Shown: positions 1 through 64,000 of the stretch, one piece after another | Layout: every line of letters starts with the position of its first letter | How positions within the stretch are numbered: the stretch's first letter is position 1 | Source of the DNA: Allobosea sp. | Lineage (GTDB): Bacteria > Pseudomonadota > Alphaproteobacteria > Rhizobiales > Beijerinckiaceae | Reading direction: 5' to 3' | DNA: 64,000 bases | NCBI RefSeq assembly: GCF_017308075.1 | Contig: NZ_JAFKFX010000036.1 | Span: 62,001 to 126,000 of the forward strand | Notes under the pieces: generated by a model | What the model saw: the letters and a program-made list of their open reading frames with translations, nothing else | Told to the model about the DNA's origin: nothing | The model's database searches: none | Program-made: the position numbers and the translations under genes

Positions 1-626
1 TCCCGGTGTGCCGCGAGCGACCGGTAGTCGAGATGGTTGGCCAGAACCCGGTCGTAGGTGTAGCACTCGACCAGAAGCGCGTCGGCGCCGGCGGCGAGTG
101 GGATCAGCGCCTCTGTCCAGGCGGTGTCGCCGGAATAGGCGAAGCTCTTGCCGCCTTGCGTCAGCCGGTAGCCCTGGCAGGGGCCGGCGCGCTCGTCATG
201 CACCATCGGGAAGGCCTCGATCGCGATGCCGGCAAGCTCCGCCGGCGCCTCCGGGGTGATTTCGACGAAGCTGATCGGAAAACGCCAGCGATTGCTCGAG
301 GCGCCGGGAAAATCGGCTTCGAGCGCATGCCGGGTACGGTGTTCGATGCCGATCGGGCCGGCGATGGTCAGGGGTTCGCGGCGGCGCGAGACGAACTGCG
401 CATCGAGCAGGAAGGCGGGCAGGCCGCCGAAATGGTCGCCGTGGAAATGCGTGAACAGCAGGGTCGAGAGGCCGCTGCGCGCGACCCTGGCCTTGTTGAG
501 TGCGACCATGCTGGACGAGCCGCAATCGAGCAGCAGCTTCTCGTCGCCGGCCTCGATCTGGAGGCAGGTGTTGAAGCGGCCGCCGGAGCCGAACGCGTCG
601 CCCGAGCCGTGGATGGTGATCTTCAT
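1..626 (-). CDS. MBL-fold metallo-hydrolase (RNase Z-like), 3' end outside window
   Basis: Metallo-beta-lactamase-fold hydrolase, probably cytoplasmic; the substrate cannot be told. The first 208 codons are visible and the C-terminus lies beyond base 1. The zinc-binding motif THFHGDH is at residues 59-65 (His60, His62, Asp64, His65), and a second metal-ligand segment YSGDTAW follows about 100 residues later, as in the RNase Z/ElaC branch. The ATG at 624-626 begins MKITIHGSGDAFG, a normal N-terminus for this branch. It lies 25 nt downstream of the BMP-type receptor gene on the same strand, so the two are probably co-transcribed. The RNase Z-like architecture does not prove tRNA processing; many such proteins hydrolyse small molecules. 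Confidence 0.85.
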   Translation of the reverse strand, partial: MKITIHGSGDAFGSGGRFNTCLQIEAGDEKLLLDCGSSSMVALNKARVARSGLSTLLFTHFHGDHFGGLPAFLLDAQFVSRRREPLTIAGPIGIEHRTRHALEADFPGASSNRWRFPISFVEITPEAPAELAGIAIEAFPMVHDERAGPCQGYRLTQGGKSFAYSGDTAWTEALIPLAAGADALLVECYTYDRVLANHLDYRSLAAHR

Positions 627-651
627 CGCGCCGCTGCGGCGGTGTGAGCGG

Positions 652-1653
652 TCACATCGTGCACTTGGAGTCGGACATGTAGTCGTGGACCTTGACCGCG
701 CCGGCGATGATGTCGGCCCTCGCCTTGTCGGCGGCAGCCTTCATCTCCGGGGTGATCAGCGCCTTGTTGTTGTCGTCGAGCGCCCAGCCCACACCGTCCT
801 CCTTCAGCCCGAGCACCGAGACGCCCGGCTTCCAGCTGCCCTCGCGCGCCGCCTTGAAGGAGTTGTAGGCGGCGACGTCGACGCGCTTCAGCATCGAGGT
901 CAGCACCTTGCCGGGATGCAGCATGTTCTGGTTCGAATCGACGCCGATGCCGAGCTTGCCGGCGTCCGCCGCGGCGCGCAGCACGCCGATGCCGGTGCCG
1001 CCGGCGGCGTGGTAGACCACGTCGGCGCCGCGGTCGATCTGCGATTTGGCGAGTTCGCCGCCCTTGACCGGGTCGTTCCAGGCGGCCGGGGTCGAGCCGG
1101 TCATGTTCTGGAAGATCTCAGCCTCCTTCTTCGCCGCCTTGACGCCCTGGACATAGCCGCAGGCGAATTTGCGGATCAGCGGGATGTCCATGCCGCCGAC
1201 GAAGCCGACCTTTCCGGTCTTCGAGGCGAGGCCGGCGAGCAGGCCGACGAGATAGGAGCCCTCATGCTCCTTGAACACGACCGACTGCACGTTCGGCAAT
1301 TCGACCACCATGTCGATGATGGTGAACTTCAGGTCCGGGAACTCGGACGCGACCTTCTGCAGCGCGGTCGCCTGCGAGAAACCGACCGCGATGATCGGCG
1401 AATGGCCGTCGCGCGCGAAGCGGCGCAGCGCCTGCTCGATCTGGGCATCGTTGGTCGGCTCGAAATCGCGGAACTCGACGCCGGTGTCGGTCTTGAACTT
1501 CTCGGCGCCGATGAAGACGCCCTCATTGAAGGATTTGTCGAATTTCCCGCCCTTGTCATAGACGATGGCCGGTTTGATCGCGGTCTGGGCGCTGGCGGCG
1601 AGCGCCGAAAGGGCGGCGCCGACCAGCGCCAAAGCGAGGGATGTCAGGCGCAT
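652..1653 (-). CDS. BMP family ABC transporter substrate-binding protein
   Basis: Periplasmic receptor of the basic membrane protein (BMP/TmpC/Med) family, whose characterised members bind purine nucleosides or related ligands for ABC import. The 333-residue length is usual. An N-terminal signal peptide (about residues 1-22, ending ASAQ) precedes the family block YDKGGKFDKSFNEGV, and GMDIPLIRKF and GVDSNQ are typical BMP core motifs. No ABC ATPase or permease gene is next to it inside the window; these could lie beyond base 1 or elsewhere. The MBL hydrolase gene follows after 25 nt. The family call is firm; the ligand is inferred only from family precedent. Confidence 0.92.
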   Translation of the reverse strand: MRLTSLALALVGAALSALAASAQTAIKPAIVYDKGGKFDKSFNEGVFIGAEKFKTDTGVEFRDFEPTNDAQIEQALRRFARDGHSPIIAVGFSQATALQKVASEFPDLKFTIIDMVVELPNVQSVVFKEHEGSYLVGLLAGLASKTGKVGFVGGMDIPLIRKFACGYVQGVKAAKKEAEIFQNMTGSTPAAWNDPVKGGELAKSQIDRGADVVYHAAGGTGIGVLRAAADAGKLGIGVDSNQNMLHPGKVLTSMLKRVDVAAYNSFKAAREGSWKPGVSVLGLKEDGVGWALDDNNKALITPEMKAAADKARADIIAGAVKVHDYMSDSKCTM

Positions 1654-1788
1654 GCAACCGTTCCCCTGTCACGCATGGAGCAGTTCCGCTGCCCCTCTAT
1701 GCGTCACGATGGCACGGCTTCTTAAAAGGGCCAAGCGGCTGCGCGAGAGGTAAGCCGCCCGGCGTTTCGCAGGCGCGTCCGGGCTCCG

Positions 1789-2559
1789 TCAGCCGCGCTG
1801 GATCGAGACCCCGCCATCGGCGAGGAAGGCCGTGCCGGTGACGAAACTCGATGCGTCCGAGGCCAGGAAAAGCGCGGCCCTCGCGATCTCCTCCGGCCGC
1901 GCCATGCGCTTCAGGGCGTGCAGCTCCTCGACGAAGGCCAGCACCTGCGGCCCGGCATCGGGCGCGTTGGTGAAGCTCGCCGGCGTGTCGGTGCCGCCCG
2001 GCAGTAGCGCGTTGACCCTGATGCGCTGGCTCCCGAGTTCGGCGGCGAGCGCCTTGACCAGCCCGATCTGTCCGGCCTTGCTCGCGGCATAGGCGGATGC
2101 GCCGGAGAGCCCGGCCGTGTAGCCGACGAAGCTCGAGGTGAAGATCAGCGAGCCGCCGCCGCGCGCCTGCAGCGCCGGCACCTGGTATTTCGCGCCGAGG
2201 AAGGCGCTGGTCAGGTTGGTCTCGATCAGCTCGCGCCAGGCCGCGGACGAGATCTCCGCCACCGGCGCCAGCTCGCCGACCACCCCGGCATTGTTGAAGG
2301 CGATGTCGAGCCCGCCGAAGCGCTCGGTCGCCGCCTCGACCAGGCGCTGCGCCAGCGCTTCGTCGCGGATGTCGCCTGCAATGGCGAGCGCCTCGCCGCC
2401 TGACGCGGCGATCTCGGCCGTGAGCGTGTCGAGCTCGTCCTGGCGCCGTGCCGTCGCCACCACCCTTGCGCCCTCGCTGGCGAACAGGCGGGCGGCGGCG
2501 CGCCCGATCCCGGAGCTCGCCCCGGTGACGAGCGCGACCTTGTTGCTGAGAACCGTCAT
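1789..2559 (-). CDS. SDR family oxidoreductase
   Basis: Classical short-chain dehydrogenase/reductase of 256 residues, NAD(P)-dependent and cytoplasmic. The Rossmann motif TGASSGIG is near residue 13, NNAG near 90 and the catalytic YAASK near 155, and the C-terminus ends in a typical FLADGGVSIQRG. The ATG at 2557-2559 gives MTVLSNKVALVTG, the family's usual N-terminus; an open frame continues upstream but over the divergent ThiF-like gene. The substrate is unknown. It stands alone, divergent from the ThiF/MoeB-like gene across 159 bp. Confidence 0.9.
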   Translation of the reverse strand: MTVLSNKVALVTGASSGIGRAAARLFASEGARVVATARRQDELDTLTAEIAASGGEALAIAGDIRDEALAQRLVEAATERFGGLDIAFNNAGVVGELAPVAEISSAAWRELIETNLTSAFLGAKYQVPALQARGGGSLIFTSSFVGYTAGLSGASAYAASKAGQIGLVKALAAELGSQRIRVNALLPGGTDTPASFTNAPDAGPQVLAFVEELHALKRMARPEEIARAALFLASDASSFVTGTAFLADGGVSIQRG

Positions 2560-2718
2560 GTCATTGCCTTTCGTGCCGCAGGAAACTGCGGCGCGGTGAT
2601 CGCAGGCGGCGGGCCGGCGCAGACACCCGCTTCCTGTCACGGCATGGCACCCGATTCCCGGCTCCGCCGTCCAGGCACCCGATTGCTGCGCGGGCGCGAT
2701 CGGCCTAATCCTGAGGGC

Positions 2719-3507
2719 ATGATGCTGAGCGACGTCGAGATCGAGCGCTATGCCCGCCATCTGGTGCTGCCGGAGATCGGCGGCCCCGGTCAGGCCCGGC
2801 TGAAGCGGGCGCGGGTGCTGGTGATCGGCGCCGGCGGGCTTGGTGCGCCGCTGCTCGCCTATCTCGCCGCGGCCGGCGTCGGAACCATCGGCATCGTCGA
2901 CGACGACCATGTCTCGCTGTCGAACCTGCAGCGACAGATCATCTTCGGGACCGAGGATATCGGCGCCCGCAAGGCGGTGGCGGCGGCCGGCTTCGTCAAG
3001 CGGCTGAACCCGCATGTCCAGATCGAGGAATATGTCACGCGGATCGATCCGCACAATGCCCGCGCGCTCGTCGCCTTCTATGATGTCGTTGCCGAAGGCT
3101 CGGATAATTTCGCCACGCGCTATGCGGTCTCCGATGCCTGCTTCCACGAGGGCAAGCCGCTGGTCATGGCGGCGCTCGGGCGCTTCGACGGCTCGCTGAC
3201 CACGATCCGGGCGCATGAGAAGGCGCCGGACGGCACGCCCAACCCGACCTATCGCTGCCTCTTCCCGCAGGAGCCGCCGTCAGGCACCGTCGCGCCTTGC
3301 GCCGAGGCCGGCATTCTCGGTGCGCTGCCCGGCGTCATGGGTTCGCTGATGGCGCTCGAGGTGCTCCGGGCGGTCGCCGGCTTCGGCGAGCCGCTGGTCG
3401 GCAAGCTGCTGCTCGTCGATGCGATGGCGATGCGCTTCGAGACGATGCGCTATCGCTGGGATCCGGAGAACCCGCTGAGCGGGACGGCTGTCGCCGCCAC
3501 GGGATGA
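2719..3507 (+). CDS. HesA/MoeB/ThiF family adenylyltransferase
   Basis: E1-like enzyme that adenylates the C-terminal Gly-Gly of a small sulfur-carrier protein (ThiS/MoaD type) in molybdopterin or thiamine synthesis. The 262 residues carry the opening ERYARHLVLPEIG of MoeB proteins, the nucleotide-binding GAGGLGAPLL near residue 38, the basic NLQRQIIF segment, and the conserved Cys in CAEAGILG that forms the thioester or persulfide in relatives. The two CxxC zinc pairs of E. coli MoeB are not evident, and there is no rhodanese domain. ATG 2719 is chosen over the in-frame upstream start because homology begins there. It converges on gshB with a 10-bp gap. MoeB against ThiF cannot be separated without a tree. 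Confidence 0.85.
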   Translation: MMLSDVEIERYARHLVLPEIGGPGQARLKRARVLVIGAGGLGAPLLAYLAAAGVGTIGIVDDDHVSLSNLQRQIIFGTEDIGARKAVAAAGFVKRLNPHVQIEEYVTRIDPHNARALVAFYDVVAEGSDNFATRYAVSDACFHEGKPLVMAALGRFDGSLTTIRAHEKAPDGTPNPTYRCLFPQEPPSGTVAPCAEAGILGALPGVMGSLMALEVLRAVAGFGEPLVGKLLLVDAMAMRFETMRYRWDPENPLSGTAVAATG

Positions 3508-3517
3508 GCCGGGGCGC

Positions 3518-4465
3518 TCAGAGCGCCGCCCGCTTGGCCTCGATCACGTCGAAGAGCTGCGCCGCCAGATCCGGCCCGCCGAGCTTCTTGATGGCGCGCA
3601 CACCGGTCGGAGCGGTGACGTTGATCTCCGTCAGCTTGCCGCCGATCACGTCGATGCCGACCAGCAGCAGGCCGCGTTCCCTGAGCGCCGGGCCGATGCG
3701 TTCGCAGATCTCGAGCTCGCGCTTGGACAGGTCGGTCGGCCGGGCGGCGCCGCCACGTACCATATTGGCGCGCAGATCGCCCTCGGCCGGCACGCGGTTG
3801 ACCGCGCCGGCGGCCTTGCCGTCGATCAGGATGATGCGCTTGTCGCCCGCGGTGACCTCCTTCAGGAAGGCCTGGACCACCCAGGGCTCGCGGAAGAGAT
3901 TGGCGAAGAGGTCGCAGAGCGAGCCGAAATTCGGGTCGCCCTTGCCGGTCTTGAACACGGTCGCGCCGCCATGGCCGTAGAGCGGCTTCATCACGATCTC
4001 GCCGAACTCCTCGCGGAAGGCCTCGATCTCGGCCTTGTCGCGGGTGATCAGGGTCGGCGGCATCAGCTCCGGGAAATGCGTGACGAACAGTTTTTCGGGC
4101 GCGTTGCGGACCTCGGCGGGATCGTTGACCACCAGCGTCTTCGGATGGATGCGCTCGAGCATATGCGTCGAGGAGACATAGGCCATGTCGAAGGGCGGGT
4201 CCTGGCGCAGCAGCACCACGTCGAGCGTCGAGAGGTCGGTGCGCTCGGGCTCGCCCAGCGTGTAGTGGTCGCCCTCGACATCGCGGACCTCGACCGGGTT
4301 GATCACGGCCGTGACCTTGCCGTCGCGCAGGGTGAGTTTGTCCGGGGTGTAGGTGAAGAGCTTGTGGCCGCGCGCCTGCGCCTCCAGCATCAGCGAGAAG
4401 CCGGTGTCGCCGGCGATGCGGACCTTTTCGATCGGGTCCATCTGGATGGCGACATTCAACGGCAT
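3518..4465 (-). CDS. gshB: Glutathione synthase
   Basis: Joins gamma-glutamylcysteine and glycine with ATP to make glutathione, in the cytoplasm. At 315 residues it has the bacterial GshB length. N-terminal MDPIEKV is the hallmark start of the family, followed by [13 protein letters not shown], the ATP-grasp segment [11 protein letters not shown], and the C-terminal [19 protein letters not shown]. The start at 4465 is the ATG eight residues before MDPIEKV; a longer in-frame extension to 4519 is not family-like. It lies downstream of yraN and rsmI on the same strand, an order common in alphaproteobacteria. Confidence 0.96.
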
Positions 4466-4534
4466 GGCGGCGCTCCGGTTGGGGAGCGCTTTATCGGTCC
4501 TGCCGGCGCGGCTGCGCAAGAGGGGAGCCCTGCG

Positions 4535-4915
4535 TCAGAGCGTGAGCTCGAAGACGGCGGGGACATGGCGCGGCAGGCGCCAGGGCGCCAGGAAGACCGC
4601 ATCGGCCCGCAAATGGCGCTGCATCGCCCAGGGATTGCGGGCCAGCCATTGCCGGATGCGCGCCTCGATCAGGCGCCTTTTGTCGGCGGTGATCGTGCCC
4701 GCGGCTTCGTCGAGCGTCGCGCGGCGCTTGACCTCGACGAAGGCGATGCTCCTGCCGCGCGCCATGATCAGGTCGATCTCGCCGCCCTTGCCGCCGAAGC
4801 GCCGTTCCAGCAGGCGATAGCCCTTGGCGCCGAGATAGAGCACGGCGAGCCATTCGCCGCGGCGCCCGGAAAGACCGGAGCGGCGGGCACGACGGCTGCG
4901 GGCCGCCTCGCTCAC
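4535..4915 (-). CDS. YraN family protein (UPF0102, nuclease-like fold)
   Basis: Small 126-residue protein of the UPF0102/YraN family, which has a restriction-endonuclease-like fold; its biological role is not settled. The family core GEWLAVLYL, then RRFGGKGGEIDLIM and IAFVEVKRR, is present, including the Glu-Asp ... Glu-Val-Lys pattern expected of a PD-(D/E)XK fold. It overlaps the end of rsmI by four bases (ATGA), so the two are translationally coupled, as in many proteobacteria where yraN follows rsmI. Confidence 0.92.
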   Translation of the reverse strand: MSEAARSRRARRSGLSGRRGEWLAVLYLGAKGYRLLERRFGGKGGEIDLIMARGRSIAFVEVKRRATLDEAAGTITADKRRLIEARIRQWLARNPWAMQRHLRADAVFLAPWRLPRHVPAVFELTL

Positions 4916-5844
4916 GGCGTCCGCGTCAGCTCGAGGGCACGGGCATAGACCAGGCGCCGCGGCTGGCCGCTGGCGGCGGTGACCTGCGCCACGGCTTCCT
5001 TCAGCGAGAGCGTTTCGAGCGCCGCCCGCAGCGCCTCGTCGAGCGTGGCGCCGCTCGGGGCGAGCGCCGCGGCGTCCGGCGGGCCGATGATCACCACGAT
5101 CTCGCCGCGTGCCTCCTCGGACTCGCCATAATGGGCGGCGAGCTCGGACAGCGCGCCGCGGCGGACATTCTCGTAATATTTGGTCAGCTCGCGCGCGACC
5201 GCGCCCGGCCTTTCGCCGAGCACCATCGCCGCGTCGCCCAGCATCTCGGCGAGCCGGCGCGGCGATTCGAAGAAGACCAGCGTGCCGGGAATGGTGGAAA
5301 GCTCGGTCAGCCGGGCTTTGCGTGCCGCGCTCTTCGGCGGCAGGAAGCCCTCGAAGAAGAAGCGGTCGGTCGGCAGGCCGGCGAGCACCAGCGCCGCCAA
5401 TACGGCGGAGGGGCCGGGGATGCCGGTGACCGGCAGGCCCTCCGCCACCAGCTCGGCGACGAGCTTGTAGCCGGGGTCGGAGACCAAGGGCGTGCCGGCA
5501 TCCGAGATCAGCGCGAGCCTGCCGCCCTGGCGCAGCTTCTCGAGGATTTTCGGGCGCATCTGCGCGGCATTGTGCTCATGATAGGGCAGGAGCGGCGTCG
5601 CGATGCCGTAATGCGCCAGCAGCGTCTTCGAGGTGCGTGTGTCCTCGGCCAGCACCGCATCGGCGGCGGCGAGCGTGGCCAGCGCGCGAAAGGAGATGTC
5701 CTTGAGGTTGCCGATCGGTGTCGCGACGATGTGCAGGCCGGGCGCCAGCGGCTCGGCCTCGGCCCGCAGTCCGAAGGCGGTGAAGCTCGGCGAGGCATCT
5801 TTGGCGCGGCCCGGGAGCGGCGCGGCGGGAGAAGGTGCTGACAT
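4912..5844 (-). CDS. rsmI: 16S rRNA 2'-O-methyltransferase RsmI
   Basis: Methylates the 2'-OH of C1402 in 16S rRNA using S-adenosylmethionine. The 310-residue protein shows the SAM/tetrapyrrole methylase signatures: LHIVATPIGNLKDIS at about residues 38-52, AEDTRTSKTLL, the glycine-rich LISDAGTPLVSDPGY, and GIPGPSAVLAAL. The ATG at 5844 adds a roughly 35-residue leader before the core, a little long; a shorter start is possible but no better-placed ATG is visible. Divergent from the lipoprotein receptor gene, and followed by yraN with an ATGA overlap. Confidence 0.95.
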   Translation of the reverse strand: MSAPSPAAPLPGRAKDASPSFTAFGLRAEAEPLAPGLHIVATPIGNLKDISFRALATLAAADAVLAEDTRTSKTLLAHYGIATPLLPYHEHNAAQMRPKILEKLRQGGRLALISDAGTPLVSDPGYKLVAELVAEGLPVTGIPGPSAVLAALVLAGLPTDRFFFEGFLPPKSAARKARLTELSTIPGTLVFFESPRRLAEMLGDAAMVLGERPGAVARELTKYYENVRRGALSELAAHYGESEEARGEIVVIIGPPDAAALAPSGATLDEALRAALETLSLKEAVAQVTAASGQPRRLVYARALELTRTP

Positions 5845-6018
5845 GGCGGCGAAACTGCCACAGGCGCCGCCGGGATACCATCGCGCTGGCGGCAACTCAT
5901 AGTTAACAGCTTGAAAATACCATCCCTGGCTGGCAGGTATTCTCCCATTATCCGGGGGGATACGCACCGCCGGGCGCCGTCGTGACGATGCGCCCGCCCA
6001 GCAGTGGAGACGAAACCC

Positions 6019-7236
6019 GTGTCGCGCCCAGTTGGAACTCCAGATCAGGCGCCCCTCGTCGGCGTCTCGCGGCGGCTGATTCTGGCCAGCGGCGCCACGC
6101 TCCTGCTCACCGCCTGCAGCGGCGGCACCTCCGGTTTGCCCGGCTTCGACGGTGCAGCCGGCGGGGCTCCCGCGGCTCCCACCGGCCCGACACTCGGGAC
6201 CGGCTCGGTCAAGGTCGGGCTGATCCTGCCGCTGACCGCGGAAGGCGCAGGCGCGACCGTCGGTAACTCCTTGAAGAACGCCGCCGAGATGGCGCTGGCC
6301 GAATTCCCCGGCGCCGACCTGACCTTGCTGATCAAGGATGATCGCGGCACGCCCGACGGAGCCCAGGCCGCCGCCCAAGCGGCGCTGCGCGAAGGCGCCG
6401 AACTGATCATCGGCCCGCTCTTCGCCCCCTCGGTCCAGGCCGTGGCGCAGGTCGCCCGCGGCGCCGGCAAGCCGGTGATCGCCTTCTCCAGCGACAGCAA
6501 TGTCGCCACGCGCGGCGTCTATCTGCTGTCCTTCCCGCCCGAGAACGACGTCAACCGGGTGATCGCCTATGCGGCCTCGCAGGGCCGCAAATCCTTCGCC
6601 GCGATGGTGCCGGACACCGCCTATGGCAAGGTCGTCGAGGCCGCCTTCCAGCAGGCGGTGGCCGATCGCGGCGCGCGCGCCGTCGTGATCGAGCGCTTCG
6701 GCGCCGACGCCAACAGCATGCGGGCCTCCGCCGGCCGGCTGGCGCCGGCCCTGCAGCAGGCCGATGCGCTGTTCGTGCCGGGCGATGCCAACGCCATGCC
6801 CCAGCTCGGCCTGATCCTGCAGCAGGCCGGCTACGATCCGGCCAAGATCAAGCCGCTCGGCACCGGCGTCTGGAACGATGCCGCCGTCGCCCGCATCCCC
6901 GCCATTCAGGGTGGCTGGTTCGCCTCGCCCGATATGGCTGGCTTCAACGCCTTCGCCGGCCGCTACCAGAAGCGCTTCAACAGCTCGCCGACCCGCACCG
7001 CGACGCTCGCCTATGATGCGGTCTCGCTCGCGGCGGCGCTCGCCCGCACGCAAGGAAGCCAGCGCTTTTCCGAATCCGTGCTGACCAATCCGTCCGGCTT
7101 CGCCGGTGCCGACGGCGTCTTCCGCTTCCGGGCCGATGGCCAGAACGAGCGCGGTCTCGCCGTGCTCGAGCTGCGCAACGGCCAGATCGTCACGGTCAAC
7201 GCCGCCCCGCGCGATCTCGGCCCCAGGACGAACTGA
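6019..7236 (+). CDS. LppC/LpoA-like penicillin-binding protein activator, periplasmic-binding lipoprotein
   Basis: Predicted lipoprotein with a type 1 periplasmic-binding fold (Peripla_BP_6), of the group annotated as penicillin-binding protein activator in alphaproteobacteria. A twin-arginine-like RRLILASGATLLLTAC ends in a lipobox (LTAC), so the mature protein would be lipid-anchored facing the periplasm. The body from KVGLILPLTAEGAG onward is typical of the fold. The GTG at 6019 is preferred because TGGAGA (6005-6010) is a well-spaced ribosome-binding site for it; an in-frame GTG at 6004 would be 5 codons longer. A strong intrinsic terminator follows at 7301. The link to cell-wall synthesis rests on family naming; an amino-acid receptor role cannot be excluded. 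Confidence 0.82.
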   Translation: MSRPVGTPDQAPLVGVSRRLILASGATLLLTACSGGTSGLPGFDGAAGGAPAAPTGPTLGTGSVKVGLILPLTAEGAGATVGNSLKNAAEMALAEFPGADLTLLIKDDRGTPDGAQAAAQAALREGAELIIGPLFAPSVQAVAQVARGAGKPVIAFSSDSNVATRGVYLLSFPPENDVNRVIAYAASQGRKSFAAMVPDTAYGKVVEAAFQQAVADRGARAVVIERFGADANSMRASAGRLAPALQQADALFVPGDANAMPQLGLILQQAGYDPAKIKPLGTGVWNDAAVARIPAIQGGWFASPDMAGFNAFAGRYQKRFNSSPTRTATLAYDAVSLAAALARTQGSQRFSESVLTNPSGFAGADGVFRFRADGQNERGLAVLELRNGQIVTVNAAPRDLGPRTN

Positions 7237-7300
7237 CGCACCGAAGGCGCGTTAGTCTCGGGCGAAGCGCAGCGCAGACCCGAGAATCTCTGGCAGGATA

Positions 7301-7324
7301 AGGCGCCCTTGTGGGCGCCTTTTT
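7301..7324 (+). terminator. Rho-independent terminator of the lipoprotein gene
   Basis: Perfect 8-bp stem AGGCGCCC / GGGCGCCT with a TTGT loop, followed directly by TTTT. It lies 64 nt after the stop of the lipoprotein gene and, read on the plus strand, is a textbook intrinsic terminator. The opposite strand lacks a matching T run, so it does not serve maeB. Confidence 0.9.
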
Positions 7325-7333
7325 CGTCACTAG

Positions 7334-7356
7334 ATGCCCGGGTCGAGCCCGGGCAT
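7334..7356. repeat. Short REP-like palindrome between convergent genes
   Basis: Perfect 9-bp inverted repeat ATGCCCGGG - TCGAG - CCCGGGCAT followed by GACG, placed just after the terminator and before the 3' end of maeB. A palindrome of the same design and with the same GACG tail occurs at 36455-36477, also between convergent genes, which suggests a dispersed intergenic family. Confidence 0.6.
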
Positions 7357-7371
7357 GACGCGCGCGGTTCG

Positions 7372-9657
<2,286 letters not shown>

Positions 9658-9813
9658 GCCGTCGTTCTTTATGAGCGTTTCCTCGGGGGGAAACGACCAT
9701 AGGGCAGTGCGCCTGCGCTCCACAAGGCGCGATTGCGGCGCGTTACTCTTGCCGGCGTGGAGAAGATCGCACTGCGGCACGCGCTTCGCAGGTGCGATGT
9801 CGGCGCGTCGCCT

Positions 9814-11643
9814 TCAGAGCCGGCCGCGGACGCGCGCGACGAAGTCGACGACATAGCGGTCGAGCTCGACCGCCTGTTCGCTGACGCGCCCGGCCGCCTC
9901 GACCACCCGCGAGGCGGTTTCGCCAGTCGAGCGCGCCTCGTCGCCGAGCGCCGCGACGTTGCCGGTCACCGTCGTCGTCGAGCCGGCGACGGCCAGAGCG
10001 TCGGCGGCGATGCCGGAGGCGATCGTCCCTTGCATGTTGACGACGCGGGCGATCGCGCCCGAGGTCGTCTCGATCGTGCCCATCGTCTCCTCGATCTGCC
10101 CGACCGCCTCGGCCGCGGTCGCGGCGGCGGCGCGGATCTCCTCCAGCGTCGCCGCGATGTCGCGGGTCGCCTTCTGGGTCTGCTCGGCGAGGTTCTTGAC
10201 CTCGCCGGCAACCACCGCGAAGCCGCGCCCGGCGGCGCCGGCCCGCGCCGCCTCGATGGTCGCGTTCAGTGCCAGGAGATTGGTGCGCGCCGCGATGTCC
10301 TCGATGAAGGCGAGCACCGCGCCGACCTGATCGGTGGCCAAGGCGAGGCCGTTGACGTCCCGCCGGGTCGAGCGGACATGGCTCGCCGCCAACTGCGCCT
10401 TTTCCGCCGCCAGCCCGGTCTGCCGGGTCAGCTCGCGGATCGAGGCGTCGATCTCCTCGGCCGCCAGCGCCACGCTGCCGACGCGGTGGGAGGCGAGCTG
10501 CGCCTGCTGGGTGACGTCGACCGCCCGCTGGGTCGTGTGGTCGGCATTCGCCGCCATCTGCTGTGCCGCCTCGTGCATGTCGCGGGCCGATTCACCGACC
10601 TGACGCAAGGCCTTGCCGACCGTGACCTCGAGATTGCCCGCGAGCTCCTCGAGCGCCGAGCGGCGCAAGGTCTCGATCTCGTCGCGCCGAGTCTCGAGCG
10701 TCTTCTCGGGCGTGATGTCGAGCAGGATGCCGTCCCAGATCACCGTGCCGTCGGCGAGACGGCGGCATGTCGCTTCGCTGCGCAGCCAGACGACGCCGTC
10801 GACGCCGGCATAGCGCGCTTCGAAGCGCCAGAAATCACCGTAGCTTTGGGGGGCCGCGCGCGCCGCCTCGAAGCGCGCCCGGTCCTCGGGCAACATCTTG
10901 CCGAGCCAGATTTCCGGATCGCGCTCGACCTCCTCCTTGGTGATCCCCAGCAGCCGGTCGATCGCGAAGGAGGCGAAATGATAGCTCAGCGAGCCGTCGG
11001 GATGGGCGATGCGCTGGTAGAGCGTGCCCGGCGCCCGCTGCATCAGCGAGCGCAGCCGATAGGCGGTATCGCGACGTTCGCGGTCGTTGTGGACGACGAG
11101 CCCGACCAGCACCGTGCCGACCGCGTTGACCAGGATGATCGTCGGCACCGCATCGCGCAGGAAGCGTTCGGCCACAGTCCAGCTCGGCATGAACAGCACG
11201 GAGAGCAAGAGGCAGACCGCGCCGATCAGGCTGAGCACGACGAAGTCGCCCAGTCGGAAGGGGCGGCGCTGGCGCGCCAGCCAGGCGGCATAGGCGACGC
11301 CCGCCAGGGCATTGAGGACGATGCCGGCCAGGCCTGTCGCCATGCCGACCCCGCCCTGGCTGTAGCGCAGCGCGGCGAGCGGCAGCGCCGTCAGCACGGC
11401 CGCTATCGGCCCGCCGATCGGTCCGGCGAGGATGGCGAGCGTGTTGCGGGAGTCGACGACCAGGCCGGCTTCCATGACGAAGGGAAAGGTCATGCTGCAC
11501 AGCGCGGCCGCTGCGAGCAGGACGCCGATGGCGACCTGGCGCAGGATCGGCCGCTGGTCGAGCCATGGCGCGACGACGGTCACCACCAGCGCGGCGAGCA
11601 GCAGGAAGGAAAGGCTCTCGACGAGGTTGATCAGCAGCGACAT
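9814..11643 (-). CDS. Methyl-accepting chemotaxis protein with LytS-type 5TM sensor and PAS domain
   Basis: Membrane chemoreceptor of 609 residues. Instead of a periplasmic ligand domain it has an N-terminal bundle of about six hydrophobic segments (residues 5-185) with the [16 protein letters not shown] and [11 protein letters not shown] motifs of the 5TM-5TMR_LYT domain found in LytS/YhcK sensors. A PAS domain follows (about 195-320, [20 protein letters not shown] ... LLDITPEKT), then an MCP signalling region whose hairpin tip is around residues 445-470 ([17 protein letters not shown]). Known MCPs signal to CheA-CheW; the ligand here is unknown, and LytS-like bundles have been linked to intramembrane or small-metabolite sensing. 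No che genes are nearby. Confidence 0.88.
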
Positions 11644-11679
11644 GGGGGCCTTCGGCCGGAAAATGGCGTGGTCAGCCTG

Positions 11680-11696
11680 CTTTCAATTGTTGAAAG
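11680..11696. promoter_or_regulatory. Palindrome between chemoreceptor and mutS genes
   Basis: Perfect inverted repeat CTTTCAA - TTG - TTGAAAG in the 103-bp gap separating the divergent chemoreceptor and mutS genes. It has the size of a dimeric-regulator operator; no regulator can be assigned. Confidence 0.4.
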
Positions 11697-11746
11697 TCTC
11701 CCTAACGGATGGCCTTGCCGCCACGATTTGCTAGCGTGCCGGCGCG

Positions 11747-14479
11747 ATGCACAGCACCTCTCCCCGCGACACCAAGACACCCCCTGCCGCCACTGCCGCG
11801 AGCGCTGATCCCGGCCGCGTCACGCCGATGATGGCGCAGTACATCGAGATCAAGACCGCCAATCCGGACAGCCTGCTGTTCTACCGGATGGGCGATTTCT
11901 ACGAATTGTTCTTCGCGGACGCCGAGATCGCCTCGCGCACGCTCGGCATCGTGCTGACCAAGCGCGGCAAGCATCTCGGCGAGGATATCGCCATGTGCGG
12001 CGTCCCGGTCGACCGGGCCGACGACTATCTCCAGCGCCTGATCGCCGCCGGTCATCGCGTCGCGGTCTGCGAACAGACCGAGGACCCGGCCGAAGCCAAG
12101 AAGCGCGGCGCCAAATCGGTGGTGAAGCGCGATGTCGTCCGGCTCGTCACGCCCGGCACCATCACCGAGGAGCGGCTGCTCGAACCCGGTCGCGCCAGCC
12201 TGCTCGTCGCCGTGGCGCGGCGTCGGCTCAGCGATGTCGGCTACGCCTATGGCATCGCCGCCGTCGACATCTCGACCGGCCGCTTCAGCGTGCTGGAGAC
12301 CGATGCGCGTGGCCTGCCCGTCGAGCTGGCGCGTCTCGATCCGCGCGAGATCGTCTGCCCGGATGCGATCCATGAGGATCCCGAGCTGAGGGAGATCTGG
12401 CGCGACGTGCCGGCCGCCGTGACGCCGCTGGCGCGCGAGGGGCTCGATCCGGCCTCCGGAGAAAGGCGGCTGAAGGAGTTCTTCGGCGTCGCCACGCTCG
12501 ATGCCTTCGGCGCCTTCAGCCGCGCCGAGATCGCCGCCGCCGCCGCCGCGCTCGCCTATGTCGAGCGCACCCAGTTCGGCGCCCGCCCGCCGCTCTCGCC
12601 GCCGCGGCGCGAGGGCGAGAGCGCGACCATGCTGATCGACGCTGCGACCCGGGCCAATCTCGAACTGATGCGTACTCTGTCCGGCGAGCGCGCCGGCAGC
12701 CTGCTCGCCACCATCGACCGGACGCAGACGCCGGGCGGCAGCCGGCTCCTGGCCGAGCGTCTCGCCGGGCCGCTCACCGATCCCCTGGAAATCGCGGGCC
12801 GGCACGATGCCGTCGCCGCCCTCGTCGAGGCCCCCGGCCTGCGCGAGGATCTGCGCCGCGATCTCGCGCGGGTCCCCGACATCGCCCGCGCCTTGTCGCG
12901 CCTGGCGCTCGACCGCGGCGGACCGCGTGATCTCGCCGCGCTCGGCGCCGGGCTGGAAGCGGCCCGCGCCATCGCCGCCGCCTTGCTGCGCCATGGCGAG
13001 ATCCCGTCGGAACTGCGCGAGGCGGCATTGGCGCTCGGCCGCACCGATCCCGATCTCGGCGCCCGTCTTTCGGCGACGCTCGCCGAGGAGCTGCCGCTGC
13101 TGAAGCGCGATGGCCGCTTCGTGCGCGAGGGCTTCGACGGGGCGCTCGACGAATTGCGGCTGCTGCAGGTCGATTCGCGCAAGGTGATCGCCCAGCTCCA
13201 GGCCCGCTACGCGGCCGAGACCGGCTGTCGGACGCTGCGGATCAAGCATAATTCCATGCTCGGCTACTTCGTCGAGGTGCCGCAGGCCGTCGGCGAGGAC
13301 TTCCTGAGGGAGCCCTGGCGCGCCGTCTTCGTGCACCGCCAGACCATGTCGGACGCGATGCGGTTCTCCTCGGTCGAACTCGGCGAGCTCGAGGCCAAGA
13401 TCGCCTCGGCCGCCGACCGGGCGCTGAAGCTGGAATTGTCGATCTTCGCCGATCTGACCGCGGCGGTTCTGGCCCAGGCCGAGCCGATCAAGGCGGCGGC
13501 GCTGGCGCTGGCCGCGATCGACGTCGCGGCCGCGCTGGCGGAGCTCGCGGTCGATGGCGGCTGGACCCGGCCGCTTGTCGACGAGGGCGCGGCCTTCGCG
13601 ATCAAGGCGGGCCGCCATCCCGTGGTCGAGGCGGCGCTGAAGCGCGAGGGCCAGCCCTTCGTCGCCAATGACAGCGAGCTTTCGGCAGCCGGCAAAAGCC
13701 GGGACGGCCGCATCTGCCTGATCACCGGCCCGAACATGGCCGGTAAGTCGACCTTCCTGCGCCAGAACGCACTGATCGCCGTGCTGGCGCAGATGGGTTC
13801 CTTCGTGCCGGCCGGCAGCGCCCATATCGGCGTCGTCGACCGGCTGTTCTCGCGCGTCGGCGCCGCCGACGACCTCGCTCGGGGACGTTCGACCTTCATG
13901 GTCGAGATGGTCGAGACCGCCGCGATCCTGAACCAGGCCGGCCCGCGGGCGCTGGTCATCCTCGACGAGATCGGGCGCGGCACCGCGACTTTCGACGGGC
14001 TCTCCATCGCCTGGGCGGCGATCGAGCATCTGCACGAGGCCAATCGCTGCCGGGCCCTGTTCGCGACGCATTACCATGAGCTGACCGCGCTGGCGGAACG
14101 GCTCGACCGGGTTGTCAACGCCACCGTGCGCGTCACCGAATGGAATGGCGAAGTGGTCTTCCTGCACGAGGTCGTGCCCGGCGCCGCCGACCGTTCCTAC
14201 GGCATCCAGGTCGCTAAGCTCGCCGGCCTGCCTCCGGCCGTGGTCGAGCGCGCCCGCGCCATTCTCGGCGAACTCGAGAAGAGCGAGCGCGAAAAGCCGG
14301 TGGCGGCGCTGGTCGACGATCTCCCGCTCTTCGCCGCGCAATTGCGCAGCCCGCAGCCCACGCCCGTGGTCGCGTCCGGCCCCGATTTGCTCAGGGAAGC
14401 GCTCGCCGGGCTCGACCTGGACGAGATGACGCCGCGCGAGGCGCTGGAAGCGCTCTATCGGTTGAAGGGGCTGAACTGA
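11747..14479 (+). CDS. mutS: DNA mismatch repair ATPase MutS
   Basis: Recognises mismatches and small loops in newly replicated DNA and recruits MutL. The protein has 910 residues, a normal MutS1 length. The mismatch-wedging Phe-x-Glu lies in RMGDFYELF (about residues 46-54), the connector and core domains follow, and the ATPase has Walker [10 protein letters not shown] at 661-669, Walker [11 protein letters not shown] and the ATHYHEL segment. The start ATG at 11747 is the first in frame and places [11 protein letters not shown], the standard N-terminus, at about residue 25. The gene ends directly before a large inverted repeat. Confidence 0.98.
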
Positions 14480-14487
14480 GAGCGACC

Positions 14488-14596
14488 TCATCCTGAGGAG
14501 GCCCGCAGGGCCGTCTCGAAGGATACTCCCGAAATCTCCCGAGCCTCCTGAATCACCCTTCGAGACGCGGGCTGAAGCCCGCTCCTCAGGATGAGG
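14488..14596. repeat. Imperfect inverted repeat (REP/BIME-like) between convergent genes
   Basis: The outer arms CTCATCCTGAGGAG and CTCCTCAGGATGAG are exact reverse complements. Inside them GTCTCGAAGG (14513-14522) pairs with CCTTCGAGAC (14557-14566), and the GCCCGCAGGGC and GCGGGCTGAAGCCCGC parts form small hairpins of their own. The unit starts 9 bp after the mutS stop and its right arm runs into the last codons of the flavoprotein gene. The CATCCTGAGGAG...CTCGAAGG word is a familiar dispersed intergenic element in alphaproteobacterial genomes (general knowledge); only this copy is in the window. Confidence 0.8.
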
Positions 14597-15809
14597 GCTT
14601 GTTTAGAAGCCTCTCGATCCCCTCGGCCGCCGCGACGCCGGTGGCAAAGCAGGCCTGCAGCAGGTAGCCGCCGGTCGGGGCCTCCCAGTCGAGCATCTCG
14701 CCGGCGACGAAGACGCCGGGCAGGCGCTTCAGCATGAAACCTGCGTCGACCTCTTCGGCCCGGATGCCGCCGGCCGTCGAGATGGCGCGGGTGATCGGCG
14801 CCGTCCCGGTCAGCCGCAGTGATGCGGTCTTGATCAGCCGGGCGAGGGCTGCAGGTTCGGCCGGCAGCGGGCCGCCTGCTGCTTCGCGCAGCACCGCGAT
14901 CGCGACCGGCGATAACCCTGCGGCCTTGCGCAGATGGTTGCTCAGCGTCTCGCCGGTGCGGCGCCGTTCGAGACGGGCGGCCAGCGCGGCTTCGCCGAGA
15001 TCGGGGCGCAGGTCGATGGCGAGCTCGGCCCGGCCATCGCATGCGATCACCTCGCGCAACGGCCCTGAGAGCGCATAGATCGCGCCGCCCTCGATGCCGC
15101 CGCGATCGATCATCGCCTCGCCCATGGCGCGCCGCCCTGCAAAGGAAAGCGCGATCCGCTTCAGCGGCACCCCGGCGAAGCGCTCGCGCATCAGCGCCGA
15201 CCAGTCGACCGAGAAGCCGGCATTGGCCGGGCGCAGCGGCGCGATCGCGACGCCCCTTGCCGCCAGGGTCTCCTGCCAGCCGCCATCCGAGCCGAGCCTT
15301 GGCCAGCTCGCGCCGCCGAGTGCCAGCAGCGTCGCTGCCGGGCGAAGCGTTTCGACCGTTCCGTCGCGTGTCGTGAAGCGCAGCGCGCCGTTCTCGTCCC
15401 AGCCCGTCCAGAGCCGGCCGGACTGCAGTCTGACGCCGAGCCCGGCGAGCCGCGCCAGCCAGGCGCGCAGCAGCGGCGAGGCCTTCATCGCCTTCGGGAA
15501 GACCCTGCCGCTCGAGCCCACGAAGCTCTCGGCGCCGAGCCCGTCGGCCCAGTCGCGCAGCGCCTCCGGCGGGAAGGCCCGGATCGCCGGCTCCAGCCAG
15601 TCGCGCGCTTCGCCATAGCGGTCGAGAAATCCGTCGAGCGGCTCGGAATGGGTCAGGTTGAGTCCGCCGCGCCCGGCGAGCAGGAATTTGCGCGCCGGCG
15701 AAGGCATGCGTTCGTAGAGCGCCACCCGGTGCCCGGCCTGCGCCAGCCGCTCGGCCGCGATCAGCCCAGCCGGGCCGGCGCCGATGATGGCGATATCGGC
15801 TTCGCTCAA
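14586..15809 (-). CDS. TIGR03862-type NAD(P)/FAD flavoprotein (BaiN/HI0933-like)
   Basis: FAD-dependent oxidoreductase of 407 residues in the HI0933/BaiN-like family, with no settled substrate. The dinucleotide-binding motif [19 protein letters not shown] opens the protein at residues 7-25, [17 protein letters not shown] is the family signature, and the FAD-binding C-terminal block [15 protein letters not shown] is intact. The start overlaps the guaC stop by four bases (ATGA), indicating coupling. The final residues Pro-Ser-Ser and the TGA stop are supplied by the inverted repeat described at 14488-14596. Confidence 0.9.
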
Positions 15810-16849
15810 TTGCCGAACACGGTGTTGAGCTGGGCGCCGACCATGATGAAGCTGGTGCGCTTCGACATCTCCTTGAGGCGGACCGCACCGATATAGGTCA
15901 TCGCCGAGCGCACTCCGCCCATGATCTCCTGCATCGTGCCCTCGACCGGGCCGCGATAGGGCACCTCGACGGTCTTGCCCTCGGAGGCCCGGTATTTGGC
16001 GACGCCGCCGGCGTATTTGTTCATCGCCGTGTCCGAGGACATGCCGTAGAACACCATCGCGACCGGCACCTTCTCGCCGTCGCGCTCCTCATAACGGATC
16101 TCACCCTCGCATTCGTCATGGCCGGCGAGCATGCCGCCCATCATCACGAAGTCGGAGCCGCCGCCATAGGCCTTGGCGACGTCGCCCGGCACGGTCAGCC
16201 CGCCATCGCCGCAGACAAGGCCCTTCAGACCGTGGGCGGCGTCGGAGCATTCGATGATCGCCGAGAGCTGCGGATAGCCGACGCCGGTCATCTTGCGGGT
16301 GGTGCAGACCGAGCCCGGGCCGATGCCGACCTTGACGATGTCGGCGCCGGCCAGGATCAGCGCCTCGGTCATATCGCCGGTGACGACGTTGCCGGCCATG
16401 ATCGCGGCGTTCGGGAAGGCCTCGCGCGTCGCCTTGACCGTGTCGACGAATTTCTCGGTGTAGCCATTGGCGACGTCGAGGCAGATCTTGTCGATCGGCG
16501 CCTTGGCATGGACGGCCTTGAGCTTGTCATGGTCGGAATCGGTCGTGCCCAGCGAATAGAAGGCGTTGACCGAACCCGGCTCCTTGAAGAAGGCGATCAG
16601 CTCTTCCGCATCGTAATGCTTGTGCAGGGCGACCATGGCGCCGTGCTTCAAGAGGGCGCGCGCCATCGCCATCGTGCCGACCACGTCCATATTGGCGGCG
16701 ATCAGCGGGAAGCCGCTCCATTCGCGGCCGGTATGGGCGAAATGGAAGCTGCGGTTGACGTCGACCTCCGAACGGCTGGCGAGCGTCGAGCGCTTCGGCC
16801 GGATCAGCACGTCGCGGAAATCCAGCTTCGGGTCGTTCTCGATACGCAT
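15806..16849 (-). CDS. guaC: GMP reductase
   Basis: Converts GMP to IMP with NADPH in purine salvage. At 347 residues it has exactly the E. coli GuaC length. The opening [16 protein letters not shown], the catalytic-loop [20 protein letters not shown] with its active Cys, and [20 protein letters not shown] distinguish GuaC from IMP dehydrogenase, as does the absence of CBS domains. The ATG at 16849 begins [11 protein letters not shown]; an upstream in-frame extension is not family-like. Followed by the flavoprotein gene with an ATGA overlap. Confidence 0.95.
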
Positions 16850-16977
16850 GGCAAAAGCTCCGGCGGCTGGCGCAGACGGTTGAAAGGCACACGCGGGATA
16901 AGGGAGCGTGCCGGGATTCATAGCCGCTAGGAGCCGCCGGAGGCAATGCGCCGGATGTCGCGCCGGGGTTTGGTCAT

Positions 16978-17001
16978 AAACTTTAGTAAGTGCTAAAGTT
17001 T
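16978..17001. promoter_or_regulatory. ArsR-type operator upstream of the arsR-SRPBCC operon
   Basis: Perfect 9-bp inverted repeat AAACTTTAG - TAAGTG - CTAAAGTTT, 37 bp before the start of the ArsR gene and within the promoter zone. AT-rich palindromes of this form are typical operators of autoregulated ArsR repressors in ArsR-SRPBCC pairs. It stands out against the GC-rich surroundings. Confidence 0.75.
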
Positions 17002-17038
17002 CTCTGGACAGGGTGTTCGGGGCGCGATACTTAAGCTC

Positions 17039-17392
17039 ATGCTTCACCAACCAGACCAGCTTGATCTGATGTTCCAGGCCCTGGCGGACCCGAACCGCCG
17101 GCAGATGGTGCAAAGGCTCAGCGAGGGCCCGGCCAGCGTCAGCGAGCTCGCCGCCCCCTTGCAGATGACACTGTCGGCCGTGGTCCAGCATCTCGCCGTG
17201 CTCGAAGGCGCCGGGCTGGTGCGCTCGCAGAAGATCGGCCGTGTCCGCAACTGCCAGCTGGAGACGCAGGCCCTGCGGGCGGCCGAGCGCTGGATCAGCG
17301 AGCGCCGGACCTTGTGGGAGCGGCGCTTCGACCGGCTCGGCGCCTTCCTTGCCGAACAGGCTGCGGAAAGCGAAGAGGAGAACGGCGCATGA
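17039..17392 (+). CDS. ArsR-family winged-helix repressor
   Basis: DNA-binding repressor of 117 residues. The winged helix-turn-helix is complete: [20 protein letters not shown], then [20 protein letters not shown] as the recognition region and [17 protein letters not shown] as the wing. No metal-binding Cys pair (CVC) is present, so this is the non-metal group usually paired with SRPBCC/AHSA1 proteins. The ATG at 17039 gives MLHQPDQLD. The downstream SRPBCC gene overlaps by ATGA, and the palindrome at 16978-17001 is the probable autoregulatory operator. Confidence 0.92.
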
Positions 17393-17862
17393 CGGAACGA
17401 TCGGTCGTCCATGCCAGCTTCGCGATCGAGCGTCGCTATGATGCGAGCCCTGCCCGCGTCTTCGCCGCCTTCGCCGATCCCGTTGCGAAAAGGCGCTGGT
17501 CGGCCTGCCATGACGAAGGCGGCCTCGGCCAGCACAGCCTCGATTTCCGCGAGGGCGGCAGCGAGACCATGCGCGGCGCGCCGGGGCCGGGTGGCGTCTA
17601 CGCGATGAACGCGACCTTCCAGGAGATCCTGACTGACGAGCGCATCGTCTACAGCTACGAACTGCTGCGCGACGATCTGCGCCTGTCGGTCTCGCTGGCG
17701 ACGATCGAGTTCCGGCGCGAGGGGGCCGGTACCCGCCTCATCTTCACCGAGCAGGCGGCCTTTCTCGACGGACACGACAAGCCCGACTGGCGCGAGCAGG
17801 GCTCGCGCATCGGCTTCGACCGGCTGGCCGACTATCTCGCACTGGAGCAGGCGCCCGCCTGA
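17389..17862 (+). CDS. SRPBCC (AHSA1-like) domain protein, first copy
   Basis: 157-residue protein with a START/AHSA1 fold, which forms a hydrophobic ligand pocket. The family features [17 protein letters not shown] near the N-terminus and [14 protein letters not shown] near the C-terminus are present. It is a paralogue of the protein encoded at 18638-19111, sharing ASF(A/T)[15 protein letters not shown] and the FTEQ(A/G)A block. The start overlaps the arsR stop (ATGA). A ligand-responsive partner of the repressor, or a detoxification protein working with the GST, is likely; the ligand is unknown. Confidence 0.9.
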
Positions 17863-17925
17863 ACAGCCGTCTTGTCGACCGAAGTCCTTCAACCCGCTCC
17901 TTCCAAGAAGCAGGAACGCGAAGCC

Positions 17926-18600
17926 ATGTCCCTGACGCTCTATTTCCACCCGCTCTCCGGCTTCTGCCAGAAGGTTCTGGTCGCACTCTACGAAAACGAG
18001 ACGCCGTTCACGCCGCATCTCGTCAATCTCGGCGATCCAGACGAGCGCGCCGCTTTCCTGAAGCTTTGGCCGCTCGGAAAATTCCCGCTGCTGCGCGATG
18101 ACCGGCTCGGCAAGCTCGTGCCGGAGACCAGCCTGATCGTCGAGCATCTCGCCCTGCATTATCCCGGCAAGCTGGCGTTGCTGCCGCAGGACCCGGTCGC
18201 GGCACTGGAAGTAAGGCGGCTCGACCGGCTCTTCGATCTCTACGTCGCCATCCCCATGCAGAAGGTGGTGCTCGATCGGCTGCGTCCGGAGGAGAGCCGC
18301 GACGCGCTCGGCGTCGCCGAGGCGAAGGCGACGCTCGCCTCGGCCTATGACCTGCTGGAAGCCGAGATCGGCGGACGGCAATGGGCGATGGGCGAGGAGT
18401 TCAGCATGGCCGACTGCGCGGCCGCGCCGGCGCTGTTCTATGGCGAGCGCGCTCTGTCCTTCCGCGACAGCCATCCGCTTCTCTGGGCCTATTTCGAGCG
18501 CCTGCGCACGCGCCCCTCCTATGCCCGCGCCCTCGCCGAGGCCGAGCCCTTCTTCCAGTTCTTCCCGCGTCGCGAGGGTGATGCCGGGCTCAGCCGCTGA
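17926..18600 (+). CDS. Glutathione S-transferase family protein
   Basis: 224-residue cytosolic GST: a thioredoxin-like N-terminal domain (LTLYFHPLSGFCQKVLVALYE, with the PETSLIVEHL glutathione-contact segment written ETSLIVEHL here) and an all-helical C-terminal domain (FSMADCAAAPALFY). ATG 17926 with AGGAA at 17912-17916 is a better start than the TTG 18 codons upstream. It sits between the two SRPBCC paralogues in the arsR operon, suggesting a role in conjugating or removing the compound sensed by the operon. Which electrophile is handled cannot be read from the sequence. Confidence 0.9.
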   Translation: MSLTLYFHPLSGFCQKVLVALYENETPFTPHLVNLGDPDERAAFLKLWPLGKFPLLRDDRLGKLVPETSLIVEHLALHYPGKLALLPQDPVAALEVRRLDRLFDLYVAIPMQKVVLDRLRPEESRDALGVAEAKATLASAYDLLEAEIGGRQWAMGEEFSMADCAAAPALFYGERALSFRDSHPLLWAYFERLRTRPSYARALAEAEPFFQFFPRREGDAGLSR

Positions 18601-18637
18601 TCTCTGACGACCAACCGCCAGTGAAAGGAAAACGCTC

Positions 18638-19111
18638 ATGAGCCGGACGTCCGTCACCCATGCGAGCTTCACCATCGAGCGCAGCTATGCCGCGCCGCCC
18701 GCCAAGGTCTTCGCCGCCTTTGCCGACCCCGCGATCAAGCGCCGCTGGTTCGCCGAGGGCGAGGGCTGGACGGTCGAGCAGTTCGACGTCGACTTCCGCG
18801 TCGGCGGCTTCGAGCGCAGCCGTTTCCGCTATCAGGGCGGCCCGCCGATCACCAATGAATCGGTCTATCAGGTGATTCAGCCGAACGAGCGCATCATCCT
18901 CGCCTATGCGATGGCGATCGACGGCGTGCCGCTCTCGGGCTCGTTGCTGACCATGGAATACCTTCCGGAGGGCAGCGGCACGAAGCTCGTCTTCACCGAG
19001 CAGGGCGCCTATCTCGGCGGCAAGGACGACCCGGTCCATCGCGAGGAGGGCTCGCGCGAATTGCTCGAGAGCCTGGCCCGGATTTTGGGCGAGGAGGCGA
19101 AGGCGGCCTGA
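18638..19111 (+). CDS. SRPBCC (AHSA1-like) domain protein, second copy
   Basis: 157-residue START/AHSA1-fold protein, the same length as the first copy in this operon and clearly homologous to it. N-terminal [22 protein letters not shown] and C-terminal GTKLVFTEQGAYLGGKDDP align without gaps. The ATG at 18638 follows a clear AGTGAAAGGA ribosome-binding region. It is probably the last gene of the arsR-SRPBCC-GST-SRPBCC unit. The duplication with divergence suggests two ligands or a heteromeric partner. Confidence 0.9.
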   Translation: MSRTSVTHASFTIERSYAAPPAKVFAAFADPAIKRRWFAEGEGWTVEQFDVDFRVGGFERSRFRYQGGPPITNESVYQVIQPNERIILAYAMAIDGVPLSGSLLTMEYLPEGSGTKLVFTEQGAYLGGKDDPVHREEGSRELLESLARILGEEAKAA

Positions 19112-19141
19112 GGGCTCCCGCCCGGCGTCGCTGACGCTTTC

Positions 19142-19157
19142 ATTCAGCCGCAGTTCA
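19142..19157. promoter_or_regulatory. Tandem TTCA boxes upstream of the SbmA-like ABC gene
   Basis: Direct repeat ATTCA-N6-GTTCA with an 11-bp period, within CATTCAGCCGCAGTTCA, about 100 bp upstream of the ABC gene. An almost identical element lies at 21067-21082 before the next gene. An 11-bp period of direct repeats is what tandem OmpR/PhoB-type response regulators bind. Confidence 0.45.
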
Positions 19158-19255
19158 TCCCGGGCTGACTAAGCGGCATCATGGGCGCGGTCTGAACCGG
19201 GAAAACCTGGCTGGCTACCGCCCGCGATGTCGCGATCCGGGGGGATCAAAGGGTT

Positions 19256-21046
19256 GTGCTGAAGGCGCTCGACCAGCATGCCAGGGATGCCGGCCAGCCA
19301 TCGGACTGGCAGGTCGCGAAGAGCTTTGCCCGGCTGACCGGCGGCTTCTGGCGCGGTGCCGGTGCCGGCAAGGCCTGGTTTTGGTCGGTCACCCTGGCGA
19401 GCGCGATCATCCTCGCCGTCTTCGCCAATGTCACCGTCAACCGCTGGAATGGCTGGTTCTTCGACGCGCTCGAAAAGAAGGACGGCGAAAGCGCCCTGAT
19501 CGCCATGGCGGTCTTTCCGGTGCTGGTGCTGATCGCCGCCGGACTCGGCGTCGTCATCCTGGTTTCACGGGAAACATTCCAGGTCCATTGGCGTGCCTGG
19601 GTCACGGCGCGGCTCGCCGATGGCTGGATCGGCGAGCGCCGCTTCTACCGGCTCGGCCTTTCCGGCTACGAGCCGGCCAATCCCGAATACCGCATCGCCG
19701 ACGATGTCCGCTGGGCGACCGAACCGGTGGTCGATTTCGCCATCGGCCTGCTCTCGGCTGTCATCACCGCCATCACCTTCATCGGCATCCTCTGGAGCAT
19801 CGGCGGCTCGCTGACCGTCGCAGCCGGCGGCACGAGCTTTCGGATTCCCGCCTATATGGTGCTGGCGGCGATCGTCTATGCCGTGCTGGTCTCCGGCCTG
19901 ATCACCTGGGTCGGCCGGCCGCTGCCGCGCCTGATCGCCGCCCGCAACGAGGGCGAGGCGCGCTTGCGCTTCTCGCTGATGCGCATCCGCGACCATGGCG
20001 AGACCATCGCGCTGTCGCGCTCCGAGACCGGCGAGCGCCGCGCCGTCGCCGCGACCTATGACAATCTCGTCGGGCGCTGGCTCGCCATGATCCGTCAGCG
20101 CGGCCGGCTGACCTGGATTACCAATGGGAGCGGTGCACTGGTCCCGGTGGTGCCGCTCCTGCTTGCCGCGCCAAAATATCTCTCCGGCGAGATGTCGCTC
20201 GGCGATGTCGTCCAGGTCGCCGCCGCCTTCGTCGCGGTGCAGAACGCCTTCAACTGGGTGCTCGACAATTTCATGCGCATTGCCGAATGGCTGGCCTCGG
20301 CACGGCGGGTCAACGAGCTCGCGGTCGCGCTCGGTACGCTCGATCATGGCCATTCCGGCGGCGAGATCGCGGTCGAGACCAGCGCCGACGGTTGCCTGCG
20401 GCTGGGGGACCTCACCCTGACCGATCGCGACGGGCGGACCCTGCTGGCCGATTTCGCCGTCGAACTGCCGCCGGGCGCGACGCTGCATGTCGCGGGCGAG
20501 CTCGGCCATGGCAAGGCGGCGCTGATCCAGGCTGTCGCCGGGCTCTGGCCCTGGGGCCGGGGCAGCGTCGCGCTGCCGGCCGAGGCGCGGCTGGCGGTGC
20601 TGCCGCAAAAACTGCATCTCTCGGAAGGCAGCCTGCGCGCCGCGCTCGATCCGGCCGGTGACCACAGCGTCGAGGCGGCGAAGGAAGCGCTGCGCAGCTA
20701 TGGGCTCGCCGGGCTCGTGCCGCAGATCGACCAGCCGCGCGACTGGGACAAGGCGCTGACCACCGGCGACCGGCAGCGACTGGCCCTGGCGCGGGCCGAA
20801 CTCGCCAATCCCGACATCCTCGTGCTCGACGAGGCGACGAGCGGGCTGGAGACCGAGGCGGCGCTGGAGCTGCTGGCGCATATCAGGGCGACGCGTCCGC
20901 AGGCGATCATGCTGCTCATCGGCCAGAGCCCGGGCTTCGCCGAGGTTGCCTGCCGCCATCTCACCATGCGCCGCGCCGGCGGTGTCGCCCGCATCGTCGC
21001 CGAGCCGGCGCGTCCCGTCGTTCTGGCCGAGGCCGGCGGCGGCTGA
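19256..21046 (+). CDS. SbmA/YddA-type ABC transporter (fused permease-ATPase) with degenerate ATPase motifs
   Basis: 596-residue half-transporter of the ABC_membrane_2 group (YddA/SbmA/BacA, related to ABCD transporters). About six membrane segments fill residues 40-330, with VNRWNGWFFDALEKKD and the LGLSGYEPANPEYRIADDVR segment typical of the SbmA/BacA branch. The ATPase domain (about 375-590) has intact Walker B (ILVLDEATSGLE), but Walker A reads GELGHGKAA at 414-422, with Ala in place of the magnesium-binding Ser/Thr. The signature reads LTTGDRQRL, and the H-loop position is Gln557 (IGQSPG) instead of His. Start GTG 19256 follows a GGGGGA box. Relatives import peptides or cobalamin; whether this copy hydrolyses ATP is doubtful. 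Confidence 0.85.
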   Translation: MLKALDQHARDAGQPSDWQVAKSFARLTGGFWRGAGAGKAWFWSVTLASAIILAVFANVTVNRWNGWFFDALEKKDGESALIAMAVFPVLVLIAAGLGVVILVSRETFQVHWRAWVTARLADGWIGERRFYRLGLSGYEPANPEYRIADDVRWATEPVVDFAIGLLSAVITAITFIGILWSIGGSLTVAAGGTSFRIPAYMVLAAIVYAVLVSGLITWVGRPLPRLIAARNEGEARLRFSLMRIRDHGETIALSRSETGERRAVAATYDNLVGRWLAMIRQRGRLTWITNGSGALVPVVPLLLAAPKYLSGEMSLGDVVQVAAAFVAVQNAFNWVLDNFMRIAEWLASARRVNELAVALGTLDHGHSGGEIAVETSADGCLRLGDLTLTDRDGRTLLADFAVELPPGATLHVAGELGHGKAALIQAVAGLWPWGRGSVALPAEARLAVLPQKLHLSEGSLRAALDPAGDHSVEAAKEALRSYGLAGLVPQIDQPRDWDKALTTGDRQRLALARAELANPDILVLDEATSGLETEAALELLAHIRATRPQAIMLLIGQSPGFAEVACRHLTMRRAGGVARIVAEPARPVVLAEAGGG

Positions 21047-21066
21047 GGATCACCAACCAACCTTGC

Positions 21067-21082
21067 ATTCAGCCGGCGTTCA
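21067..21082. promoter_or_regulatory. Tandem TTCA boxes upstream of the unknown 188-residue gene
   Basis: Second copy of the direct repeat ATTCA-N6-GTTCA (11-bp period), within CATTCAGCCGGCGTTCA, differing from the 19142 copy at two positions. It is 46 bp before the start codon of the unknown gene, and a third imperfect TTCA-free CAGCCG follows. Confidence 0.45.
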
Positions 21083-21127
21083 GCCGCGCCCGGCGCTTCT
21101 TTCCCCTCGCTTCCACGGAGTTTTGCC

Positions 21128-21694
21128 ATGCAGATGCACATCTGGGACGTTTATTGGGGCCTGCGGGTCGAGCAATGCCCCTGCGACGTGCATTTCGTCG
21201 AATGGCTCGAGGAAGCGGGCATCACCGGCAAGCGCATCTATCATTTCGGCACCGGCGGCCACCACTATATCGGCATCCGCTGCGCCGAGCCCGAGCTCGA
21301 CTGCACCGTGCTCGGGATCACCGCCTCGCCGAAGGAATATGACGCCTTCGTCAAGCTGGCGATCGACAATCCGACCATCACCAAGAGCTATTCCGCCTAT
21401 TTCGGCGACATCTACACCAGCAATGCCAAGCTGCTGCCGCGCTTCGACATCGTCACCCTGTTCCATTCCTGCGAGTTCCGCAGCGAGAAGAACGACGCCT
21501 ATGGCGCGCTGACCGATCTCGAGGTCATGCAGCTCTTCACCGACCAGACCGATGTCGGCGGCCATATCCTGTTCTATACCGGCTCCTTCGCCTATGAGAC
21601 GGCCAAGCCGATCATCGCGGAATGGGCGAAATCGCGCCCGGTCGAGGAAATTGGCGAGTTCAAGACGCTTCGGATCTTCCGCAAGACCGCCTGA
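21128..21694 (+). CDS. Unrecognised protein with methyltransferase-like Rossmann segment
   Basis: 188-residue soluble protein that I do not recognise. KRIYHFGTGGHHYIGI (about residues 35-50) resembles the glycine-rich motif I of SAM-dependent methyltransferases, and the later FDIVTLFHSCEFRS and GGHILFYTGSFAYE resemble the post-motif strands of that fold, but the canonical acidic and catalytic residues are not obvious. The N-terminus MQMHIWDVYWGLRVEQCPC is unusual and rich in aromatic residues and Cys. It follows the SbmA-like gene by 81 bp, and both genes carry the same upstream TTCA-box element, which suggests shared regulation. No function is assigned. Confidence 0.75.
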   Translation: MQMHIWDVYWGLRVEQCPCDVHFVEWLEEAGITGKRIYHFGTGGHHYIGIRCAEPELDCTVLGITASPKEYDAFVKLAIDNPTITKSYSAYFGDIYTSNAKLLPRFDIVTLFHSCEFRSEKNDAYGALTDLEVMQLFTDQTDVGGHILFYTGSFAYETAKPIIAEWAKSRPVEEIGEFKTLRIFRKTA

Positions 21695-21762
21695 GGCGAT
21701 TGCGCCGTCCGAGAAACGGCGCTAATTCCCTTGCGTCGACCCACACGAGACAGGAGGGCTGC

Positions 21763-21822
21763 GTGATCACGTTCTTTCGTCACCATCGTCAGCGCGGCCC
21801 CGTTCAGGCCCTGCAAGGCTAG
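21763..21822 (+). CDS. Leader peptide upstream of the ABC-F gene
   Basis: Short reading frame of 19 codons, GTG start, encoding MITFFRHHRQRGPVQALQG. An optimal ribosome-binding site AGGAGG (21752-21757) lies 5 nt before the GTG. The TAG stop (21820-21822) falls in the loop of a perfect 10-bp hairpin at 21808-21832. Position, size and hairpin are those of an upstream peptide controlling an antibiotic-resistance-type ABC-F gene by ribosome stalling or attenuation. This is inferred from arrangement; no homologue is recalled with certainty. A CCTCCT segment at 21844-21849 could pair with the AGGAGG. Confidence 0.6.
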   Translation: MITFFRHHRQRGPVQALQG

Positions 21823-21832
21823 CTTGCAGGGC
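21808..21832 (+). promoter_or_regulatory. Perfect hairpin enclosing the leader-peptide stop codon
   Basis: GCCCTGCAAG - GCTAG - CTTGCAGGGC, a 10-bp perfect stem with a 5-nt loop that contains the TAG stop of the 19-codon leader. A ribosome on the last codons would keep the stem open. No U-run follows, so a classical intrinsic terminator is not seen; control of translation or Rho access is more likely. Confidence 0.65.
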
Positions 21833-22029
21833 TGACCTCAGAGCCTCCTTTACGGTTCTCTCTCCGGTCTGCCCTTCGTGGTGGCGCAGCATCTGGCCTC
21901 ATCGCCGGATGTCCTGCGCCCTGTTCCACTCAATCGAGCCGACGCCAACCCGGCGTTTCGCATTCGAGGCAAGGGGCGCCGGGGTGCGTCCCGCCGAATG
22001 ACGGCTCGGGCAGTCCAGAGACCTGAACC

Positions 22030-23553
22030 ATGACCATGATCAATCTGCGGAAGCTCGGCACCACGCTGGGGGCGCCGCTGTTCTCCGATCTCACGCTCGC
22101 GATCGGCCAGGGCGACCGGCTCGGCCTCGTCGCCGCCAATGGCCGGGGCAAGTCGACCCTGCTGCGCTGCCTTGCCGGCACGGCGGAGCCCGGCAGCGGC
22201 GAGATCACCCGTGCGCGCGGCCTGCGTATCGGCCATGTCGAGCAAAACGTCCCGCCGCAGTTCGGCCATCTGGCGTTCCGCGAGCTGGTACTCGGCGCGC
22301 TGCCGGCCGAGCAGGCGCAGAGCGAGCACTGGCGCGTCGAGGTCGTGCTCGATTCACTCGACGTGCCCGAAGCGCTGCGCCAGCGGCGGCTCGGAGAGCT
22401 GAGCGGCGGTTGGCAGCGGCTCGCCATGCTCGCCCGCGTCTCCGTCACCGAGCCCGATCTCCTGCTGCTCGACGAGCCGACCAACCATCTCGATCTCGGA
22501 CGCATCGGCCAGCTCGAAAACTGGCTCGCCGCGCTGCCACGCGACATGGCCGTGGTCGTCGCCAGCCATGACCGCGCCTTCCTCGACGCCGTCACCAACC
22601 GGACGCTGTTCCTGCGCCATGAGCGGTCGCAAATATTCCCGCTGCCCTATTCGCGGGCGCGTATCGCCCTCGACGAGATCGACGCCGCCGATGCGCGACG
22701 CTACGAGCGCGACATCAAGACCGTCCAGCAATTGCGGCGCCAGGCGGCCAAGCTCAACAATATCGGCATCAATTCCGGCAGCGACCTCCTGCTCAGCAAG
22801 ACGAGGCAGCTCCGGCAGCGGGCCGAGACGCTGGAGGAGGCGGCGCGGCCGGCGCATCGCGAGCGCTCGGCCGGCGCGATCAGGCTCGCCCATGCCGGCA
22901 CGCATGCGCGCGCCCTGCTGACGCTTGAGGACCTTCCGGTCGCGACGCCGGACGGAACCATGCTGTTCAGGACCGGCAAGCGCTGGATCAACCCGGGCGA
23001 CCGCATCGTGCTGCTCGGCGGCAACGGCGCCGGCAAAACCTGCCTGATCGGCCTGATCCAGGCGGCGATCGCCGGGCGGGAGATTGCCGGTGTGAGGGCG
23101 ACGCCCTCGCTGGTCCCCGGCTTCGCCAGCCAGCAACTGAGCGAGTATCCCGATGACGAGACGCCGCACCGGCTGATCAGCCGCCGCTTCGATGTCGGCG
23201 ACCAGCCGGCGCGCAGTCTGCTCGCCGGCGCCGGCATCGCGATCGAGCTGCAGGAAAATCCGATCCGGGCGCTGTCGGGCGGCCAGAAGGCGCGCCTCGC
23301 CATGCTGGCGCTGCGCCTCGCCCGGCCGAACTTCTACCTGCTCGACGAGCCGACCAATCATCTCGACATCGAGGGCCAGGAGGCGCTCGAGGCCGAGCTC
23401 ACCGCGCAGGACGTCAGCTGTCTCCTGGTCTCGCATGATCGCAGCTTCGTCCGGGCGGTCGGCAATCGTTTCTGGCAGATCGAGAACCGGCGCCTGCACG
23501 AGGTCGACGGGCCGGAGGCCTTCTTCGCGCGCGCAGCGGCCGGGCGGGGCTAG
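22030..23553 (+). CDS. ABC-F family ATPase
   Basis: 507-residue cytoplasmic protein with two ABC ATPase domains and no membrane segments, hence ABC-F (ribosome-associated; members include antibiotic target-protection proteins and translation factors). Domain 1 has Walker A ANGRGKSTL (about residue 37), signature LSGGWQRLAML and Walker B LLLLDEPTNHLDL. Domain 2 has Walker A GNGAGKTCL, signature LSGGQKARLAML and Walker B FYLLDEPTNHLDI. The charged linker RYERDIKTVQQLRRQAAKLN lies between them. The ATG at 22030 follows a 207-nt untranslated stretch after the 19-codon leader, a layout typical of inducible resistance-type ABC-F genes. Which drug or ribosome state it acts on is unknown. Confidence 0.9.
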   Translation: MTMINLRKLGTTLGAPLFSDLTLAIGQGDRLGLVAANGRGKSTLLRCLAGTAEPGSGEITRARGLRIGHVEQNVPPQFGHLAFRELVLGALPAEQAQSEHWRVEVVLDSLDVPEALRQRRLGELSGGWQRLAMLARVSVTEPDLLLLDEPTNHLDLGRIGQLENWLAALPRDMAVVVASHDRAFLDAVTNRTLFLRHERSQIFPLPYSRARIALDEIDAADARRYERDIKTVQQLRRQAAKLNNIGINSGSDLLLSKTRQLRQRAETLEEAARPAHRERSAGAIRLAHAGTHARALLTLEDLPVATPDGTMLFRTGKRWINPGDRIVLLGGNGAGKTCLIGLIQAAIAGREIAGVRATPSLVPGFASQQLSEYPDDETPHRLISRRFDVGDQPARSLLAGAGIAIELQENPIRALSGGQKARLAMLALRLARPNFYLLDEPTNHLDIEGQEALEAELTAQDVSCLLVSHDRSFVRAVGNRFWQIENRRLHEVDGPEAFFARAAAGRG

Positions 23554-23572
23554 CCCGGCAGGCTGTGTCATT

Positions 23573-23606
23573 GTCACCGGACCGTCGCAAAGGGCGGTCC
23601 GGTGAC
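23573..23606 (+). repeat. Perfect 12-bp hairpin after the ABC-F gene
   Basis: GTCACCGGACCG and CGGTCCGGTGAC are exact reverse complements separated by 10 nt, starting 19 nt after the ABC-F stop. There is no following T run. It could be an mRNA 3'-end stabiliser or a weak terminator of the ABC-F transcript. Confidence 0.6.
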
Positions 23607-23751
23607 CCTGCGCCGGCCACATGGTGCGCATTCGCCGCGCGGCGCGCGCTTGTGGTTCGCCGCCGAGGCGCTATCTCTCGGGTCCGGGCGGTTCCGCCCC
23701 GCAATCCGCATCGCCCGCCGAGACCAGGGCATCAACACGACAAGAGCCTGC

Positions 23752-24726
23752 ATGTCTTTCGGCCCGCACGAGCCAGGTATGCCGCTGCGCAAGCGCAGCC
23801 GCTGGTGGTGGCTCGGCCCGCTCGCCAGCACGATCATCTTCGCGGCCTCGCTGGTGGTGCTCTATTTCATCGCTCGCGAGATCGAGCCCGGCGAGCTGGC
23901 CAAGGCCTTCGCCAATGCCAGCCTCCGGCAGCTCTCTCTGGCGCTCGCCTTCACCGCGCTGAGCTATCTCCTGCTCACCGGCTATGACGCGCTCGCCTTG
24001 CGTCGGCTCGGCCTCTCGATCCCCTATCGCACGACGGCACTCGGCTCCTTCACCAGCTATTCGGTTTCCTTCACCCTCGGCTTCCCGATCGTTACCGGCG
24101 GCACGGTGCGCTACTGGGTCTATGCCGCCAAGGGCGTGCGCGCCTCGGAGGTCGCGAGCCTCACGGTGATCGCCGGCCTGACCTTCTGGCTCGGTCTCGG
24201 CATGATCTTCTGCGTCAGCCTGTTCTATGCGACGGAATCGGTCGCGCAGCTGGCGCGAACCTCGCCCCTGGTGATCCAGGCGGTCGGCGCCGTCACCGGC
24301 CTCGGCATCCTCGGCTATCTCTTCTGGGTCGCGACCGACGAACGGACCTTGCGGGTGCGCGGCTGGAACCTGCCGCTGCCCGGCCTCGGCGTGACGCTGG
24401 GCCAGATGCTGCTCGGCGCCTGCGAGGTCTCGGCCGCCGCGGCCGTGCTCTTCGTGCTGCTGCCGGGCGGCTACAACCTCTCCTATGAGAGTTTCCTCGC
24501 CGCCTATATCTTCGCCTGCCTGATCGGCATCGCCAGCCATGCGCCGGGCGGGCTCGGCGTCTTCGAGGCGACGATGCTGATCGCGCTCAGCCGCATGCCC
24601 TTCGAGCAGGTGCTCGGAGCGCTGCTGCTGTTCCGGATCATCTACTACATCCTGCCCTTCATCCTGGCGCTGGTGCTGCTGGCGCTGAACGAGATGGGAC
24701 GGCGGATCAGGCGCCACGAAATCTAG
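23752..24726 (+). CDS. YbhN/LPG-synthase transmembrane-domain family protein (UPF0104)
   Basis: Integral membrane protein of 324 residues with about eight hydrophobic segments, matching the lysylphosphatidylglycerol synthase TM region / YbhN family (flippase-like half of MprF). Family marks are GFPIVTGGTVRYWVYAAKGV and ASHAPGGLGVFEA. There is no C-terminal aminoacyltransferase domain, so it is not a complete MprF. ATG 23752 is chosen; ATG 23779 (nine codons later) is an alternative and neither has a strong ribosome-binding site. The lipid or polyisoprenoid handled is unknown. Followed by phoR after 114 bp. Confidence 0.85.
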   Translation: MSFGPHEPGMPLRKRSRWWWLGPLASTIIFAASLVVLYFIAREIEPGELAKAFANASLRQLSLALAFTALSYLLLTGYDALALRRLGLSIPYRTTALGSFTSYSVSFTLGFPIVTGGTVRYWVYAAKGVRASEVASLTVIAGLTFWLGLGMIFCVSLFYATESVAQLARTSPLVIQAVGAVTGLGILGYLFWVATDERTLRVRGWNLPLPGLGVTLGQMLLGACEVSAAAAVLFVLLPGGYNLSYESFLAAYIFACLIGIASHAPGGLGVFEATMLIALSRMPFEQVLGALLLFRIIYYILPFILALVLLALNEMGRRIRRHEI

Positions 24727-24840
24727 GGAAGGGCGCAGCATGCCGCAGGATCAGACGGGATCGCGCCTTGCGCGAGCGACCCTCGCAGCCGGCGCCGCGG
24801 CCCGGCACCTTGTCGTCCCGGCTCGCTGCGCGCGCTAGTC

Positions 24841-25890
24841 ATGCACGAGCTGGTCGACCCCCGAGCCCCCGTCACTGCGGCGCTGATCGAGGCGACCGGC
24901 GTCGCCGTGATCCTGCTCGACGAGCAAGGCGCCATCCAGGCCCTGAGCCCGGCCGCCCGCTCGCTGATCGCCGGGCTGGAAAAGGGCAAGCAGCTCGCGC
25001 TGGTGATGCGCGACCCCGACCTGATCGACGCGATCGACCAGGTCTCGCGCCAGGGCGGCCGGCGGGCCATCGAGCTGATCGAAAGGGTGCCGATCGAGCG
25101 CACCTTCCGCATTCATATCGTCGCGCTCGCCGGCCCTGGTGCCCGAAGCGCCGTGCTGCTGACCTTCGAGGATCTGAGCGAGCAGCGCCTGACTGAGCGC
25201 ATGCGCGTCGACTTCGTCGCCAATGCCAGCCATGAATTGCGCACGCCGCTCGCCTCCGTGCTCGGCTTCATCGAGACCCTGCAGGGGCCCGCCCGCAATG
25301 ACGAGGCGGCCCGCGAGCGCTTCCTGCAGATCATGCGCCAGCAGGCCCTGCGCATGGCGCGCCTGGTCGACGACCTGCTCTCGCTCTCGCGCATCGAGCT
25401 CAAGGCGCATCTGGCGCCGCAGACCCCGGTCGATCTCGGCGAGATCGCGCGCACCATCCTCGATGCGCTCGTCCTGATGGCGCGCGAGCGAGACGTCTCC
25501 CTGAGGCTCGATCTGCCGCCGCGGCCGGTCGTGGTGGCAGGAGACCGCGACGAATTGCTGCGGCTGATGGAGAACCTCGTCGAGAACGCGATCAAATACG
25601 GCAAGCCCGGCGGCGAGGTCGTGATCAGGATCGAAGGCGGTGCCGAGGCCAGCTTCAGCGTGCGCGATGACGGGCCGGGCATCGCCGCCGAGCATCTGCC
25701 GCGCCTGACCGAGCGCTTCTACCGCGTCGACAACGCCGCCAGCCGCGAGGCGGGCGGCACCGGGCTCGGCCTCGCCATCGTCAAGCACATCGTGCTGCGC
25801 CATCGCGGCAGGCTGACGATCGAGAGCGTCGTCGGCGAGGGCGCGACCTTCAAGGCGATCCTGCCGCTGCTGGCCGAGGCAGGCCGTTAA
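24841..25890 (+). CDS. phoR: Phosphate regulon sensor histidine kinase PhoR, without membrane segments
   Basis: Histidine kinase that phosphorylates PhoB when phosphate is scarce. The 349 residues comprise an N-terminal PAS domain (about 10-115), the dimerisation/phosphorylation helix FVANASHELRTPLASV with His131, and the ATPase lid with N-box ENLVENAIKYG, DDGPGI and GGTGLGLAIVKH. The pstSCAB-phoU-phoB genes follow directly, which fixes the identity. No hydrophobic segment is seen, and between the previous gene's stop (24726) and ATG 24841 there is no in-frame ATG, GTG or TTG. As encoded, the protein would be soluble, unlike E. coli PhoR, and must be brought to PstSCAB-PhoU by contact alone. 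Confidence 0.9.
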   Translation: MHELVDPRAPVTAALIEATGVAVILLDEQGAIQALSPAARSLIAGLEKGKQLALVMRDPDLIDAIDQVSRQGGRRAIELIERVPIERTFRIHIVALAGPGARSAVLLTFEDLSEQRLTERMRVDFVANASHELRTPLASVLGFIETLQGPARNDEAARERFLQIMRQQALRMARLVDDLLSLSRIELKAHLAPQTPVDLGEIARTILDALVLMARERDVSLRLDLPPRPVVVAGDRDELLRLMENLVENAIKYGKPGGEVVIRIEGGAEASFSVRDDGPGIAAEHLPRLTERFYRVDNAASREAGGTGLGLAIVKHIVLRHRGRLTIESVVGEGATFKAILPLLAEAGR

Positions 25891-25927
25891 CGAAATGTGA
25901 CGGCTGCCGCTGCGGCTTGATGACGAT

Positions 25928-25945
25928 CTGTCATCTGGCTGTCAT
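25928..25945 (+). promoter_or_regulatory. Pho box upstream of pstS
   Basis: CTGTCATCTGGCTGTCAT: two exact CTGTCAT repeats with a 4-bp spacer (11-bp period), the consensus PhoB-binding site. It ends 53 bp before the pstS start, so PhoB-P would activate the pstSCAB-phoU-phoB transcript from here, closing a feedback loop with phoB in the same cluster. Confidence 0.95.
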
Positions 25946-25998
25946 ATCGCGGGTGTTTTTGCGCGCCGCTAGACCTTGCGACCCAGAGAGGACATCTC

Positions 25999-27024
25999 AT
26001 GCGCAAACTTCTCATTCTCGCGGCTGCGGCTGTCGGGTTCTCGGGCGCCGTCCAGGCCGCCGACATCACCGGCGCCGGCGCGACCTTCCCCTTCCCGATC
26101 TACGCCAAATGGGCCGAGGCCTATAAGAAGGAGACCAATATCGGTCTCAACTACCAGTCGATCGGCTCGGGTGGCGGCATCCGCCAGATCAAGGCCAAGA
26201 CGGTCGCCTTTGGCGCCACCGACGCCCCGCTCAAGGGCGAGGACCTGGCCAAGGACGGTCTCGTCCAGTTCCCGACCGTGATGGGCGGCGTCGTCCCGGC
26301 GATCAACGTTCCCGGCATCGAGGCCGGCAAGCTGAAGCTGACTGGCCCGCTGATCGCCGAGATCTATCTCGGCACGATCAAGAAGTGGAACGATCCGAAG
26401 ATCGCCGCTCTGAACCCCGGCCTGACCCTTCCCGAGGCCAATATCAGCCCGGTCTACCGCTCGGACGGCTCGGGCACGACCTTCGTCTTCACCGATTATC
26501 TCTCGCGCGTCTCGCCGGAGTGGAAGTCGAAGATCGGCACCAACACCGCCGTGCAGTGGCCGGTCGGCATCGGCGGCAAGGGCAATGAGGGCGTCTCCGC
26601 CTCGGTCAAGCAGGTCGCCAACTCGATCGGCTATGTCGAATACGCCTATGCCAAGCAGAACAAGCTCGCCCATGCGCTCGTCCAGAACGCCGACGGCAAC
26701 TTCCCGGCCCCGGACGACAAGTCCTTCCAGGCCGCCGCGGCCAATGCCAACTGGAACGAGGCGCCCGGCTTCGGCATCTCGCTGAACAACCAGAAGGGCG
26801 CCCAGGCCTGGCCGATCACCTCCGCCACCTTCCTGCTGGTCCATGCCAAGCCGGAGAAGCCGGAAGAGACCCAGGCCGCGCTGAAATTCGTCGACTGGGC
26901 CTATAAGAACGGCGACCAGCTGGCGCTCGGTCTCGACTATGTGCCGCTGCCGGCGGGCGTCAAGGACCAGGTCCGCAACGCCTGGAAGGGCGTCACCGAC
27001 CCGGCCGGCAAGCCGATCTTCTGA
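25999..27024 (+). CDS. pstS: Phosphate ABC transporter substrate-binding protein PstS
   Basis: Periplasmic high-affinity phosphate receptor, 341 residues. A signal peptide (MRKLLILAAAAVGFSGAVQA) is followed by ADITGAGATFPFPIYAKWAE, the PstS hallmark, and the phosphate-contact segments SIGSGGGIRQI and YRSDGSGTTFVFTDYLS. The start is the ATG after GAGAGGA. It is the first gene under the Pho box at 25928 and is separated from pstC by a strong hairpin, as is usual where the receptor is made in excess over the membrane components. Confidence 0.97.
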   Translation: MRKLLILAAAAVGFSGAVQAADITGAGATFPFPIYAKWAEAYKKETNIGLNYQSIGSGGGIRQIKAKTVAFGATDAPLKGEDLAKDGLVQFPTVMGGVVPAINVPGIEAGKLKLTGPLIAEIYLGTIKKWNDPKIAALNPGLTLPEANISPVYRSDGSGTTFVFTDYLSRVSPEWKSKIGTNTAVQWPVGIGGKGNEGVSASVKQVANSIGYVEYAYAKQNKLAHALVQNADGNFPAPDDKSFQAAAANANWNEAPGFGISLNNQKGAQAWPITSATFLLVHAKPEKPEETQAALKFVDWAYKNGDQLALGLDYVPLPAGVKDQVRNAWKGVTDPAGKPIF

Positions 27025-27047
27025 TCGCCCTGCGACCACGTTAAAGG

Positions 27048-27069
27048 AAGGGGCCGGCTCCGGCCCCTT
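27048..27069 (+). promoter_or_regulatory. Intercistronic hairpin between pstS and pstC
   Basis: AAGGGGCCG - GCTC - CGGCCCCTT, a perfect 9-bp stem with no T run after it. In receptor-first ABC operons such hairpins protect the upstream mRNA and lower downstream expression; that role is inferred here. Confidence 0.7.
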
Positions 27070-27101
27070 CGACCCGCCTGAAACCGACCGGAGTTCTTCG
27101 G

Positions 27102-28070
27102 ATGGCCGCCGTGACTGACCAGATGGCATCGGGAATGCCCGCCGTTCGCCGGACCCCGAAAGGTACCTTCGACCTCGTCTTCCGCAATGCCAGCTTCCTG
27201 GCGGCGCTCTTCGTCCTGGTGCTGCTTGCCGGCATCATCGCGGCAATGGTCGCCGGCGGCTGGCCGGCCTTCCGCGAATTCGGGTTCGGCTTCCTGACCT
27301 CGAGCGTCTGGGACACCCAGAACGAGCAATACGGCGCCTTTCCGGCGATCGTCGGCACCTTGTCGACCGCGCTGATCGCCCTCGTCGTCGGCGTGCCGCT
27401 CTCGCTCGGCATCGCCGTCTTCCTGACCCAGCTCGCCCCGCCCTGGTTCAAGCGGCCGGTCTCGACCGCGATCGAGCTGCTCGCCGCCGTGCCCTCGATC
27501 ATCTACGGCATGTGGGGGCTCTTCGTCTTCGTGCCGCTCTTTGCGGCCTATGTGCAGATCCCGCTCTCGAACATCGTCGAGGGCATGCCGATCGTCGGCA
27601 CCATCCTGTACTCGCGCTCGCCCTCGGGCCTCGGCATCCTGACCGCCGGCATCATCCTGGCGTTCATGATCATCCCGTTCATCGCCTCGATCACCCGCGA
27701 CATGCTCGAGCAGATCCCCTCGGTGCTGCGCGAGAGCGCCTATGGCATCGGGGCGACGACCTGGGAGGTCGTGCGCTACGTGCTCGTGCCGCAGGCCGGC
27801 GTCTCGATCATCGGCGCGGTCATGCTCGGCCTCGGCCGCGCCCTCGGCGAGACCATGGCGGTGACCTTCGTGGTCGGCAATGCCAACCGCCTCTCGGCCT
27901 CGGTGATGGATCCGGGCTCGACCATCGCCTCGCGCATCGCCAACGAGTTCAACGAGGCGCTCGGCCTGCAGCTCCACGCGCTGATCGCGCTCGGCTGCAT
28001 CCTGTTCTTCGTCACCTTCGTCGTCCTGGTCATCGCGCGTATCCTCGTCGCGCGCGTCAAGTCCTTCTGA
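27102..28070 (+). CDS. pstC: Phosphate ABC transporter permease PstC
   Basis: Inner-membrane permease subunit, 322 residues, six predicted membrane segments. The PstC features [38 protein letters not shown], and the EAA-loop region [20 protein letters not shown] with [18 protein letters not shown] are all present. It follows pstS by 77 bp and precedes pstA by 14 bp. It would form the channel with PstA, powered by PstB. Confidence 0.96.
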
Positions 28071-28084
28071 GGGAAGCGCAACCG

Positions 28085-28975
28085 ATGAACCAGACGCCTC
28101 CTGCCGCCCCCGCGATGACCCCGGAAGTGCCCTGGGGCCGCGTCCGCCCGGCGCGCCGCAATGCGGACCGGCTGATGAAGATCATCGCCACGGCGTTCAC
28201 CCTCGTCGCCATCACCGTGCTGTTCTGGATCCTCGGCATGCTGGTGGTGAAGGGCATCGGCGGGCTTTCGGCCGGTACCTTCACGCAGGTGACGCCCGGC
28301 CCCGGTTCCGAGGGCGGCGGCCTAGCCAACGCCATCGTCGGCTCGGCCGTGCTGACCTTCCTCGGCATCGCGCTGGCGACGCCGATCGGCGTGCTCGCCG
28401 GGACCTATCTCGCCGAGTACGGCCGGGGCTCGAAGCTCGCCAACCTGATCCGCTTCATCAACGACATCCTGCTCTCGGCGCCCTCGATCCTGATCGGCCT
28501 GTTCGTCTACGTCATCCTGGTCGAGCCCTTCCGCGGCTATTCCGGCTGGGCCGGCGGCGTCGCGCTCGGCATCATCGCGATCCCGGTGATCGTGCGCACC
28601 ACCGAGGACATGCTGCGCCTCGTGCCGGCGCCGCTGCGCGAGGCCGGCTCGGCGCTCGGCGCCCCGCCTTCGGTGGTCATCACCGCGATCACCTGGCGTG
28701 CCGCGAAGTCCGGCATGGTCACCGGCATCCTGCTGGCGCTAGCGCGCATCGCCGGCGAGACGGCGCCGCTGCTCTTCACCGCGCTGAACAATAATTTCTG
28801 GTTCTCGCCGACCCTGGTCGGCGGCGTCTCCAACCTGCCGGTGACGATCTATCAGTTCGCCTCGGCCCCTTATGAGAACTGGCAGCAGCTCGCCTGGGCC
28901 GGTTCGCTGATCATCACCGTCTCGATCCTTTTGCTCTCGCTTATCGCCCGGCGCATCGTGCGCGGCGGCAAGTGA
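28085..28975 (+). CDS. pstA: Phosphate ABC transporter permease PstA
   Basis: Second permease subunit, 296 residues with six hydrophobic segments. Typical segments are [38 protein letters not shown], and the cytoplasmic EAA loop [16 protein letters not shown] followed by [15 protein letters not shown]. The ATG at 28085 lies just after the pstC stop with AGGGAAG as ribosome-binding site. pstB follows after 24 bp. Confidence 0.95.
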
Positions 28976-28999
28976 GCACCACGTCCGATCGGAAGGAAC

Positions 29000-29806
29000 A
29001 TGTCGATGCTCTCGACCCTGGAACTCAGCCCGCAGGTCCTCGACGCCCAGGCGCCGATCCGGATCGCGGTGAAGAACCTCGATTTCTACTATGGCGAGCA
29101 CAAGGCGCTGAAGAACGTCAATCTCAGCTTCCGTGACCGCCACGTCACCGCGCTGATCGGCCCCTCCGGCTGCGGCAAGTCGACCCTGCTGCGCATCTTC
29201 AACCGGATCTACTCGCTCTATCCCGAGCAGCGCGCCACCGGCGAGGTGCTGCTCGACGGCCGCAACGTCATCTCCAACGATGTCGACGTCAACGAGCTGC
29301 GCTCGCGCATCGGCATGGTCTTCCAGAAGCCGACGCCCTTCCCGATGTCGATCTACGACAATGTCGCCTTCGGCATCCGCCTCTACGAGAAGCCGCCGAA
29401 GTCGGAGCTCGACGACCGCGTCGAGGGCGCGCTGCGCCGCTCCGCTCTCTGGGACGAGGTCAAGGACAAGCTGAAGAGCTCCGGCATGGGCCTCTCCGGC
29501 GGCCAGCAGCAGCGCCTGTGCATCGCCCGCACCATCGCCCAGAAGCCCGAAGTGATCCTGTTCGACGAGCCGACTTCGGCCCTCGACCCGATCTCGACCG
29601 GCAAGATCGAGGACCTGCTGGAGCAGCTGAAGAGCGACTTCACCATCGTCATCGTCACCCACAACATGCAGCAGGCGGCGCGCGTCTCGCAGTACACCGC
29701 CTTCATGTATCTCGGCGAGGTCGTCGAGTTCGACGCGACCAACACCATCTTCATGAACCCCAACAAGAAGCAGACGCAGGACTACGTCACCGGCCGCTTC
29801 GGCTGA
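29000..29806 (+). CDS. pstB: Phosphate ABC transporter ATP-binding protein PstB
   Basis: ATPase that energises phosphate import; 268 residues. Walker [12 protein letters not shown] (about residues 54-64), the PstB-specific [22 protein letters not shown]-loop [12 protein letters not shown], signature [16 protein letters not shown], Walker [14 protein letters not shown] and the switch His in [13 protein letters not shown] are intact. phoU follows after 38 bp. Confidence 0.97.
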
Positions 29807-29844
29807 GCCCTGCCGTTCCGCTCGCCCTCGAAGGATTCGCCCCG

Positions 29845-30567
29845 ATGTCCGACCATATCGTCCGCTCCTATGATGCCGACCTCGAAGGGCTGCGCCGCAG
29901 CCTGGCCGAGATGGGCGGCATGTCCGAGCGCATGCTCGGCGACTCCACCGTGGCGCTGGTGCGCCGCGACACGGCGCTGGCCCAGAAGGTCATCACCGCC
30001 GACCAGCGGCTCGACAATCTCCAGCGCGATGTCGAGGAGAAGGCGGTGCTGACCATCGCCCGGCGCCAGCCGCTCGCCAACGACCTGCGCGAGCTGATCT
30101 CGGCGATCCGCATCGCCGCTGACATCGAGCGCGTCGGCGACCTCGCCAAGAACATCGCCAAGCGCGCGGTCGCGATCTCCGGCCAGTTCTCGCCGCCGCA
30201 CCGCGCCGTGGTCGGGCTCGAGCATATGAGCCGCCTGGTGCAGGCTCAGCTCAAGGACGTGCTCGATGCCTATGCCGCCAGCAACGAGCAGAAGGCGATG
30301 GAGGTCTGGCGCCGCGACGACGAGATCGACGCGCTCTACACCTCGCTCTTCCGCGAGCTCCTGACCTATATGATGGAAGATCCGCGCAACATCACCTTCT
30401 GCACGCATCTTCTGTTCTGCGCCAAGAACGTCGAGCGCATCGGCGACCACACCACCAACATCGCCGAGACGATCCATTACCTGATCACCGGCCAGTCGGT
30501 GGAGGAGAGCCGGCCCAAGCTCGACACCACCAACATCCTGGTTGACCTGCCCGCGGCCAATGGCTGA
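29845..30567 (+). CDS. phoU: Phosphate signalling protein PhoU
   Basis: 240-residue all-helical protein with two PhoU repeats (about residues 20-108 and 122-210). Each has the metal-binding E/DxxxD motif: ISAIRIAADIERVGDLAKNI in the first and LLFCAKNVERIGDHTTNIAE in the second. In known systems it links PstSCAB activity to PhoR, keeping the kinase off in phosphate excess. This link is notable here because PhoR lacks membrane segments. phoB follows after 29 bp. Confidence 0.96.
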   Translation: MSDHIVRSYDADLEGLRRSLAEMGGMSERMLGDSTVALVRRDTALAQKVITADQRLDNLQRDVEEKAVLTIARRQPLANDLRELISAIRIAADIERVGDLAKNIAKRAVAISGQFSPPHRAVVGLEHMSRLVQAQLKDVLDAYAASNEQKAMEVWRRDDEIDALYTSLFRELLTYMMEDPRNITFCTHLLFCAKNVERIGDHTTNIAETIHYLITGQSVEESRPKLDTTNILVDLPAANG

Positions 30568-30596
30568 GCGGATGGGCGCCTGAGCGGAGGCTCGAC

Positions 30597-31295
30597 ATGC
30601 CTGCACGCATCCTGATCGTCGAGGATGAGGAGCCGCTGACCCTGCTGCTCCGCTATAATCTCGAGGCCGAGGGCTTCGAGGTCGACACCGTCGCGCGCGG
30701 CGACGATGCCGAGCTGCATTTGCGCGACCATACCCCCGACCTCGTCCTGCTCGACTGGATGCTGCCCGGCCTTTCCGGCATCGAGCTCTGCCGGCGCCTG
30801 CGCGCCCGGCGCGACACGGAGCGGGTGCCGATCATCATGCTGACGGCGCGTGGCGAGGAGACCGAGCGGGTGCGCGGCCTCGCCACCGGCGCCGACGATT
30901 ATGTCGTCAAGCCGTTCTCGCTGCCGGAGCTGATCGCCCGCATCCAGGCGCTGCTGCGCCGGGTCAAGCCCGGCCATGTCGTCGGCATGCTGACCGCCGG
31001 CGATCTCGAGCTCGACCGGACGACGCGGCGAGTGCGCCGGGCCGGCGCCGAATTGCATCTCGGTCCGACCGAGTTCCGCCTGCTCGAATTCCTGATGCAG
31101 GCCCCGGGCCGGGTCTATTCGCGGGCCCAGCTGCTCGACGCCGTCTGGGGCCGCGACGTCTATATCGACGAGCGCACCGTCGACGTCCATGTCGGGCGCC
31201 TGCGCAAGGCGATCACCCCCGACGACGCCAAGGACCCGCTGCGCACCGTGCGCGGCGCCGGCTACGCCTTCGACGAGACGTTCGCGCGAAGCTGA
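30597..31295 (+). CDS. phoB: Phosphate regulon response regulator PhoB
   Basis: OmpR-family response regulator, 232 residues. The receiver domain has the acidic pocket ED at 9-10, phospho-acceptor Asp53 in LLDWMLPG and Lys in VVKPFS. The C-terminal winged helix shows LGPTEFRLLEFLMQAPGRVYSR and VDVHVGRLRKAI, the PhoB-type recognition helix. It would bind the CTGTCAT repeats at 25928-25945. Last gene of the cluster; the ynfA-like gene converges on it with a 4-bp gap. Confidence 0.95.
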   Translation: MPARILIVEDEEPLTLLLRYNLEAEGFEVDTVARGDDAELHLRDHTPDLVLLDWMLPGLSGIELCRRLRARRDTERVPIIMLTARGEETERVRGLATGADDYVVKPFSLPELIARIQALLRRVKPGHVVGMLTAGDLELDRTTRRVRRAGAELHLGPTEFRLLEFLMQAPGRVYSRAQLLDAVWGRDVYIDERTVDVHVGRLRKAITPDDAKDPLRTVRGAGYAFDETFARS

Positions 31296-31299
31296 GGCC

Positions 31300-31620
31300 T
31301 CAGCGCGGCGCGGCGACGATCACCGCTGCGCCGGCGAGGCAAAGGGCTGCGCCCGTGAGGTCGAAACGGTCCGGCGGCACCTTCTCGACCAGCCACATCC
31401 AGCCCAGCGACGCGACGATGTAGACCCCGCCATAGGCGGCGAAGGCCCGGCCGGCGGCGGCGCTGTCGATCAGCGTCAAGAGCCAAGCGAAGAGCGCCAG
31501 CGCCAGAAGCCCCGGCAGCAGCCACCAGGCCGATTTGCCGAGCTTGAGCCAGGCCCAGAACGAGAAGCAGCCGGCGATCTCGGCCAGCGCGGCCCCCAGA
31601 TAGATCGCGAAACTGGTCAT
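31300..31620 (-). CDS. YnfA family (UPF0060) membrane protein
   Basis: 106-residue protein with four hydrophobic helices, the size and topology of small multidrug-resistance-like UPF0060/YnfA proteins. Conserved segments are [15 protein letters not shown] near the N-terminus and [17 protein letters not shown] in the middle, then [17 protein letters not shown]. Its ATG overlaps the stop of the NUDIX gene (ATGA at 31617-31620), so both are probably one transcript. The transported compound is not known. Confidence 0.9.
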
Positions 31621-32057
31621 GGCGCTGCGGCGAAGCTGGCCGCGAGCCGGGCGAAGACCGGACGGTAGGCTTCCGAGGCGAGCGGCGACAGCTCGCGGGC
31701 CTCGGCGAGGTCGAACCAGCGGATCTCGCTGTGCTCGTCATTGCTGATCCGGGCTTCGCCCACCCAGCCGGTCACCGCGAACAGATGCCACAGAGCCGGG
31801 ATGACGCCGTCGCTCTCGGTCGTCTCGATGGTGGTCAAGCGCGTGAAGCTGGTCGGCTCGATACCGATCTCCTCCTGCAATTCGCGTCTCAGTGCCTGCT
31901 CGATCGTCTCGTCGGGCTCGACATGCCCGCCGATCGTGTCCCAGCAGGACGGCCTGTTGCGGCGATGCGGGGCTCTCAGTCCGAGCAGGATGTCTCCGCC
32001 CCGGATCGCCAGGGCGCAGGCATATTCGACAGGCGCGGGACGTTCTGCGGTGCGCAT
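31617..32057 (-). CDS. NUDIX hydrolase
   Basis: 146-residue hydrolase of nucleoside-diphosphate-linked compounds. The Nudix box is complete: [20 protein letters not shown] followed by IGI, matching GX5EX7REUXEEXGU. The ATG at 32057 begins [20 protein letters not shown]; the open frame upstream crosses the gcrA terminator and is not used. The substrate is unknown. It is coupled to the ynfA-like gene downstream. Confidence 0.92.
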
Positions 32058-32076
32058 CGGCGTCTCTCCACCAATG

Positions 32077-32101
32077 GAAAAGCCGGCCCGAGGGCCGGCT
32101 T
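32077..32101 (-). terminator. Rho-independent terminator of gcrA
   Basis: On the minus strand AAGCCGGCC - CTCG - GGCCGGCTT is followed by TT, giving a 9-bp stem and a TTTT tract. It lies 27 nt beyond the gcrA stop and 20 nt before the NUDIX start, so it should separate the two transcripts. Confidence 0.85.
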
Positions 32102-32127
32102 CAATTCTTCTACACAGGGGTGCCGGG

Positions 32128-32682
32128 TCAGGCGCGCACCTTGCTGCGGTCGCGGCGCCGGTCGGCCGCCGGCTGGTAGGCGATGCGGGCATGATAGCCG
32201 CAATAGGGCATGCCGGTCAGCGAGCGGCCGCCGCAGAAGCGGAATTCCGGCGAGGTCGGGTCGCCCATCGGCCAGCGGCACATATATTCGCGCAGGTCCA
32301 TGATGGTGACGCGCTCGGAGAACGGGATCACCACCTCCTCGGCCGGGGCCGCCGGGACGTGCTCCGCTTCCGGTTCCGCCTCGATCTCCGGGACGAATTG
32401 CGGGGCGAGCGCCGTGTTGCCGCGGGTCATGCCGCCGCTCGCGGCGGCAGGGCTCGCCATTGGATGGGCCGGCGGGCGCGTCGTCGGCTTGCGCGGGCGC
32501 GGCGCGGCCGAGCCGGGATTCTTGGCGCGGCCCGAAAGGCCGAGGCGGTGGACCTTGCCGATGACAGCATTGCGGGTGACGCTGCCGAGTTCGCCGGCGA
32601 TCTGGCTGGCGCTCAGTCCGTCATTCCAGAGCTTCTTGAGCAGTTCGACGCGTTCGTCGGTCCAGGCTCCAGCTTCGCTCAT
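32128..32682 (-). CDS. gcrA: Cell-cycle regulator GcrA
   Basis: Alphaproteobacterial transcription factor that works with sigma70 at promoters carrying CcrM-methylated GANTC sites to drive cell-cycle genes. The 184-residue protein has the N-terminal DNA-binding domain WTDERVELLKKLW then GLSASQIAGELG and VTRNAVIGKVHRLGL, a Pro/Ala-rich linker (about residues 55-115), and the C-terminal sigma-interacting domain with CRWPMGDP, FRFCGG and PYCGYHARIAY. ATG 32682 starts MSEAGAWTDERV; a GTG three codons upstream is possible. Five GANTC sites lie in the DNA just upstream. Confidence 0.96.
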   Translation of the reverse strand: MSEAGAWTDERVELLKKLWNDGLSASQIAGELGSVTRNAVIGKVHRLGLSGRAKNPGSAAPRPRKPTTRPPAHPMASPAAASGGMTRGNTALAPQFVPEIEAEPEAEHVPAAPAEEVVIPFSERVTIMDLREYMCRWPMGDPTSPEFRFCGGRSLTGMPYCGYHARIAYQPAADRRRDRSKVRA

Positions 32683-32746
32683 CGATTTCACCTGTCTTCG
32701 TCATGCCTCGCCATAGCCCGGCGACGCATAGGAAAAGATCATGGCG

Positions 32747-32940
32747 GAATCCGATATCGGCAGCGCCCGTCGAAGAACGGAAACCGCTACGCTCGGAACT
32801 GACGATACTGGAGACGCCGCACGAGATGTCGTATCTGACGAGGCCGACCATACAAGATGGCTTGACTCGGCCACAAGAGTCGCCGAATCGGAAATCGTCT
32901 TTTCCCCAGACAAAGCTTCGATCCGGCAGTCAGGTGAGTC
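32747..32940. promoter_or_regulatory. Cluster of five GANTC (CcrM) sites upstream of gcrA
   Basis: GAATC at 32747, GACTC at 32864, GAGTC at 32877, GAATC at 32885 and GAGTC at 32936, all within 194 bp directly upstream of gcrA. GANTC is the CcrM methylation site in alphaproteobacteria and the context that GcrA reads. The density is well above the chance expectation for GC-rich DNA. Confidence 0.7.
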
Positions 32941-32971
32941 TATTTGGCAACGCTGCGGCGCCCGGCCGGAA

Positions 32972-33000
32972 TTGACAGTGCCGGACCGCTTTTGCATAGT
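32972..33000 (+). promoter_or_regulatory. Sigma70 promoter upstream of argD
   Basis: TTGACA (32972-32977), 17-bp spacer, CATAGT (32995-33000): a near-consensus vegetative promoter reading towards argD. The implied start near 33007 would give a leader of about 215 nt before the argD ATG. Confidence 0.75.
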
Positions 33001-33012
33001 CTTCTCAATGCG

Positions 33013-33029
33013 GCCGCCCTTGGGGCGGC
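33013..33029 (+). promoter_or_regulatory. Hairpin at the start of the argD leader
   Basis: GCCGCCC - TTG - GGGCGGC followed by GCTTATGTTTT, starting about 6 nt after the inferred transcription start. It resembles an early terminator/attenuator or a 5'-end stabiliser; the T run is imperfect. Confidence 0.45.
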
Positions 33030-33222
33030 GCTTATGTTTTGAGCGATCCGGACTTTCGAGCGATGCGGCTGACGGCGCGACGAGAAAACGGGAAAGGCCT
33101 GCGACGATAACGTCGCCGCGGGGTCGCATCGTGCTGGCAGATCGCCGCCGCGCCCCGAACCACCGCTTCACACCCCGGCGCCCAGCGCTTTCCGTTACGT
33201 TCCGTCGCGAGGACCTCGCTCC

Positions 33223-34443
33223 ATGAGCTCCGCTTCCGTTTCCGCCAATGCCTCCGTTCTGCTGCCGACCTATGCGCGCGCACCCGTCGCCTTCGAGCGC
33301 GGCGAAGGTGCCTGGGCGATCACCGCCGATGGCCAGCGCTATCTCGATTTCGGCGCCGGCATCGCCGTCAACGCGCTCGGCCACGCCCATCCGCATCTGG
33401 TCAAGGCGCTGACCGAGCAGGCCCAGCGCATCTGGCACACCTCCAATCTCTACGCGATGCCGGACGGCGAGAAGCTCGCCCGCCGGCTCTGCGAGGCGAC
33501 CTTCGCCGAGCGCGTCTTCTTCACCAATTCGGGCGCCGAGGCGAACGAATGCGCGATCAAGATGGCGCGCAAATACCATGCGGCGCAGGGCCATCCCGAG
33601 CGCTACCGCATCGTCACCTTCGAGGGCGCTTTCCACGGCCGCACGCTGGCGACCATCGCCGCCGGCGGCCAGCAGAAATACATCGACGGCTTCGGCCCCA
33701 AGGTCGACGGCTTCGACCAAGTGCCCTTCGACGACGAGGCGGCGCTGCGCGCGGCGATCACGCCGGAGACCGCGGCGCTGATGATCGAGCCGATCCAGGG
33801 CGAGGGCGGCCTGCGCTCGGTGCCGATGCGCTTCCTCAAGCTGCTGCGCCAGCTCTGCGACGAGCACGGCCTGCTCCTGATCTTCGACGAGATCCAGACC
33901 GGCGTCGGCCGCACCGGCAAGTTCTTCGCCTATGAGCACAACGGCGTCGCGCCCGACATCATGTCGATCGCCAAGGGCATCGGTGGCGGCTTTCCGATGG
34001 GCGCCTGCCTCGCCACCGAGGCGGCGGCGGCCGGCATGGTGCTCGGTACGCATGGCACCACCTTCGGCGGAAATCCGCTGGCCATGGCGGTCGGCAACGC
34101 CGTGCTCGACGTCATTCTCGAGCCCGGCTTCATCGAACACGTCGCCCAGACCAGCCTCCGGCTGAAGCAGTCGCTCGCCGAACTCAAGGACAAGCATCCC
34201 GACGTGATCGAGGAGATCCGCGGCCAGGGCCTGATGCTCGGCCTCAAGCTGCGCACCCCGAACACCGATTTCGTCGCCGAGGCGCGCGCTGCCGGCCTGC
34301 TCGTCGTCGCTGCCGGCGACAATGTCGTGCGCCTGCTGCCGCCGCTGATCATCGGCGATGCCGAGGTCGGCGAGGCGCTCGCGCGGCTCGACAAGGCCGC
34401 CGGCGCCGTCGAGGCGACGCTGGCCCGGCCGGCGGCGGAATGA
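33223..34443 (+). CDS. argD: Acetylornithine aminotransferase
   Basis: PLP enzyme converting N-acetylglutamate semialdehyde to N-acetylornithine in arginine synthesis (often also succinyl-diaminopimelate aminotransferase). 406 residues. Subgroup II aminotransferase features: [75 protein letters not shown], and the PLP lysine Lys251 in [15 protein letters not shown]. argF overlaps its stop (ATGA), forming argD-argF-hslO. Confidence 0.96.
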
Positions 34444-35375
34444 GCATGGGGACTCCAGTGCGTCACTTCCTCGACCTGTCCGATTTCTCAAGCGAGCAGC
34501 TGCAGGCGATCCTGCGCGCCGGCAACGAGATCAAGGCGCGGCGCCGCACGCCGGCCGCTGCGGGCGATCGCCTGCTCGAGGGCAAGGTCATCGCCATGAT
34601 CTTCGAGCAGCCCTCGCTGCGCACCCGCGTCTCCTTCGATGTCGGCATCCGCGAGCTCGGCGGCTCGCCGATGATGGTGACCGGCCAGGAGATCGAGCTC
34701 GGCGAGCGCGAGACCATCGCCGACACGGCGCGGGTGCTCTCGCGCTATGTCGACGCGATCATGATCCGCATGCTCGACCATGATTCCGTGGTTGAGATGG
34801 CGAAATACGCGACCGTCCCGGTGATCAACGGCCTGACCAAGCGCCAGCATCCCTGCCAGGTCATGGCCGACGTCATGACCTTCGAGGAGCGCAAGGGGTC
34901 GATCAAGGGCAAGCGCATCGCCTGGACCGGCGACACCAACAATGTCCTGACCTCCTGGGTGCACGCCGCCGGCCGGCTCGATTTCGAGCTCGCCATCGCG
35001 ACGCCCGAGGAGCTGGCGCCGCCGCCGGCGCTGATCGACTGGGCCCGCAAGCAGGGCGCCAAGCTCTCCCTGACCAACCGGCCCGAGGCCGCCGTCGAGG
35101 GCGCCGATTGCGTCATCACCGATTGCTGGGTCTCGATGGGCGACGAGGAAGGCACGCGCCACAACCTGTTGCGCCCCTATCAGGTCGACGAGCGTCTGCT
35201 CGGCCGCGCCGGGAAGGATGCGATCTTCATGCATTGCCTGCCGGCATCGCGCGGCGAGGAAGTCACAGACGCGGTGATGGACGGTCCGCAATCGGCAGTG
35301 TTCGACGAGGCCGAGAATCGGCTGCATGCCCAGAAGGGCATTCTGGCCTGGTGCTTCGGCGCGGTGGCGACGTGA
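34440..35375 (+). CDS. argF: Ornithine carbamoyltransferase
   Basis: Makes citrulline from ornithine and carbamoyl phosphate. 311 residues. The carbamoyl-phosphate loop [13 protein letters not shown] (the S-x-R-T-R motif), the QHPCQVMAD segment, WVSMGDEEG and the catalytic [10 protein letters not shown] are all present. The start overlaps the argD stop by four bases (34440-34443) and its TGA overlaps the hslO ATG by one base, so the three genes form a tightly coupled operon. Confidence 0.97.
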
Positions 35376-36379
35376 TGGCCGACAACGCTGCCGTCGGTGC
35401 TGCGGCGCCGGACGACCGGGTTCTGCCTTATGCGGTGCCGGCGCTCGACATCCGTGGCCGCGTCGTCAGGCTCGGTCTCTCGCTCGACCAGATCCTCGAC
35501 CGCCATCGCTATCCCGAGCCCGTCGCGCGGGTGCTCGGCGAGGCTGCGGCGCTGACCGTGATGCTCGGCACGACCCTGAAATCGGAGAGTCGTTTCCAGC
35601 TCCAGACCAAGAGCGACGGGCCGATCTCGATGCTGGTCGTCGATTTCAACGCGCCGGACAGCTATCGCGCCATGGCGCATTACGATGCCGACCGGCTGGC
35701 GCAGGCGATCGATGCCGGAGCCGTTTCGACCGGCGAACTGCTCGGCCGCGGCCATCTCGCCATGACCGTCGACCAGGGCTCGGAAGCGACGCGCTATCAG
35801 GGCGTCGTCGCGCTCGACGGCCAGAGCCTGGAAGAGGCGGGCCACCAGTATTTCCGCCAGTCCGAGCAGATTCCGACCCGGATCCGGCTCGGCGTCGGCT
35901 CGGTCCTGACCGGTGGCGGACTCGCCTGGCGTGCCGGCGGGCTGATCGTGCAGTTCATGCCGAACTCGCCGGATCGGATGCGCGCCGCCGAGCTCTCGCC
36001 CGGCGATGCGCCGGAGGGGCACGAGATCCTGGCGGGCGGCGATCATGACGGCATCGCCGACGATGCCTGGGCCGAGACGCGTTCGCTGGTCGGCACGATC
36101 GAGGACCATGAGCTGCTCGACCCGACGCTGGAGAGCGAGCGGCTGCTCTATCGGCTGTTCCACGAGCGCGGCGCCCATGTCTTCGAGCCGATTCCGGTGC
36201 GTGATGCCTGCCGCTGCTCGCGCGAGCGCGTGCTCGGCATGCTCAGAGGCTTCCCGCTCGAGGACCGCAAGGCAATGATCGCCGATGACGGCTCGCTGGT
36301 CGTCACCTGCGAGTTCTGCTCGCGACGCTACGGCTTCGACCCTGTCGAGGTCGAGGCGGAGATCGCGGCGGGGCAATAG
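35375..36379 (+). CDS. hslO: Redox-regulated chaperone Hsp33
   Basis: Holdase chaperone activated by oxidative unfolding. 334 residues. The C-terminal zinc centre is intact: CRC at about residues 280-282 (DACRCSRERVLGML) and CEFC at about 312-315 (VTCEFCSRRYGFD). The Hsp33 core is also recognisable (VDFNAPDSYRAMAHYD, LLGRGHLAMTVDQG). ATG 35375 overlaps the argF stop; a GTG one codon upstream is equally possible. Placing hslO after argF is a common alphaproteobacterial arrangement. Confidence 0.95.
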   Translation: MADNAAVGAAAPDDRVLPYAVPALDIRGRVVRLGLSLDQILDRHRYPEPVARVLGEAAALTVMLGTTLKSESRFQLQTKSDGPISMLVVDFNAPDSYRAMAHYDADRLAQAIDAGAVSTGELLGRGHLAMTVDQGSEATRYQGVVALDGQSLEEAGHQYFRQSEQIPTRIRLGVGSVLTGGGLAWRAGGLIVQFMPNSPDRMRAAELSPGDAPEGHEILAGGDHDGIADDAWAETRSLVGTIEDHELLDPTLESERLLYRLFHERGAHVFEPIPVRDACRCSRERVLGMLRGFPLEDRKAMIADDGSLVVTCEFCSRRYGFDPVEVEAEIAAGQ

Positions 36380-36454
36380 AAAGCGTCATGCTCGCCCTCG
36401 TGGCGAGCAGCCACGCCTTGAACGCCATATTCGATCAGTGAAGCAAAGACGGGG

Positions 36455-36477
36455 ATGGTCGGGACAAGCCCGACCAT
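36455..36477. repeat. REP-like palindrome between hslO and argE
   Basis: Perfect 9-bp inverted repeat ATGGTCGGG - ACAAG - CCCGACCAT followed by GACG, between two convergent genes. Same arm length, loop length and GACG tail as the palindrome at 7334-7356. It may also act as a bidirectional terminator. Confidence 0.6.
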
Positions 36478-36488
36478 GACGGCATCGC

Positions 36489-37667
36489 TTACGCCCGGCA
36501 CTGCTGCATCAGGCGCCGCATGAAGGCCTCGCCGGCCGAGAACTGCTCCAGCGTGATGTACTCGTCCGGCTGATGCGCCTGGTCGATCGAGCCGGGCCCG
36601 CAGACCACGGTCGGCAGGCCGGCGCGCTGGAAATGCCCGGCCTCGGTGGCATAGGCGACGGCGATGGTGCTGTTGCGGCCGGCGAGCCGCATCGCCAGCG
36701 TCTCGGCCTCCGAGCCGGGATCGGGCGCGAGGCCGGGGACGTCCGAGCTCATCACCGTCTCGATCGCAGCGCTCGGCGCGGTCTTCCGCATCCGGGCGAG
36801 CACCTCCTGCGACAGGGCGGCGAAGCGCGCCGGCACCGCCTCCGGATCGGAGCCGGGCAGGGTGCGGACCTCCCAGGAGAGATCGCAGCGATCGGCCAGG
36901 ATGTTGCGGGCGATGCCGCCCTGGAACTTGCCGACATGGATCGTGTCATAGGGCGGATCGAACCGGCCGCTCTCGTCGATCTGCGTCTCGCGCTCATCGG
37001 CGAGGCGCACCAGTTCGGCCGCCAGCCGCGTGCCGGCATGGACCGCGCTGGCGCCGAGATGCGGCTTGGAGGAATGCGCGGCGAAGCCGGTGATCCCGGT
37101 GAAGAAGGTGCGGATGCCCTTATGCGCATCGGCGATGTCGAGCGAGGTCGGCTCGCCGACGAGGACGGCGCGCGGCCGCGGCAGGCTCTTGCCCATCTCG
37201 GCGATGCCGTCGACGACGCCGAGGCAGGTGACCTCCTCGTCATAGGAGAAGAACAGGTGGATCGGCGTCTTGAGCCCGGCCGCCAGGAAGTCCGGTACCA
37301 GTGCCAGCGCCAACGCGACAAAACCCTTCATGTCGACAGCGCCGCGGCCATAGGCCCGGCCGTTCTCGACATGCAGGGTGAAGGGATCGCGCGACCAGGC
37401 CTGGCCCTCGACCGGAACCACGTCGGTATGGCCCGAGAGCAGCACGCCGCCGCGATCCTGTGGGCCGATCGTCGCGAACAGCGCGGCCTTGTCGCCGGTG
37501 GCATTGGGGAAGCGAGTCGACGCGACACCCCAGCCGGACAGATAATCCTCGACGAAGTCGATCAGCGGCAGGTTGGATTTGTGGCTGACCGTGTCGAAGG
37601 CGACGAGCCGGGCGAGCATGTCGAGCGGCTGGTAGCGCTGCCTGGTCGGACGTGCGGAGGCGTTCAA
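36489..37667 (-). CDS. argE: Acetylornithine deacetylase
   Basis: Zinc-dependent M20-family hydrolase releasing ornithine from N-acetylornithine. 392 residues. Metal-ligand segments LLSGHTDVVPV, GRGAVDMKGFVAL, SYDEEVTCLGV and LVGEPTS are present, and the dimerisation domain lies between about residues 185 and 290 (GFAAHSSKPHLGASAVHAG). The terminal QAHQPDEYI carries the last ligand region. It follows apaG with an ATGA overlap and is convergent with the argD-argF-hslO operon. Confidence 0.93.
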   Translation of the reverse strand: MNASARPTRQRYQPLDMLARLVAFDTVSHKSNLPLIDFVEDYLSGWGVASTRFPNATGDKAALFATIGPQDRGGVLLSGHTDVVPVEGQAWSRDPFTLHVENGRAYGRGAVDMKGFVALALALVPDFLAAGLKTPIHLFFSYDEEVTCLGVVDGIAEMGKSLPRPRAVLVGEPTSLDIADAHKGIRTFFTGITGFAAHSSKPHLGASAVHAGTRLAAELVRLADERETQIDESGRFDPPYDTIHVGKFQGGIARNILADRCDLSWEVRTLPGSDPEAVPARFAALSQEVLARMRKTAPSAAIETVMSSDVPGLAPDPGSEAETLAMRLAGRNSTIAVAYATEAGHFQRAGLPTVVCGPGSIDQAHQPDEYITLEQFSAGEAFMRRLMQQCRA

Positions 37668-38056
37668 TGCAGGACCTTCTTCACATAAGGTGAATCGAGC
37701 GGAAACAGCGGCACTGCGACCTCTAGGGTCGTGCCGTCATCGCCGAGCATGGCATAGGAGCCGCTCATGCTGCCGTCGGGCGTCATCAGCGGGCAGCCGG
37801 AGGTGTAGCTGAAGCTCTCGCCGGGCTGCAGGACCGGCTGCTTGCCGACGACGCCCTCGCCACGGACTTCATGGACCTCGCCGCGGCCATCGGTGATCAC
37901 CCAGTGCCGCGTCATCAATTGCATGGCATGGTCGGAGAGGTTCACGATCTCGATCGTATAGGCCCAGAAATAGCGGCCCTGCGCCGGCGTCGACTCCGCC
38001 TCCATGAATCTCGGCGAGACGGTGACCCGCACGCCATGGGTTTCGGCCTGGTACAT
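37664..38056 (-). CDS. apaG: ApaG/CorD family protein
   Basis: 130-residue protein of the ApaG family, a fibronectin-III-like beta sandwich also seen in eukaryotic F-box proteins; linked in enterobacteria to cobalt tolerance and Ap4A metabolism, but the molecular role is not defined. The core is clear: RYFWAYTIEIVNLSDHAMQL, RHWVITDGRGEVHEVRGEGV, and the pyrophosphate-like GxGxxG region VVGKQPVLQPGESFSYTSG. Coupled to argE by an ATGA overlap. Confidence 0.95.
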   Translation of the reverse strand: MYQAETHGVRVTVSPRFMEAESTPAQGRYFWAYTIEIVNLSDHAMQLMTRHWVITDGRGEVHEVRGEGVVGKQPVLQPGESFSYTSGCPLMTPDGSMSGSYAMLGDDGTTLEVAVPLFPLDSPYVKKVLH

Positions 38057-38270
38057 GATCTGAGGCTCCGTGCCCGCAGGCGCGGTCTTCTCCCGCCGGA
38101 TGTCGTTCAGCCGTTATGCCCCGGAGCCGGCTCCCGGCTCAAGCGCGAAGCGTGGGCACGGCGCTGCGCCGGCGCGTTTCCGGCGTGGACAACTGGCGCG
38201 AAAACGGTCTCGCACGCGCGAAGGCCGTGGGCTTGCTGTATGATCGCCGCCTGTTTAGAGGTTCGGTCCA

Positions 38271-39443
38271 ATGGTGACATCCTCCGACATGCCGACCGAG
38301 CTCGCGGAGCCGGCCTCCGCCTCGCTCAGCGGCAAGTCCGGCGTGCTGCCGCGCCAGGACATCCGCACCCTCGTCGGCCGCGGCATGGTGCGCTCGATCT
38401 CGGGCGTGATCGCCGAGAGCCAGTACCAGCCGGCGAGCCTCGATCTGCGCCTCGGCGACAAGGCCTATCGCGTCCGCGCCAGCTTCCTGCCCGGGCTGAA
38501 CAAGAGCGTCGAGCAGGTGCTCGAGGATCTCGCCCAGGACGAGGTCTCGCTCGAGAACGGCGCCATCCTCGAGAAGAACTGCGTCTATGTCGTCGAGCTG
38601 ATGGAGTCGCTTGTCGACCTGCCGGCAACGATCTCGGCCTTCGCCAATCCGAAGAGTTCGACCGGGCGGCTCGACGTCTTCACGCGGCTGATCGCCGATC
38701 GCAGCGAGGTCTTCGACAGCGTCGCCGGCGGCTATTCCGGTAAGCTTTACGCCGAGATCTCGCCGTCGAGCTTCTCGATCAAGGTTCGCAAGGGCAGCCG
38801 GCTCAACCAGCTCCGCTTCCGCCGCCGTGGCGGGGGCCAGGAGGAGGCCTCGGGCTTTCGGGTTTCGGACCGGGATCTGCGCCTCGTCCATGAGCGCACG
38901 CCGCTGGTCGACGGACCGGCGACGATCCGCAACGGCCTCGTCTTTCGCATCCATCTCGCCGGCGCCAGCGATGACGAGATCATCGGCTACCAGGCTCAGC
39001 GCTTCACCGATGTGATCGATGTCGATCGCGTCGGCCAGTACGCCGTCGAGGATTTCTGGACGCCGCTCTACACCAGGGGCCGCAAGCGCCTGATCCTCGA
39101 TCCCCACCAGTTCTACATCCTCGCCTCGAAGGAGCGCCTGCACATCCCGGCGGGCTTTGCCGCCGAGATGGCGCCGATCGATCCGAGCATGGGCGAGTTC
39201 CGGGTCCACTATGCCGGCTTCTTCGATCCCGGTTTCGGCGTCGGTGCCGATGGCGCGCCCGGCAGCCGCGGCGTGCTCGAAGTGCGCAGCCACGAGGTGC
39301 CCTTCGTGCTGGAGGACGGCCAGGTCGTCGGCCGCCTCGCCTTCGAGAAGATGGCGGCCGAGCCGGACGCGCTCTATGGCGATATCGGCACCTCGAATTA
39401 CCAGGGCCAGGCCCTGAAGCTCTCCAAGCATTTCCGCAGCTAG
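38271..39443 (+). CDS. dcd: Two-domain 2'-deoxycytidine 5'-triphosphate deaminase
   Basis: Deaminates dCTP to dUTP for thymidylate synthesis. Standard Dcd is about 190 residues; this 390-residue protein consists of two dUTPase/Dcd-fold halves, a form described in Rhizobiales. The first half contains QPASLDLRLGDKAYRVRASF and the phosphate-binding SSTGRLDVFTRLI; the second repeats the fold with FYILASKERLHIPAGFAAEM and GGVLEVRS-like strands (written GVLEVRSHEVPF). ATG 38271 is preceded by a GC-poor 214-bp gap to the divergent apaG. Which half keeps catalysis cannot be judged by eye. Confidence 0.88.
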   Translation: MVTSSDMPTELAEPASASLSGKSGVLPRQDIRTLVGRGMVRSISGVIAESQYQPASLDLRLGDKAYRVRASFLPGLNKSVEQVLEDLAQDEVSLENGAILEKNCVYVVELMESLVDLPATISAFANPKSSTGRLDVFTRLIADRSEVFDSVAGGYSGKLYAEISPSSFSIKVRKGSRLNQLRFRRRGGGQEEASGFRVSDRDLRLVHERTPLVDGPATIRNGLVFRIHLAGASDDEIIGYQAQRFTDVIDVDRVGQYAVEDFWTPLYTRGRKRLILDPHQFYILASKERLHIPAGFAAEMAPIDPSMGEFRVHYAGFFDPGFGVGADGAPGSRGVLEVRSHEVPFVLEDGQVVGRLAFEKMAAEPDALYGDIGTSNYQGQALKLSKHFRS

Positions 39444-39794
39444 AGCGGCGGACCGAAAAGTGGGCTCCGCTTTTCGGAGGGGCGTGATGCCTCGATAAGG
39501 CGAGGGATCGCCGGTTCGCGTCCGTTGGGACGTGCGGCGGTTCTGACGAAAATGGCCGCTCCCCTGCACGGCCAGCCCAATCCTTTGTTAGCTGCGAATC
39601 CCGATCTCCTGTCCGATCCACGGGCGCGCTGGCGACAAAATGGCGATTTCGTGTCAAATGGCGCCAAGTACCGCCTGCGACGTCGGTCTGCGATCGGCGG
39701 CGCGTTCATGTCCGTGTCACCGGCGGGGGCGTTTCTGACGCCCATCCGCTCCATGGCTTTCGTGGCCATCTATTTACAGAGGAAGGATTTTCTC
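39444..39794. other. 351-bp intergenic region
   Basis: No supported gene. It begins with the CCGAAAAG hairpin after dcd and ends with the GGAAGGA ribosome-binding site of the small lipoprotein gene. The middle contains one GANTC site near 39597 but no clear promoter or palindrome. Confidence 0.5.
39452..39476 (+). terminator. Hairpin after dcd (terminator or REP-like)
   Basis: CCGAAAAGTGG - GCT - CCGCTTTTCGG forms an 11-bp stem with one T-G wobble, 8 nt after the dcd stop. The CCGAAAAGTGG/CTTTTCGG word is a frequent gene-end element in Rhizobiales (general knowledge). There is no T run beyond the stem. Confidence 0.6.
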
Positions 39795-40091
39795 ATGCGC
39801 GCGCTCATCATCGCCGGCGTTCTCGCGGCCGGGCTCGCCGGTTGCCAGACCGTCGAGCAATCGGCGGCCGAGGCCGACACCGTCTGCCTCGATGCCGGCC
39901 ATCGTCCCGGCACGCGCGCTTTCGAGCGCTGCCGCAGCGACGTCTTCCAGAGCTTCCGCCGCTCCAACGCCCAGGCCAGCAACGCAGTCGCGGCCGGCGT
40001 CGTCGCCGGCGCCGTCGGCGGCGCGGTCATCGCCGCCTCGTCGCGCCGCCATTACGGCTATTACGGCTGCGGCTATTACGGCTGCTGGTAA
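39795..40091 (+). CDS. Small lipoprotein with Gly/Tyr-rich tail
   Basis: 98-residue predicted lipoprotein. MRALIIAGVLAAGLAGC is a compact type II signal with lipobox LAGC (Cys17). The mature part has two Cys (TVCLDAGHRPG and FERCRSD), a hydrophobic glycine-rich stretch resembling a glycine-zipper (VAAGVVAGAVGGAVIAASS), and the tail HYGYYGCGYYGCW with two more Cys. A strong GGAAGGA ribosome-binding site precedes the ATG. The function is unknown; glycine-zipper lipoproteins are usually outer-membrane associated. Confidence 0.85.
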   Translation: MRALIIAGVLAAGLAGCQTVEQSAAEADTVCLDAGHRPGTRAFERCRSDVFQSFRRSNAQASNAVAAGVVAGAVGGAVIAASSRRHYGYYGCGYYGCW

Positions 40092-40205
40092 GCCCGTCAT
40101 GCAGGCGTGCCGGATCGCCCGGCGCGCCTGCCTCTCGCAAATGTCGAGAATGTTGTGCCTGCCCGCTTGCGGCCGGCACATAGGCCCGGCTATATCGACG
40201 GGCGC

Positions 40206-40280
40206 GCGGGCGTAGTTCAGTGGTAGAACGTCAGCTTCCCAAGCTGAATGTCGTCGGTTCGATCCCGATCGCCCGCTCCA
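40206..40280 (+). tRNA. tRNA-Gly (anticodon CCC)
   Basis: Complete cloverleaf: acceptor GCGGGCG pairs with CGCCCGC, D-arm GTTC-AGTGGTA-GAAC, anticodon arm TCAGC-TTCCCAA-GCTGA with anticodon CCC, T-arm GTCGG-TTCGATC-CCGAT, discriminator T and genomically encoded CCA. It reads GGG codons, common in this GC-rich genome. Confidence 0.98.
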
Positions 40281-40560
40281 TCTTCCCTTCCTCAGACCGA
40301 TCTATCCCGAGCCTCGTCATTGCGGGCGCGGAACGCCGTGGCGCTCTGGATGTCGCCGGGGGCGGTCCGGCGATCCCCGGAACAACCGCGGCGGTGCGAT
40401 CGGATCGCGGTCGGACCTGCGGCCTGTTCCGCCCTCAAGCGCATTTGTCGAGCCAGGGGCAGTGCCGGCTCGCGTCAAGCTCATGCGACAGCACGGATGA
40501 TGGCGGCCCTTCCGCGCTTCGAGGCAGCGCGGAAAGGCTCTGGCTGGCAATCAGCCCGCC
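40281..40560. other. 280-bp stretch after tRNA-Gly without supported gene
   Basis: Nothing convincing is seen. The open frames here lack family features and ribosome-binding sites. No copy of the tRNA 3' end (attachment-site duplication) was found nearby, so there is no direct sign of integration. Confidence 0.5.
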
Positions 40561-41550
40561 CTATTGCGCTTGCAGGGTCACGCCGGCCTTGCCGGCCACG
40601 TCCTTCCAGCGCGCGATGTCGGCGGCCAGGAAGGCCTTGAACTCGGCCGGCGAGTTGCAGACCGTCTCGCCGCCGAGCACGGCGAGCTTTTCCTGGATCT
40701 GCGTGTCGGCGCAGGCCTTGACGATCTCGGCATGCATGCGCTCGACGATCGCCGGTGGCACGCCCTGCGGGCCGAGCAGGCCGAACCAGGCGACGGTCTC
40801 ATAGCCGGCAAAGCCCGACTCGGCGACGGTCGGCACGTTCGGCAAAGCGGGCGCGCGCTTGGCCGTGGTGACGGCGAGCGGCGTGACCTGGCCGCTGGTG
40901 ACGAGGCCGATCGCCGGCGGCAGGTTCACCGCCATGAACTCGACCTGGCCGGAGACGATGTCGTTCAGCGCCGGGCCGGCGCCGCGATAGGGCACATGCG
41001 TCGCCTCGATCCCGGTCAGGACCTTGAGATATTCGCTGTTCATATGCGCCGAGGAGCCGCTGCCGCCCGAGGCGTAGCTGAGCTTGCCCGGATTGGCCTT
41101 CGCATAGCTGATCAGCTCGGCCATCGACTTCACCGGCAGCTTGGTGCTGGCGATGAAGATGTTCGGCGCCTTGTAGACCAGCGAGACCGGCGTGAAGTCG
41201 CGCATCACATCGTAGGGGATGTTGGCATAGGTCGCGGCGTTGATCCCGTGCGAGCCGGCATTGCCCATGATGAAGGTGTAGCCGTCGGGCGCAGCCCGGG
41301 CCGCCGCCGCCGAGCCGACGACGCCGCCGGCGCCGAGCCGGTTCTCGATCACGAAGGGCTGGCCGAGCGCGCTCTTCAGCTTCTCGGCGATCAGCCGGGC
41401 GGCGATGTCCGAGCCGTCGCCAGGCGCGCTCGGCACGATGATCGTCACCTGGCGTTCCGGCCATTGCTGGGCCGAGGCGGAGCCCGCCATGCTGGTGCAG
41501 CCGAGGGCCGCGACCAGCCCGAATGCCATACCGATGCCGATCCTTCTCAT
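40561..41550 (-). CDS. Bug-family tripartite tricarboxylate transporter receptor
   Basis: Periplasmic receptor of the TctC/Bug family, 329 residues, which binds carboxylates for the TctAB permease. A signal peptide ends about residue 27 (MAGSASAQQ). Family features are PERQVTIIVPSAPGDGSDI, the ligand loop RLGAGGVVGSAAAARAAPDG, and THVPYRGAGPALNDIVSGQV. No tctA/tctB is present in the window, which is normal for Bug proteins. Divergent from the GntR regulator; the two share a 68-80-bp control region with TGATCA palindromes. Confidence 0.94.
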   Translation of the reverse strand: MRRIGIGMAFGLVAALGCTSMAGSASAQQWPERQVTIIVPSAPGDGSDIAARLIAEKLKSALGQPFVIENRLGAGGVVGSAAAARAAPDGYTFIMGNAGSHGINAATYANIPYDVMRDFTPVSLVYKAPNIFIASTKLPVKSMAELISYAKANPGKLSYASGGSGSSAHMNSEYLKVLTGIEATHVPYRGAGPALNDIVSGQVEFMAVNLPPAIGLVTSGQVTPLAVTTAKRAPALPNVPTVAESGFAGYETVAWFGLLGPQGVPPAIVERMHAEIVKACADTQIQEKLAVLGGETVCNSPAEFKAFLAADIARWKDVAGKAGVTLQAQ

Positions 41551-41564
41551 TGCGCTCCTCCAAA

Positions 41565-41627
41565 TATGATCAAAGGCAAAGCTATTTATTGGATTGACAG
41601 GATACGTAACTCACTCTTTTGATCAAA
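41565..41627. promoter_or_regulatory. TTTGATCAAA operator pair and promoter between Bug receptor and GntR genes
   Basis: A perfect palindrome TTTGATCAAA (41618-41627) and a one-mismatch copy TATGATCAAA (41565-41574), 53 bp apart, in the divergent control region. A plus-strand promoter TTGACA (41594-41599) has its -10 position, TTTTGA at 41617-41622, inside the downstream palindrome. That geometry suits GntR autorepression together with control of the receptor gene. Confidence 0.55.
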
Positions 41628-41630
41628 TCA

Positions 41631-42293
41631 ATGCAGACCACCCAAAGCCGCGCTGACTCGGTCAAGGACTGGATCCGGGACGACATCGTCGCCGGCGGCC
41701 TCGCCTTCGGCGCCCGCCTGCGCATCGACGAGCTCGCCAGCCGCTACAGATCGAGCCATATGCCGGTCCGCGAGGCGCTGCGCAGCCTCGCCGGCGAAGG
41801 CCTCGTCGTCTCCGAGACCAACAAGGGCGCACGCGTCGTCACGGTCGACCGGCGCCTTGTCGAGCATCTCTTCACGGTCCGCATCGCGGTCGAGGTCGCA
41901 CTCGCCCGCCAGGCGACCCAGGCGATGACGCGCGATCGGCTGGCCGAGGTCGCGGCGCTGGAGGAGGCCCGGCTGGCCTGCGTGCGGCGCGGCGACTACG
42001 CGCAGGGCGTCGAGATCAACCAGCGCTTCCACCGCCGGATCTATGAGGCGGCGGGCAATGGCGAGGGCCTTGCGGTGCTCGATCGCCACTGGCTGCTGCT
42101 GGCGGCGCTCTGGTCGCGGCTGGGCTATCGTCCGGAGCGCCTCGGCGGCGTCGCCAGCGACCACGAGCATATTCTGCGGGCGCTGCGCGACGGCGATGCC
42201 GAAGCCTGCGGGATCATGACCGCGGCCCATGTCACCAAGACGCGCCAGGACCTGCTGGACCTGATGGCGCAGCGCGGAGAAAGCCTGGCGTGA
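41631..42293 (+). CDS. GntR family regulator with FCD domain
   Basis: 220-residue FadR-subfamily repressor. N-terminal winged helix (VKDWIRDDIVAGGLAFGARL, ELASRYRSSHMPVREALRSL, EGLVV) and a C-terminal all-helical FCD ligand/metal domain (about residues 90-210) with EVAALEEARLACVRRGDYAQ, FHRRIYEAAGN and the final DHEHILRALRDGD. ATG 41631 is preferred over the TTG four codons upstream, which lies within the palindromic operator. Its stop overlaps the enolase-superfamily start by one base (TGATG), so it is co-transcribed with that enzyme and probably senses a substrate or product of it. Confidence 0.9.
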   Translation: MQTTQSRADSVKDWIRDDIVAGGLAFGARLRIDELASRYRSSHMPVREALRSLAGEGLVVSETNKGARVVTVDRRLVEHLFTVRIAVEVALARQATQAMTRDRLAEVAALEEARLACVRRGDYAQGVEINQRFHRRIYEAAGNGEGLAVLDRHWLLLAALWSRLGYRPERLGGVASDHEHILRALRDGDAEACGIMTAAHVTKTRQDLLDLMAQRGESLA

Positions 42294-43420
42294 TGCAAGT
42301 TCTCGACGATCCGATCAGGCAGGTGCGGCTCAGCATCGCCCGGATCACCGACAAGACGCTCTGGTCCTTTGTCGAGATCCGCTGTGCCTCGGGCGCCGAG
42401 GGCGTCGGCGAGGCGAGCCTTGCCGGGCGCGAGCGGGCGCTGCTCGATGCCGCCGTCGAAAACCTGCCGCGCTGGCTCGCCGGCGCGCCGCTGCCCGGCC
42501 TCGACACGCCGCCGCCGCTGCCGGTCGCGGCTTTGCGCACCGCGCTCGACGTCGCGCGCTGCGATGCCGCCGCACGGGCCGAAGGCGTTGGCCTTGCGCG
42601 CCGGCTCGGCGGCGATGCGGCGGCGCGCATCCCGCTCTATGCCAATATCAACCGGCGCACCCGCGACCGTTCGCCCGCCGGCTTCGCGGCGAGTGCCGCC
42701 CATGCCATCGCCCGCGGCTTTCAGGCGGTGAAAATCGCGCCCTTCGACGAGGTCGGCCCCGCTTTGCGCGACGATGCCGAAGGTCGGAAGGCGCTGGATG
42801 CGGGCATCGCCCGGATCGCCGCCGTCCGGGAGGCGCTCGGCCCGGACCGGCGCCTGATGGTCGATTGCCATTGGCGCTTCGGCGAGGCCCTGTCGGCGCG
42901 GCTCGTCGAGGCCATCCGCCCCTTCGGGCTCTACTGGCTCGAATGCCCGGTGGTCGAGGAACCCCGGCAGATCCCGGCACTCGCAGCGATGCGCAAGACG
43001 CTGAATGCGCGCGATACGCTGCTCGCCGGGCTCGAGGAGTTCACCGGCGCCCCGGCCTTCCTCGCCTATGCCGACGCCTATGACGTGATGATGCCGGACA
43101 TGAAATATGTCGGTGGCGTCGACGAGATGCTGCGCACCGCCGAACGGCTCGCCGAACGCGGCATCGCCGTCTCCCCGCATAATCCGACCGGGCCGATCTG
43201 CCACGCGGCAAGCCTCCAGCTCTGCGCCGCCCTGCCGGGCTTCAGCATGCTGGAAATGCAGCTCGACGAGACGCCGCTGTTCTGGTCGCTGGCGCAGCCC
43301 GGTCTGCCGCCGGTCGATGGCGGGTCATCCGCTTTGCCGGCCGGCGCCGGGCTCGGCGTCACCCTCGACCAGCAGGCGATCGGCGAGCTCTCGACGGTCG
43401 ATCTGCGCTTCTCGGCCTGA
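42293..43420 (+). CDS. Enolase superfamily enzyme (mandelate racemase/muconate-lactonizing type)
   Basis: 375-residue enzyme of the MR/MLE group, acting by proton abstraction next to a carboxylate. Predicted active-site residues are Lys147 (AVKIAPF; the second Lys of the usual KxK is Ala), metal ligands Asp191 (MVDCHW), Glu217 (WLECPV) and Glu248/249 (GLEEFTG), and His296 (SPHNPTGP) in the position of the second acid/base. Acid-sugar dehydratases of this superfamily often sit beside GntR regulators and carboxylate receptors, as here. The exact substrate is unknown. Confidence 0.87.
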   Translation: MQVLDDPIRQVRLSIARITDKTLWSFVEIRCASGAEGVGEASLAGRERALLDAAVENLPRWLAGAPLPGLDTPPPLPVAALRTALDVARCDAAARAEGVGLARRLGGDAAARIPLYANINRRTRDRSPAGFAASAAHAIARGFQAVKIAPFDEVGPALRDDAEGRKALDAGIARIAAVREALGPDRRLMVDCHWRFGEALSARLVEAIRPFGLYWLECPVVEEPRQIPALAAMRKTLNARDTLLAGLEEFTGAPAFLAYADAYDVMMPDMKYVGGVDEMLRTAERLAERGIAVSPHNPTGPICHAASLQLCAALPGFSMLEMQLDETPLFWSLAQPGLPPVDGGSSALPAGAGLGVTLDQQAIGELSTVDLRFSA

Positions 43421-43595
43421 GGCGAGGTCGCGGAACCAGCGGAGCGTTCCGGTCGGAGCTCTACGATGGATCTCTGTATGCTTGAGATGTGCGTAGGTTT
43501 CGCGGCGGGCATGCGTGCTCATGCGTGCGCGTGGTCCGTTCACCACCTATCTTCCCTGCTCGCGCCGGATGCGCCTGCCTGATGGAGACCGAACC

Positions 43596-44381
43596 ATGGA
43601 TCTTGGACTCAAGGGAAAACGCGCGCTCGTCCTTGGTGCCAGCCGCGGGCTCGGTGCCACGATCGCGGCGACGCTGGCGGCCGAGGGGGCGAGCGTCGTC
43701 GCGGCGGCCCGCAATCTTGACGCGATCACCGGCTGGGTCGCCGAATTGCCGGCCGAGAGGCGCGGACGGGTCGTCGCCGCCAGGCTCGATCTCGCCGATC
43801 TCGCTTCGGTCGAGGCACTGGCGGAGCAGCTGATCGCCGAGGGCGGCGTCGACATCCTGATCGGCAATTCCGGTGGCCCGCCGCCCGGCGAGGCGCGCGA
43901 AGCCAGGCGCGCCGACTGGCTGCTGCATTTCGAGGCCATGGCCGCCAATCTCTTCCACCTCGCCCAACGCCTGCTGCCGGGCATGATCGAGCGCCGCTGG
44001 GGCCGCATCGTCACCATCGTCTCCTCCGGCGTCGAGCAGCCGATCCCGCGCCTCGCACTCTCCAACGGCATCAGGGCCGCCGTCGTCGGCTGGTCGAAGA
44101 CCCTGTCGACCGAAGTCGCCGGGCAGGGCGTGACCGTGAATGTCGTGCTGCCCGGCCGCATCCATACCGAACGCGTCGACCAGCTTGACGATGCCGCGGC
44201 GGCGCGGGCGGGGGCGACGCGTGATGCCATCGCCAAGGCCTCGATGGCCTCGATCCCGGCCGGGCGCTATGGGCTGCCGCAGGAATTCGCCGACGTCGTC
44301 GCCTTTCTCGCCAGCGAGCGCGCCTCCTATGTCACCGGTGCCAAGATCCGCATCGATGGCGGGCTGATCCGCGGAATCTGA
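43596..44381 (+). CDS. Divergent SDR family oxidoreductase lacking the YxxxK pair
   Basis: 261-residue Rossmann-fold protein. The cofactor motif LGASRGLG (residues 14-21) is intact and the C-terminus ends VTGAKIRIDGGLIRGI, so it is an SDR. The usual catalytic Tyr-x-x-x-Lys is replaced: the aligned segment reads LALSNGIRAAVVGWSK, with Ser and Arg at the two positions. NSGGPPPG replaces NNAG. This subfamily, annotated as 3-oxoacyl reductase-like, is known with these changes, and its chemistry is unclear. It follows the enolase-superfamily gene by 175 bp in the same direction. Confidence 0.85.
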   Translation: MDLGLKGKRALVLGASRGLGATIAATLAAEGASVVAAARNLDAITGWVAELPAERRGRVVAARLDLADLASVEALAEQLIAEGGVDILIGNSGGPPPGEAREARRADWLLHFEAMAANLFHLAQRLLPGMIERRWGRIVTIVSSGVEQPIPRLALSNGIRAAVVGWSKTLSTEVAGQGVTVNVVLPGRIHTERVDQLDDAAAARAGATRDAIAKASMASIPAGRYGLPQEFADVVAFLASERASYVTGAKIRIDGGLIRGI

Positions 44382-44445
44382 GCGGCGGGCACTGCGGCGC
44401 GATGGCCGCTTCCGGCTGAGGCTGCGAGACGCTAGATTGCGAGCC

Positions 44446-44622
44446 ATGGAGATGTCACCACAGACCGAGATCCATGACGAGGCGCCCGCCTCGAAGGTTA
44501 TCCTCTGGCTGTTGGCCGGTGGCGTCGGCCTGCTGCTGCTCGCCGGGCTCCTGCTCTGGTGGCGCGAGGGCGATCGCCTGTTCACCGACGGGCTGATCGC
44601 CGCCATCCTTGCCTGCTTCTGA
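44446..44622 (+). CDS. Small single-pass membrane protein
   Basis: 58-residue protein with one hydrophobic helix (about residues 18-38, KVILWLLAGGVGLLLLAGLL), a charged WWREGDRLFTDG segment and a second hydrophobic tail AAILACF. No family recognised. It ends 31 bp before the first SCO1 gene and could be its small partner. ATG 44446 is used; a TTG three codons upstream is possible. A chance frame cannot be fully excluded, but the membrane-protein composition argues for a gene. Confidence 0.6.
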   Translation: MEMSPQTEIHDEAPASKVILWLLAGGVGLLLLAGLLLWWREGDRLFTDGLIAAILACF

Positions 44623-44653
44623 CCGGCCTCGCCGGTCGACCGAGGGATTTGCC

Positions 44654-45247
44654 TTGAACCGCCGCCTGATCCTGCCTCTCGTCGTGTTCCTGCTCGGCGC
44701 CGCCGCGCTTGCGGCAGCCGCCTTCATCACCTTCGCCCCGGGTGGACGCCAGGCCGGGCAAAGCCAGGCATCGAGCGTCGGCGGGCCCTTCGCGCTGACC
44801 ACGACCGAGGGCAAGACCCTGACCGACAAGGATCTGCGCGGCGCGCCCTTCCTGGTCTTCTTCGGCTTCACCCATTGCCCCGATATCTGCCCGACCAAGC
44901 TGTTCGAGATCTCGGAGGTGCTGCGCGCCGCCGGGACGAAGGGCGAGAAGCTGCGGGCGCTGTTCATCAGCGTCGATCCCGAGCGTGACACGGTCGAGAC
45001 GCTGAAGAGCTATCTCGGCTCCTTCGACCCGCGCATCATCGGTCTCACCGGCGACCGCGCCGCGATCGACGCCGCCATCAAGGCCTATCGCGGCTATTCC
45101 AAGAAGGTGCCGCTCAAGGATGGCGACTACACCATGGACCACACCGCGCTGGTCTATCTGATGGACAAGAATGGCGGCTTCGTCGGCGCCTTCAACATCG
45201 AGCGCCCGCCGGCGGAAGCGGCGCAGGAATGGCTGCGGCATCTCTGA
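44654..45247 (+). CDS. SCO1/SenC copper chaperone-like protein, copy 1
   Basis: 197-residue membrane-anchored thioredoxin-fold protein involved in copper delivery to the CuA centre of cytochrome c oxidase. An N-terminal anchor (residues 5-27) precedes the domain. Copper ligands are complete: Cys75 and Cys79 in THCPDICP and His163 in TMDHTALV. TTG 44654 with GAGGGA upstream is chosen because it puts the anchor at the N-terminus (MNRRLILPLV); a frame open to 44609 would overlap the 58-residue gene. A paralogue lies at 53389-54009. Confidence 0.9.
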   Translation: MNRRLILPLVVFLLGAAALAAAAFITFAPGGRQAGQSQASSVGGPFALTTTEGKTLTDKDLRGAPFLVFFGFTHCPDICPTKLFEISEVLRAAGTKGEKLRALFISVDPERDTVETLKSYLGSFDPRIIGLTGDRAAIDAAIKAYRGYSKKVPLKDGDYTMDHTALVYLMDKNGGFVGAFNIERPPAEAAQEWLRHL

Positions 45248-45334
45248 CGCCGGTTCTCGCGGCGCGCTGCCAGCTCCGATGCGATAATACTAGGATAAAT
45301 CACCGTGACCGTGTCCGAACGGACGCGCGGCGAT

Positions 45335-47197
45335 CTAGGCTGGCGGCTTGCGATAGCGCGAGGAGCGGGCGAGGCCATGCTCCGTCTTGTTCCAGGCGAA
45401 GGGGCGGTTGCTATACTCGATGAGCGCGAGCCAGGCTGCCAGCGAAACCAGCATGTAATAGAGCGGCAGGCCCGGTAGCCAGCGCAGGAGGTCGATGGCG
45501 CCGCGTCGCCAGGCCCCGAGCGCCGGCACCAGGAAAACGACGCAGACCCCGGCACCGGTCAGCGTCAGCGCGGTGGCCGAGAGCAACAGTTCGAGAGCGC
45601 TGTCCGGGTTCAGCAGCGAGCCGTTCAGAATCGCGAAGATGAAACCGAGCGCGAAGAACGGGTATCCGAGCGTGCCGAGCAGCGTGCCGAACGCCAGCAC
45701 CAGGAAGGTCAGCGTCGCGACCGGCCCGGCTTCGCGCAGCAGCCGATGCGGCGCCAGCAAATGGCTGATCAGCGTCTGCAGATAGCCCTTCAGCCATCGC
45801 GTGCGCTGCTTCATCCAGGCGTTCAGAAAGCGTGGCGCTTCCTCCAAGGTCGCTGAGGGCAGGTCGGCGATGCGGCCGCCGGCCCGCACCAGGCGAAAGC
45901 CGATATCGGCATCTTCGGTGACGTTCCAGGCGTCCCAGCCGCCGACCTTGCGCAGTGCCTCGGTTCGGAAATGGTTCGAGGTCCCGCCAAGCATGATCGG
46001 CAGGCCGCAGCGCAGCAGGCCCGGATTGAAGACGTCGAAGAGCCCGGCATATTCCAGTGCGAAGAAGCCGGCGAGCCAGCCATCCCCGGTGTTGTCGATC
46101 ACGAGTCGCGCCTGCAGGCAGACCAGATCCGCGTCGTCGCGCAGGAAGCGCGCGGCGGCGAGGCGCAGTTGCTGCGGGTCGGGCACGTCCTCGGCGTCGA
46201 AGATCGTGAACAGCTCGCCCTGGGCTTCGGCCAGCGCGACGTTGAGCGCGCGCGGCTTGGTCCGCGGCACGCCGCACGGCACGATCACGACCTGCATGAA
46301 AGGCGGCAGCCGCCGCGCTGCCAGCAAACGCTGCATGCCCAGGTCGGTTTCCTCGACGAGGATGCGGATGTCGAGCTTGGCGGGCGGGTAGTCGAGCGCC
46401 GAGAGGGCGCCAATGAGCTGGTTCAGGACCCTCTCTTCGCCGAGGAGCGGCACGGCGACGGTATAGACCGGCAGGCGACTGTCATCGACGCGCCAGCGCT
46501 GCTCGCGCCAGAGGTTGGCCGGAGGTTTCTCCATCAGGCTCGCGAGGCGCAGCACGACCGCGCCGAAGAAGACCGGCCCCAGGGCCAGCGCCACACCGAT
46601 CAGCGTGCCGACCGGCGCGAGCGTCGTCAGCGCGGCGAGCAGGCCGACCATCAGAAGCGCGAGCCCCTTCTGCGAGATGCTGCTGCCGGTGCGGGCGCTA
46701 AAGCGGGCAAGGCCGGGCTCGTCGAGGCCGGCGGCCCGGCGGGCGAGCATGCGGGCGTTGCTCACGCGCAAGCCCGCAGCCAGCGCCGAGGGCGTCACGA
46801 TCACGAGGTCGTCGCGGCGCTGCGGTTTGCCCGCCATGAAGCGCCGCAACGGCGCGCCGGCTGGCGGTGCACAGGCGAAGCGGGTGGGGCTGCCGGGCTC
46901 GTTCGCGATCCGTGCCACGCCCTCGCGCATGATCGCCGCGAGGTCGCCCCCCGGCAGGAGCGGCGGAACCTGGGCCGAGAAGCGCAGGTCGAACTCCGTG
47001 GCGAGGCTCCGGTAGAACGCCTCTTCGCCGACGAGGCCGGACGCGATGACCTGTTTTGCCGGCGACACGCCCAGACGAGCGGCAGCGACCGCGGCCTGTC
47101 GCAGCTCAGCGGGAGGAACGCCATGGCTCGCGAGGAAGGCGATCTCGACCGGCAGGCTCGCTTCGGCCACGCCGCTCACGCAACGACACGGCCACAA
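45335..47197 (-). CDS. Membrane family-2 glycosyltransferase with N-terminal GspE_N-like domain
   Basis: 620-residue processive-type GT2. An N-terminal region of about 110 residues (LGVSPAKQVIASGLVGEEAF, then YRSLATEFDLRF) resembles the N-terminal domain of type II secretion ATPases (T2SSE_N). Two membrane helices (about 180-215) follow, then the GT-A catalytic part with VAVPLLGEERVLNQLI, IFDAEDVPDP (metal-binding acidic motif), VTEDADIGFRLVRAGG and QRTRW (the QxxRW acceptor motif), then about four C-terminal helices. This suggests synthesis or export of a surface polysaccharide. The start is uncertain: TTG 47197 is the longest; GTG at 47179 or 47170 is also possible. No other polysaccharide genes are adjacent. 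Confidence 0.88.
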   Translation of the reverse strand: MWPCRCVSGVAEASLPVEIAFLASHGVPPAELRQAAVAAARLGVSPAKQVIASGLVGEEAFYRSLATEFDLRFSAQVPPLLPGGDLAAIMREGVARIANEPGSPTRFACAPPAGAPLRRFMAGKPQRRDDLVIVTPSALAAGLRVSNARMLARRAAGLDEPGLARFSARTGSSISQKGLALLMVGLLAALTTLAPVGTLIGVALALGPVFFGAVVLRLASLMEKPPANLWREQRWRVDDSRLPVYTVAVPLLGEERVLNQLIGALSALDYPPAKLDIRILVEETDLGMQRLLAARRLPPFMQVVIVPCGVPRTKPRALNVALAEAQGELFTIFDAEDVPDPQQLRLAAARFLRDDADLVCLQARLVIDNTGDGWLAGFFALEYAGLFDVFNPGLLRCGLPIMLGGTSNHFRTEALRKVGGWDAWNVTEDADIGFRLVRAGGRIADLPSATLEEAPRFLNAWMKQRTRWLKGYLQTLISHLLAPHRLLREAGPVATLTFLVLAFGTLLGTLGYPFFALGFIFAILNGSLLNPDSALELLLSATALTLTGAGVCVVFLVPALGAWRRGAIDLLRWLPGLPLYYMLVSLAAWLALIEYSNRPFAWNKTEHGLARSSRYRKPPA

Positions 47198-47342
47198 GAC
47201 CGCGCTTCCATTGCCGCCCCCCAGTGGCGGCGGTCCATTTTACCGTCGCCGGCAACCTATGGTTGCCGGTTCGGGGCTGGGAGTCGAGCAGAATTCTAGA
47301 TCTCGCGGCGTTCTCGGCCATTCCGGCCGGAACCGGCCGGGT

Positions 47343-47810
47343 CTAGCGCCAGGCTTCGGCGACACCGCCCTGGTGATGAGCGCATTGCGAGTGGTCGGCG
47401 AGCGCCTCGATGATCGCGCAATCGCAGGCGCTGACCCCACCGGAACAGGTCGCGGCGATCCGTTCCAGTTCCTTCTCGAGCGAACGCAGCCGCGCGATCT
47501 TGTGGCGGACCTCGTCGAGATGGGCGACCGAGATCGCATGCGCCTGGTCGCAGGGCAGGTCGGGATTGTCCGAGAGCTTCAGCAGGGTGCGGATGCTGTC
47601 GACCGAGAAGCCGAGATCGCGCGCATGCTTGATGAAGGCGAGCCGCTCGACATGGCGCCTGCCATAGCGGCGCTGGTTGCCTTCGGTCCGCTCCGGCGGC
47701 GGCAGCAATTCGACCTGCTCGTAATAGCGGATGGTCTCGACCTTGACGCCGGTCTGCTCCGCCAGCACGCCGATCGGAACGACGCGTTCCAGATTCTTCC
47801 GGTCGGACAT
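47343..47810 (-). CDS. MerR family heavy-metal-responsive regulator
   Basis: 155-residue MerR-type activator of the CadR/PbrR/ZntR kind. N-terminal winged helix IGVLAEQTGVKVETIRYYEQ, NQRRYGRRHVERLAFIKHAR, then a dimerisation helix. Metal-binding candidates are Cys87 (LPCDQ) at the start of the dimer helix, Cys122 (TCSGG), Cys129 and Cys131 (ACDC) in the C-terminal loop, and a His/Cys tail (HSQCAHH). It is divergent from the metal P-type ATPase and would twist the 19-bp-spacer promoter at 47822-47852. The set of Cys suggests Zn, Cd or Pb rather than Cu. Confidence 0.92.
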   Translation of the reverse strand: MSDRKNLERVVPIGVLAEQTGVKVETIRYYEQVELLPPPERTEGNQRRYGRRHVERLAFIKHARDLGFSVDSIRTLLKLSDNPDLPCDQAHAISVAHLDEVRHKIARLRSLEKELERIAATCSGGVSACDCAIIEALADHSQCAHHQGGVAEAWR

Positions 47811-47821
47811 CGATTTTCCTC

Positions 47822-47852
47822 TTGAACCTCTAGTCGCTTCAGCTTGTATCTA
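47822..47852 (+). promoter_or_regulatory. MerR-type promoter/operator of the metal ATPase gene
   Basis: TTGAAC (47822-47827), a 19-bp spacer, then TATCTA (47847-47852). The over-long spacer is diagnostic of MerR-activated promoters. The imperfect dyad CCTCTAGTCGCTTCAGCTTG within the spacer resembles CadR/PbrR operators. Confidence 0.85.
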
Positions 47853-47886
47853 GGGTGTCTCTGGACGCCGTCAAGCGGAGACAAAC

Positions 47887-50232
47887 ATGCGCGAATCTGA
47901 TTCCGACCCCGCAAACCCGCTGTCCTGGCAGGTCACGGGCATGGATTGCGCGAGCTGCGCCGCCAAGATCCGCAGTGCCGTCGAGCGCCTGCCTGGTGTC
48001 AGCGATGTCCGCCTCTCGGTGATGTCGGAGACGTTGTCCCTCTCGCTCGCCGCAGGGGGAACGACGGCGGCGGAGGTCGAGCGCCGCGTCGCCGGCCTCG
48101 GCTATGCCCTGGCGCCGGCCAAGCCCGCGGCCGCTGCGCCCATGCCGGAATCGCCTTCCTGTGGCTGCGGTCATGATCATGATCACGGCCACGAGGCCGG
48201 CCACCGGCATGCCTCGCAGGATGGTCACGGCCACGCTCATGATCACTCTCGTGAAGGCCACGGCCAGGCGCATTCGCATGGCGGCACGGGCAAGAAGGCC
48301 GATGCAAAGGCCGATGCCGGGCACGGTCTGCCCGGCCATGTCCATGAGACGACGCCCGAAGGTATGAGCTGGTACCAGACCGGCAAGGGCCGGCTGGTGC
48401 TGCTCACCGGCGCGCTGCTCGCCGGCGCCTGGCTGGCGAGCCTCGCCTGGCCCGCTGGTTCCTATTGGCTCTTCGTCGCCGCCTGTCTGATCGGCGTCGT
48501 GCCGGTGGCGCGGCGCGCCTTCGCTGCTGCTGCGGCCGGCGTGCCCTTCACCATCGAGATGCTGATGACCATCGCCGCCGCCGGCGCGCTCGTCATCGGC
48601 GCGGCCGAGGAGGCGGCGCTCGTCGTCTTCCTGTTCGCGGTCGGCGAGGTGCTGGAGGGCGTCGCCGCCGACCGGGCGCGCGCCTCGATCCGGGCGCTCG
48701 GCGATCTCGTGCCCAAGACCGCGCTGGTCGAGGAGGACGGTGCGACGCGGCAGGTCGACGCGGCCGCGCTGGCGATCGGCCAGATCGTGCTGATCCGCCC
48801 GGGCGACCGGGTACCGGCCGATGGCGAGATCGTCTCCGGCATTTCCGGCATCGACGAGAGCCCGGTGACCGGCGAATCGGTGCCGAAGACCAAGGGCGTC
48901 GGCGATCCCGTCTTCGCCGGCTCGGTCAACCGCGAGGCGGCCTTGCGCGCCCGCGTCACCAGGGCGGCGCAGGACAACACCATCGCTCGCATCATCCGCC
49001 TGGTCGAGGAGGCGCAGGAGGCCCGTGCCCCGACCGAGCGCTTCATCGACCGGTTCTCGCGCGTCTACATGCCGGCGATCGTGGCGCTCGCCGTCGCCGT
49101 CGCGTTGGTGCCGCCGCTGTTCTTCGGTGGCGAATGGTCGGTCTGGATCTATCGCGCGCTGGCGCTGCTGCTGATCGGCTGTCCTTGCGCCCTCGTCATC
49201 TCGGTGCCCGCCGCTATCGCCGCCTCGCTCTCCGCCGGTGCCCGGCAGGGCCTGCTGTTGAAGGGTGGCGTCGTCATCGAAGCCGCCGCCAAGACCGGTA
49301 CAGTCGCCTTCGACAAGACGGGGACGCTGACCGAGGGCACGCCGCGGGTCACCGAGGTGGTGGCGCTTGGCCGGAGCGAGCGCGAGGTCGTGGAGCTCGC
49401 CGCCGCGGTCGAGACCGGCTCGAGCCATCCGCTGGCCGAGGCGATCCTCGCCCGGGCCGAGACGGACAGCATCCCGATGCGCCCGGCTTCGGAAGCTGCC
49501 GCCATCGCTGGCCAGGGTGTCACCGGCAAGCTCGACGGCGTCGCGATCTTCGTCGGTGCGCCGCGCCATGCCATGAGCCGCGCCGCCTTCGACGCCACGG
49601 CCAAGGCAGCGGTCGAGCGGCTGGAAACCGACGGCAAGACGGTTGCCGCCGTCATCGCCGACGGCGTCCTCGTCGGGTTGATCGCGCTGCGCGACGAGCC
49701 GCGTGCCGATGCGGCCGCCGCGGTCGCCGAGCTCAAGGCGCTGGGCGTGCGCTCGGTGATGCTGACCGGAGACAATGCCCGCACCGGTGCGGCGATCGCC
49801 GGCTCGCTCGGCATGGACCACAAGGCCGAGCTGATGCCGGACGACAAGGTCGCGGCGATCCGCGAGCTCTCGGCGCAGGCGCCGGTGATGATGGTCGGCG
49901 ACGGCATCAACGATGCGCCGGCGCTGGCCGCGGCCGGGATCGGCGTCGCCATGGGCTCGGGCACCGATGTCGCGCTCGAGACGGCCGACGGCGCCGTGCT
50001 GAAGAGCCGCGTCCGCGACATCGCGGCGATGATCCGGCTGGCGCGCGCCACCATGGCGAATATCCGCGTCAACATCGCGCTCGCGCTCGGGCTGAAGGCG
50101 GTCTTCCTGGTGACAAGCGTGCTCGGTTACACCGGGCTCTGGGTCGCGATCATGGCCGATACCGGCGCGACCGTGCTGGTCACCGCGAATGCGCTGCGGC
50201 TGCTGCGCTTCGACGCCGGCAAGACGAGCTGA
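47887..50232 (+). CDS. Zn/Cd/Pb-transporting P-type ATPase
   Basis: 781-residue P1B-type efflux ATPase. The N-terminal heavy-metal domain has GMDCASC (residues 18-24). A His/Asp-rich linker with a CGCGHDHDHGHE stretch and many HxH repeats (about 94-140) follows. The membrane core has the transport motif Cys-Pro-Cys at 432-434, phosphorylation Asp476 in DKTGTLTEG, ETGSSHPLAEA with the P1B His-Pro, and MVGDGINDAPAL. The CPC with a His-rich N-terminus fits divalent Zn/Cd/Pb rather than Cu(I). Controlled by the divergent MerR regulator; followed by ICMT-like and lspA genes. Confidence 0.94.
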   Translation: MRESDSDPANPLSWQVTGMDCASCAAKIRSAVERLPGVSDVRLSVMSETLSLSLAAGGTTAAEVERRVAGLGYALAPAKPAAAAPMPESPSCGCGHDHDHGHEAGHRHASQDGHGHAHDHSREGHGQAHSHGGTGKKADAKADAGHGLPGHVHETTPEGMSWYQTGKGRLVLLTGALLAGAWLASLAWPAGSYWLFVAACLIGVVPVARRAFAAAAAGVPFTIEMLMTIAAAGALVIGAAEEAALVVFLFAVGEVLEGVAADRARASIRALGDLVPKTALVEEDGATRQVDAAALAIGQIVLIRPGDRVPADGEIVSGISGIDESPVTGESVPKTKGVGDPVFAGSVNREAALRARVTRAAQDNTIARIIRLVEEAQEARAPTERFIDRFSRVYMPAIVALAVAVALVPPLFFGGEWSVWIYRALALLLIGCPCALVISVPAAIAASLSAGARQGLLLKGGVVIEAAAKTGTVAFDKTGTLTEGTPRVTEVVALGRSEREVVELAAAVETGSSHPLAEAILARAETDSIPMRPASEAAAIAGQGVTGKLDGVAIFVGAPRHAMSRAAFDATAKAAVERLETDGKTVAAVIADGVLVGLIALRDEPRADAAAAVAELKALGVRSVMLTGDNARTGAAIAGSLGMDHKAELMPDDKVAAIRELSAQAPVMMVGDGINDAPALAAAGIGVAMGSGTDVALETADGAVLKSRVRDIAAMIRLARATMANIRVNIALALGLKAVFLVTSVLGYTGLWVAIMADTGATVLVTANALRLLRFDAGKTS

Positions 50233-50242
50233 GGGGGCTGCG

Positions 50243-50863
50243 ATGAGCGGCATGGAGATCGCCAGCTATCTGATGGTCGTGGTCTATGTGATCAGCTTCC
50301 TCGCCATGAGCGCCATCCTGGCGAAGGAAGCCGGCCGCCCGGTCTGGCTGTTCGGCAAGGGTGGCGAGAAGCAGGCCCTGCCGGCGCTTCTGTTCAAGCT
50401 CGCCTTTGCCGGGGCGGTGATCTGGCCGCTGCTGCTCGCCGCCTTCGGCAACCCGGTCGCGGATGACCCGCTGCACGCCGCGCTGGACGGGCCCTGGTAC
50501 GATGTGCTCGGCCATCTCCTCGTCGTCCTCGGCGCCTGCGTCGCGCTTTTGTCGCAGCGCTATATGGGCACGTCCTGGCGCATTGGCGCGGCCGAGGGCG
50601 AGCAGGGCGCGATCGTCGACAGCGGCCCCTTCGCGATCTCGCGCAATCCGGTGTTCGTCGGCCAAGCAGTCCTCTTCATCGGCCTGTTCATCGTGCTGCC
50701 GAGCCTGATCCAGGCCGGCCTGACCTTCGCGCTTCTGGTCGCGATCCGCCTGCAGGTCGCGATCGAGGAGCGCGTGCTCGCCGCCTCGCTCGGCCAGCCC
50801 TATCTCGCCTATCGCGCCCGCGTCCGGCGCTGGCTCGGCGTCATCAGGCAGCTCCCGGCATGA
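50243..50863 (+). CDS. Isoprenylcysteine carboxyl methyltransferase (ICMT)-like membrane protein
   Basis: 206-residue polytopic membrane protein of the PEMT/ICMT superfamily. Four to five hydrophobic segments; the C-terminal SAM-binding signature region is GPFAISRNPVFVGQAVLFIG followed by RLQVAIEERVLAASLGQPYL, the usual RHP/RNP-x-Y ... EE pattern, here with Asn-Pro-Val. Bacterial members' substrates are mostly unknown; they are frequently found in metal-resistance cassettes. Overlaps lspA by ATGA and follows the ATPase by 10 bp. Confidence 0.85.
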   Translation: MSGMEIASYLMVVVYVISFLAMSAILAKEAGRPVWLFGKGGEKQALPALLFKLAFAGAVIWPLLLAAFGNPVADDPLHAALDGPWYDVLGHLLVVLGACVALLSQRYMGTSWRIGAAEGEQGAIVDSGPFAISRNPVFVGQAVLFIGLFIVLPSLIQAGLTFALLVAIRLQVAIEERVLAASLGQPYLAYRARVRRWLGVIRQLPA

Positions 50864-51387
50864 CGATCGCCAGGAACGTCGCCGGCGTCCTCGTCGTGAG
50901 CGCGTTTGCCGCCGGCCTCGATCAGGCCAGCAAATGGCTGATGCTGGCCGTCGTCCTGGACCCTCCCCGGGTGATCGAGCTCGCGCCCTTCCTGAATCTC
51001 CGACTCGGCTTCAACACCGGTATCAGCTTCGGCCTGTTCCGCGACACGCTGGAGCGCTGGCCCGAAGCGCTGGGGCTGTTCAAGTTCCTGGTCGGCCTCG
51101 GCCTCATCATCTGGGCGGCGCTGTCGCGGCATCGTCTCGAGCGCATCGGTCTTGCCCTGATCGCCGGTGGCGCCTTCGGCAATGCGATCGATCGCTGGCG
51201 CCAGGGTGCGGTCACCGATTTCATCGACCTGCATTGGGGCGGCTGGCATTGGCCGACCTTCAACGGCGCCGATATCGCGATCACGCTCGGCGTCGTGCTG
51301 ATGCTGCTCGCCAGCCTGCCGCTCGCCGAGCGTTTCGCCGGCCCCGGAGCCGGCGCGCGAAGGATCGGGCCGGGGACGCCGCGGTGA
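50860..51387 (+). CDS. lspA: Signal peptidase II (metal-cassette copy)
   Basis: Aspartyl protease removing lipoprotein signal peptides. 175 residues, four membrane helices. Conserved blocks are DQASKWLM, FNTGISFGLF, and the catalytic pair in GGAFGNAIDRWRQGAVTDFI and WPTFNGADIAI. Co-transcribed with the metal ATPase and the ICMT-like gene, comparable to pbrC in the lead-resistance operon of Cupriavidus. This is probably an accessory lspA; a housekeeping copy is expected elsewhere. It converges on dsbA with one base between the two stop codons. Confidence 0.9.
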   Translation: MTIARNVAGVLVVSAFAAGLDQASKWLMLAVVLDPPRVIELAPFLNLRLGFNTGISFGLFRDTLERWPEALGLFKFLVGLGLIIWAALSRHRLERIGLALIAGGAFGNAIDRWRQGAVTDFIDLHWGGWHWPTFNGADIAITLGVVLMLLASLPLAERFAGPGAGARRIGPGTPR

Positions 51388-51388
51388 C

Positions 51389-52018
51389 CTATTTTCCGGC
51401 CTTGGCCAGGAGCGGCGCCAGGATCGCGTCGAACTGCGCGAGCGTCAGCGCCCCGGCATGCTTCTCGCCATCGACGAAGAAGGTCGGCGTCGAGTCGACG
51501 CCAAAGCTCTTGCCGCGCTCGGAAACCTGCCGGATGCCCAGGTAGAGGTCCTCGCGCTTCAGGCAGGCCTCGACGCCGTCCTTGCCCATGCCGGCCTGGC
51601 GCATCGCCTGGGTCAGCCCGTCCAGCGGCTTGTCGGAATGGGCCCAGCCTTCCTGCGTCCGGTAGAACATGTCGACCACCGCATACCATTTCTCCTCGCC
51701 GGCGCAGCGCGCGAGCATGAAGCCGGCCATGGCGAGCGGATCGAGCGGGAATTCGCGGATGATGAAGCGTACCTTGCCGGTGTCGACATATTTTGCCTTG
51801 AGGTCCGGCCAGGTCCTGGTGTGGAAGTTCATGCAGTGATGGCAGGTGAGCGAGGCGTATTCGATCACCGTCACCGGCGCATCGGCCGCTCCGAAGCTCT
51901 TCTCGGGCAGCGGGCCGGCTTCGAGCAGGCCGGAAGGGCCTTGTGCGAAGGCTGTCGCTGATAGCGAGCCGGCAAGGCCGAGGGCGATGGTCTGGACGAT
52001 GAGACGGCGGTCGAGCAT
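51389..52018 (-). CDS. DsbA family thioredoxin-fold protein
   Basis: 209-residue periplasmic thiol oxidoreductase or DsbC/G-like disulfide protein. Signal peptide to about residue 26 (ATAFAQ). The active site is CHHC at 59-62 (SLTCHHCMNFH) and the cis-Pro loop is STPTFFVDG. The DsbA-type helical insertion lies between. ATG 52018 with GGGGAAA eight bases upstream is chosen; an in-frame TTG six codons earlier is less likely. Convergent with the metal cassette and divergent from the L,D-transpeptidase. Confidence 0.92.
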   Translation of the reverse strand: MLDRRLIVQTIALGLAGSLSATAFAQGPSGLLEAGPLPEKSFGAADAPVTVIEYASLTCHHCMNFHTRTWPDLKAKYVDTGKVRFIIREFPLDPLAMAGFMLARCAGEEKWYAVVDMFYRTQEGWAHSDKPLDGLTQAMRQAGMGKDGVEACLKREDLYLGIRQVSERGKSFGVDSTPTFFVDGEKHAGALTLAQFDAILAPLLAKAGK

Positions 52019-52204
52019 GGCGTGTTTCCCCTTCAACCCCGGGCTTGTGCAACCTCAAGCGACCTCAGGTTCAAGGGGGCAGACGCATGGCGCCGCCTGC
52101 TATTCTTCACGAAACTGTCAAGTCCGACCTCGATCGGCATGAGCCTGCGTGGTTACCGGCGCCCCGTTCACCAGCCGTTAGCGATACGCTCCGACAATCC
52201 CGCA

Positions 52205-53260
52205 ATGTCCATCCGCTCCCTCGCCCGCAATCTCCGCCGCCATGCGCTGCTTCTCGCCGGAGCCGTGCTTCTGTCCTCCTGCGTGGCGATGGAGGGCGAT
52301 GACCGCCATCTGCAGCCGCTTCCGGTTGCGCTGGTCTCGCAGATGTCGGCCAAGGGCATGTCTCCCGGCGATCCGATCCTGGTCCGCATCTTCAAGAAGG
52401 AGAGCGAGCTGGAGGTCTGGAAGCGCGACCGCTCGGGCCGCTATGCGCTGCTGAAGACCTATCCGATGTGCCGCTGGTCGGGCCAGCTCGGCCCGAAGAA
52501 GCGCGAGGGCGACCGGCAGGCGCCGGAAGGGTTCTATACGGTCACGGCCGAGCTGATGAACCCGAAGTCGCAGTTCTATCTGTCGTTCAATCTCGGCTAT
52601 CCGAATGCGCTGGAGCAGGCGCAGGGCTTCACCGGCTCGGCGCTGATGGTCCATGGCGCCTGCACCTCGGCCGGCTGCTATGCGATGACCGACGAGGGCG
52701 TTACCGAGATCTACGGCCTCGCCCGCGAGGCCTTCGTCGGCGGCCAGCGCAGCTTCCAGGTCCAGGCCCTGCCCTTCCGCATGACGCCGGAGAACATGGC
52801 GGCGCATCGCAACAATCCGAACATCGTCTTCTGGCGCAATCTCAAGGAAGGCTACGATCACTTCGAGGCGACCCGCCGCCCGCCCCGCCTCGCCTATTGC
52901 GAGCGCCGCTACGTCTTCGATCCGGCCGAGGGCGCCGGTCCCTTCGTGCCGGGCGCGGCCTGCCCAATCTACGAGGTCGAGCAGGACAGCCGCGATCTCG
53001 TCGCCCAGAAGCGTGCCCGCGACGAGGAACGCACCGCCGGGCTGGTCGCCTCCGGCACGCCGGCGCTGAGCTACGCGCTACGCGATGGCGGCATGCATGA
53101 GAGTTTCCGCAGCCTGCTCAGGAAGATGGGGCCTGAGCGGATGCAGACCATGGTCGCCGGCAAGGTCGCGATCAGCAATCCCGACGCCGCTCTCGCCGAC
53201 CCCTTCGTCGCCGATCCCGGCGACCGCGCCCAGTTCACCGGTTCATTGCCAGCCCAGTAA
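52205..53260 (+). CDS. YafK-like L,D-transpeptidase family lipoprotein
   Basis: 351-residue predicted lipoprotein (lipobox LSSC, Cys26) with a YkuD-type catalytic domain of the YafK/DpaA branch. Active-site motif HGACTSAGCYAM at 150-161, catalytic Cys158 with His150 and an additional Cys153. EGDRQAPEGFYTVTAELMNP is the conserved upstream block. YafK/DpaA in E. coli cleaves the link between Braun lipoprotein and peptidoglycan, so hydrolysis rather than crosslinking is possible. A C-terminal extension of about 150 residues has no recognised domain. The ATG at 52205 starts MSIRSLARNL. Confidence 0.88.
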   Translation: MSIRSLARNLRRHALLLAGAVLLSSCVAMEGDDRHLQPLPVALVSQMSAKGMSPGDPILVRIFKKESELEVWKRDRSGRYALLKTYPMCRWSGQLGPKKREGDRQAPEGFYTVTAELMNPKSQFYLSFNLGYPNALEQAQGFTGSALMVHGACTSAGCYAMTDEGVTEIYGLAREAFVGGQRSFQVQALPFRMTPENMAAHRNNPNIVFWRNLKEGYDHFEATRRPPRLAYCERRYVFDPAEGAGPFVPGAACPIYEVEQDSRDLVAQKRARDEERTAGLVASGTPALSYALRDGGMHESFRSLLRKMGPERMQTMVAGKVAISNPDAALADPFVADPGDRAQFTGSLPAQ

Positions 53261-53388
53261 GGGCACGCTTCGATCCCGTTCGCGGAGTGGCGATTGCGCC
53301 GGGTGCGACGCTAGGCCGGTTTGATTCCGTCCCGGCTTTTGCCGAGAAGCGGCGGCGCGCCCGAGCGCCTCAGTTTCAGGATAGTCCG

Positions 53389-54009
53389 ATGCCGCTCCTC
53401 CGCTGGATACGCTACACCGCCTGGACGGTGCTGGCCGTGCTCGCCTTCGTCGTCGCGGCGATCCTGCTCGGCTGGTGGCAGGTCGACGGGCCGGGCGCGC
53501 CCGCGCGAACGGTTCAGACGGCCGCGGCGCCGATCGATGTCGGCGGCCCGTTCAGCCTGATCGATCATACCGGACGCAGGGTCACCGAGGCGGAGTTCCG
53601 TGGCCGGCCGATGCTGGTCTTCTTCGGCTTCACCCATTGCCCCGAGGTCTGTCCGACGACCCTGCTGGACATCACCGAGCAGCTCAAGGCGCTCGGTCCC
53701 GAAGCCGAGCGGCTGCAGGTACTCTTCATCACCGTCGATCCCGAGCGTGATACGCCGGCGCAGCTCGCGCTCTACCTGCAGTCCTTCGATCCGCGCATTG
53801 TCGGCCTCTCCGGCACGCCCCTGGAGGTCGAGTCGGTGGTAAAGGCCTACAAGGCCTATGCGAAGAAGATCCCGACCGAGGGCGGCTACACCATGGACCA
53901 TACCGCTTCGGTCTATGTGATGGATGCCGAAGGCCGCTACCGCACCCTGATCGATTATCACGAGGACAGGCAGGCGGCGCTGGCCAAGATCAGGCTGGTG
54001 CTGAAATAG
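53389..54009 (+). CDS. SCO1/SenC copper chaperone-like protein, copy 2
   Basis: 206-residue paralogue of the SCO1 protein at 44654-45247. An N-terminal membrane anchor (residues 10-30), copper ligands Cys84 and Cys88 (THCPEVCP) and His171 (GYTMDHTASV) are all present. The two copies share VFFGFTHCP, VDPERDT, SFDPRI(I/V)GL and the TMDH loop but differ at the C-terminus. ATG 53389 is used; an in-frame extension to 53287 lies in the untranslated gap. There are no oxidase genes nearby in the window. Confidence 0.92.
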   Translation: MPLLRWIRYTAWTVLAVLAFVVAAILLGWWQVDGPGAPARTVQTAAAPIDVGGPFSLIDHTGRRVTEAEFRGRPMLVFFGFTHCPEVCPTTLLDITEQLKALGPEAERLQVLFITVDPERDTPAQLALYLQSFDPRIVGLSGTPLEVESVVKAYKAYAKKIPTEGGYTMDHTASVYVMDAEGRYRTLIDYHEDRQAALAKIRLVLK

Positions 54010-54059
54010 CGGCGTCGCCGGCTTTGTGCGCCCGCTTCTGACGGAGTAGACTTGCCGGC

Positions 54060-54452
54060 ATGCCTTCGCTCAGCCTGCGCATCGATCTCGATCGCGAAAC
54101 CCGCATCGGTCCCGGTAAGATCGAACTGCTCGAAACCATCGCGGCTTGCGGTTCGATCTCGGCCGCGGGGCGCGAAATGGGCATGTCCTATCGTCGCGCC
54201 TGGGATCTCGTCGAGGCGCTCAACCGGGTCTTCGGCAAGCCGGTCGTCGTGCGCCAGGTCGGCGGCAAGAGCGGCGGTGGAGCCCATCTCACCGCGCTCG
54301 GCCTGGCACTGGTCGCGCATTATCGCGCCATCGAGCAGGCGGCCTCGGCCGCGGCGCAGCCCCATCTCGCCGCGATTCAGGCGGAGCTCGACCGATCGGG
54401 CGCGGACGAGCCGGACAACGCAACGGCAGGGGTGACGACCTCCGGCCCCTGA
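54060..54452 (+). CDS. ModE-type winged-helix regulator (DNA-binding domain only)
   Basis: 130-residue protein matching the N-terminal domain of ModE: IGPGKIELLETIAACGSISA, AGREMGMSYRRAWDLVEALN, and GGKSGGGAHLTALGLALVAH. It lacks the molybdate-binding Mop domains, so it would be a stand-alone winged helix that senses by another route or with a partner. No mod or molybdoenzyme gene is next to it; it is 50 bp after the SCO1 copy and convergent with the aldolase gene. Confidence 0.9.
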   Translation: MPSLSLRIDLDRETRIGPGKIELLETIAACGSISAAGREMGMSYRRAWDLVEALNRVFGKPVVVRQVGGKSGGGAHLTALGLALVAHYRAIEQAASAAAQPHLAAIQAELDRSGADEPDNATAGVTTSGP

Positions 54453-54561
54453 AGCAGGGCTGGCTGGAGGTTTTGGCGCCGGCCAGCGCATGAACGCCAG
54501 CGCTTCACCGGACGGTTTCCTGACCGCCGCCGGGCAGCCGCGCCGGATGGTCCCCGACGGA

Positions 54562-55356
54562 TCAGTAGCCGGCGCTCTTGCCCGGCGCCGCGCGGAAGGG
54601 CTCGATCGCGGCCCGCAATTGCCGGATCATCAAGCCGACATCCGAGCCCAGCCCGATCATGCCGAACCCCTGTTCTCGGCGCCTGGCGATGTCGTCGGCG
54701 CTCGTGCCGATGACGCCGGAGGCGATGCCGCGCGCGGCCGCCAGCTGCTGCATGCGCAGGATGTCCTCGGCGATGCCCGGTCCTTCCCAGACGGCGAGAT
54801 GGCCGAAGCTCTGCGACAGATCGGAAGGCCCGAAGAAGATCGCCTCCAGCCCCGGGACTGCGAGGATATCGGCGATGTTGCTGGAGGCGTCTGCGGTCTC
54901 GATGACCGGGATCACCATTGTCTCCTCGTTCGACGCTGCGACATAGCTCTCCATCGCCATGCCCCAGCGCAGCGCCCGCTCATGGCCGAGCCCGCGCTTG
55001 CCGGAGGGGGGATAGCGGGCATGGACGAACGCTTCGGCGAGTTCATCGGCCGTGCGGATCAGCGGCAGCAAGACGCCATGGGCGCCGAGATCGAGCGCGC
55101 GCTTGATCGTGTCGACCGAGGCCGTTGGCACGCGCACGATCATGGCGAGATCGCTGCCTTTCGCGGCGCGGAGATGATCGACCACGTCGCGATAGCCGAG
55201 GCTGCCATGCTCCATGTCGACGCAGACCCAGTCGAGGCCGAGCTCGGCGGCGACCTCGGTGACGGTCGCGCTTTCGAGCGTGGCCCAGAGCCCGATCGTC
55301 GATCCGCCGGATTTCAGCTTCCGGCGCAGCGGATTCGAGAAAGACTGTGACGGCAT
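54562..55356 (-). CDS. HpcH/HpaI family aldolase
   Basis: 264-residue class II, metal-dependent aldolase of the 2-keto-3-deoxy acid / citramalate-like superfamily. Family blocks are WVCVDMEHGSLGY, MIVRVPTASVDTIKRALDLG, GVLLPLIRTADEL and FFGPSDLSQSFG. The expected metal Glu and Asp lie in the VIPVIETAD and GPSDLS segments. It is the last gene of the minus-strand cluster, 26 bp after the TRAP large permease gene, and probably makes the final C-C cleavage in the pathway. The exact substrate is unknown. Confidence 0.92.
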   Translation of the reverse strand: MPSQSFSNPLRRKLKSGGSTIGLWATLESATVTEVAAELGLDWVCVDMEHGSLGYRDVVDHLRAAKGSDLAMIVRVPTASVDTIKRALDLGAHGVLLPLIRTADELAEAFVHARYPPSGKRGLGHERALRWGMAMESYVAASNEETMVIPVIETADASSNIADILAVPGLEAIFFGPSDLSQSFGHLAVWEGPGIAEDILRMQQLAAARGIASGVIGTSADDIARRREQGFGMIGLGSDVGLMIRQLRAAIEPFRAAPGKSAGY

Positions 55357-55382
55357 GGTGGCCTCCGACGGTCCGGCTCTGC

Positions 55383-56672
55383 CTAATTCAGCAGGAGCCG
55401 CGGCAGGATCAGGGATATTTCCGGGAAGTAGGTGATCAGCAGCAAGGCGACCACCAGCGGCACATAATACGGTGCGACCGCCACCAGTGCCTTGTTGATC
55501 GGCACGTCCGCGACCTTCGCGACGGCGAAGAGCACCATGCCGACCGGAGGGGTCAGCAACCCGATCATCAGGTTCAGCACCATCATGATGCCGAAATGCA
55601 CGGGATCGACGCCGACCGCGACCGCCAGGGGCAGCAGCATCGGCGTGAAGATGGTGATCGCGGCATTGGTCTCCATGAACAGGCCGATCACCAGGAGGAA
55701 GATGTTGATCGCCAGCAGCAGCGTGACCGGAGAGAGATCGAGCCCGCCGACGAGCGCGACCAGTTGCTGCGGGATCTGGGTGAAGACCAGCAGCCAGCCA
55801 TAGAGCGCGGCGGCCGCGAGGATCATCATGATGACGGCCGTCTCGCGCATGGTCTCGCGCAGAACCTGGAACAATTGCGCCAGGGTGATCTCGCGATAGA
55901 CCAGCATGGCGATGACGATCGCGTAGACGGCCGCGATGGCAGCGGCCTCTGTCGGGGTGAAGACGCCGCTCATCATGCCGCCGATGATGATGGCGGGCGT
56001 GAACAGCGGCGGGAGCGCCCTGAAGAAGCTGCGGACCAGCGCCGCGAAGCCAAGCCATTTCTGCGTCGGCAGCTGGCGGCGATGCGCCTGCCACCAGACC
56101 AGCATCATCAGCAGGACGCCCATCAGCAGGCCGGGCAGGATACCGGCGATCAGCAGCGCGGTCGCCGAGACATTGGCGACGACGGCATAGATGATCAGCG
56201 GGATGCTGGGCGGAATGATCGGGCCGATCGTCGCCGAGGCCGCCGTGACGCCGACCGAGAAATCGTCGGGGTAGCCGGCCTGCCGCATCGCCCGGATCTC
56301 GACCTGGCCGACGCCGACCGCGTCAGCGACCGCCGAGCCGGACATGCCGGAAAAGATGATCGAGGCGGCGATGTTGACCTGGCCGAGGCCGCCGCGCATG
56401 TGGCCGGCGATGCGATCGGCGAACTCGTAGATGCGGTCGGTGATGCCGCCGGTATTCATGATCTTGCCGGCCAGGATGAAGAACGGGATCGCCAGCAGTG
56501 GGAAGCTGTTGACGCCATAGACCATGCGCTGGGCCAGGATGGTGTAGGGGATGCCGTTGATGCCGCGCTCCACGAGCGTGACGATCAGCGAGGACAGGCC
56601 GAGCGCGAAGGCTGCGGGAATGCCGATGACGAAGAGAGCGAGCAGGCCGCCGATGAAAAGCGCCAGGATCAT
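55383..56672 (-). CDS. TRAP transporter large permease (DctM type)
   Basis: 429-residue membrane protein with 12-13 hydrophobic segments, the usual DctM length. Signature features: PFFILAGKIMNTGGITDRIY, MSGSAVADAVGVGQVEIRAM, SATIGPIIPPSIPLIIYAVV, GVFTPTEAAAIAAVYA and LTPPVGMVLFAVAKVADVP. Starts at 56672 and overlaps the small permease stop by ATGA. With DctQ and DctP it would import the acid substrate of the cluster using the sodium gradient. Confidence 0.95.
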   Translation of the reverse strand: MILALFIGGLLALFVIGIPAAFALGLSSLIVTLVERGINGIPYTILAQRMVYGVNSFPLLAIPFFILAGKIMNTGGITDRIYEFADRIAGHMRGGLGQVNIAASIIFSGMSGSAVADAVGVGQVEIRAMRQAGYPDDFSVGVTAASATIGPIIPPSIPLIIYAVVANVSATALLIAGILPGLLMGVLLMMLVWWQAHRRQLPTQKWLGFAALVRSFFRALPPLFTPAIIIGGMMSGVFTPTEAAAIAAVYAIVIAMLVYREITLAQLFQVLRETMRETAVIMMILAAAALYGWLLVFTQIPQQLVALVGGLDLSPVTLLLAINIFLLVIGLFMETNAAITIFTPMLLPLAVAVGVDPVHFGIMMVLNLMIGLLTPPVGMVLFAVAKVADVPINKALVAVAPYYVPLVVALLLITYFPEISLILPRLLLN

Positions 56673-57175
56673 GATGTGGTTCCTTTGGCGCGGCCGGCCA
56701 TGTGCATCGCCCGCTCGAACATGTCGAGCAGCAGCAGGAAGGTCATGACGAGCATCGAAATGCCGACGGCTGCGTAGATGTAGCCCGTGCGAAACCAGTC
56801 CATGGTCGCCGTGTAGGTCTCCCAGGTCGCATTGGTCAGCAGCCAGCAGCCATAGGCGACCGAGAGCAGGAACCAGGAGATCAGAAGATCGACGAGCATG
56901 GCCACGGCATCGGCCGAGCGTCCGGAGACATAGCCGTCGATGATGTCGACCCGGATATGCTCGCGATTCATCAGGATGACGACGCCGCCGAAATAGGTGG
57001 TGAGCACGCAGGTGAGGCGTGCCAGCTCCTCCGTCCATTGCAGTGGCGCATTCAGGACATAGCGGAAGAAGACCTGCAGTACCGAAGACGTGATCATGAT
57101 CAGGAATGCAGAAATCGCGAGTGTTTCAAAGACGAGATAGATCGTCCTTCGGATACCTTTTTCCGGGGCCATCAC
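56669..57175 (-). CDS. TRAP transporter small permease (DctQ type)
   Basis: 168-residue protein with four membrane helices, the DctQ size. Typical motifs are VFFRYVLNAPLQWTEELARL and MNREHIRVDIIDGY. Coupled to dctM (ATGA overlap) and 66 bp downstream of the receptor gene. Confidence 0.93.
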   Translation of the reverse strand: MMAPEKGIRRTIYLVFETLAISAFLIMITSSVLQVFFRYVLNAPLQWTEELARLTCVLTTYFGGVVILMNREHIRVDIIDGYVSGRSADAVAMLVDLLISWFLLSVAYGCWLLTNATWETYTATMDWFRTGYIYAAVGISMLVMTFLLLLDMFERAMHMAGRAKGTTS

Positions 57176-57241
57176 ATTCTCCAGGCTGCCTCAGATTCCG
57201 GGCCGCGACGAGAAGCAAGCGCCCCTCGCCGCGACGCGCGC

Positions 57242-58219
57242 TCATTTCAGGTATTTGGAGACGGCCTGGACGACGCTCGGTGCCCAGTTCTTCGAGAGTT
57301 CATCGATGGCGGGGCGAGCCTTGGCGATGAAGGGCGCGCGGTCGACCTTGATCGCGGTCATCTTGTTCTTCTCCACTAGCGCGTTGCAGACGCCGTCGAT
57401 CTGCTGCTTGGTGATCTCGTCGCCATATTTGGCGGCATCGACGGCCGAGCTGACGACGGCCTCGCGCAGTGCCGGGCTCAGGCTGTCGAGAAAGCGCGAG
57501 CTGATCGTCCAGTGCCAGACGGCCGGGACATGCGCCGTATAGATCAGGTGCGATTGGACCTCGTAGAGCTTGGCCTGGTTGATGTTGAAGCAGGGATTTT
57601 CCTGCGCCTCGATCACGCCCATCTGCAGGCCGCTGAATACTTCCGGCCAGGCGACGGGCGTCGGCCGGGCGCCGAGCTCGGACCAGACCCGGACCCAGGA
57701 GGGAATTTCCGGCACGCGCAGCTTCAGGCCCTTCAGGTCGTCGGGCGTCTTGATCGGCTTCTTGGCGGACAGGTGGCGGTCGCCGCGGCGGAAGAAGGCC
57801 ACGAGGTCGAGCTTGGCCTTGTCCTTGATGAGCTTCTTGCCTTCGGCACCGGCCGAACTCGCCCAGAACTCGAAGATCTCTTCCGGTCCGGGGAACACGA
57901 AGGGCACGACGGTCGCGGCATAGGGCGGGGCGACGACATTCGGCAGCGTATCGCCGAACAGTGTCATCTGGACTTCGTTCACCGTCAGCTGTTCGAGATT
58001 GTCGCGCTCGCCGCCGAGCACGGCCGAATGGAAGATCTTGACGTTGATCTCGCCCTTGCTGCGCTCCTTGACCAGTTCGACGAACTTGTCGACCGCCTGG
58101 AACTCGGGTCCCGGCGGCGAGGTGTGCATGGCGAAGCTGAGATCGAGGGCCTTTGCCGCCGGGGCGGCAAGCAGCATTCCGAGCACCAGGACAGATGCCG
58201 TCAGCTTGTTCTTGAGCAT
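57242..58219 (-). CDS. TRAP transporter substrate-binding protein (DctP type)
   Basis: 325-residue periplasmic receptor. A signal peptide ends about residue 24 (APAAKA). DctP features: HSAVLGGERDNLEQLTVNEV, the carboxylate-binding Arg in LKGLKLRVPEIP, and TPVAWPEVFSGLQMGVIEAQ followed by ENP. The ligand is not recognisable, but a carboxylate (sugar acid) is expected because of the invariant Arg. First gene of the transporter set, 92 bp after the unknown paralogue gene at 58312. Confidence 0.95.
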   Translation of the reverse strand: MLKNKLTASVLVLGMLLAAPAAKALDLSFAMHTSPPGPEFQAVDKFVELVKERSKGEINVKIFHSAVLGGERDNLEQLTVNEVQMTLFGDTLPNVVAPPYAATVVPFVFPGPEEIFEFWASSAGAEGKKLIKDKAKLDLVAFFRRGDRHLSAKKPIKTPDDLKGLKLRVPEIPSWVRVWSELGARPTPVAWPEVFSGLQMGVIEAQENPCFNINQAKLYEVQSHLIYTAHVPAVWHWTISSRFLDSLSPALREAVVSSAVDAAKYGDEITKQQIDGVCNALVEKNKMTAIKVDRAPFIAKARPAIDELSKNWAPSVVQAVSKYLK

Positions 58220-58311
58220 TGGTAGTCCTCCCTGTGTTGATTTTTCCTGCCTGTTTCGGCTTTTGCTCGCGTTTTCTTGTTTTTATCGGCCACGACGCTG
58301 CGATGGCCGGG

Positions 58312-58707
58312 TCATGTGCTGCCGGCGACCTCCGCGGCTTCCTTGACGCTCTGGCCGACCGCGAGGCCCTTCTGCCGCGCGGTATTGCTGACGGCGCTGA
58401 GCACGCCGCTCAGCCAGGCATCCTGCGCGTCCCCGATCCGGGCCGTGTCATGCGAGGTGGTGGCGCAAGCGATGCCCTTGGCGTCGAGCATTGCGAGCGC
58501 GGCACGTCCGGCGCCGGCCTTGCCTCCGCCGGCGTCGCTGAAGACGACCAGATGCGGCGGATGCAGCGCCGCGAAGGCACCCGAGATCAGCCCGCCATGC
58601 GAACCGCAAATGATGATCGCCCCCTTGTCCTGCGGTGCGATCAGCGAGATCGAATCCATCAGCACGACGCGATGGCCGGCGATATCGGCGACGGTCTCGT
58701 TCCTCAT
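58312..58707 (-). CDS. Unrecognised protein, tandem paralogue A (GSHGG family)
   Basis: 131-residue soluble protein of a family I do not recognise. It is homologous to the next gene upstream (58704-59132), with roughly 40 percent identical positions by eye. Shared motifs: RVV-x-x-D(S/T)I near residue 13, GSHGG at 35-39, DAG-x-GK at 58-63, GI-x-x-x-T-x-SHD at 79-87, then W-x-SG. Small-residue-rich loops containing His and Asp suggest an active site or cofactor site. It lies between the dehydrogenase and the TRAP receptor gene and is coupled by ATGA overlap to its paralogue. A heterodimer is plausible. Confidence 0.85.
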   Translation of the reverse strand: MRNETVADIAGHRVVLMDSISLIAPQDKGAIIICGSHGGLISGAFAALHPPHLVVFSDAGGGKAGAGRAALAMLDAKGIACATTSHDTARIGDAQDAWLSGVLSAVSNTARQKGLAVGQSVKEAAEVAGST

Positions 58708-59132
58708 GGCCGGCCTCCGAAGATGCGGCGCACGGCCTGGCCGACCGGCTCGCCGAGTGCGAACCCGGCCTTTTCCGCCAAGGGATTGAGGGCTGACACC
58801 AGGCCCGATTGCCAGGTCTCGAGCGCGTTGCCGATCAGCGCGCTGTCGTGCGAGACGGTGCCGGCGATGATGCCGCGCGCCTCGAGATAGGGCAGCGAGG
58901 CGATGCCGGCATTCTCCTTGCCGATGCCGGCATCGTTGAAGAACACGGCGGCGATCGGTACTTTGCCGGCATATTCGCCGGAGCTGATGCCGCCATGCGA
59001 GCCGGTCATCACCACCTGGCCGGCGTCCTCGGGCTTGAGATGCGCGATCGTATCGACGGCGACGACGCGGCGGCTGCCGACCGTCGCGACGATCTCGCGC
59101 AGCATGACGAAATCGGGCTGTGCGGCGCTCAT
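58704..59132 (-). CDS. Unrecognised protein, tandem paralogue B (GSHGG family)
   Basis: 142-residue soluble protein, the longer partner of the one at 58312-58707. GSHGG is at 44-48, FFNDAGIGKENAG at 64-76, and the SHD triplet at 94-96 followed by IGNALETWQSG. The C-terminus FALGEPVGQAVRRIFG aligns with LAVGQSVKEAAE of paralogue A. Its start overlaps the dehydrogenase stop (ATGA), and its own stop overlaps paralogue A. The fully coupled dehydrogenase-B-A arrangement says the three proteins are needed together. No function is assigned. Confidence 0.85.
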   Translation of the reverse strand: MSAAQPDFVMLREIVATVGSRRVVAVDTIAHLKPEDAGQVVMTGSHGGISSGEYAGKVPIAAVFFNDAGIGKENAGIASLPYLEARGIIAGTVSHDSALIGNALETWQSGLVSALNPLAEKAGFALGEPVGQAVRRIFGGRP

Positions 59133-60037
59133 GACCCGTACTCCCCGCCAAGGCCCGACATTTCCTGCATCAGGAGGGCGAGCGCGGAATTGTCGAGATC
59201 GGCGCGGCCGGTATTCGAAAGCACGCCGTAGAGCTGCTGGATCAGCGCCGTAGCCGGCAGGGCGGTGCCGGTCGCACTGCCGTTCTCCAGTGCCAGCTTC
59301 AGGTCCTTGCGCTGGAGCGTGACGCGAAAGCCGGCGGCGAAATTGCCGTCGAGCACGCGCTGACCGTGTAGGTCGAGCGCCTTGCTCTGGGCGAAGCCGC
59401 CGAGCAGCGCCGAGCGGATCTTGCCCGGGTCGACGCCGTTCTTGCGCGCCAGCGTCATCGCCTCGGCGACCGCCTGAATGTTGATGGCGACCGCGACCTG
59501 GTTGCAGACCTTGCAGACCTGGCCGGCACCGGGCCCGCCGATATGGCTGATGGTCTTGCCCATCGCCTCCAGGACCTTGCGGCAGCGTTCGAGTACCGCG
59601 GCGTCGCCGCCGATCATGATCGACAGCGTCGCGTTCTCGGCGCCCTGATAGCCGCCGCTGACCGGGGCATCGAGCATGGCGACACCCTTCGCCGCCAGCG
59701 TCTCGGCCATGGCCCGGGTTGCCATTGGCGAGATCGAGCTCATATCGATCAGCACGCTGCCCGGCCGCATGGCAGAGGCGAGCCCGCCCTCGCCAAGCAC
59801 GACGGCTTCGACATCCGGCGTGTCGGGCAACATGGTGATGACGATGTCGGCAGCGCCGGCCGCCGCGGTGGAGCCGGCATCGCTCGCGCCTGCCGCGACC
59901 AGTTCGGCCACGGCGGCGCGGTCGAAGTCGTGCACGGCGAGGGGAAAGCCGGCCTTGCGTAGATTGAGCGCCATGCGGCGCCCCATGACGCCGAGGCCGA
60001 TGAAGCCGATCTTCTGCGCTTGGGAGCTGGTCGTCAC
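59129..60037 (-). CDS. Beta-hydroxyacid dehydrogenase (3-hydroxyisobutyrate dehydrogenase-like)
   Basis: 302-residue NAD(P)-dependent dehydrogenase of the 6-phosphogluconate/HIBADH group. Rossmann motif IGFIGLGVMGRRMALNL (residues 10-26), substrate motif MLDAPVSGGYQGAENATLSI, the catalytic Lys region GPGAGQVCKVCNQ, and the C-terminal VTLQRKDLKLAL. GTG 60037 with GAGGGG upstream is chosen; an ATG 13 codons earlier overlaps the SDR gene. Relatives next to DUF1537 kinases (LtnD) oxidise threonate-type acids at C2, so a sugar-acid substrate is likely here. Confidence 0.9.
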   Translation of the reverse strand: MTTSSQAQKIGFIGLGVMGRRMALNLRKAGFPLAVHDFDRAAVAELVAAGASDAGSTAAAGAADIVITMLPDTPDVEAVVLGEGGLASAMRPGSVLIDMSSISPMATRAMAETLAAKGVAMLDAPVSGGYQGAENATLSIMIGGDAAVLERCRKVLEAMGKTISHIGGPGAGQVCKVCNQVAVAINIQAVAEAMTLARKNGVDPGKIRSALLGGFAQSKALDLHGQRVLDGNFAAGFRVTLQRKDLKLALENGSATGTALPATALIQQLYGVLSNTGRADLDNSALALLMQEMSGLGGEYGS

Positions 60038-60047
60038 GGCCCGCCCC

Positions 60048-60842
60048 TCAATGGGTCTTGCAGTGCAGGCCGCCATCGACGCAAAGGTCGATGCCGGTGA
60101 TGTATTTGGATTCGTCCGAGGCCAGGAAGAGCGCGGCGTAGGCGATGTCCCAGCCCTCGCCCATGCGCTTCATCGGCGTCACCTCGGCACGCTTGCGCTG
60201 CATCTCCGTGAAGTCGGTGTAATGCGCCTTCATCGCCTCGTAGATGTGCGGCGTGTCCATCAGACCGGGCAGCACGGTATTCGCCCGGATGCCCTTCTCG
60301 GCATATTGCATCGCAATCGCCCGGGTGAAGTGATTCACCGCCGCCTTCGAAGCGTAATACGAAATATAGTTGAAGTGCATCCAGCGGATCGAGGCCAATG
60401 ACGATATGTTGACGATCGAACCGGAGCCCTGCGCTTCCATGATCGGCAGGACGCATTTGCAGGTGAAGAACATGCTCTTCAGGTTCACGTCCATGACGCG
60501 ATCCCATTGTTCTTCCGTCATATCGACCGGGCCGCCTTCGATATTCATGCCGACATTGTTGTGCAGCACATCGATGCGGCCCCAGGTCGACTTCACGGTG
60601 TCGACGACTTCGCGCACGCGATCGAGATTGACGACATCGGCCTGGAGCGCCAGCGCGGTGCCGCCCTCGCTCTCGATGATCTCCTTGGTGCGCTCGGCGG
60701 CGGCGAGATTGAGGTCGACGCAGGCGACCTTGGCGCCTTCGCGGGCGTAGAGCACGGCAGAGGCCTTGCCGTTGCCCCAGCCCTCGCCCACCGAGCCTGC
60801 GCCGAATACGAGCGCGATCTTGTTCTCCAGGCGCCTAGACAT
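60048..60842 (-). CDS. SDR family oxidoreductase of the catabolic cluster (1)
   Basis: 264-residue classical SDR. The cofactor motif is unusual, GAGSVGEGWGNGKASAVL at about residues 15-32, longer than the standard TGxxxGIG. NNVG lies near 96, and the catalytic Tyr and Lys are in SYYASKAAVNHF. ATG 60842 begins MSRRLENKIALVFG. It lies 36 bp downstream of the RuBisCO-like gene and 10 bp before the dehydrogenase gene. It presumably oxidises a polyol or acid intermediate of the pathway. Confidence 0.9.
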   Translation of the reverse strand: MSRRLENKIALVFGAGSVGEGWGNGKASAVLYAREGAKVACVDLNLAAAERTKEIIESEGGTALALQADVVNLDRVREVVDTVKSTWGRIDVLHNNVGMNIEGGPVDMTEEQWDRVMDVNLKSMFFTCKCVLPIMEAQGSGSIVNISSLASIRWMHFNYISYYASKAAVNHFTRAIAMQYAEKGIRANTVLPGLMDTPHIYEAMKAHYTDFTEMQRKRAEVTPMKRMGEGWDIAYAALFLASDESKYITGIDLCVDGGLHCKTH

Positions 60843-60878
60843 CTGCTTTTCGTCTCCGATGAGTTCCAGAACCAGCGG

Positions 60879-62135
60879 TCATTTGGCGTGCCGCTCGAAG
60901 GTCTCGACCGCGCGTTTCAGCGCGGGCATCTCCTTGGCGGCCGTCGCGAGCGGAATGCCGGCGCGTGCCGCTTCCCAGGCGGCGCGCAGCGCACGGGTGC
61001 CGGCGGCGATGCCGTCGGGATGGCCGACGATGCCGCCGCCGCAGGCGTAGATCAGGTCGGTGGTGCGCAGCGCGGCGTAGGTGTCGTGGACCTGGAGCAC
61101 GGTCTGCGCGCTCGACAGCACCGGCATGATGCGCGGATCGGCTTCGTTCAGCGGCGTCAGGCAGGCGCGGGCCGAGGCCAGAACCGATTCGTCGCTCTCG
61201 GCGAACTTGTTGCGCAGGCCGTTGACATGGATGTGGTCGACGCCGGCGAGACGGTGGATGAGCTGGTAGACGCGATAGTCGAAGCCGAGCATCGGCGCGC
61301 GCGAGAACAATGCCCAGCCATTGCGATGGCCATGGATGAAGAGCGGGAACTCGCGGCGCAGCGCCAGCACGGCCGGCGTTCCGACCCAGTTGAGGCTGAG
61401 CATGGCGCAGTCGCCGCCGGCCTTCAGGATCGCCTCGGCACCGCGGCGCATCTGGTCAAGGTCGCCGGTGATGTTGAAGGCGAACATGATGCGCTTGCCG
61501 GTGCGGTCGGCATGGCGCTCGATTGCGCCCATCACTGCCGCGATGCGCTGCTCCAGCGGGGCGAAGAGCGGGTTCGCGCTGAGTTCGTCATCCTTGATGA
61601 AGTCGATGCCGCCCTCGGCGAACTCCGCGACGACCTGAGCTGTGTCCTCCGGCAGCAGGCCGATGCTCGGCTTGACGATGGTGCCGATGGCTGGAAGCCC
61701 GTCGAGGCGCAGGCGTTCGTGCGTGCCGGCGATGCCGAAGCGCGGGCCGGGAAAGGCGTGGACGAAATCGTCGGGCAGCTCCAGATCGAGGAGGCGGATG
61801 CCGGAGAGCTCGCTCAACTCGCCGAGATTGCCGCAGATCGTCGCCATCAGGGTCTGCAGATCCGGCCCGACATTGGCATAGGGCCAGGCGATCTCGACGC
61901 GCGCCTGCGTGTAGCGCGCCCGGCCGGAGGCCCGCGCGCCCGGCAGGCTCGGTACGGGGACCTCGGCCAGGCGTTCGATCCTTGCGACGCGGGCGCCGGC
62001 CCGCGCCGTCACCGCATCGGTCTCGGAGGCGAGCTTCATGAAGGTGCCGGTCGATTGCTCGCTGGCGATGGCGGCGGCCGTCTGCTCGACGGGCAGCGGC
62101 GTCTCGATCAGGTAATGGGCGCGAATCTCGGTCAT
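60879..62135 (-). CDS. RuBisCO-like protein (RLP, form IV)
   Basis: 418-residue homologue of the RuBisCO large chain. The carbamylation site is kept: GGIDFIKDDE with Lys181, Asp183 and Glu184 (equivalents of Lys201, Asp203, Glu204). Lys155 in TIVKPSIGL equals Lys175, but the Lys177 equivalent is Ser157. His270-Arg271 (HGHR), His303 (DHIHVNG) and loop-6 Lys310 are present, and GGGIVGHP binds phosphate. This pattern is not a CO2-fixing enzyme; RLPs beside DUF1537 kinases have been shown to be 3-oxo-isoapionate-4-phosphate decarboxylases or transcarboxylase/hydrolases in D-apiose breakdown. ATG 62135 is chosen over a frame open to 62180. The precise reaction here is inferred, not shown. Confidence 0.88.
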   Translation of the reverse strand: MTEIRAHYLIETPLPVEQTAAAIASEQSTGTFMKLASETDAVTARAGARVARIERLAEVPVPSLPGARASGRARYTQARVEIAWPYANVGPDLQTLMATICGNLGELSELSGIRLLDLELPDDFVHAFPGPRFGIAGTHERLRLDGLPAIGTIVKPSIGLLPEDTAQVVAEFAEGGIDFIKDDELSANPLFAPLEQRIAAVMGAIERHADRTGKRIMFAFNITGDLDQMRRGAEAILKAGGDCAMLSLNWVGTPAVLALRREFPLFIHGHRNGWALFSRAPMLGFDYRVYQLIHRLAGVDHIHVNGLRNKFAESDESVLASARACLTPLNEADPRIMPVLSSAQTVLQVHDTYAALRTTDLIYACGGGIVGHPDGIAAGTRALRAAWEAARAGIPLATAAKEMPALKRAVETFERHAK

Positions 62136-62147
62136 GATATTGATATG

Positions 62148-62160
62148 AGGTATGATGTCT
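62148..62160. promoter_or_regulatory. 13-bp repeated element, copy 1 (upstream of the RLP gene)
   Basis: AGGTATGATGTCT, identical to the copy at 62993-63005. It lies 13 bp upstream of the RLP start codon, between the SDR stop and the RLP gene. A probable binding site for the cluster's GntR/FCD regulator. Confidence 0.55.
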
Positions 62161-62176
62161 CTGGTGCGATGAAGGC

Positions 62177-62938
62177 TCACGGTTCCATGACGTCGCCGCC
62201 GCTCACCACCAGCGTGTGGCCGGTGATGAAGGCGGCGCGCTCGGAGAGCAGGAAGGCGACGCTCTCGGCGATCTCGGCCGGCTGGCCGAAGCGTCCCAGC
62301 GGCATCGCCGCGAGCCGCGTCGGCAGCAGGGTCTGGTCGAGGCGACCGAGCATGTCGGTGTCGGTGAGCCCTGGCGCGACGGCGTTCACCCGCACATGCG
62401 GCGCCAGCGCCTCGGCGAAGCAGCGCATCATCGCGACGACCCCGGCCTTGGCGGCGGAATAGTCGATCTGGCGCGAGCGCGGTCGCAGTGCCGCGATCGA
62501 GCTCAGGCAGACAATGCTGCCGAAGCCCTGCGCCAGCATCTGGTCCTTGACCTGCTGGATGGCGATGAAGACCCCGTCGAGATTGACGCGAACCGTTTCG
62601 CGGAACTGGTCGAGCGTCAGTTCGGAGTGGTGGCGCGGGCCGGTGGTGCCGGCATTGGCGACGAGATAGGAGATCGGCCCCAGCCGTTCATTTGCGGCGT
62701 TCACGGCTGCGGCAAAGGCGGCCTCGTCGCCGACATCGGCCTGGAACAGCTCGCAGATGCCGCCCGCCGCCTCCACCATCGCTTTGGTCTCGGCTGCGGC
62801 CGCATGATTGGCGGCGTAGTTGAGCGCGATCTTCGCGCCACCCGCTGCGAGCCGCAGGCAGCAGGCACGGCCGATGCCTCGCGCTCCACCGGTGACCAAG
62901 GCAAGCCGACCGGCAAATTCCGGCGCGATCTCCGTCAT
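62177..62938 (-). CDS. SDR family oxidoreductase of the catabolic cluster (2)
   Basis: 253-residue classical SDR: cofactor motif TGGARGIG near residue 16, ANAG near 92, and catalytic YSAAK in the segment IDYSAAKAGVVAMM. The C-terminus GHTLVVSGGDVMEP is typical. It is the first gene of the minus-strand transcript, facing the GntR gene across a 139-bp control region, and is followed by the RLP gene. Probably a sugar-acid or polyol dehydrogenase. Confidence 0.9.
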   Translation of the reverse strand: MTEIAPEFAGRLALVTGGARGIGRACCLRLAAGGAKIALNYAANHAAAAETKAMVEAAGGICELFQADVGDEAAFAAAVNAANERLGPISYLVANAGTTGPRHHSELTLDQFRETVRVNLDGVFIAIQQVKDQMLAQGFGSIVCLSSIAALRPRSRQIDYSAAKAGVVAMMRCFAEALAPHVRVNAVAPGLTDTDMLGRLDQTLLPTRLAAMPLGRFGQPAEIAESVAFLLSERAAFITGHTLVVSGGDVMEP

Positions 62939-62992
62939 TGCGTCTCCAACCCTGTCCGCTTGCCGCTCATTGACGGCTCGTCTTTTCGTTAA

Positions 62993-63005
62993 AGGTATGA
63001 TGTCT
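62993..63005. promoter_or_regulatory. 13-bp repeated element, copy 2 (GntR-SDR divergent region)
   Basis: Second exact copy of AGGTATGATGTCT, in the intergenic region shared by the divergent SDR and GntR genes, 55 bp before the SDR start and 73 bp before the GntR start. The position suits joint control of both transcripts. Confidence 0.55.
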
Positions 63006-63077
63006 TGCCTTTTGAAAGGCTGTCAAGCTAAGTCTTGGCGAAAGAGCGGGCCGGTCAGCCCGCAGGCAGGTGAGACC

Positions 63078-63842
63078 ATGGACGCCGGAACAGGCCGCCA
63101 GGACATGATGAACGGCAGGGGCAAGAAGCAGCTCAGCCGCCTCGAACTCGTCCTCGAACACATCAAGCAGCGCATCGCCGACGGCTCGCTCAGGCCGGGC
63201 GACCAGCTGCCGCCGGAGCTGGAACTGGCGCGGGAGCTGGGCTTGAGCCGCACGCCGGTGCGTGAGGCGGTCAAGGTGCTCGCGGCGGCCGGCGTCCTGA
63301 TCGTGAAGCACGGCCACGGCACCTTCGTCAGCGCCGGCGCCCAGGCTTCCCTCGGCCAGCTTCTGCTGTTCGAGATCTACATGAAAGATACGACGCCGCA
63401 GAAGCTGATGGAGGTGCGGCTGCTCTTCGAGCGCGCCTGCGCCGAACTCGCCGCTCAGCGACGGACCGAGGCGGATCTCGCGGAGATGCGTGCCTGTATC
63501 GAGCGGCTGCGCCCGCTCGCCGGCGCCGATCCGATCGATTTCGACGCGACGGTCGAGGCCGACCTCGCCTTCCACCGCGCGATCTACCGCGCCGCCAAGA
63601 ACGAGCTGGTTGAGACGCTGGCGAACTTCGTGCTGACCATGGTCTCGGGCTGGCTGCGCCGCTCGCACGCCCATGGCGGGCTCGCCGACACGGTGCGGCT
63701 GCACGAGATCATGTACACGATGATCGAGACGCGCAATTCCGGCGGCGCGCGCGAGGCCTATGGCGCCGAGGTCAATATGGAGCATTTCCGCAGGATTCTC
63801 GAGCAGATGGGAGCCCGAGAGGACGAGGCTGATCGCGGATGA
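63078..63842 (+). CDS. GntR family regulator with FCD domain (cluster regulator)
   Basis: 254-residue FadR-subfamily regulator. Winged helix: VLEHIKQRIADGSLRPGDQL, ELELARELGLSRTPVREAVK, and VLIVKHGHGTFVS. The FCD ligand domain (about residues 105-235) has the metal-binding His/Asp pattern in EVRLLFERACAELAAQR, DLAFHRAIYRAAKN and LHEIMYTMIETRN. ATG 63078 follows GCAGGTGAGACC. Divergent from the SDR-RLP-dehydrogenase-TRAP transcript and overlapping the kinase gene by ATGA, so it should repress both arms until a pathway acid is present. Confidence 0.92.
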   Translation: MDAGTGRQDMMNGRGKKQLSRLELVLEHIKQRIADGSLRPGDQLPPELELARELGLSRTPVREAVKVLAAAGVLIVKHGHGTFVSAGAQASLGQLLLFEIYMKDTTPQKLMEVRLLFERACAELAAQRRTEADLAEMRACIERLRPLAGADPIDFDATVEADLAFHRAIYRAAKNELVETLANFVLTMVSGWLRRSHAHGGLADTVRLHEIMYTMIETRNSGGAREAYGAEVNMEHFRRILEQMGAREDEADRG

Positions 63843-64000
63843 GCGGGCCGGCCATCTGCTTCTACGGCGACGATTTCACCGGCGCCTCCGAGAACCTCGC
63901 GCAGTTCCACAAGCACGGCCTGCGCTGCCGGCTCTACTTCGAGCCTGCCGATCCGCAGCGTGTCCGCGCCGAGGCGGCGGAGCTCGATGTCATCGGCATC
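63839..64000 (+). CDS. DUF1537-type four-carbon acid sugar kinase, 5' part only
   Basis: Only the first 54 codons are in the window. MSGPAICFYGDDFTGASENL is the N-terminal signature (DDFTGA) of the DUF1537 kinase family, which phosphorylates 3-oxo-tetronates or 3-oxo-isoapionate in acid-sugar catabolism. The start overlaps the GntR stop by four bases. The full protein should be about 400 residues. It connects the cluster to phosphorylated 3-keto acid chemistry, which is what RLP and HpcH aldolase partners need. Confidence 0.85.
   Translation, partial: MSGPAICFYGDDFTGASENLAQFHKHGLRCRLYFEPADPQRVRAEAAELDVIGI

Follow-up and report, generated by a model that had tools for sequence, protein, structure and literature searches.

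A split gene pair in an Allobosea TRAP-transporter operon and its mostly fused homologues

Results

Two overlapping paralogous genes lie between dehydrogenase and transporter genes

We analysed a window of 64,000 nucleotides from Allobosea sp. (the whole stretch of DNA under study; contig NZ_JAFKFX010000036.1, positions 62,001 to 126,000). Towards its end, two short genes, here called A and B, lie in the following neighbourhood; fractions out of five give the split-pair loci, described below, in which a neighbouring gene recurs.

54562..55356, minus strand: HpcH/HpaI-type aldolase (264 aa, start inferred); 3/5
55383..56672, minus strand: TRAP transporter DctM (429 aa; start inferred within a longer mechanical ORF); 5/5
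56669..57175, minus strand: TRAP transporter DctQ; 5/5
57242..58219, minus strand: TRAP substrate-binding protein DctP; 5/5
58312..58707, minus strand: gene B (131 aa); equivalents of D27, H46, D67, H95 and R99 present, Ser in place of Asn116
58704..58707, minus strand: ATGA stop/start overlap of A and B, read in the sequence; also found in other pairs
58704..59132, minus strand: gene A (142 aa); D27, H46, D67, H95 and N116 present, Leu in place of Arg99
59129..60076, minus strand: 6PGDH-type (NAD_binding_2/NAD_binding_11) hydroxyacid dehydrogenase; 4/5, not Stella
60048..60842, minus strand: short-chain dehydrogenase (SDR), just upstream of the pair in 5/5
60879..62180, minus strand: RuBisCO-like protein (RLP), nearest OiaX (439.5 bits, cut-off 700); 4/5
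62177..62938, minus strand: second SDR dehydrogenase; 4/5
63090..63842, plus strand: GntR/FCD regulator, divergent (scanned part; start not settled)
63839..64000, plus strand: start of a DUF1537-type kinase (SBD_N/NBD_C), continuing past the window end

Comparison of the two products by BLASTP gave 55 identical residues out of 124 (44%) without a gap, and at an E value of 2e-35 the likeness is not due to chance. The initial annotation had described A and B as tandem paralogues that align nearly end to end, with ATGA overlaps coupling them to one another and to the dehydrogenase. This was borne out in the sequence, where the overlaps occupy positions 58704-58707 and 59129-59132, the latter shared by A and the dehydrogenase ORF (59129-60076). 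The A/B overlap points to translational coupling of the two genes.

Five distinct complete split pairs are known: those of the window, G763, G990, Stella vacuolata (L012) and a Bosea metagenome-assembled genome (MAG, L013); the pair of G789 is identical to that of L013 and was counted once. Stop and start codons of A and B overlap in all five, by four bases in Stella, the Bosea MAG and G763 as in the window, and as ATGCTGA in G990. The 16.4 kb Stella locus lacks the 6PGDH-type dehydrogenase gene: in the segment 7205-8417, A directly follows the SDR gene, starting 4 bases past the SDR match. Coupling of A to the dehydrogenase is therefore not general, and the Stella operon works, or differs, without a 6PGDH-type dehydrogenase.

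The neighbourhoods of the split pairs were compared with the window proteins as queries, the window being one of the five loci. All five share one gene order: SDR, A, B, DctP, DctQ, DctM. The RLP, the second SDR, the GntR regulator and the DUF1537 kinase accompany four pairs, and none of these genes lies within the ~19 kb locus of the G990 pair, whose genome has an RLP on another contig. Since the SDR and TRAP genes occur at every split-pair locus, they are the firmest partners of A and B. Of the expectation that such pairs sit beside TRAP and RLP genes, the TRAP part holds in 5/5 loci and the RLP part in 4/5, failing within the ~19 kb around G990.

The best NCBIfam match of the 59129..60076 dehydrogenase is tartronate semialdehyde reductase, at 333 bits below the cut-off of 340.75. 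Neither the window RLP nor the kinase (best match OiaK, 216.2 bits, its sequence incomplete at the locus end) reaches the equivalog cut-off of 700 for the 3-oxo-isoapionate proteins OiaX and OiaK; at the haloarchaeal locus L015, too, both RLP (511.7 bits) and kinase (447.8 bits) lie below it. Pfam and NCBIfam revealed no isomerase among the window proteins scanned.

Most homologues of A and B are fused

A and B gave no match over cut-off in Pfam, NCBIfam or PHROGs, and searches of the PDB by sequence gave no credible match for A, B or the fused protein of L104. The earlier statement that no family can be named for the pair thus stands for these four libraries. Searching with A recovered the split pairs of Stella and the Bosea MAG; a Flammeovirgaceae MAG (L014) yielded a homologue with one domain. 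Among plasmids, 13 of 72,556 records matched the family; the nine examined all encode a two-domain protein of 227-317 aa annotated 'hypothetical protein', in haloarchaea, Rhodococcus, Rhizobium, Aminobacter, Ponticoccus and Methylovirgula. A 29-row domain profile was positive in 47/385 genomes of Alphaproteobacteria, 33/367 of the order and 6/67 of the genus, and the family also occurs outside Alphaproteobacteria, in haloarchaea, Rhodococcus and Bacteroidota. No family match was found in 50,697 phage records, and none of 53 pattern stretches from a search of viral contigs was confirmed as family. One further match (G329/L008, E 6.9e-4, with an internal stop) was judged to be chance.

Across 64 family loci, both domains lie in one ORF at 54, the nine plasmid loci included, a single domain is present at seven, and two ORFs are present at three, at one of which (L056) the second copy is merely a fragment. 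Within the genus, three of the six positive genomes carry a split pair and three the fused form. At L056 (G729:C155), an intact single-domain gene lies close to a second copy reduced to a C-terminal fragment, followed by an HpcH aldolase gene; this locus looks like a decayed tandem duplicate. By eye, the fused homologue of Aminobacter (L021:6422-7375) begins with a Tat/Sec-like signal (MNRRIFLGSSALLAVSLL...AQA), which suggests an exported family member.

In a 68-row tree, from which the most divergent and near-duplicate loci were excluded, N-halves and C-halves of the fused proteins separate with supports of 85 and 88; on this grouping, most fused forms look like the outcome of one old fusion event. 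The labels separate nearly but not fully in a 122-row tree (4 and 3 changes). A and B fall among the single-domain rows of this quick tree (SH-aLRT 87, not starred). In approximately unbiased (AU) tests, grouping A with the N-halves was not rejected (p 0.54 and 0.47), nor was grouping B with the C-halves (p 0.80), so the pair is compatible both with the split of a fused gene and with the duplication of a single gene.

The initial annotation had proposed that the adjacent duplicates form a heteromer. Two-domain fusion at 54 of 64 loci is strong evidence for this, and the reciprocal residue loss described below adds to it: A and B are probably the subunits of a heterodimer. Might they instead be redundant or dosage-balanced duplicates, each forming a homodimer? 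The single-domain homologues at 7/64 loci indicate that one domain suffices for function, presumably in a homodimer. We nevertheless regard this explanation of the pair as highly improbable, given that fused two-domain homologues dominate and that A and B have lost different conserved residues while both remain under purifying selection among close relatives.

Split pairs have lost two conserved residues reciprocally

We measured conservation against a background of 118 domains from outside the pairs (54 N-halves, 54 C-halves and 10 singles). Retention was 115 for S45, 112 for H46, 113 for D67, 106 for R99, 116 for N116 and 118 for G110, so that each of H46, D67, R99 and N116 is conserved per domain. 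The motifs that had been noted as common to A and B fared unevenly against this background. GSHGG and DAG are shared family-wide, and their His (112/118) and Asp (113/118) remain catalytic-looking, as first suggested. The Asp of SHD (Asp96) and the Lys of DAGxGK vary across the family, and of W-x-SG, Gly110 alone reaches a conservation of at least 75%. Neither the SHD Asp nor the W-x-SG Trp is supported as a family-wide catalytic residue. The His of SHD (H95) is present in 8/8 single-domain proteins counted, 10/10 paired proteins, 25/54 N-halves and 2/54 C-halves. None of the columns with at least 75% conservation is a Cys.

Divergent fused members on two Rhodococcus plasmids (L018, L023) carry Tyr for H46 in the N-half and Glu or Pro for R99, and their genes adjoin genes for an AMP-ligase, a thiolase and an enoyl-CoA hydratase. 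Going by these replacements, the two proteins perhaps have a changed or non-catalytic role.

The split pairs depart from the background in a reciprocal manner. Arg99 is lost from A in all five (Leu in the window, G763, Stella and Bosea, Val in G990) and present in B in all five. Asn116 is present in A in all five and lost from B in four (Ser in the window, Gly in the others), being retained in the B protein of G990. In the window pair, R99 and N116 are therefore present in trans only, A lacking the former and B the latter. Among columns at least 75% conserved, just two positions are lost from A in 5/5 pairs, Arg99 and Ser28, the latter conservatively replaced by Thr. Other drift comprises Asp102 of A, near Arg99 (lost in 4/5), Val93 (4/5) and Leu80 (3/5) of B, and Asn66, which is Ser in window B alone. 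Residue 117 in the four B proteins without N116 is N, N, D and E; these B proteins could compensate by a one-residue shift of a helix cap via this position.

Were R99 and N116 both essential within one chain, neither window A nor window B could work. The most economical reading of the reciprocal loss is one composite site with a dead mirror site, and we judge a composite active site at the A/B interface to be slightly favoured. In G990, A lacks R99 and B has both residues, and the loss in A could thus have come first, releasing N116 of B. Such a state would be the expected intermediate if each site draws N116 and R99 from different chains. Two facts bear on the weight of this pattern: R99 is also missing from 12 of the 118 background domains and may not be essential, and the five split-pair loci are related, so the reciprocal loss represents few independent events.

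Substitution rates indicate that A and B are both under purifying selection among close relatives. Comparing the window with Bosea L013 gave dN and dS of 0.075 and 0.517 for A, and of 0.086 and 0.487 for B; within the set of Bosea-type pairs (window, L013 and G763) the dN/dS ratio is 0.15-0.17 for A and 0.14-0.21 for B. Against Stella the window gave 0.33 (A) and 0.26 (B). Its comparison with the distant G990 gave much higher ratios of 0.85 for A and 0.54 for B; the synonymous estimate is possibly saturated there.

The same residues could be read as a catalyst with a pseudo-enzyme partner, A holding the active site (H46, D67, H95, N116), Arg99 being structural, and B serving as an inactive scaffold or allosteric subunit. 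N116 is indeed more invariant than R99 in the background (116/118 against 106/118), and it is present in A in every pair and lost from B in four of five. B, however, has H46, D67, H95 and R99 in all five pairs, and its dN/dS among the Bosea-type pairs resembles that of A, a constraint beyond the needs of a scaffold. Moreover, the complete residue set in G990 sits in B rather than A. We consider a catalyst with an inactive partner somewhat unlikely.

Family genes lie among genes for organic- and sugar-acid breakdown

The initial annotation had asked whether homologues always occur as pairs beside TRAP/RLP genes. They do not: adjacent pairs are rare, with the five complete loci above, and an RLP gene is present at few family loci. 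We took raw counts within five genes, on either strand, at 63 family loci, with the identities of neighbour clusters drawn from Pfam matches of their representatives. The mechanical gene calls missed or over-extended some genes (the RLP in L017, the SDR in L012), and with counts that are approximate and tend to be low, an E1-beta-like protein was found at 24 loci, an acetolactate-synthase-like thiamine diphosphate (TPP) enzyme at 18 and an SDR at 16. TPP-type enzymes of any kind are the commonest neighbours (28/63). Neighbouring genes are often divergent to the family gene, so co-transcription is not implied. Clusters of E1-alpha/E1-beta, an acetolactate-synthase-like TPP enzyme and TRAP DctPQM recur next to fused family genes in L103, L076, L077, L079, L082, L101 and others, several of them with an IclR regulator.

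RLP genes were found at 5/63 loci by clustering, with one more annotated in L017. Loci with both an RLP and a DUF1537 kinase are L012, L013, L015, L016 and L104, to which annotation and tblastn add L017; all six of the 63 loci with a DUF1537 kinase also have an RLP. The RLP is one of several contexts of the family, and family-linked RLPs do not form one clade. The idea that an RLP needs this family was rejected: RLPs 47-53% identical to that of the window occur without it (L132-L135), and 10 of 12 RLP matches in eight genomes lie away from the family locus. One such RLP, OiaX-like and 47% identical to the window RLP, is encoded on another contig of the window's own genome (G000:C30:31997-33247; L132:9486-10763), adjoining another DUF1537 kinase, TRAP genes and, by eye, a VOC-like protein; the A/B family is absent there. 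Overall, the neighbours of the family are organic- or sugar-acid enzymes, and the common denominator of its contexts is the uptake and breakdown of hydroxy and oxo acids.

Profile searches give one distant signal

The matches of 29 family domains to named families were weak. Exceptions over cut-off among relatives are IMS in L018 and L021 and DUF1805 in L021. The IMS (Y-family polymerase, PF00817) match passes the gathering cut-off over ~30 of 148 positions, in a helix motif, and is probably a false positive. A match of one member to SpoVAE (Pfam, E 0.016) was set aside as chance, as were weak PDB matches to ketol-acid reductoisomerase (the best, E 0.0097 over 26 residues) and glycerol dehydratase reactivase (E 0.25). 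Short, weak PDB matches to RecA, DepH and DNA polymerase IV were likewise rejected.

DUF1805 (PF08827) matched 11 of the 29 family domains, with a best E value of 9.6e-4; A and B had no match to it at E values up to 1. Of eight relatives, only that of Aminobacter (L021, 31.7 bits) passes its gathering cut-off of 29.5 bits. Aligned with hhalign, the family and DUF1805 gave a probability of 66-67% over just 34 C-terminal columns, and 4% in global alignment. The other 14 families compared, RpiB and 13 neighbour clusters, gave probabilities of 0.1-3.8%; RpiB/LacAB, represented by 20 RpiB sequences, found no support at 0.4%, and neither A nor B had a Pfam match to LacAB_rpiB (PF02502). On these profile comparisons we do not assign A and B to DUF1805 or to RpiB/LacAB.

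DUF1805, as the sole distant profile signal, bears on whether the family is catalytic at all. Its members are small proteins, some encoded between PAS and histidine-kinase genes, and the family studied here accompanies many different pathways, as a helper would. A and B might then form a non-catalytic metabolite-binding sensor, a carrier or a chaperone module for neighbouring enzymes, perhaps related to DUF1805. Against this, the hhalign support is limited to 34 C-terminal columns, a similar helix motif triggers the presumably false IMS matches in two members, and the conserved His, Asp, Arg and Asn appear catalytic. A non-catalytic role is in our view unlikely, and a small-molecule enzyme is the probable identity of the A/B pair.

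At four of five betaproteobacterial plasmid loci examined, the DUF1805 gene is flanked by a PAS gene on one side and a histidine-kinase or ATP-binding gene on the other; at the fifth a transposase replaces PAS. The plasmids of L112-L115 are typed conjugative (three) or mobilizable (one), and their DUF1805 arrangement is possibly an unstudied signalling module.

Discussion

We propose that the usual form of this family is one polypeptide with two homologous domains of ~130 residues, probably alpha/beta. Each dimer of domains would have two pseudo-equivalent sites at the domain interface, built with residues from both domains: Ser45-His46 (GSHGG), Asp67 (DAG), Arg99 (SARIG) and Asn116 (SxxN). 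In a split pair, a single composite site would be left, to which A supplies Asn116 and B supplies Arg99; its mirror image, formed by position 99 of A and position 116 of B, would have decayed. The substrate of the enzyme would be an imported acid of the hydroxy- or oxo-carboxylic kind, and the surrounding SDR/TRAP operon in most cases encodes a DUF1537 kinase, an RLP and a 6PGDH-type dehydrogenase as well. Taken whole, as an obligate heterodimeric enzyme with one surviving composite site and a role in an acid operon, this is our best explanation, and we see it as evenly balanced between right and wrong.

As to the reaction, sugar-acid pathways offer a model. In the L-threonate pathway, a 2-oxo-tetronate isomerase acts between a dehydrogenase and a 3-oxo-tetronate kinase and decarboxylase (PMC12540250). 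In D-apiose breakdown, a single enzyme, D-apionate oxidoisomerase, precedes the kinase and decarboxylase (PMC11747546), and the decarboxylases are RLPs (PMC6302742). By analogy, A and B could fill an isomerase gap in the window operon, in which dehydrogenases, kinase and RLP are present. The most likely reaction would be an acid-base isomerisation in which a sugar-derived oxo acid has its carbonyl shifted between C2 and C3; it would give the kinase and decarboxylase a 3-oxo acid and, in other operons, the TPP enzymes a 2-oxo acid.

A further 6PGDH-like gene (cluster c49) accompanies the fused protein in the haloarchaeal loci L015 and L017 and the bacterial L104, and belongs to PF16896 in L015 and L017, the two scanned. 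In these two loci it may, we presume, be ApnO, the D-apionate oxidoisomerase; NCBIfam named no oxidoisomerase for c49 genes. Because this gene coexists with the family in L015, L017 and L104, and Stella lacks the 6PGDH-type dehydrogenase, we hold an oxo-acid isomerase to be a doubtful identification of the A/B reaction. The loci with an OiaX-close RLP and without the family (L132-L135), one of them in the window's own genome, also count against it.

On a more far-reaching reading, A and B would be the split version of an enzyme from a new, widespread superfamily that has no named relative and a catalytic apparatus of its own, and for which a pseudo-symmetric fused dimer is the usual form. The site would have been partitioned stepwise, A losing its Arg first (the G990 state) and B then its Asn (Bosea and Stella), and the enzyme would be a mover of carbonyls. 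We consider this extended reading improbable. If it were true, a carbonyl moved along oxo-acids would feed RuBisCO-like decarboxylases or thiamine-dependent enzymes.

About one in eight sampled alphaproteobacterial genomes (47/385), and some archaea and actinobacteria, thus encode a conserved catabolic protein that is nameless in the libraries searched. The reaction of the family may be a missing step in organic- or sugar-acid degradation beside RuBisCO-like and TPP enzymes. The reciprocal loss of Arg99 and Asn116 in split pairs is a new result. With single, fused and split forms in one family, and two stages of reciprocal active-site decay in the split form, the series is a natural test of how obligate heteromers become locked in.

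Our literature search on apionate/apiose, DUF1805, RLPs and tetronate isomerases, which covered titles and the starts of abstracts, mostly outside subscription journals, turned up no description of the family. Several known systems invite comparison. Proteins of the DUF1805/YunC/Ta1206 group (PF08827, PDB 1qw2) share with the family a C-terminal helix-turn pattern, DM..G/A-V-S..N/A..A..G...GM; the Pfam alignment, below cut-off, covers positions 7-62 (L019) and 9-64 (L020) of 64. Compared with the family, DUF1805 proteins are shorter (about 84-100 aa), and neither GSHGG nor DAG occurs in the ten sequences aligned.

LacA and LacB are tandem paralogues that form a heteromer with sites shared between the subunits. 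LacA/LacB and RpiB (PF02502) resemble A and B, which are probably alpha/beta as well, as subunits of ~140 residues from sugar operons, and the GSHGG-to-ND region of the family resembles the CGTGIG-to-CHD region of RpiB; the family differs in having no conserved Cys column. What A and B are known to share with a LacAB-like heteromer, from sequence alone, is that they are adjacent paralogues, here with fused homologues. OtnI is a larger TIM-barrel protein, and A and B, which match no TIM-barrel or dehydrogenase family, are in this unlike OtnI and ApnO. In Asp/Glu racemase and diaminopimelate epimerase, the active site lies between two homologous half-domains and uses a pair of Cys; the family has no conserved Cys and resembles these pseudo-symmetric racemases and isomerases in its two homologous halves. 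In pathway position, A and B resemble OtnI, the 2-oxo-tetronate isomerase placed between a dehydrogenase and a DUF1537-type kinase and a decarboxylase (PMC12540250), and D-apionate oxidoisomerase, ApnO (PMC11747546).
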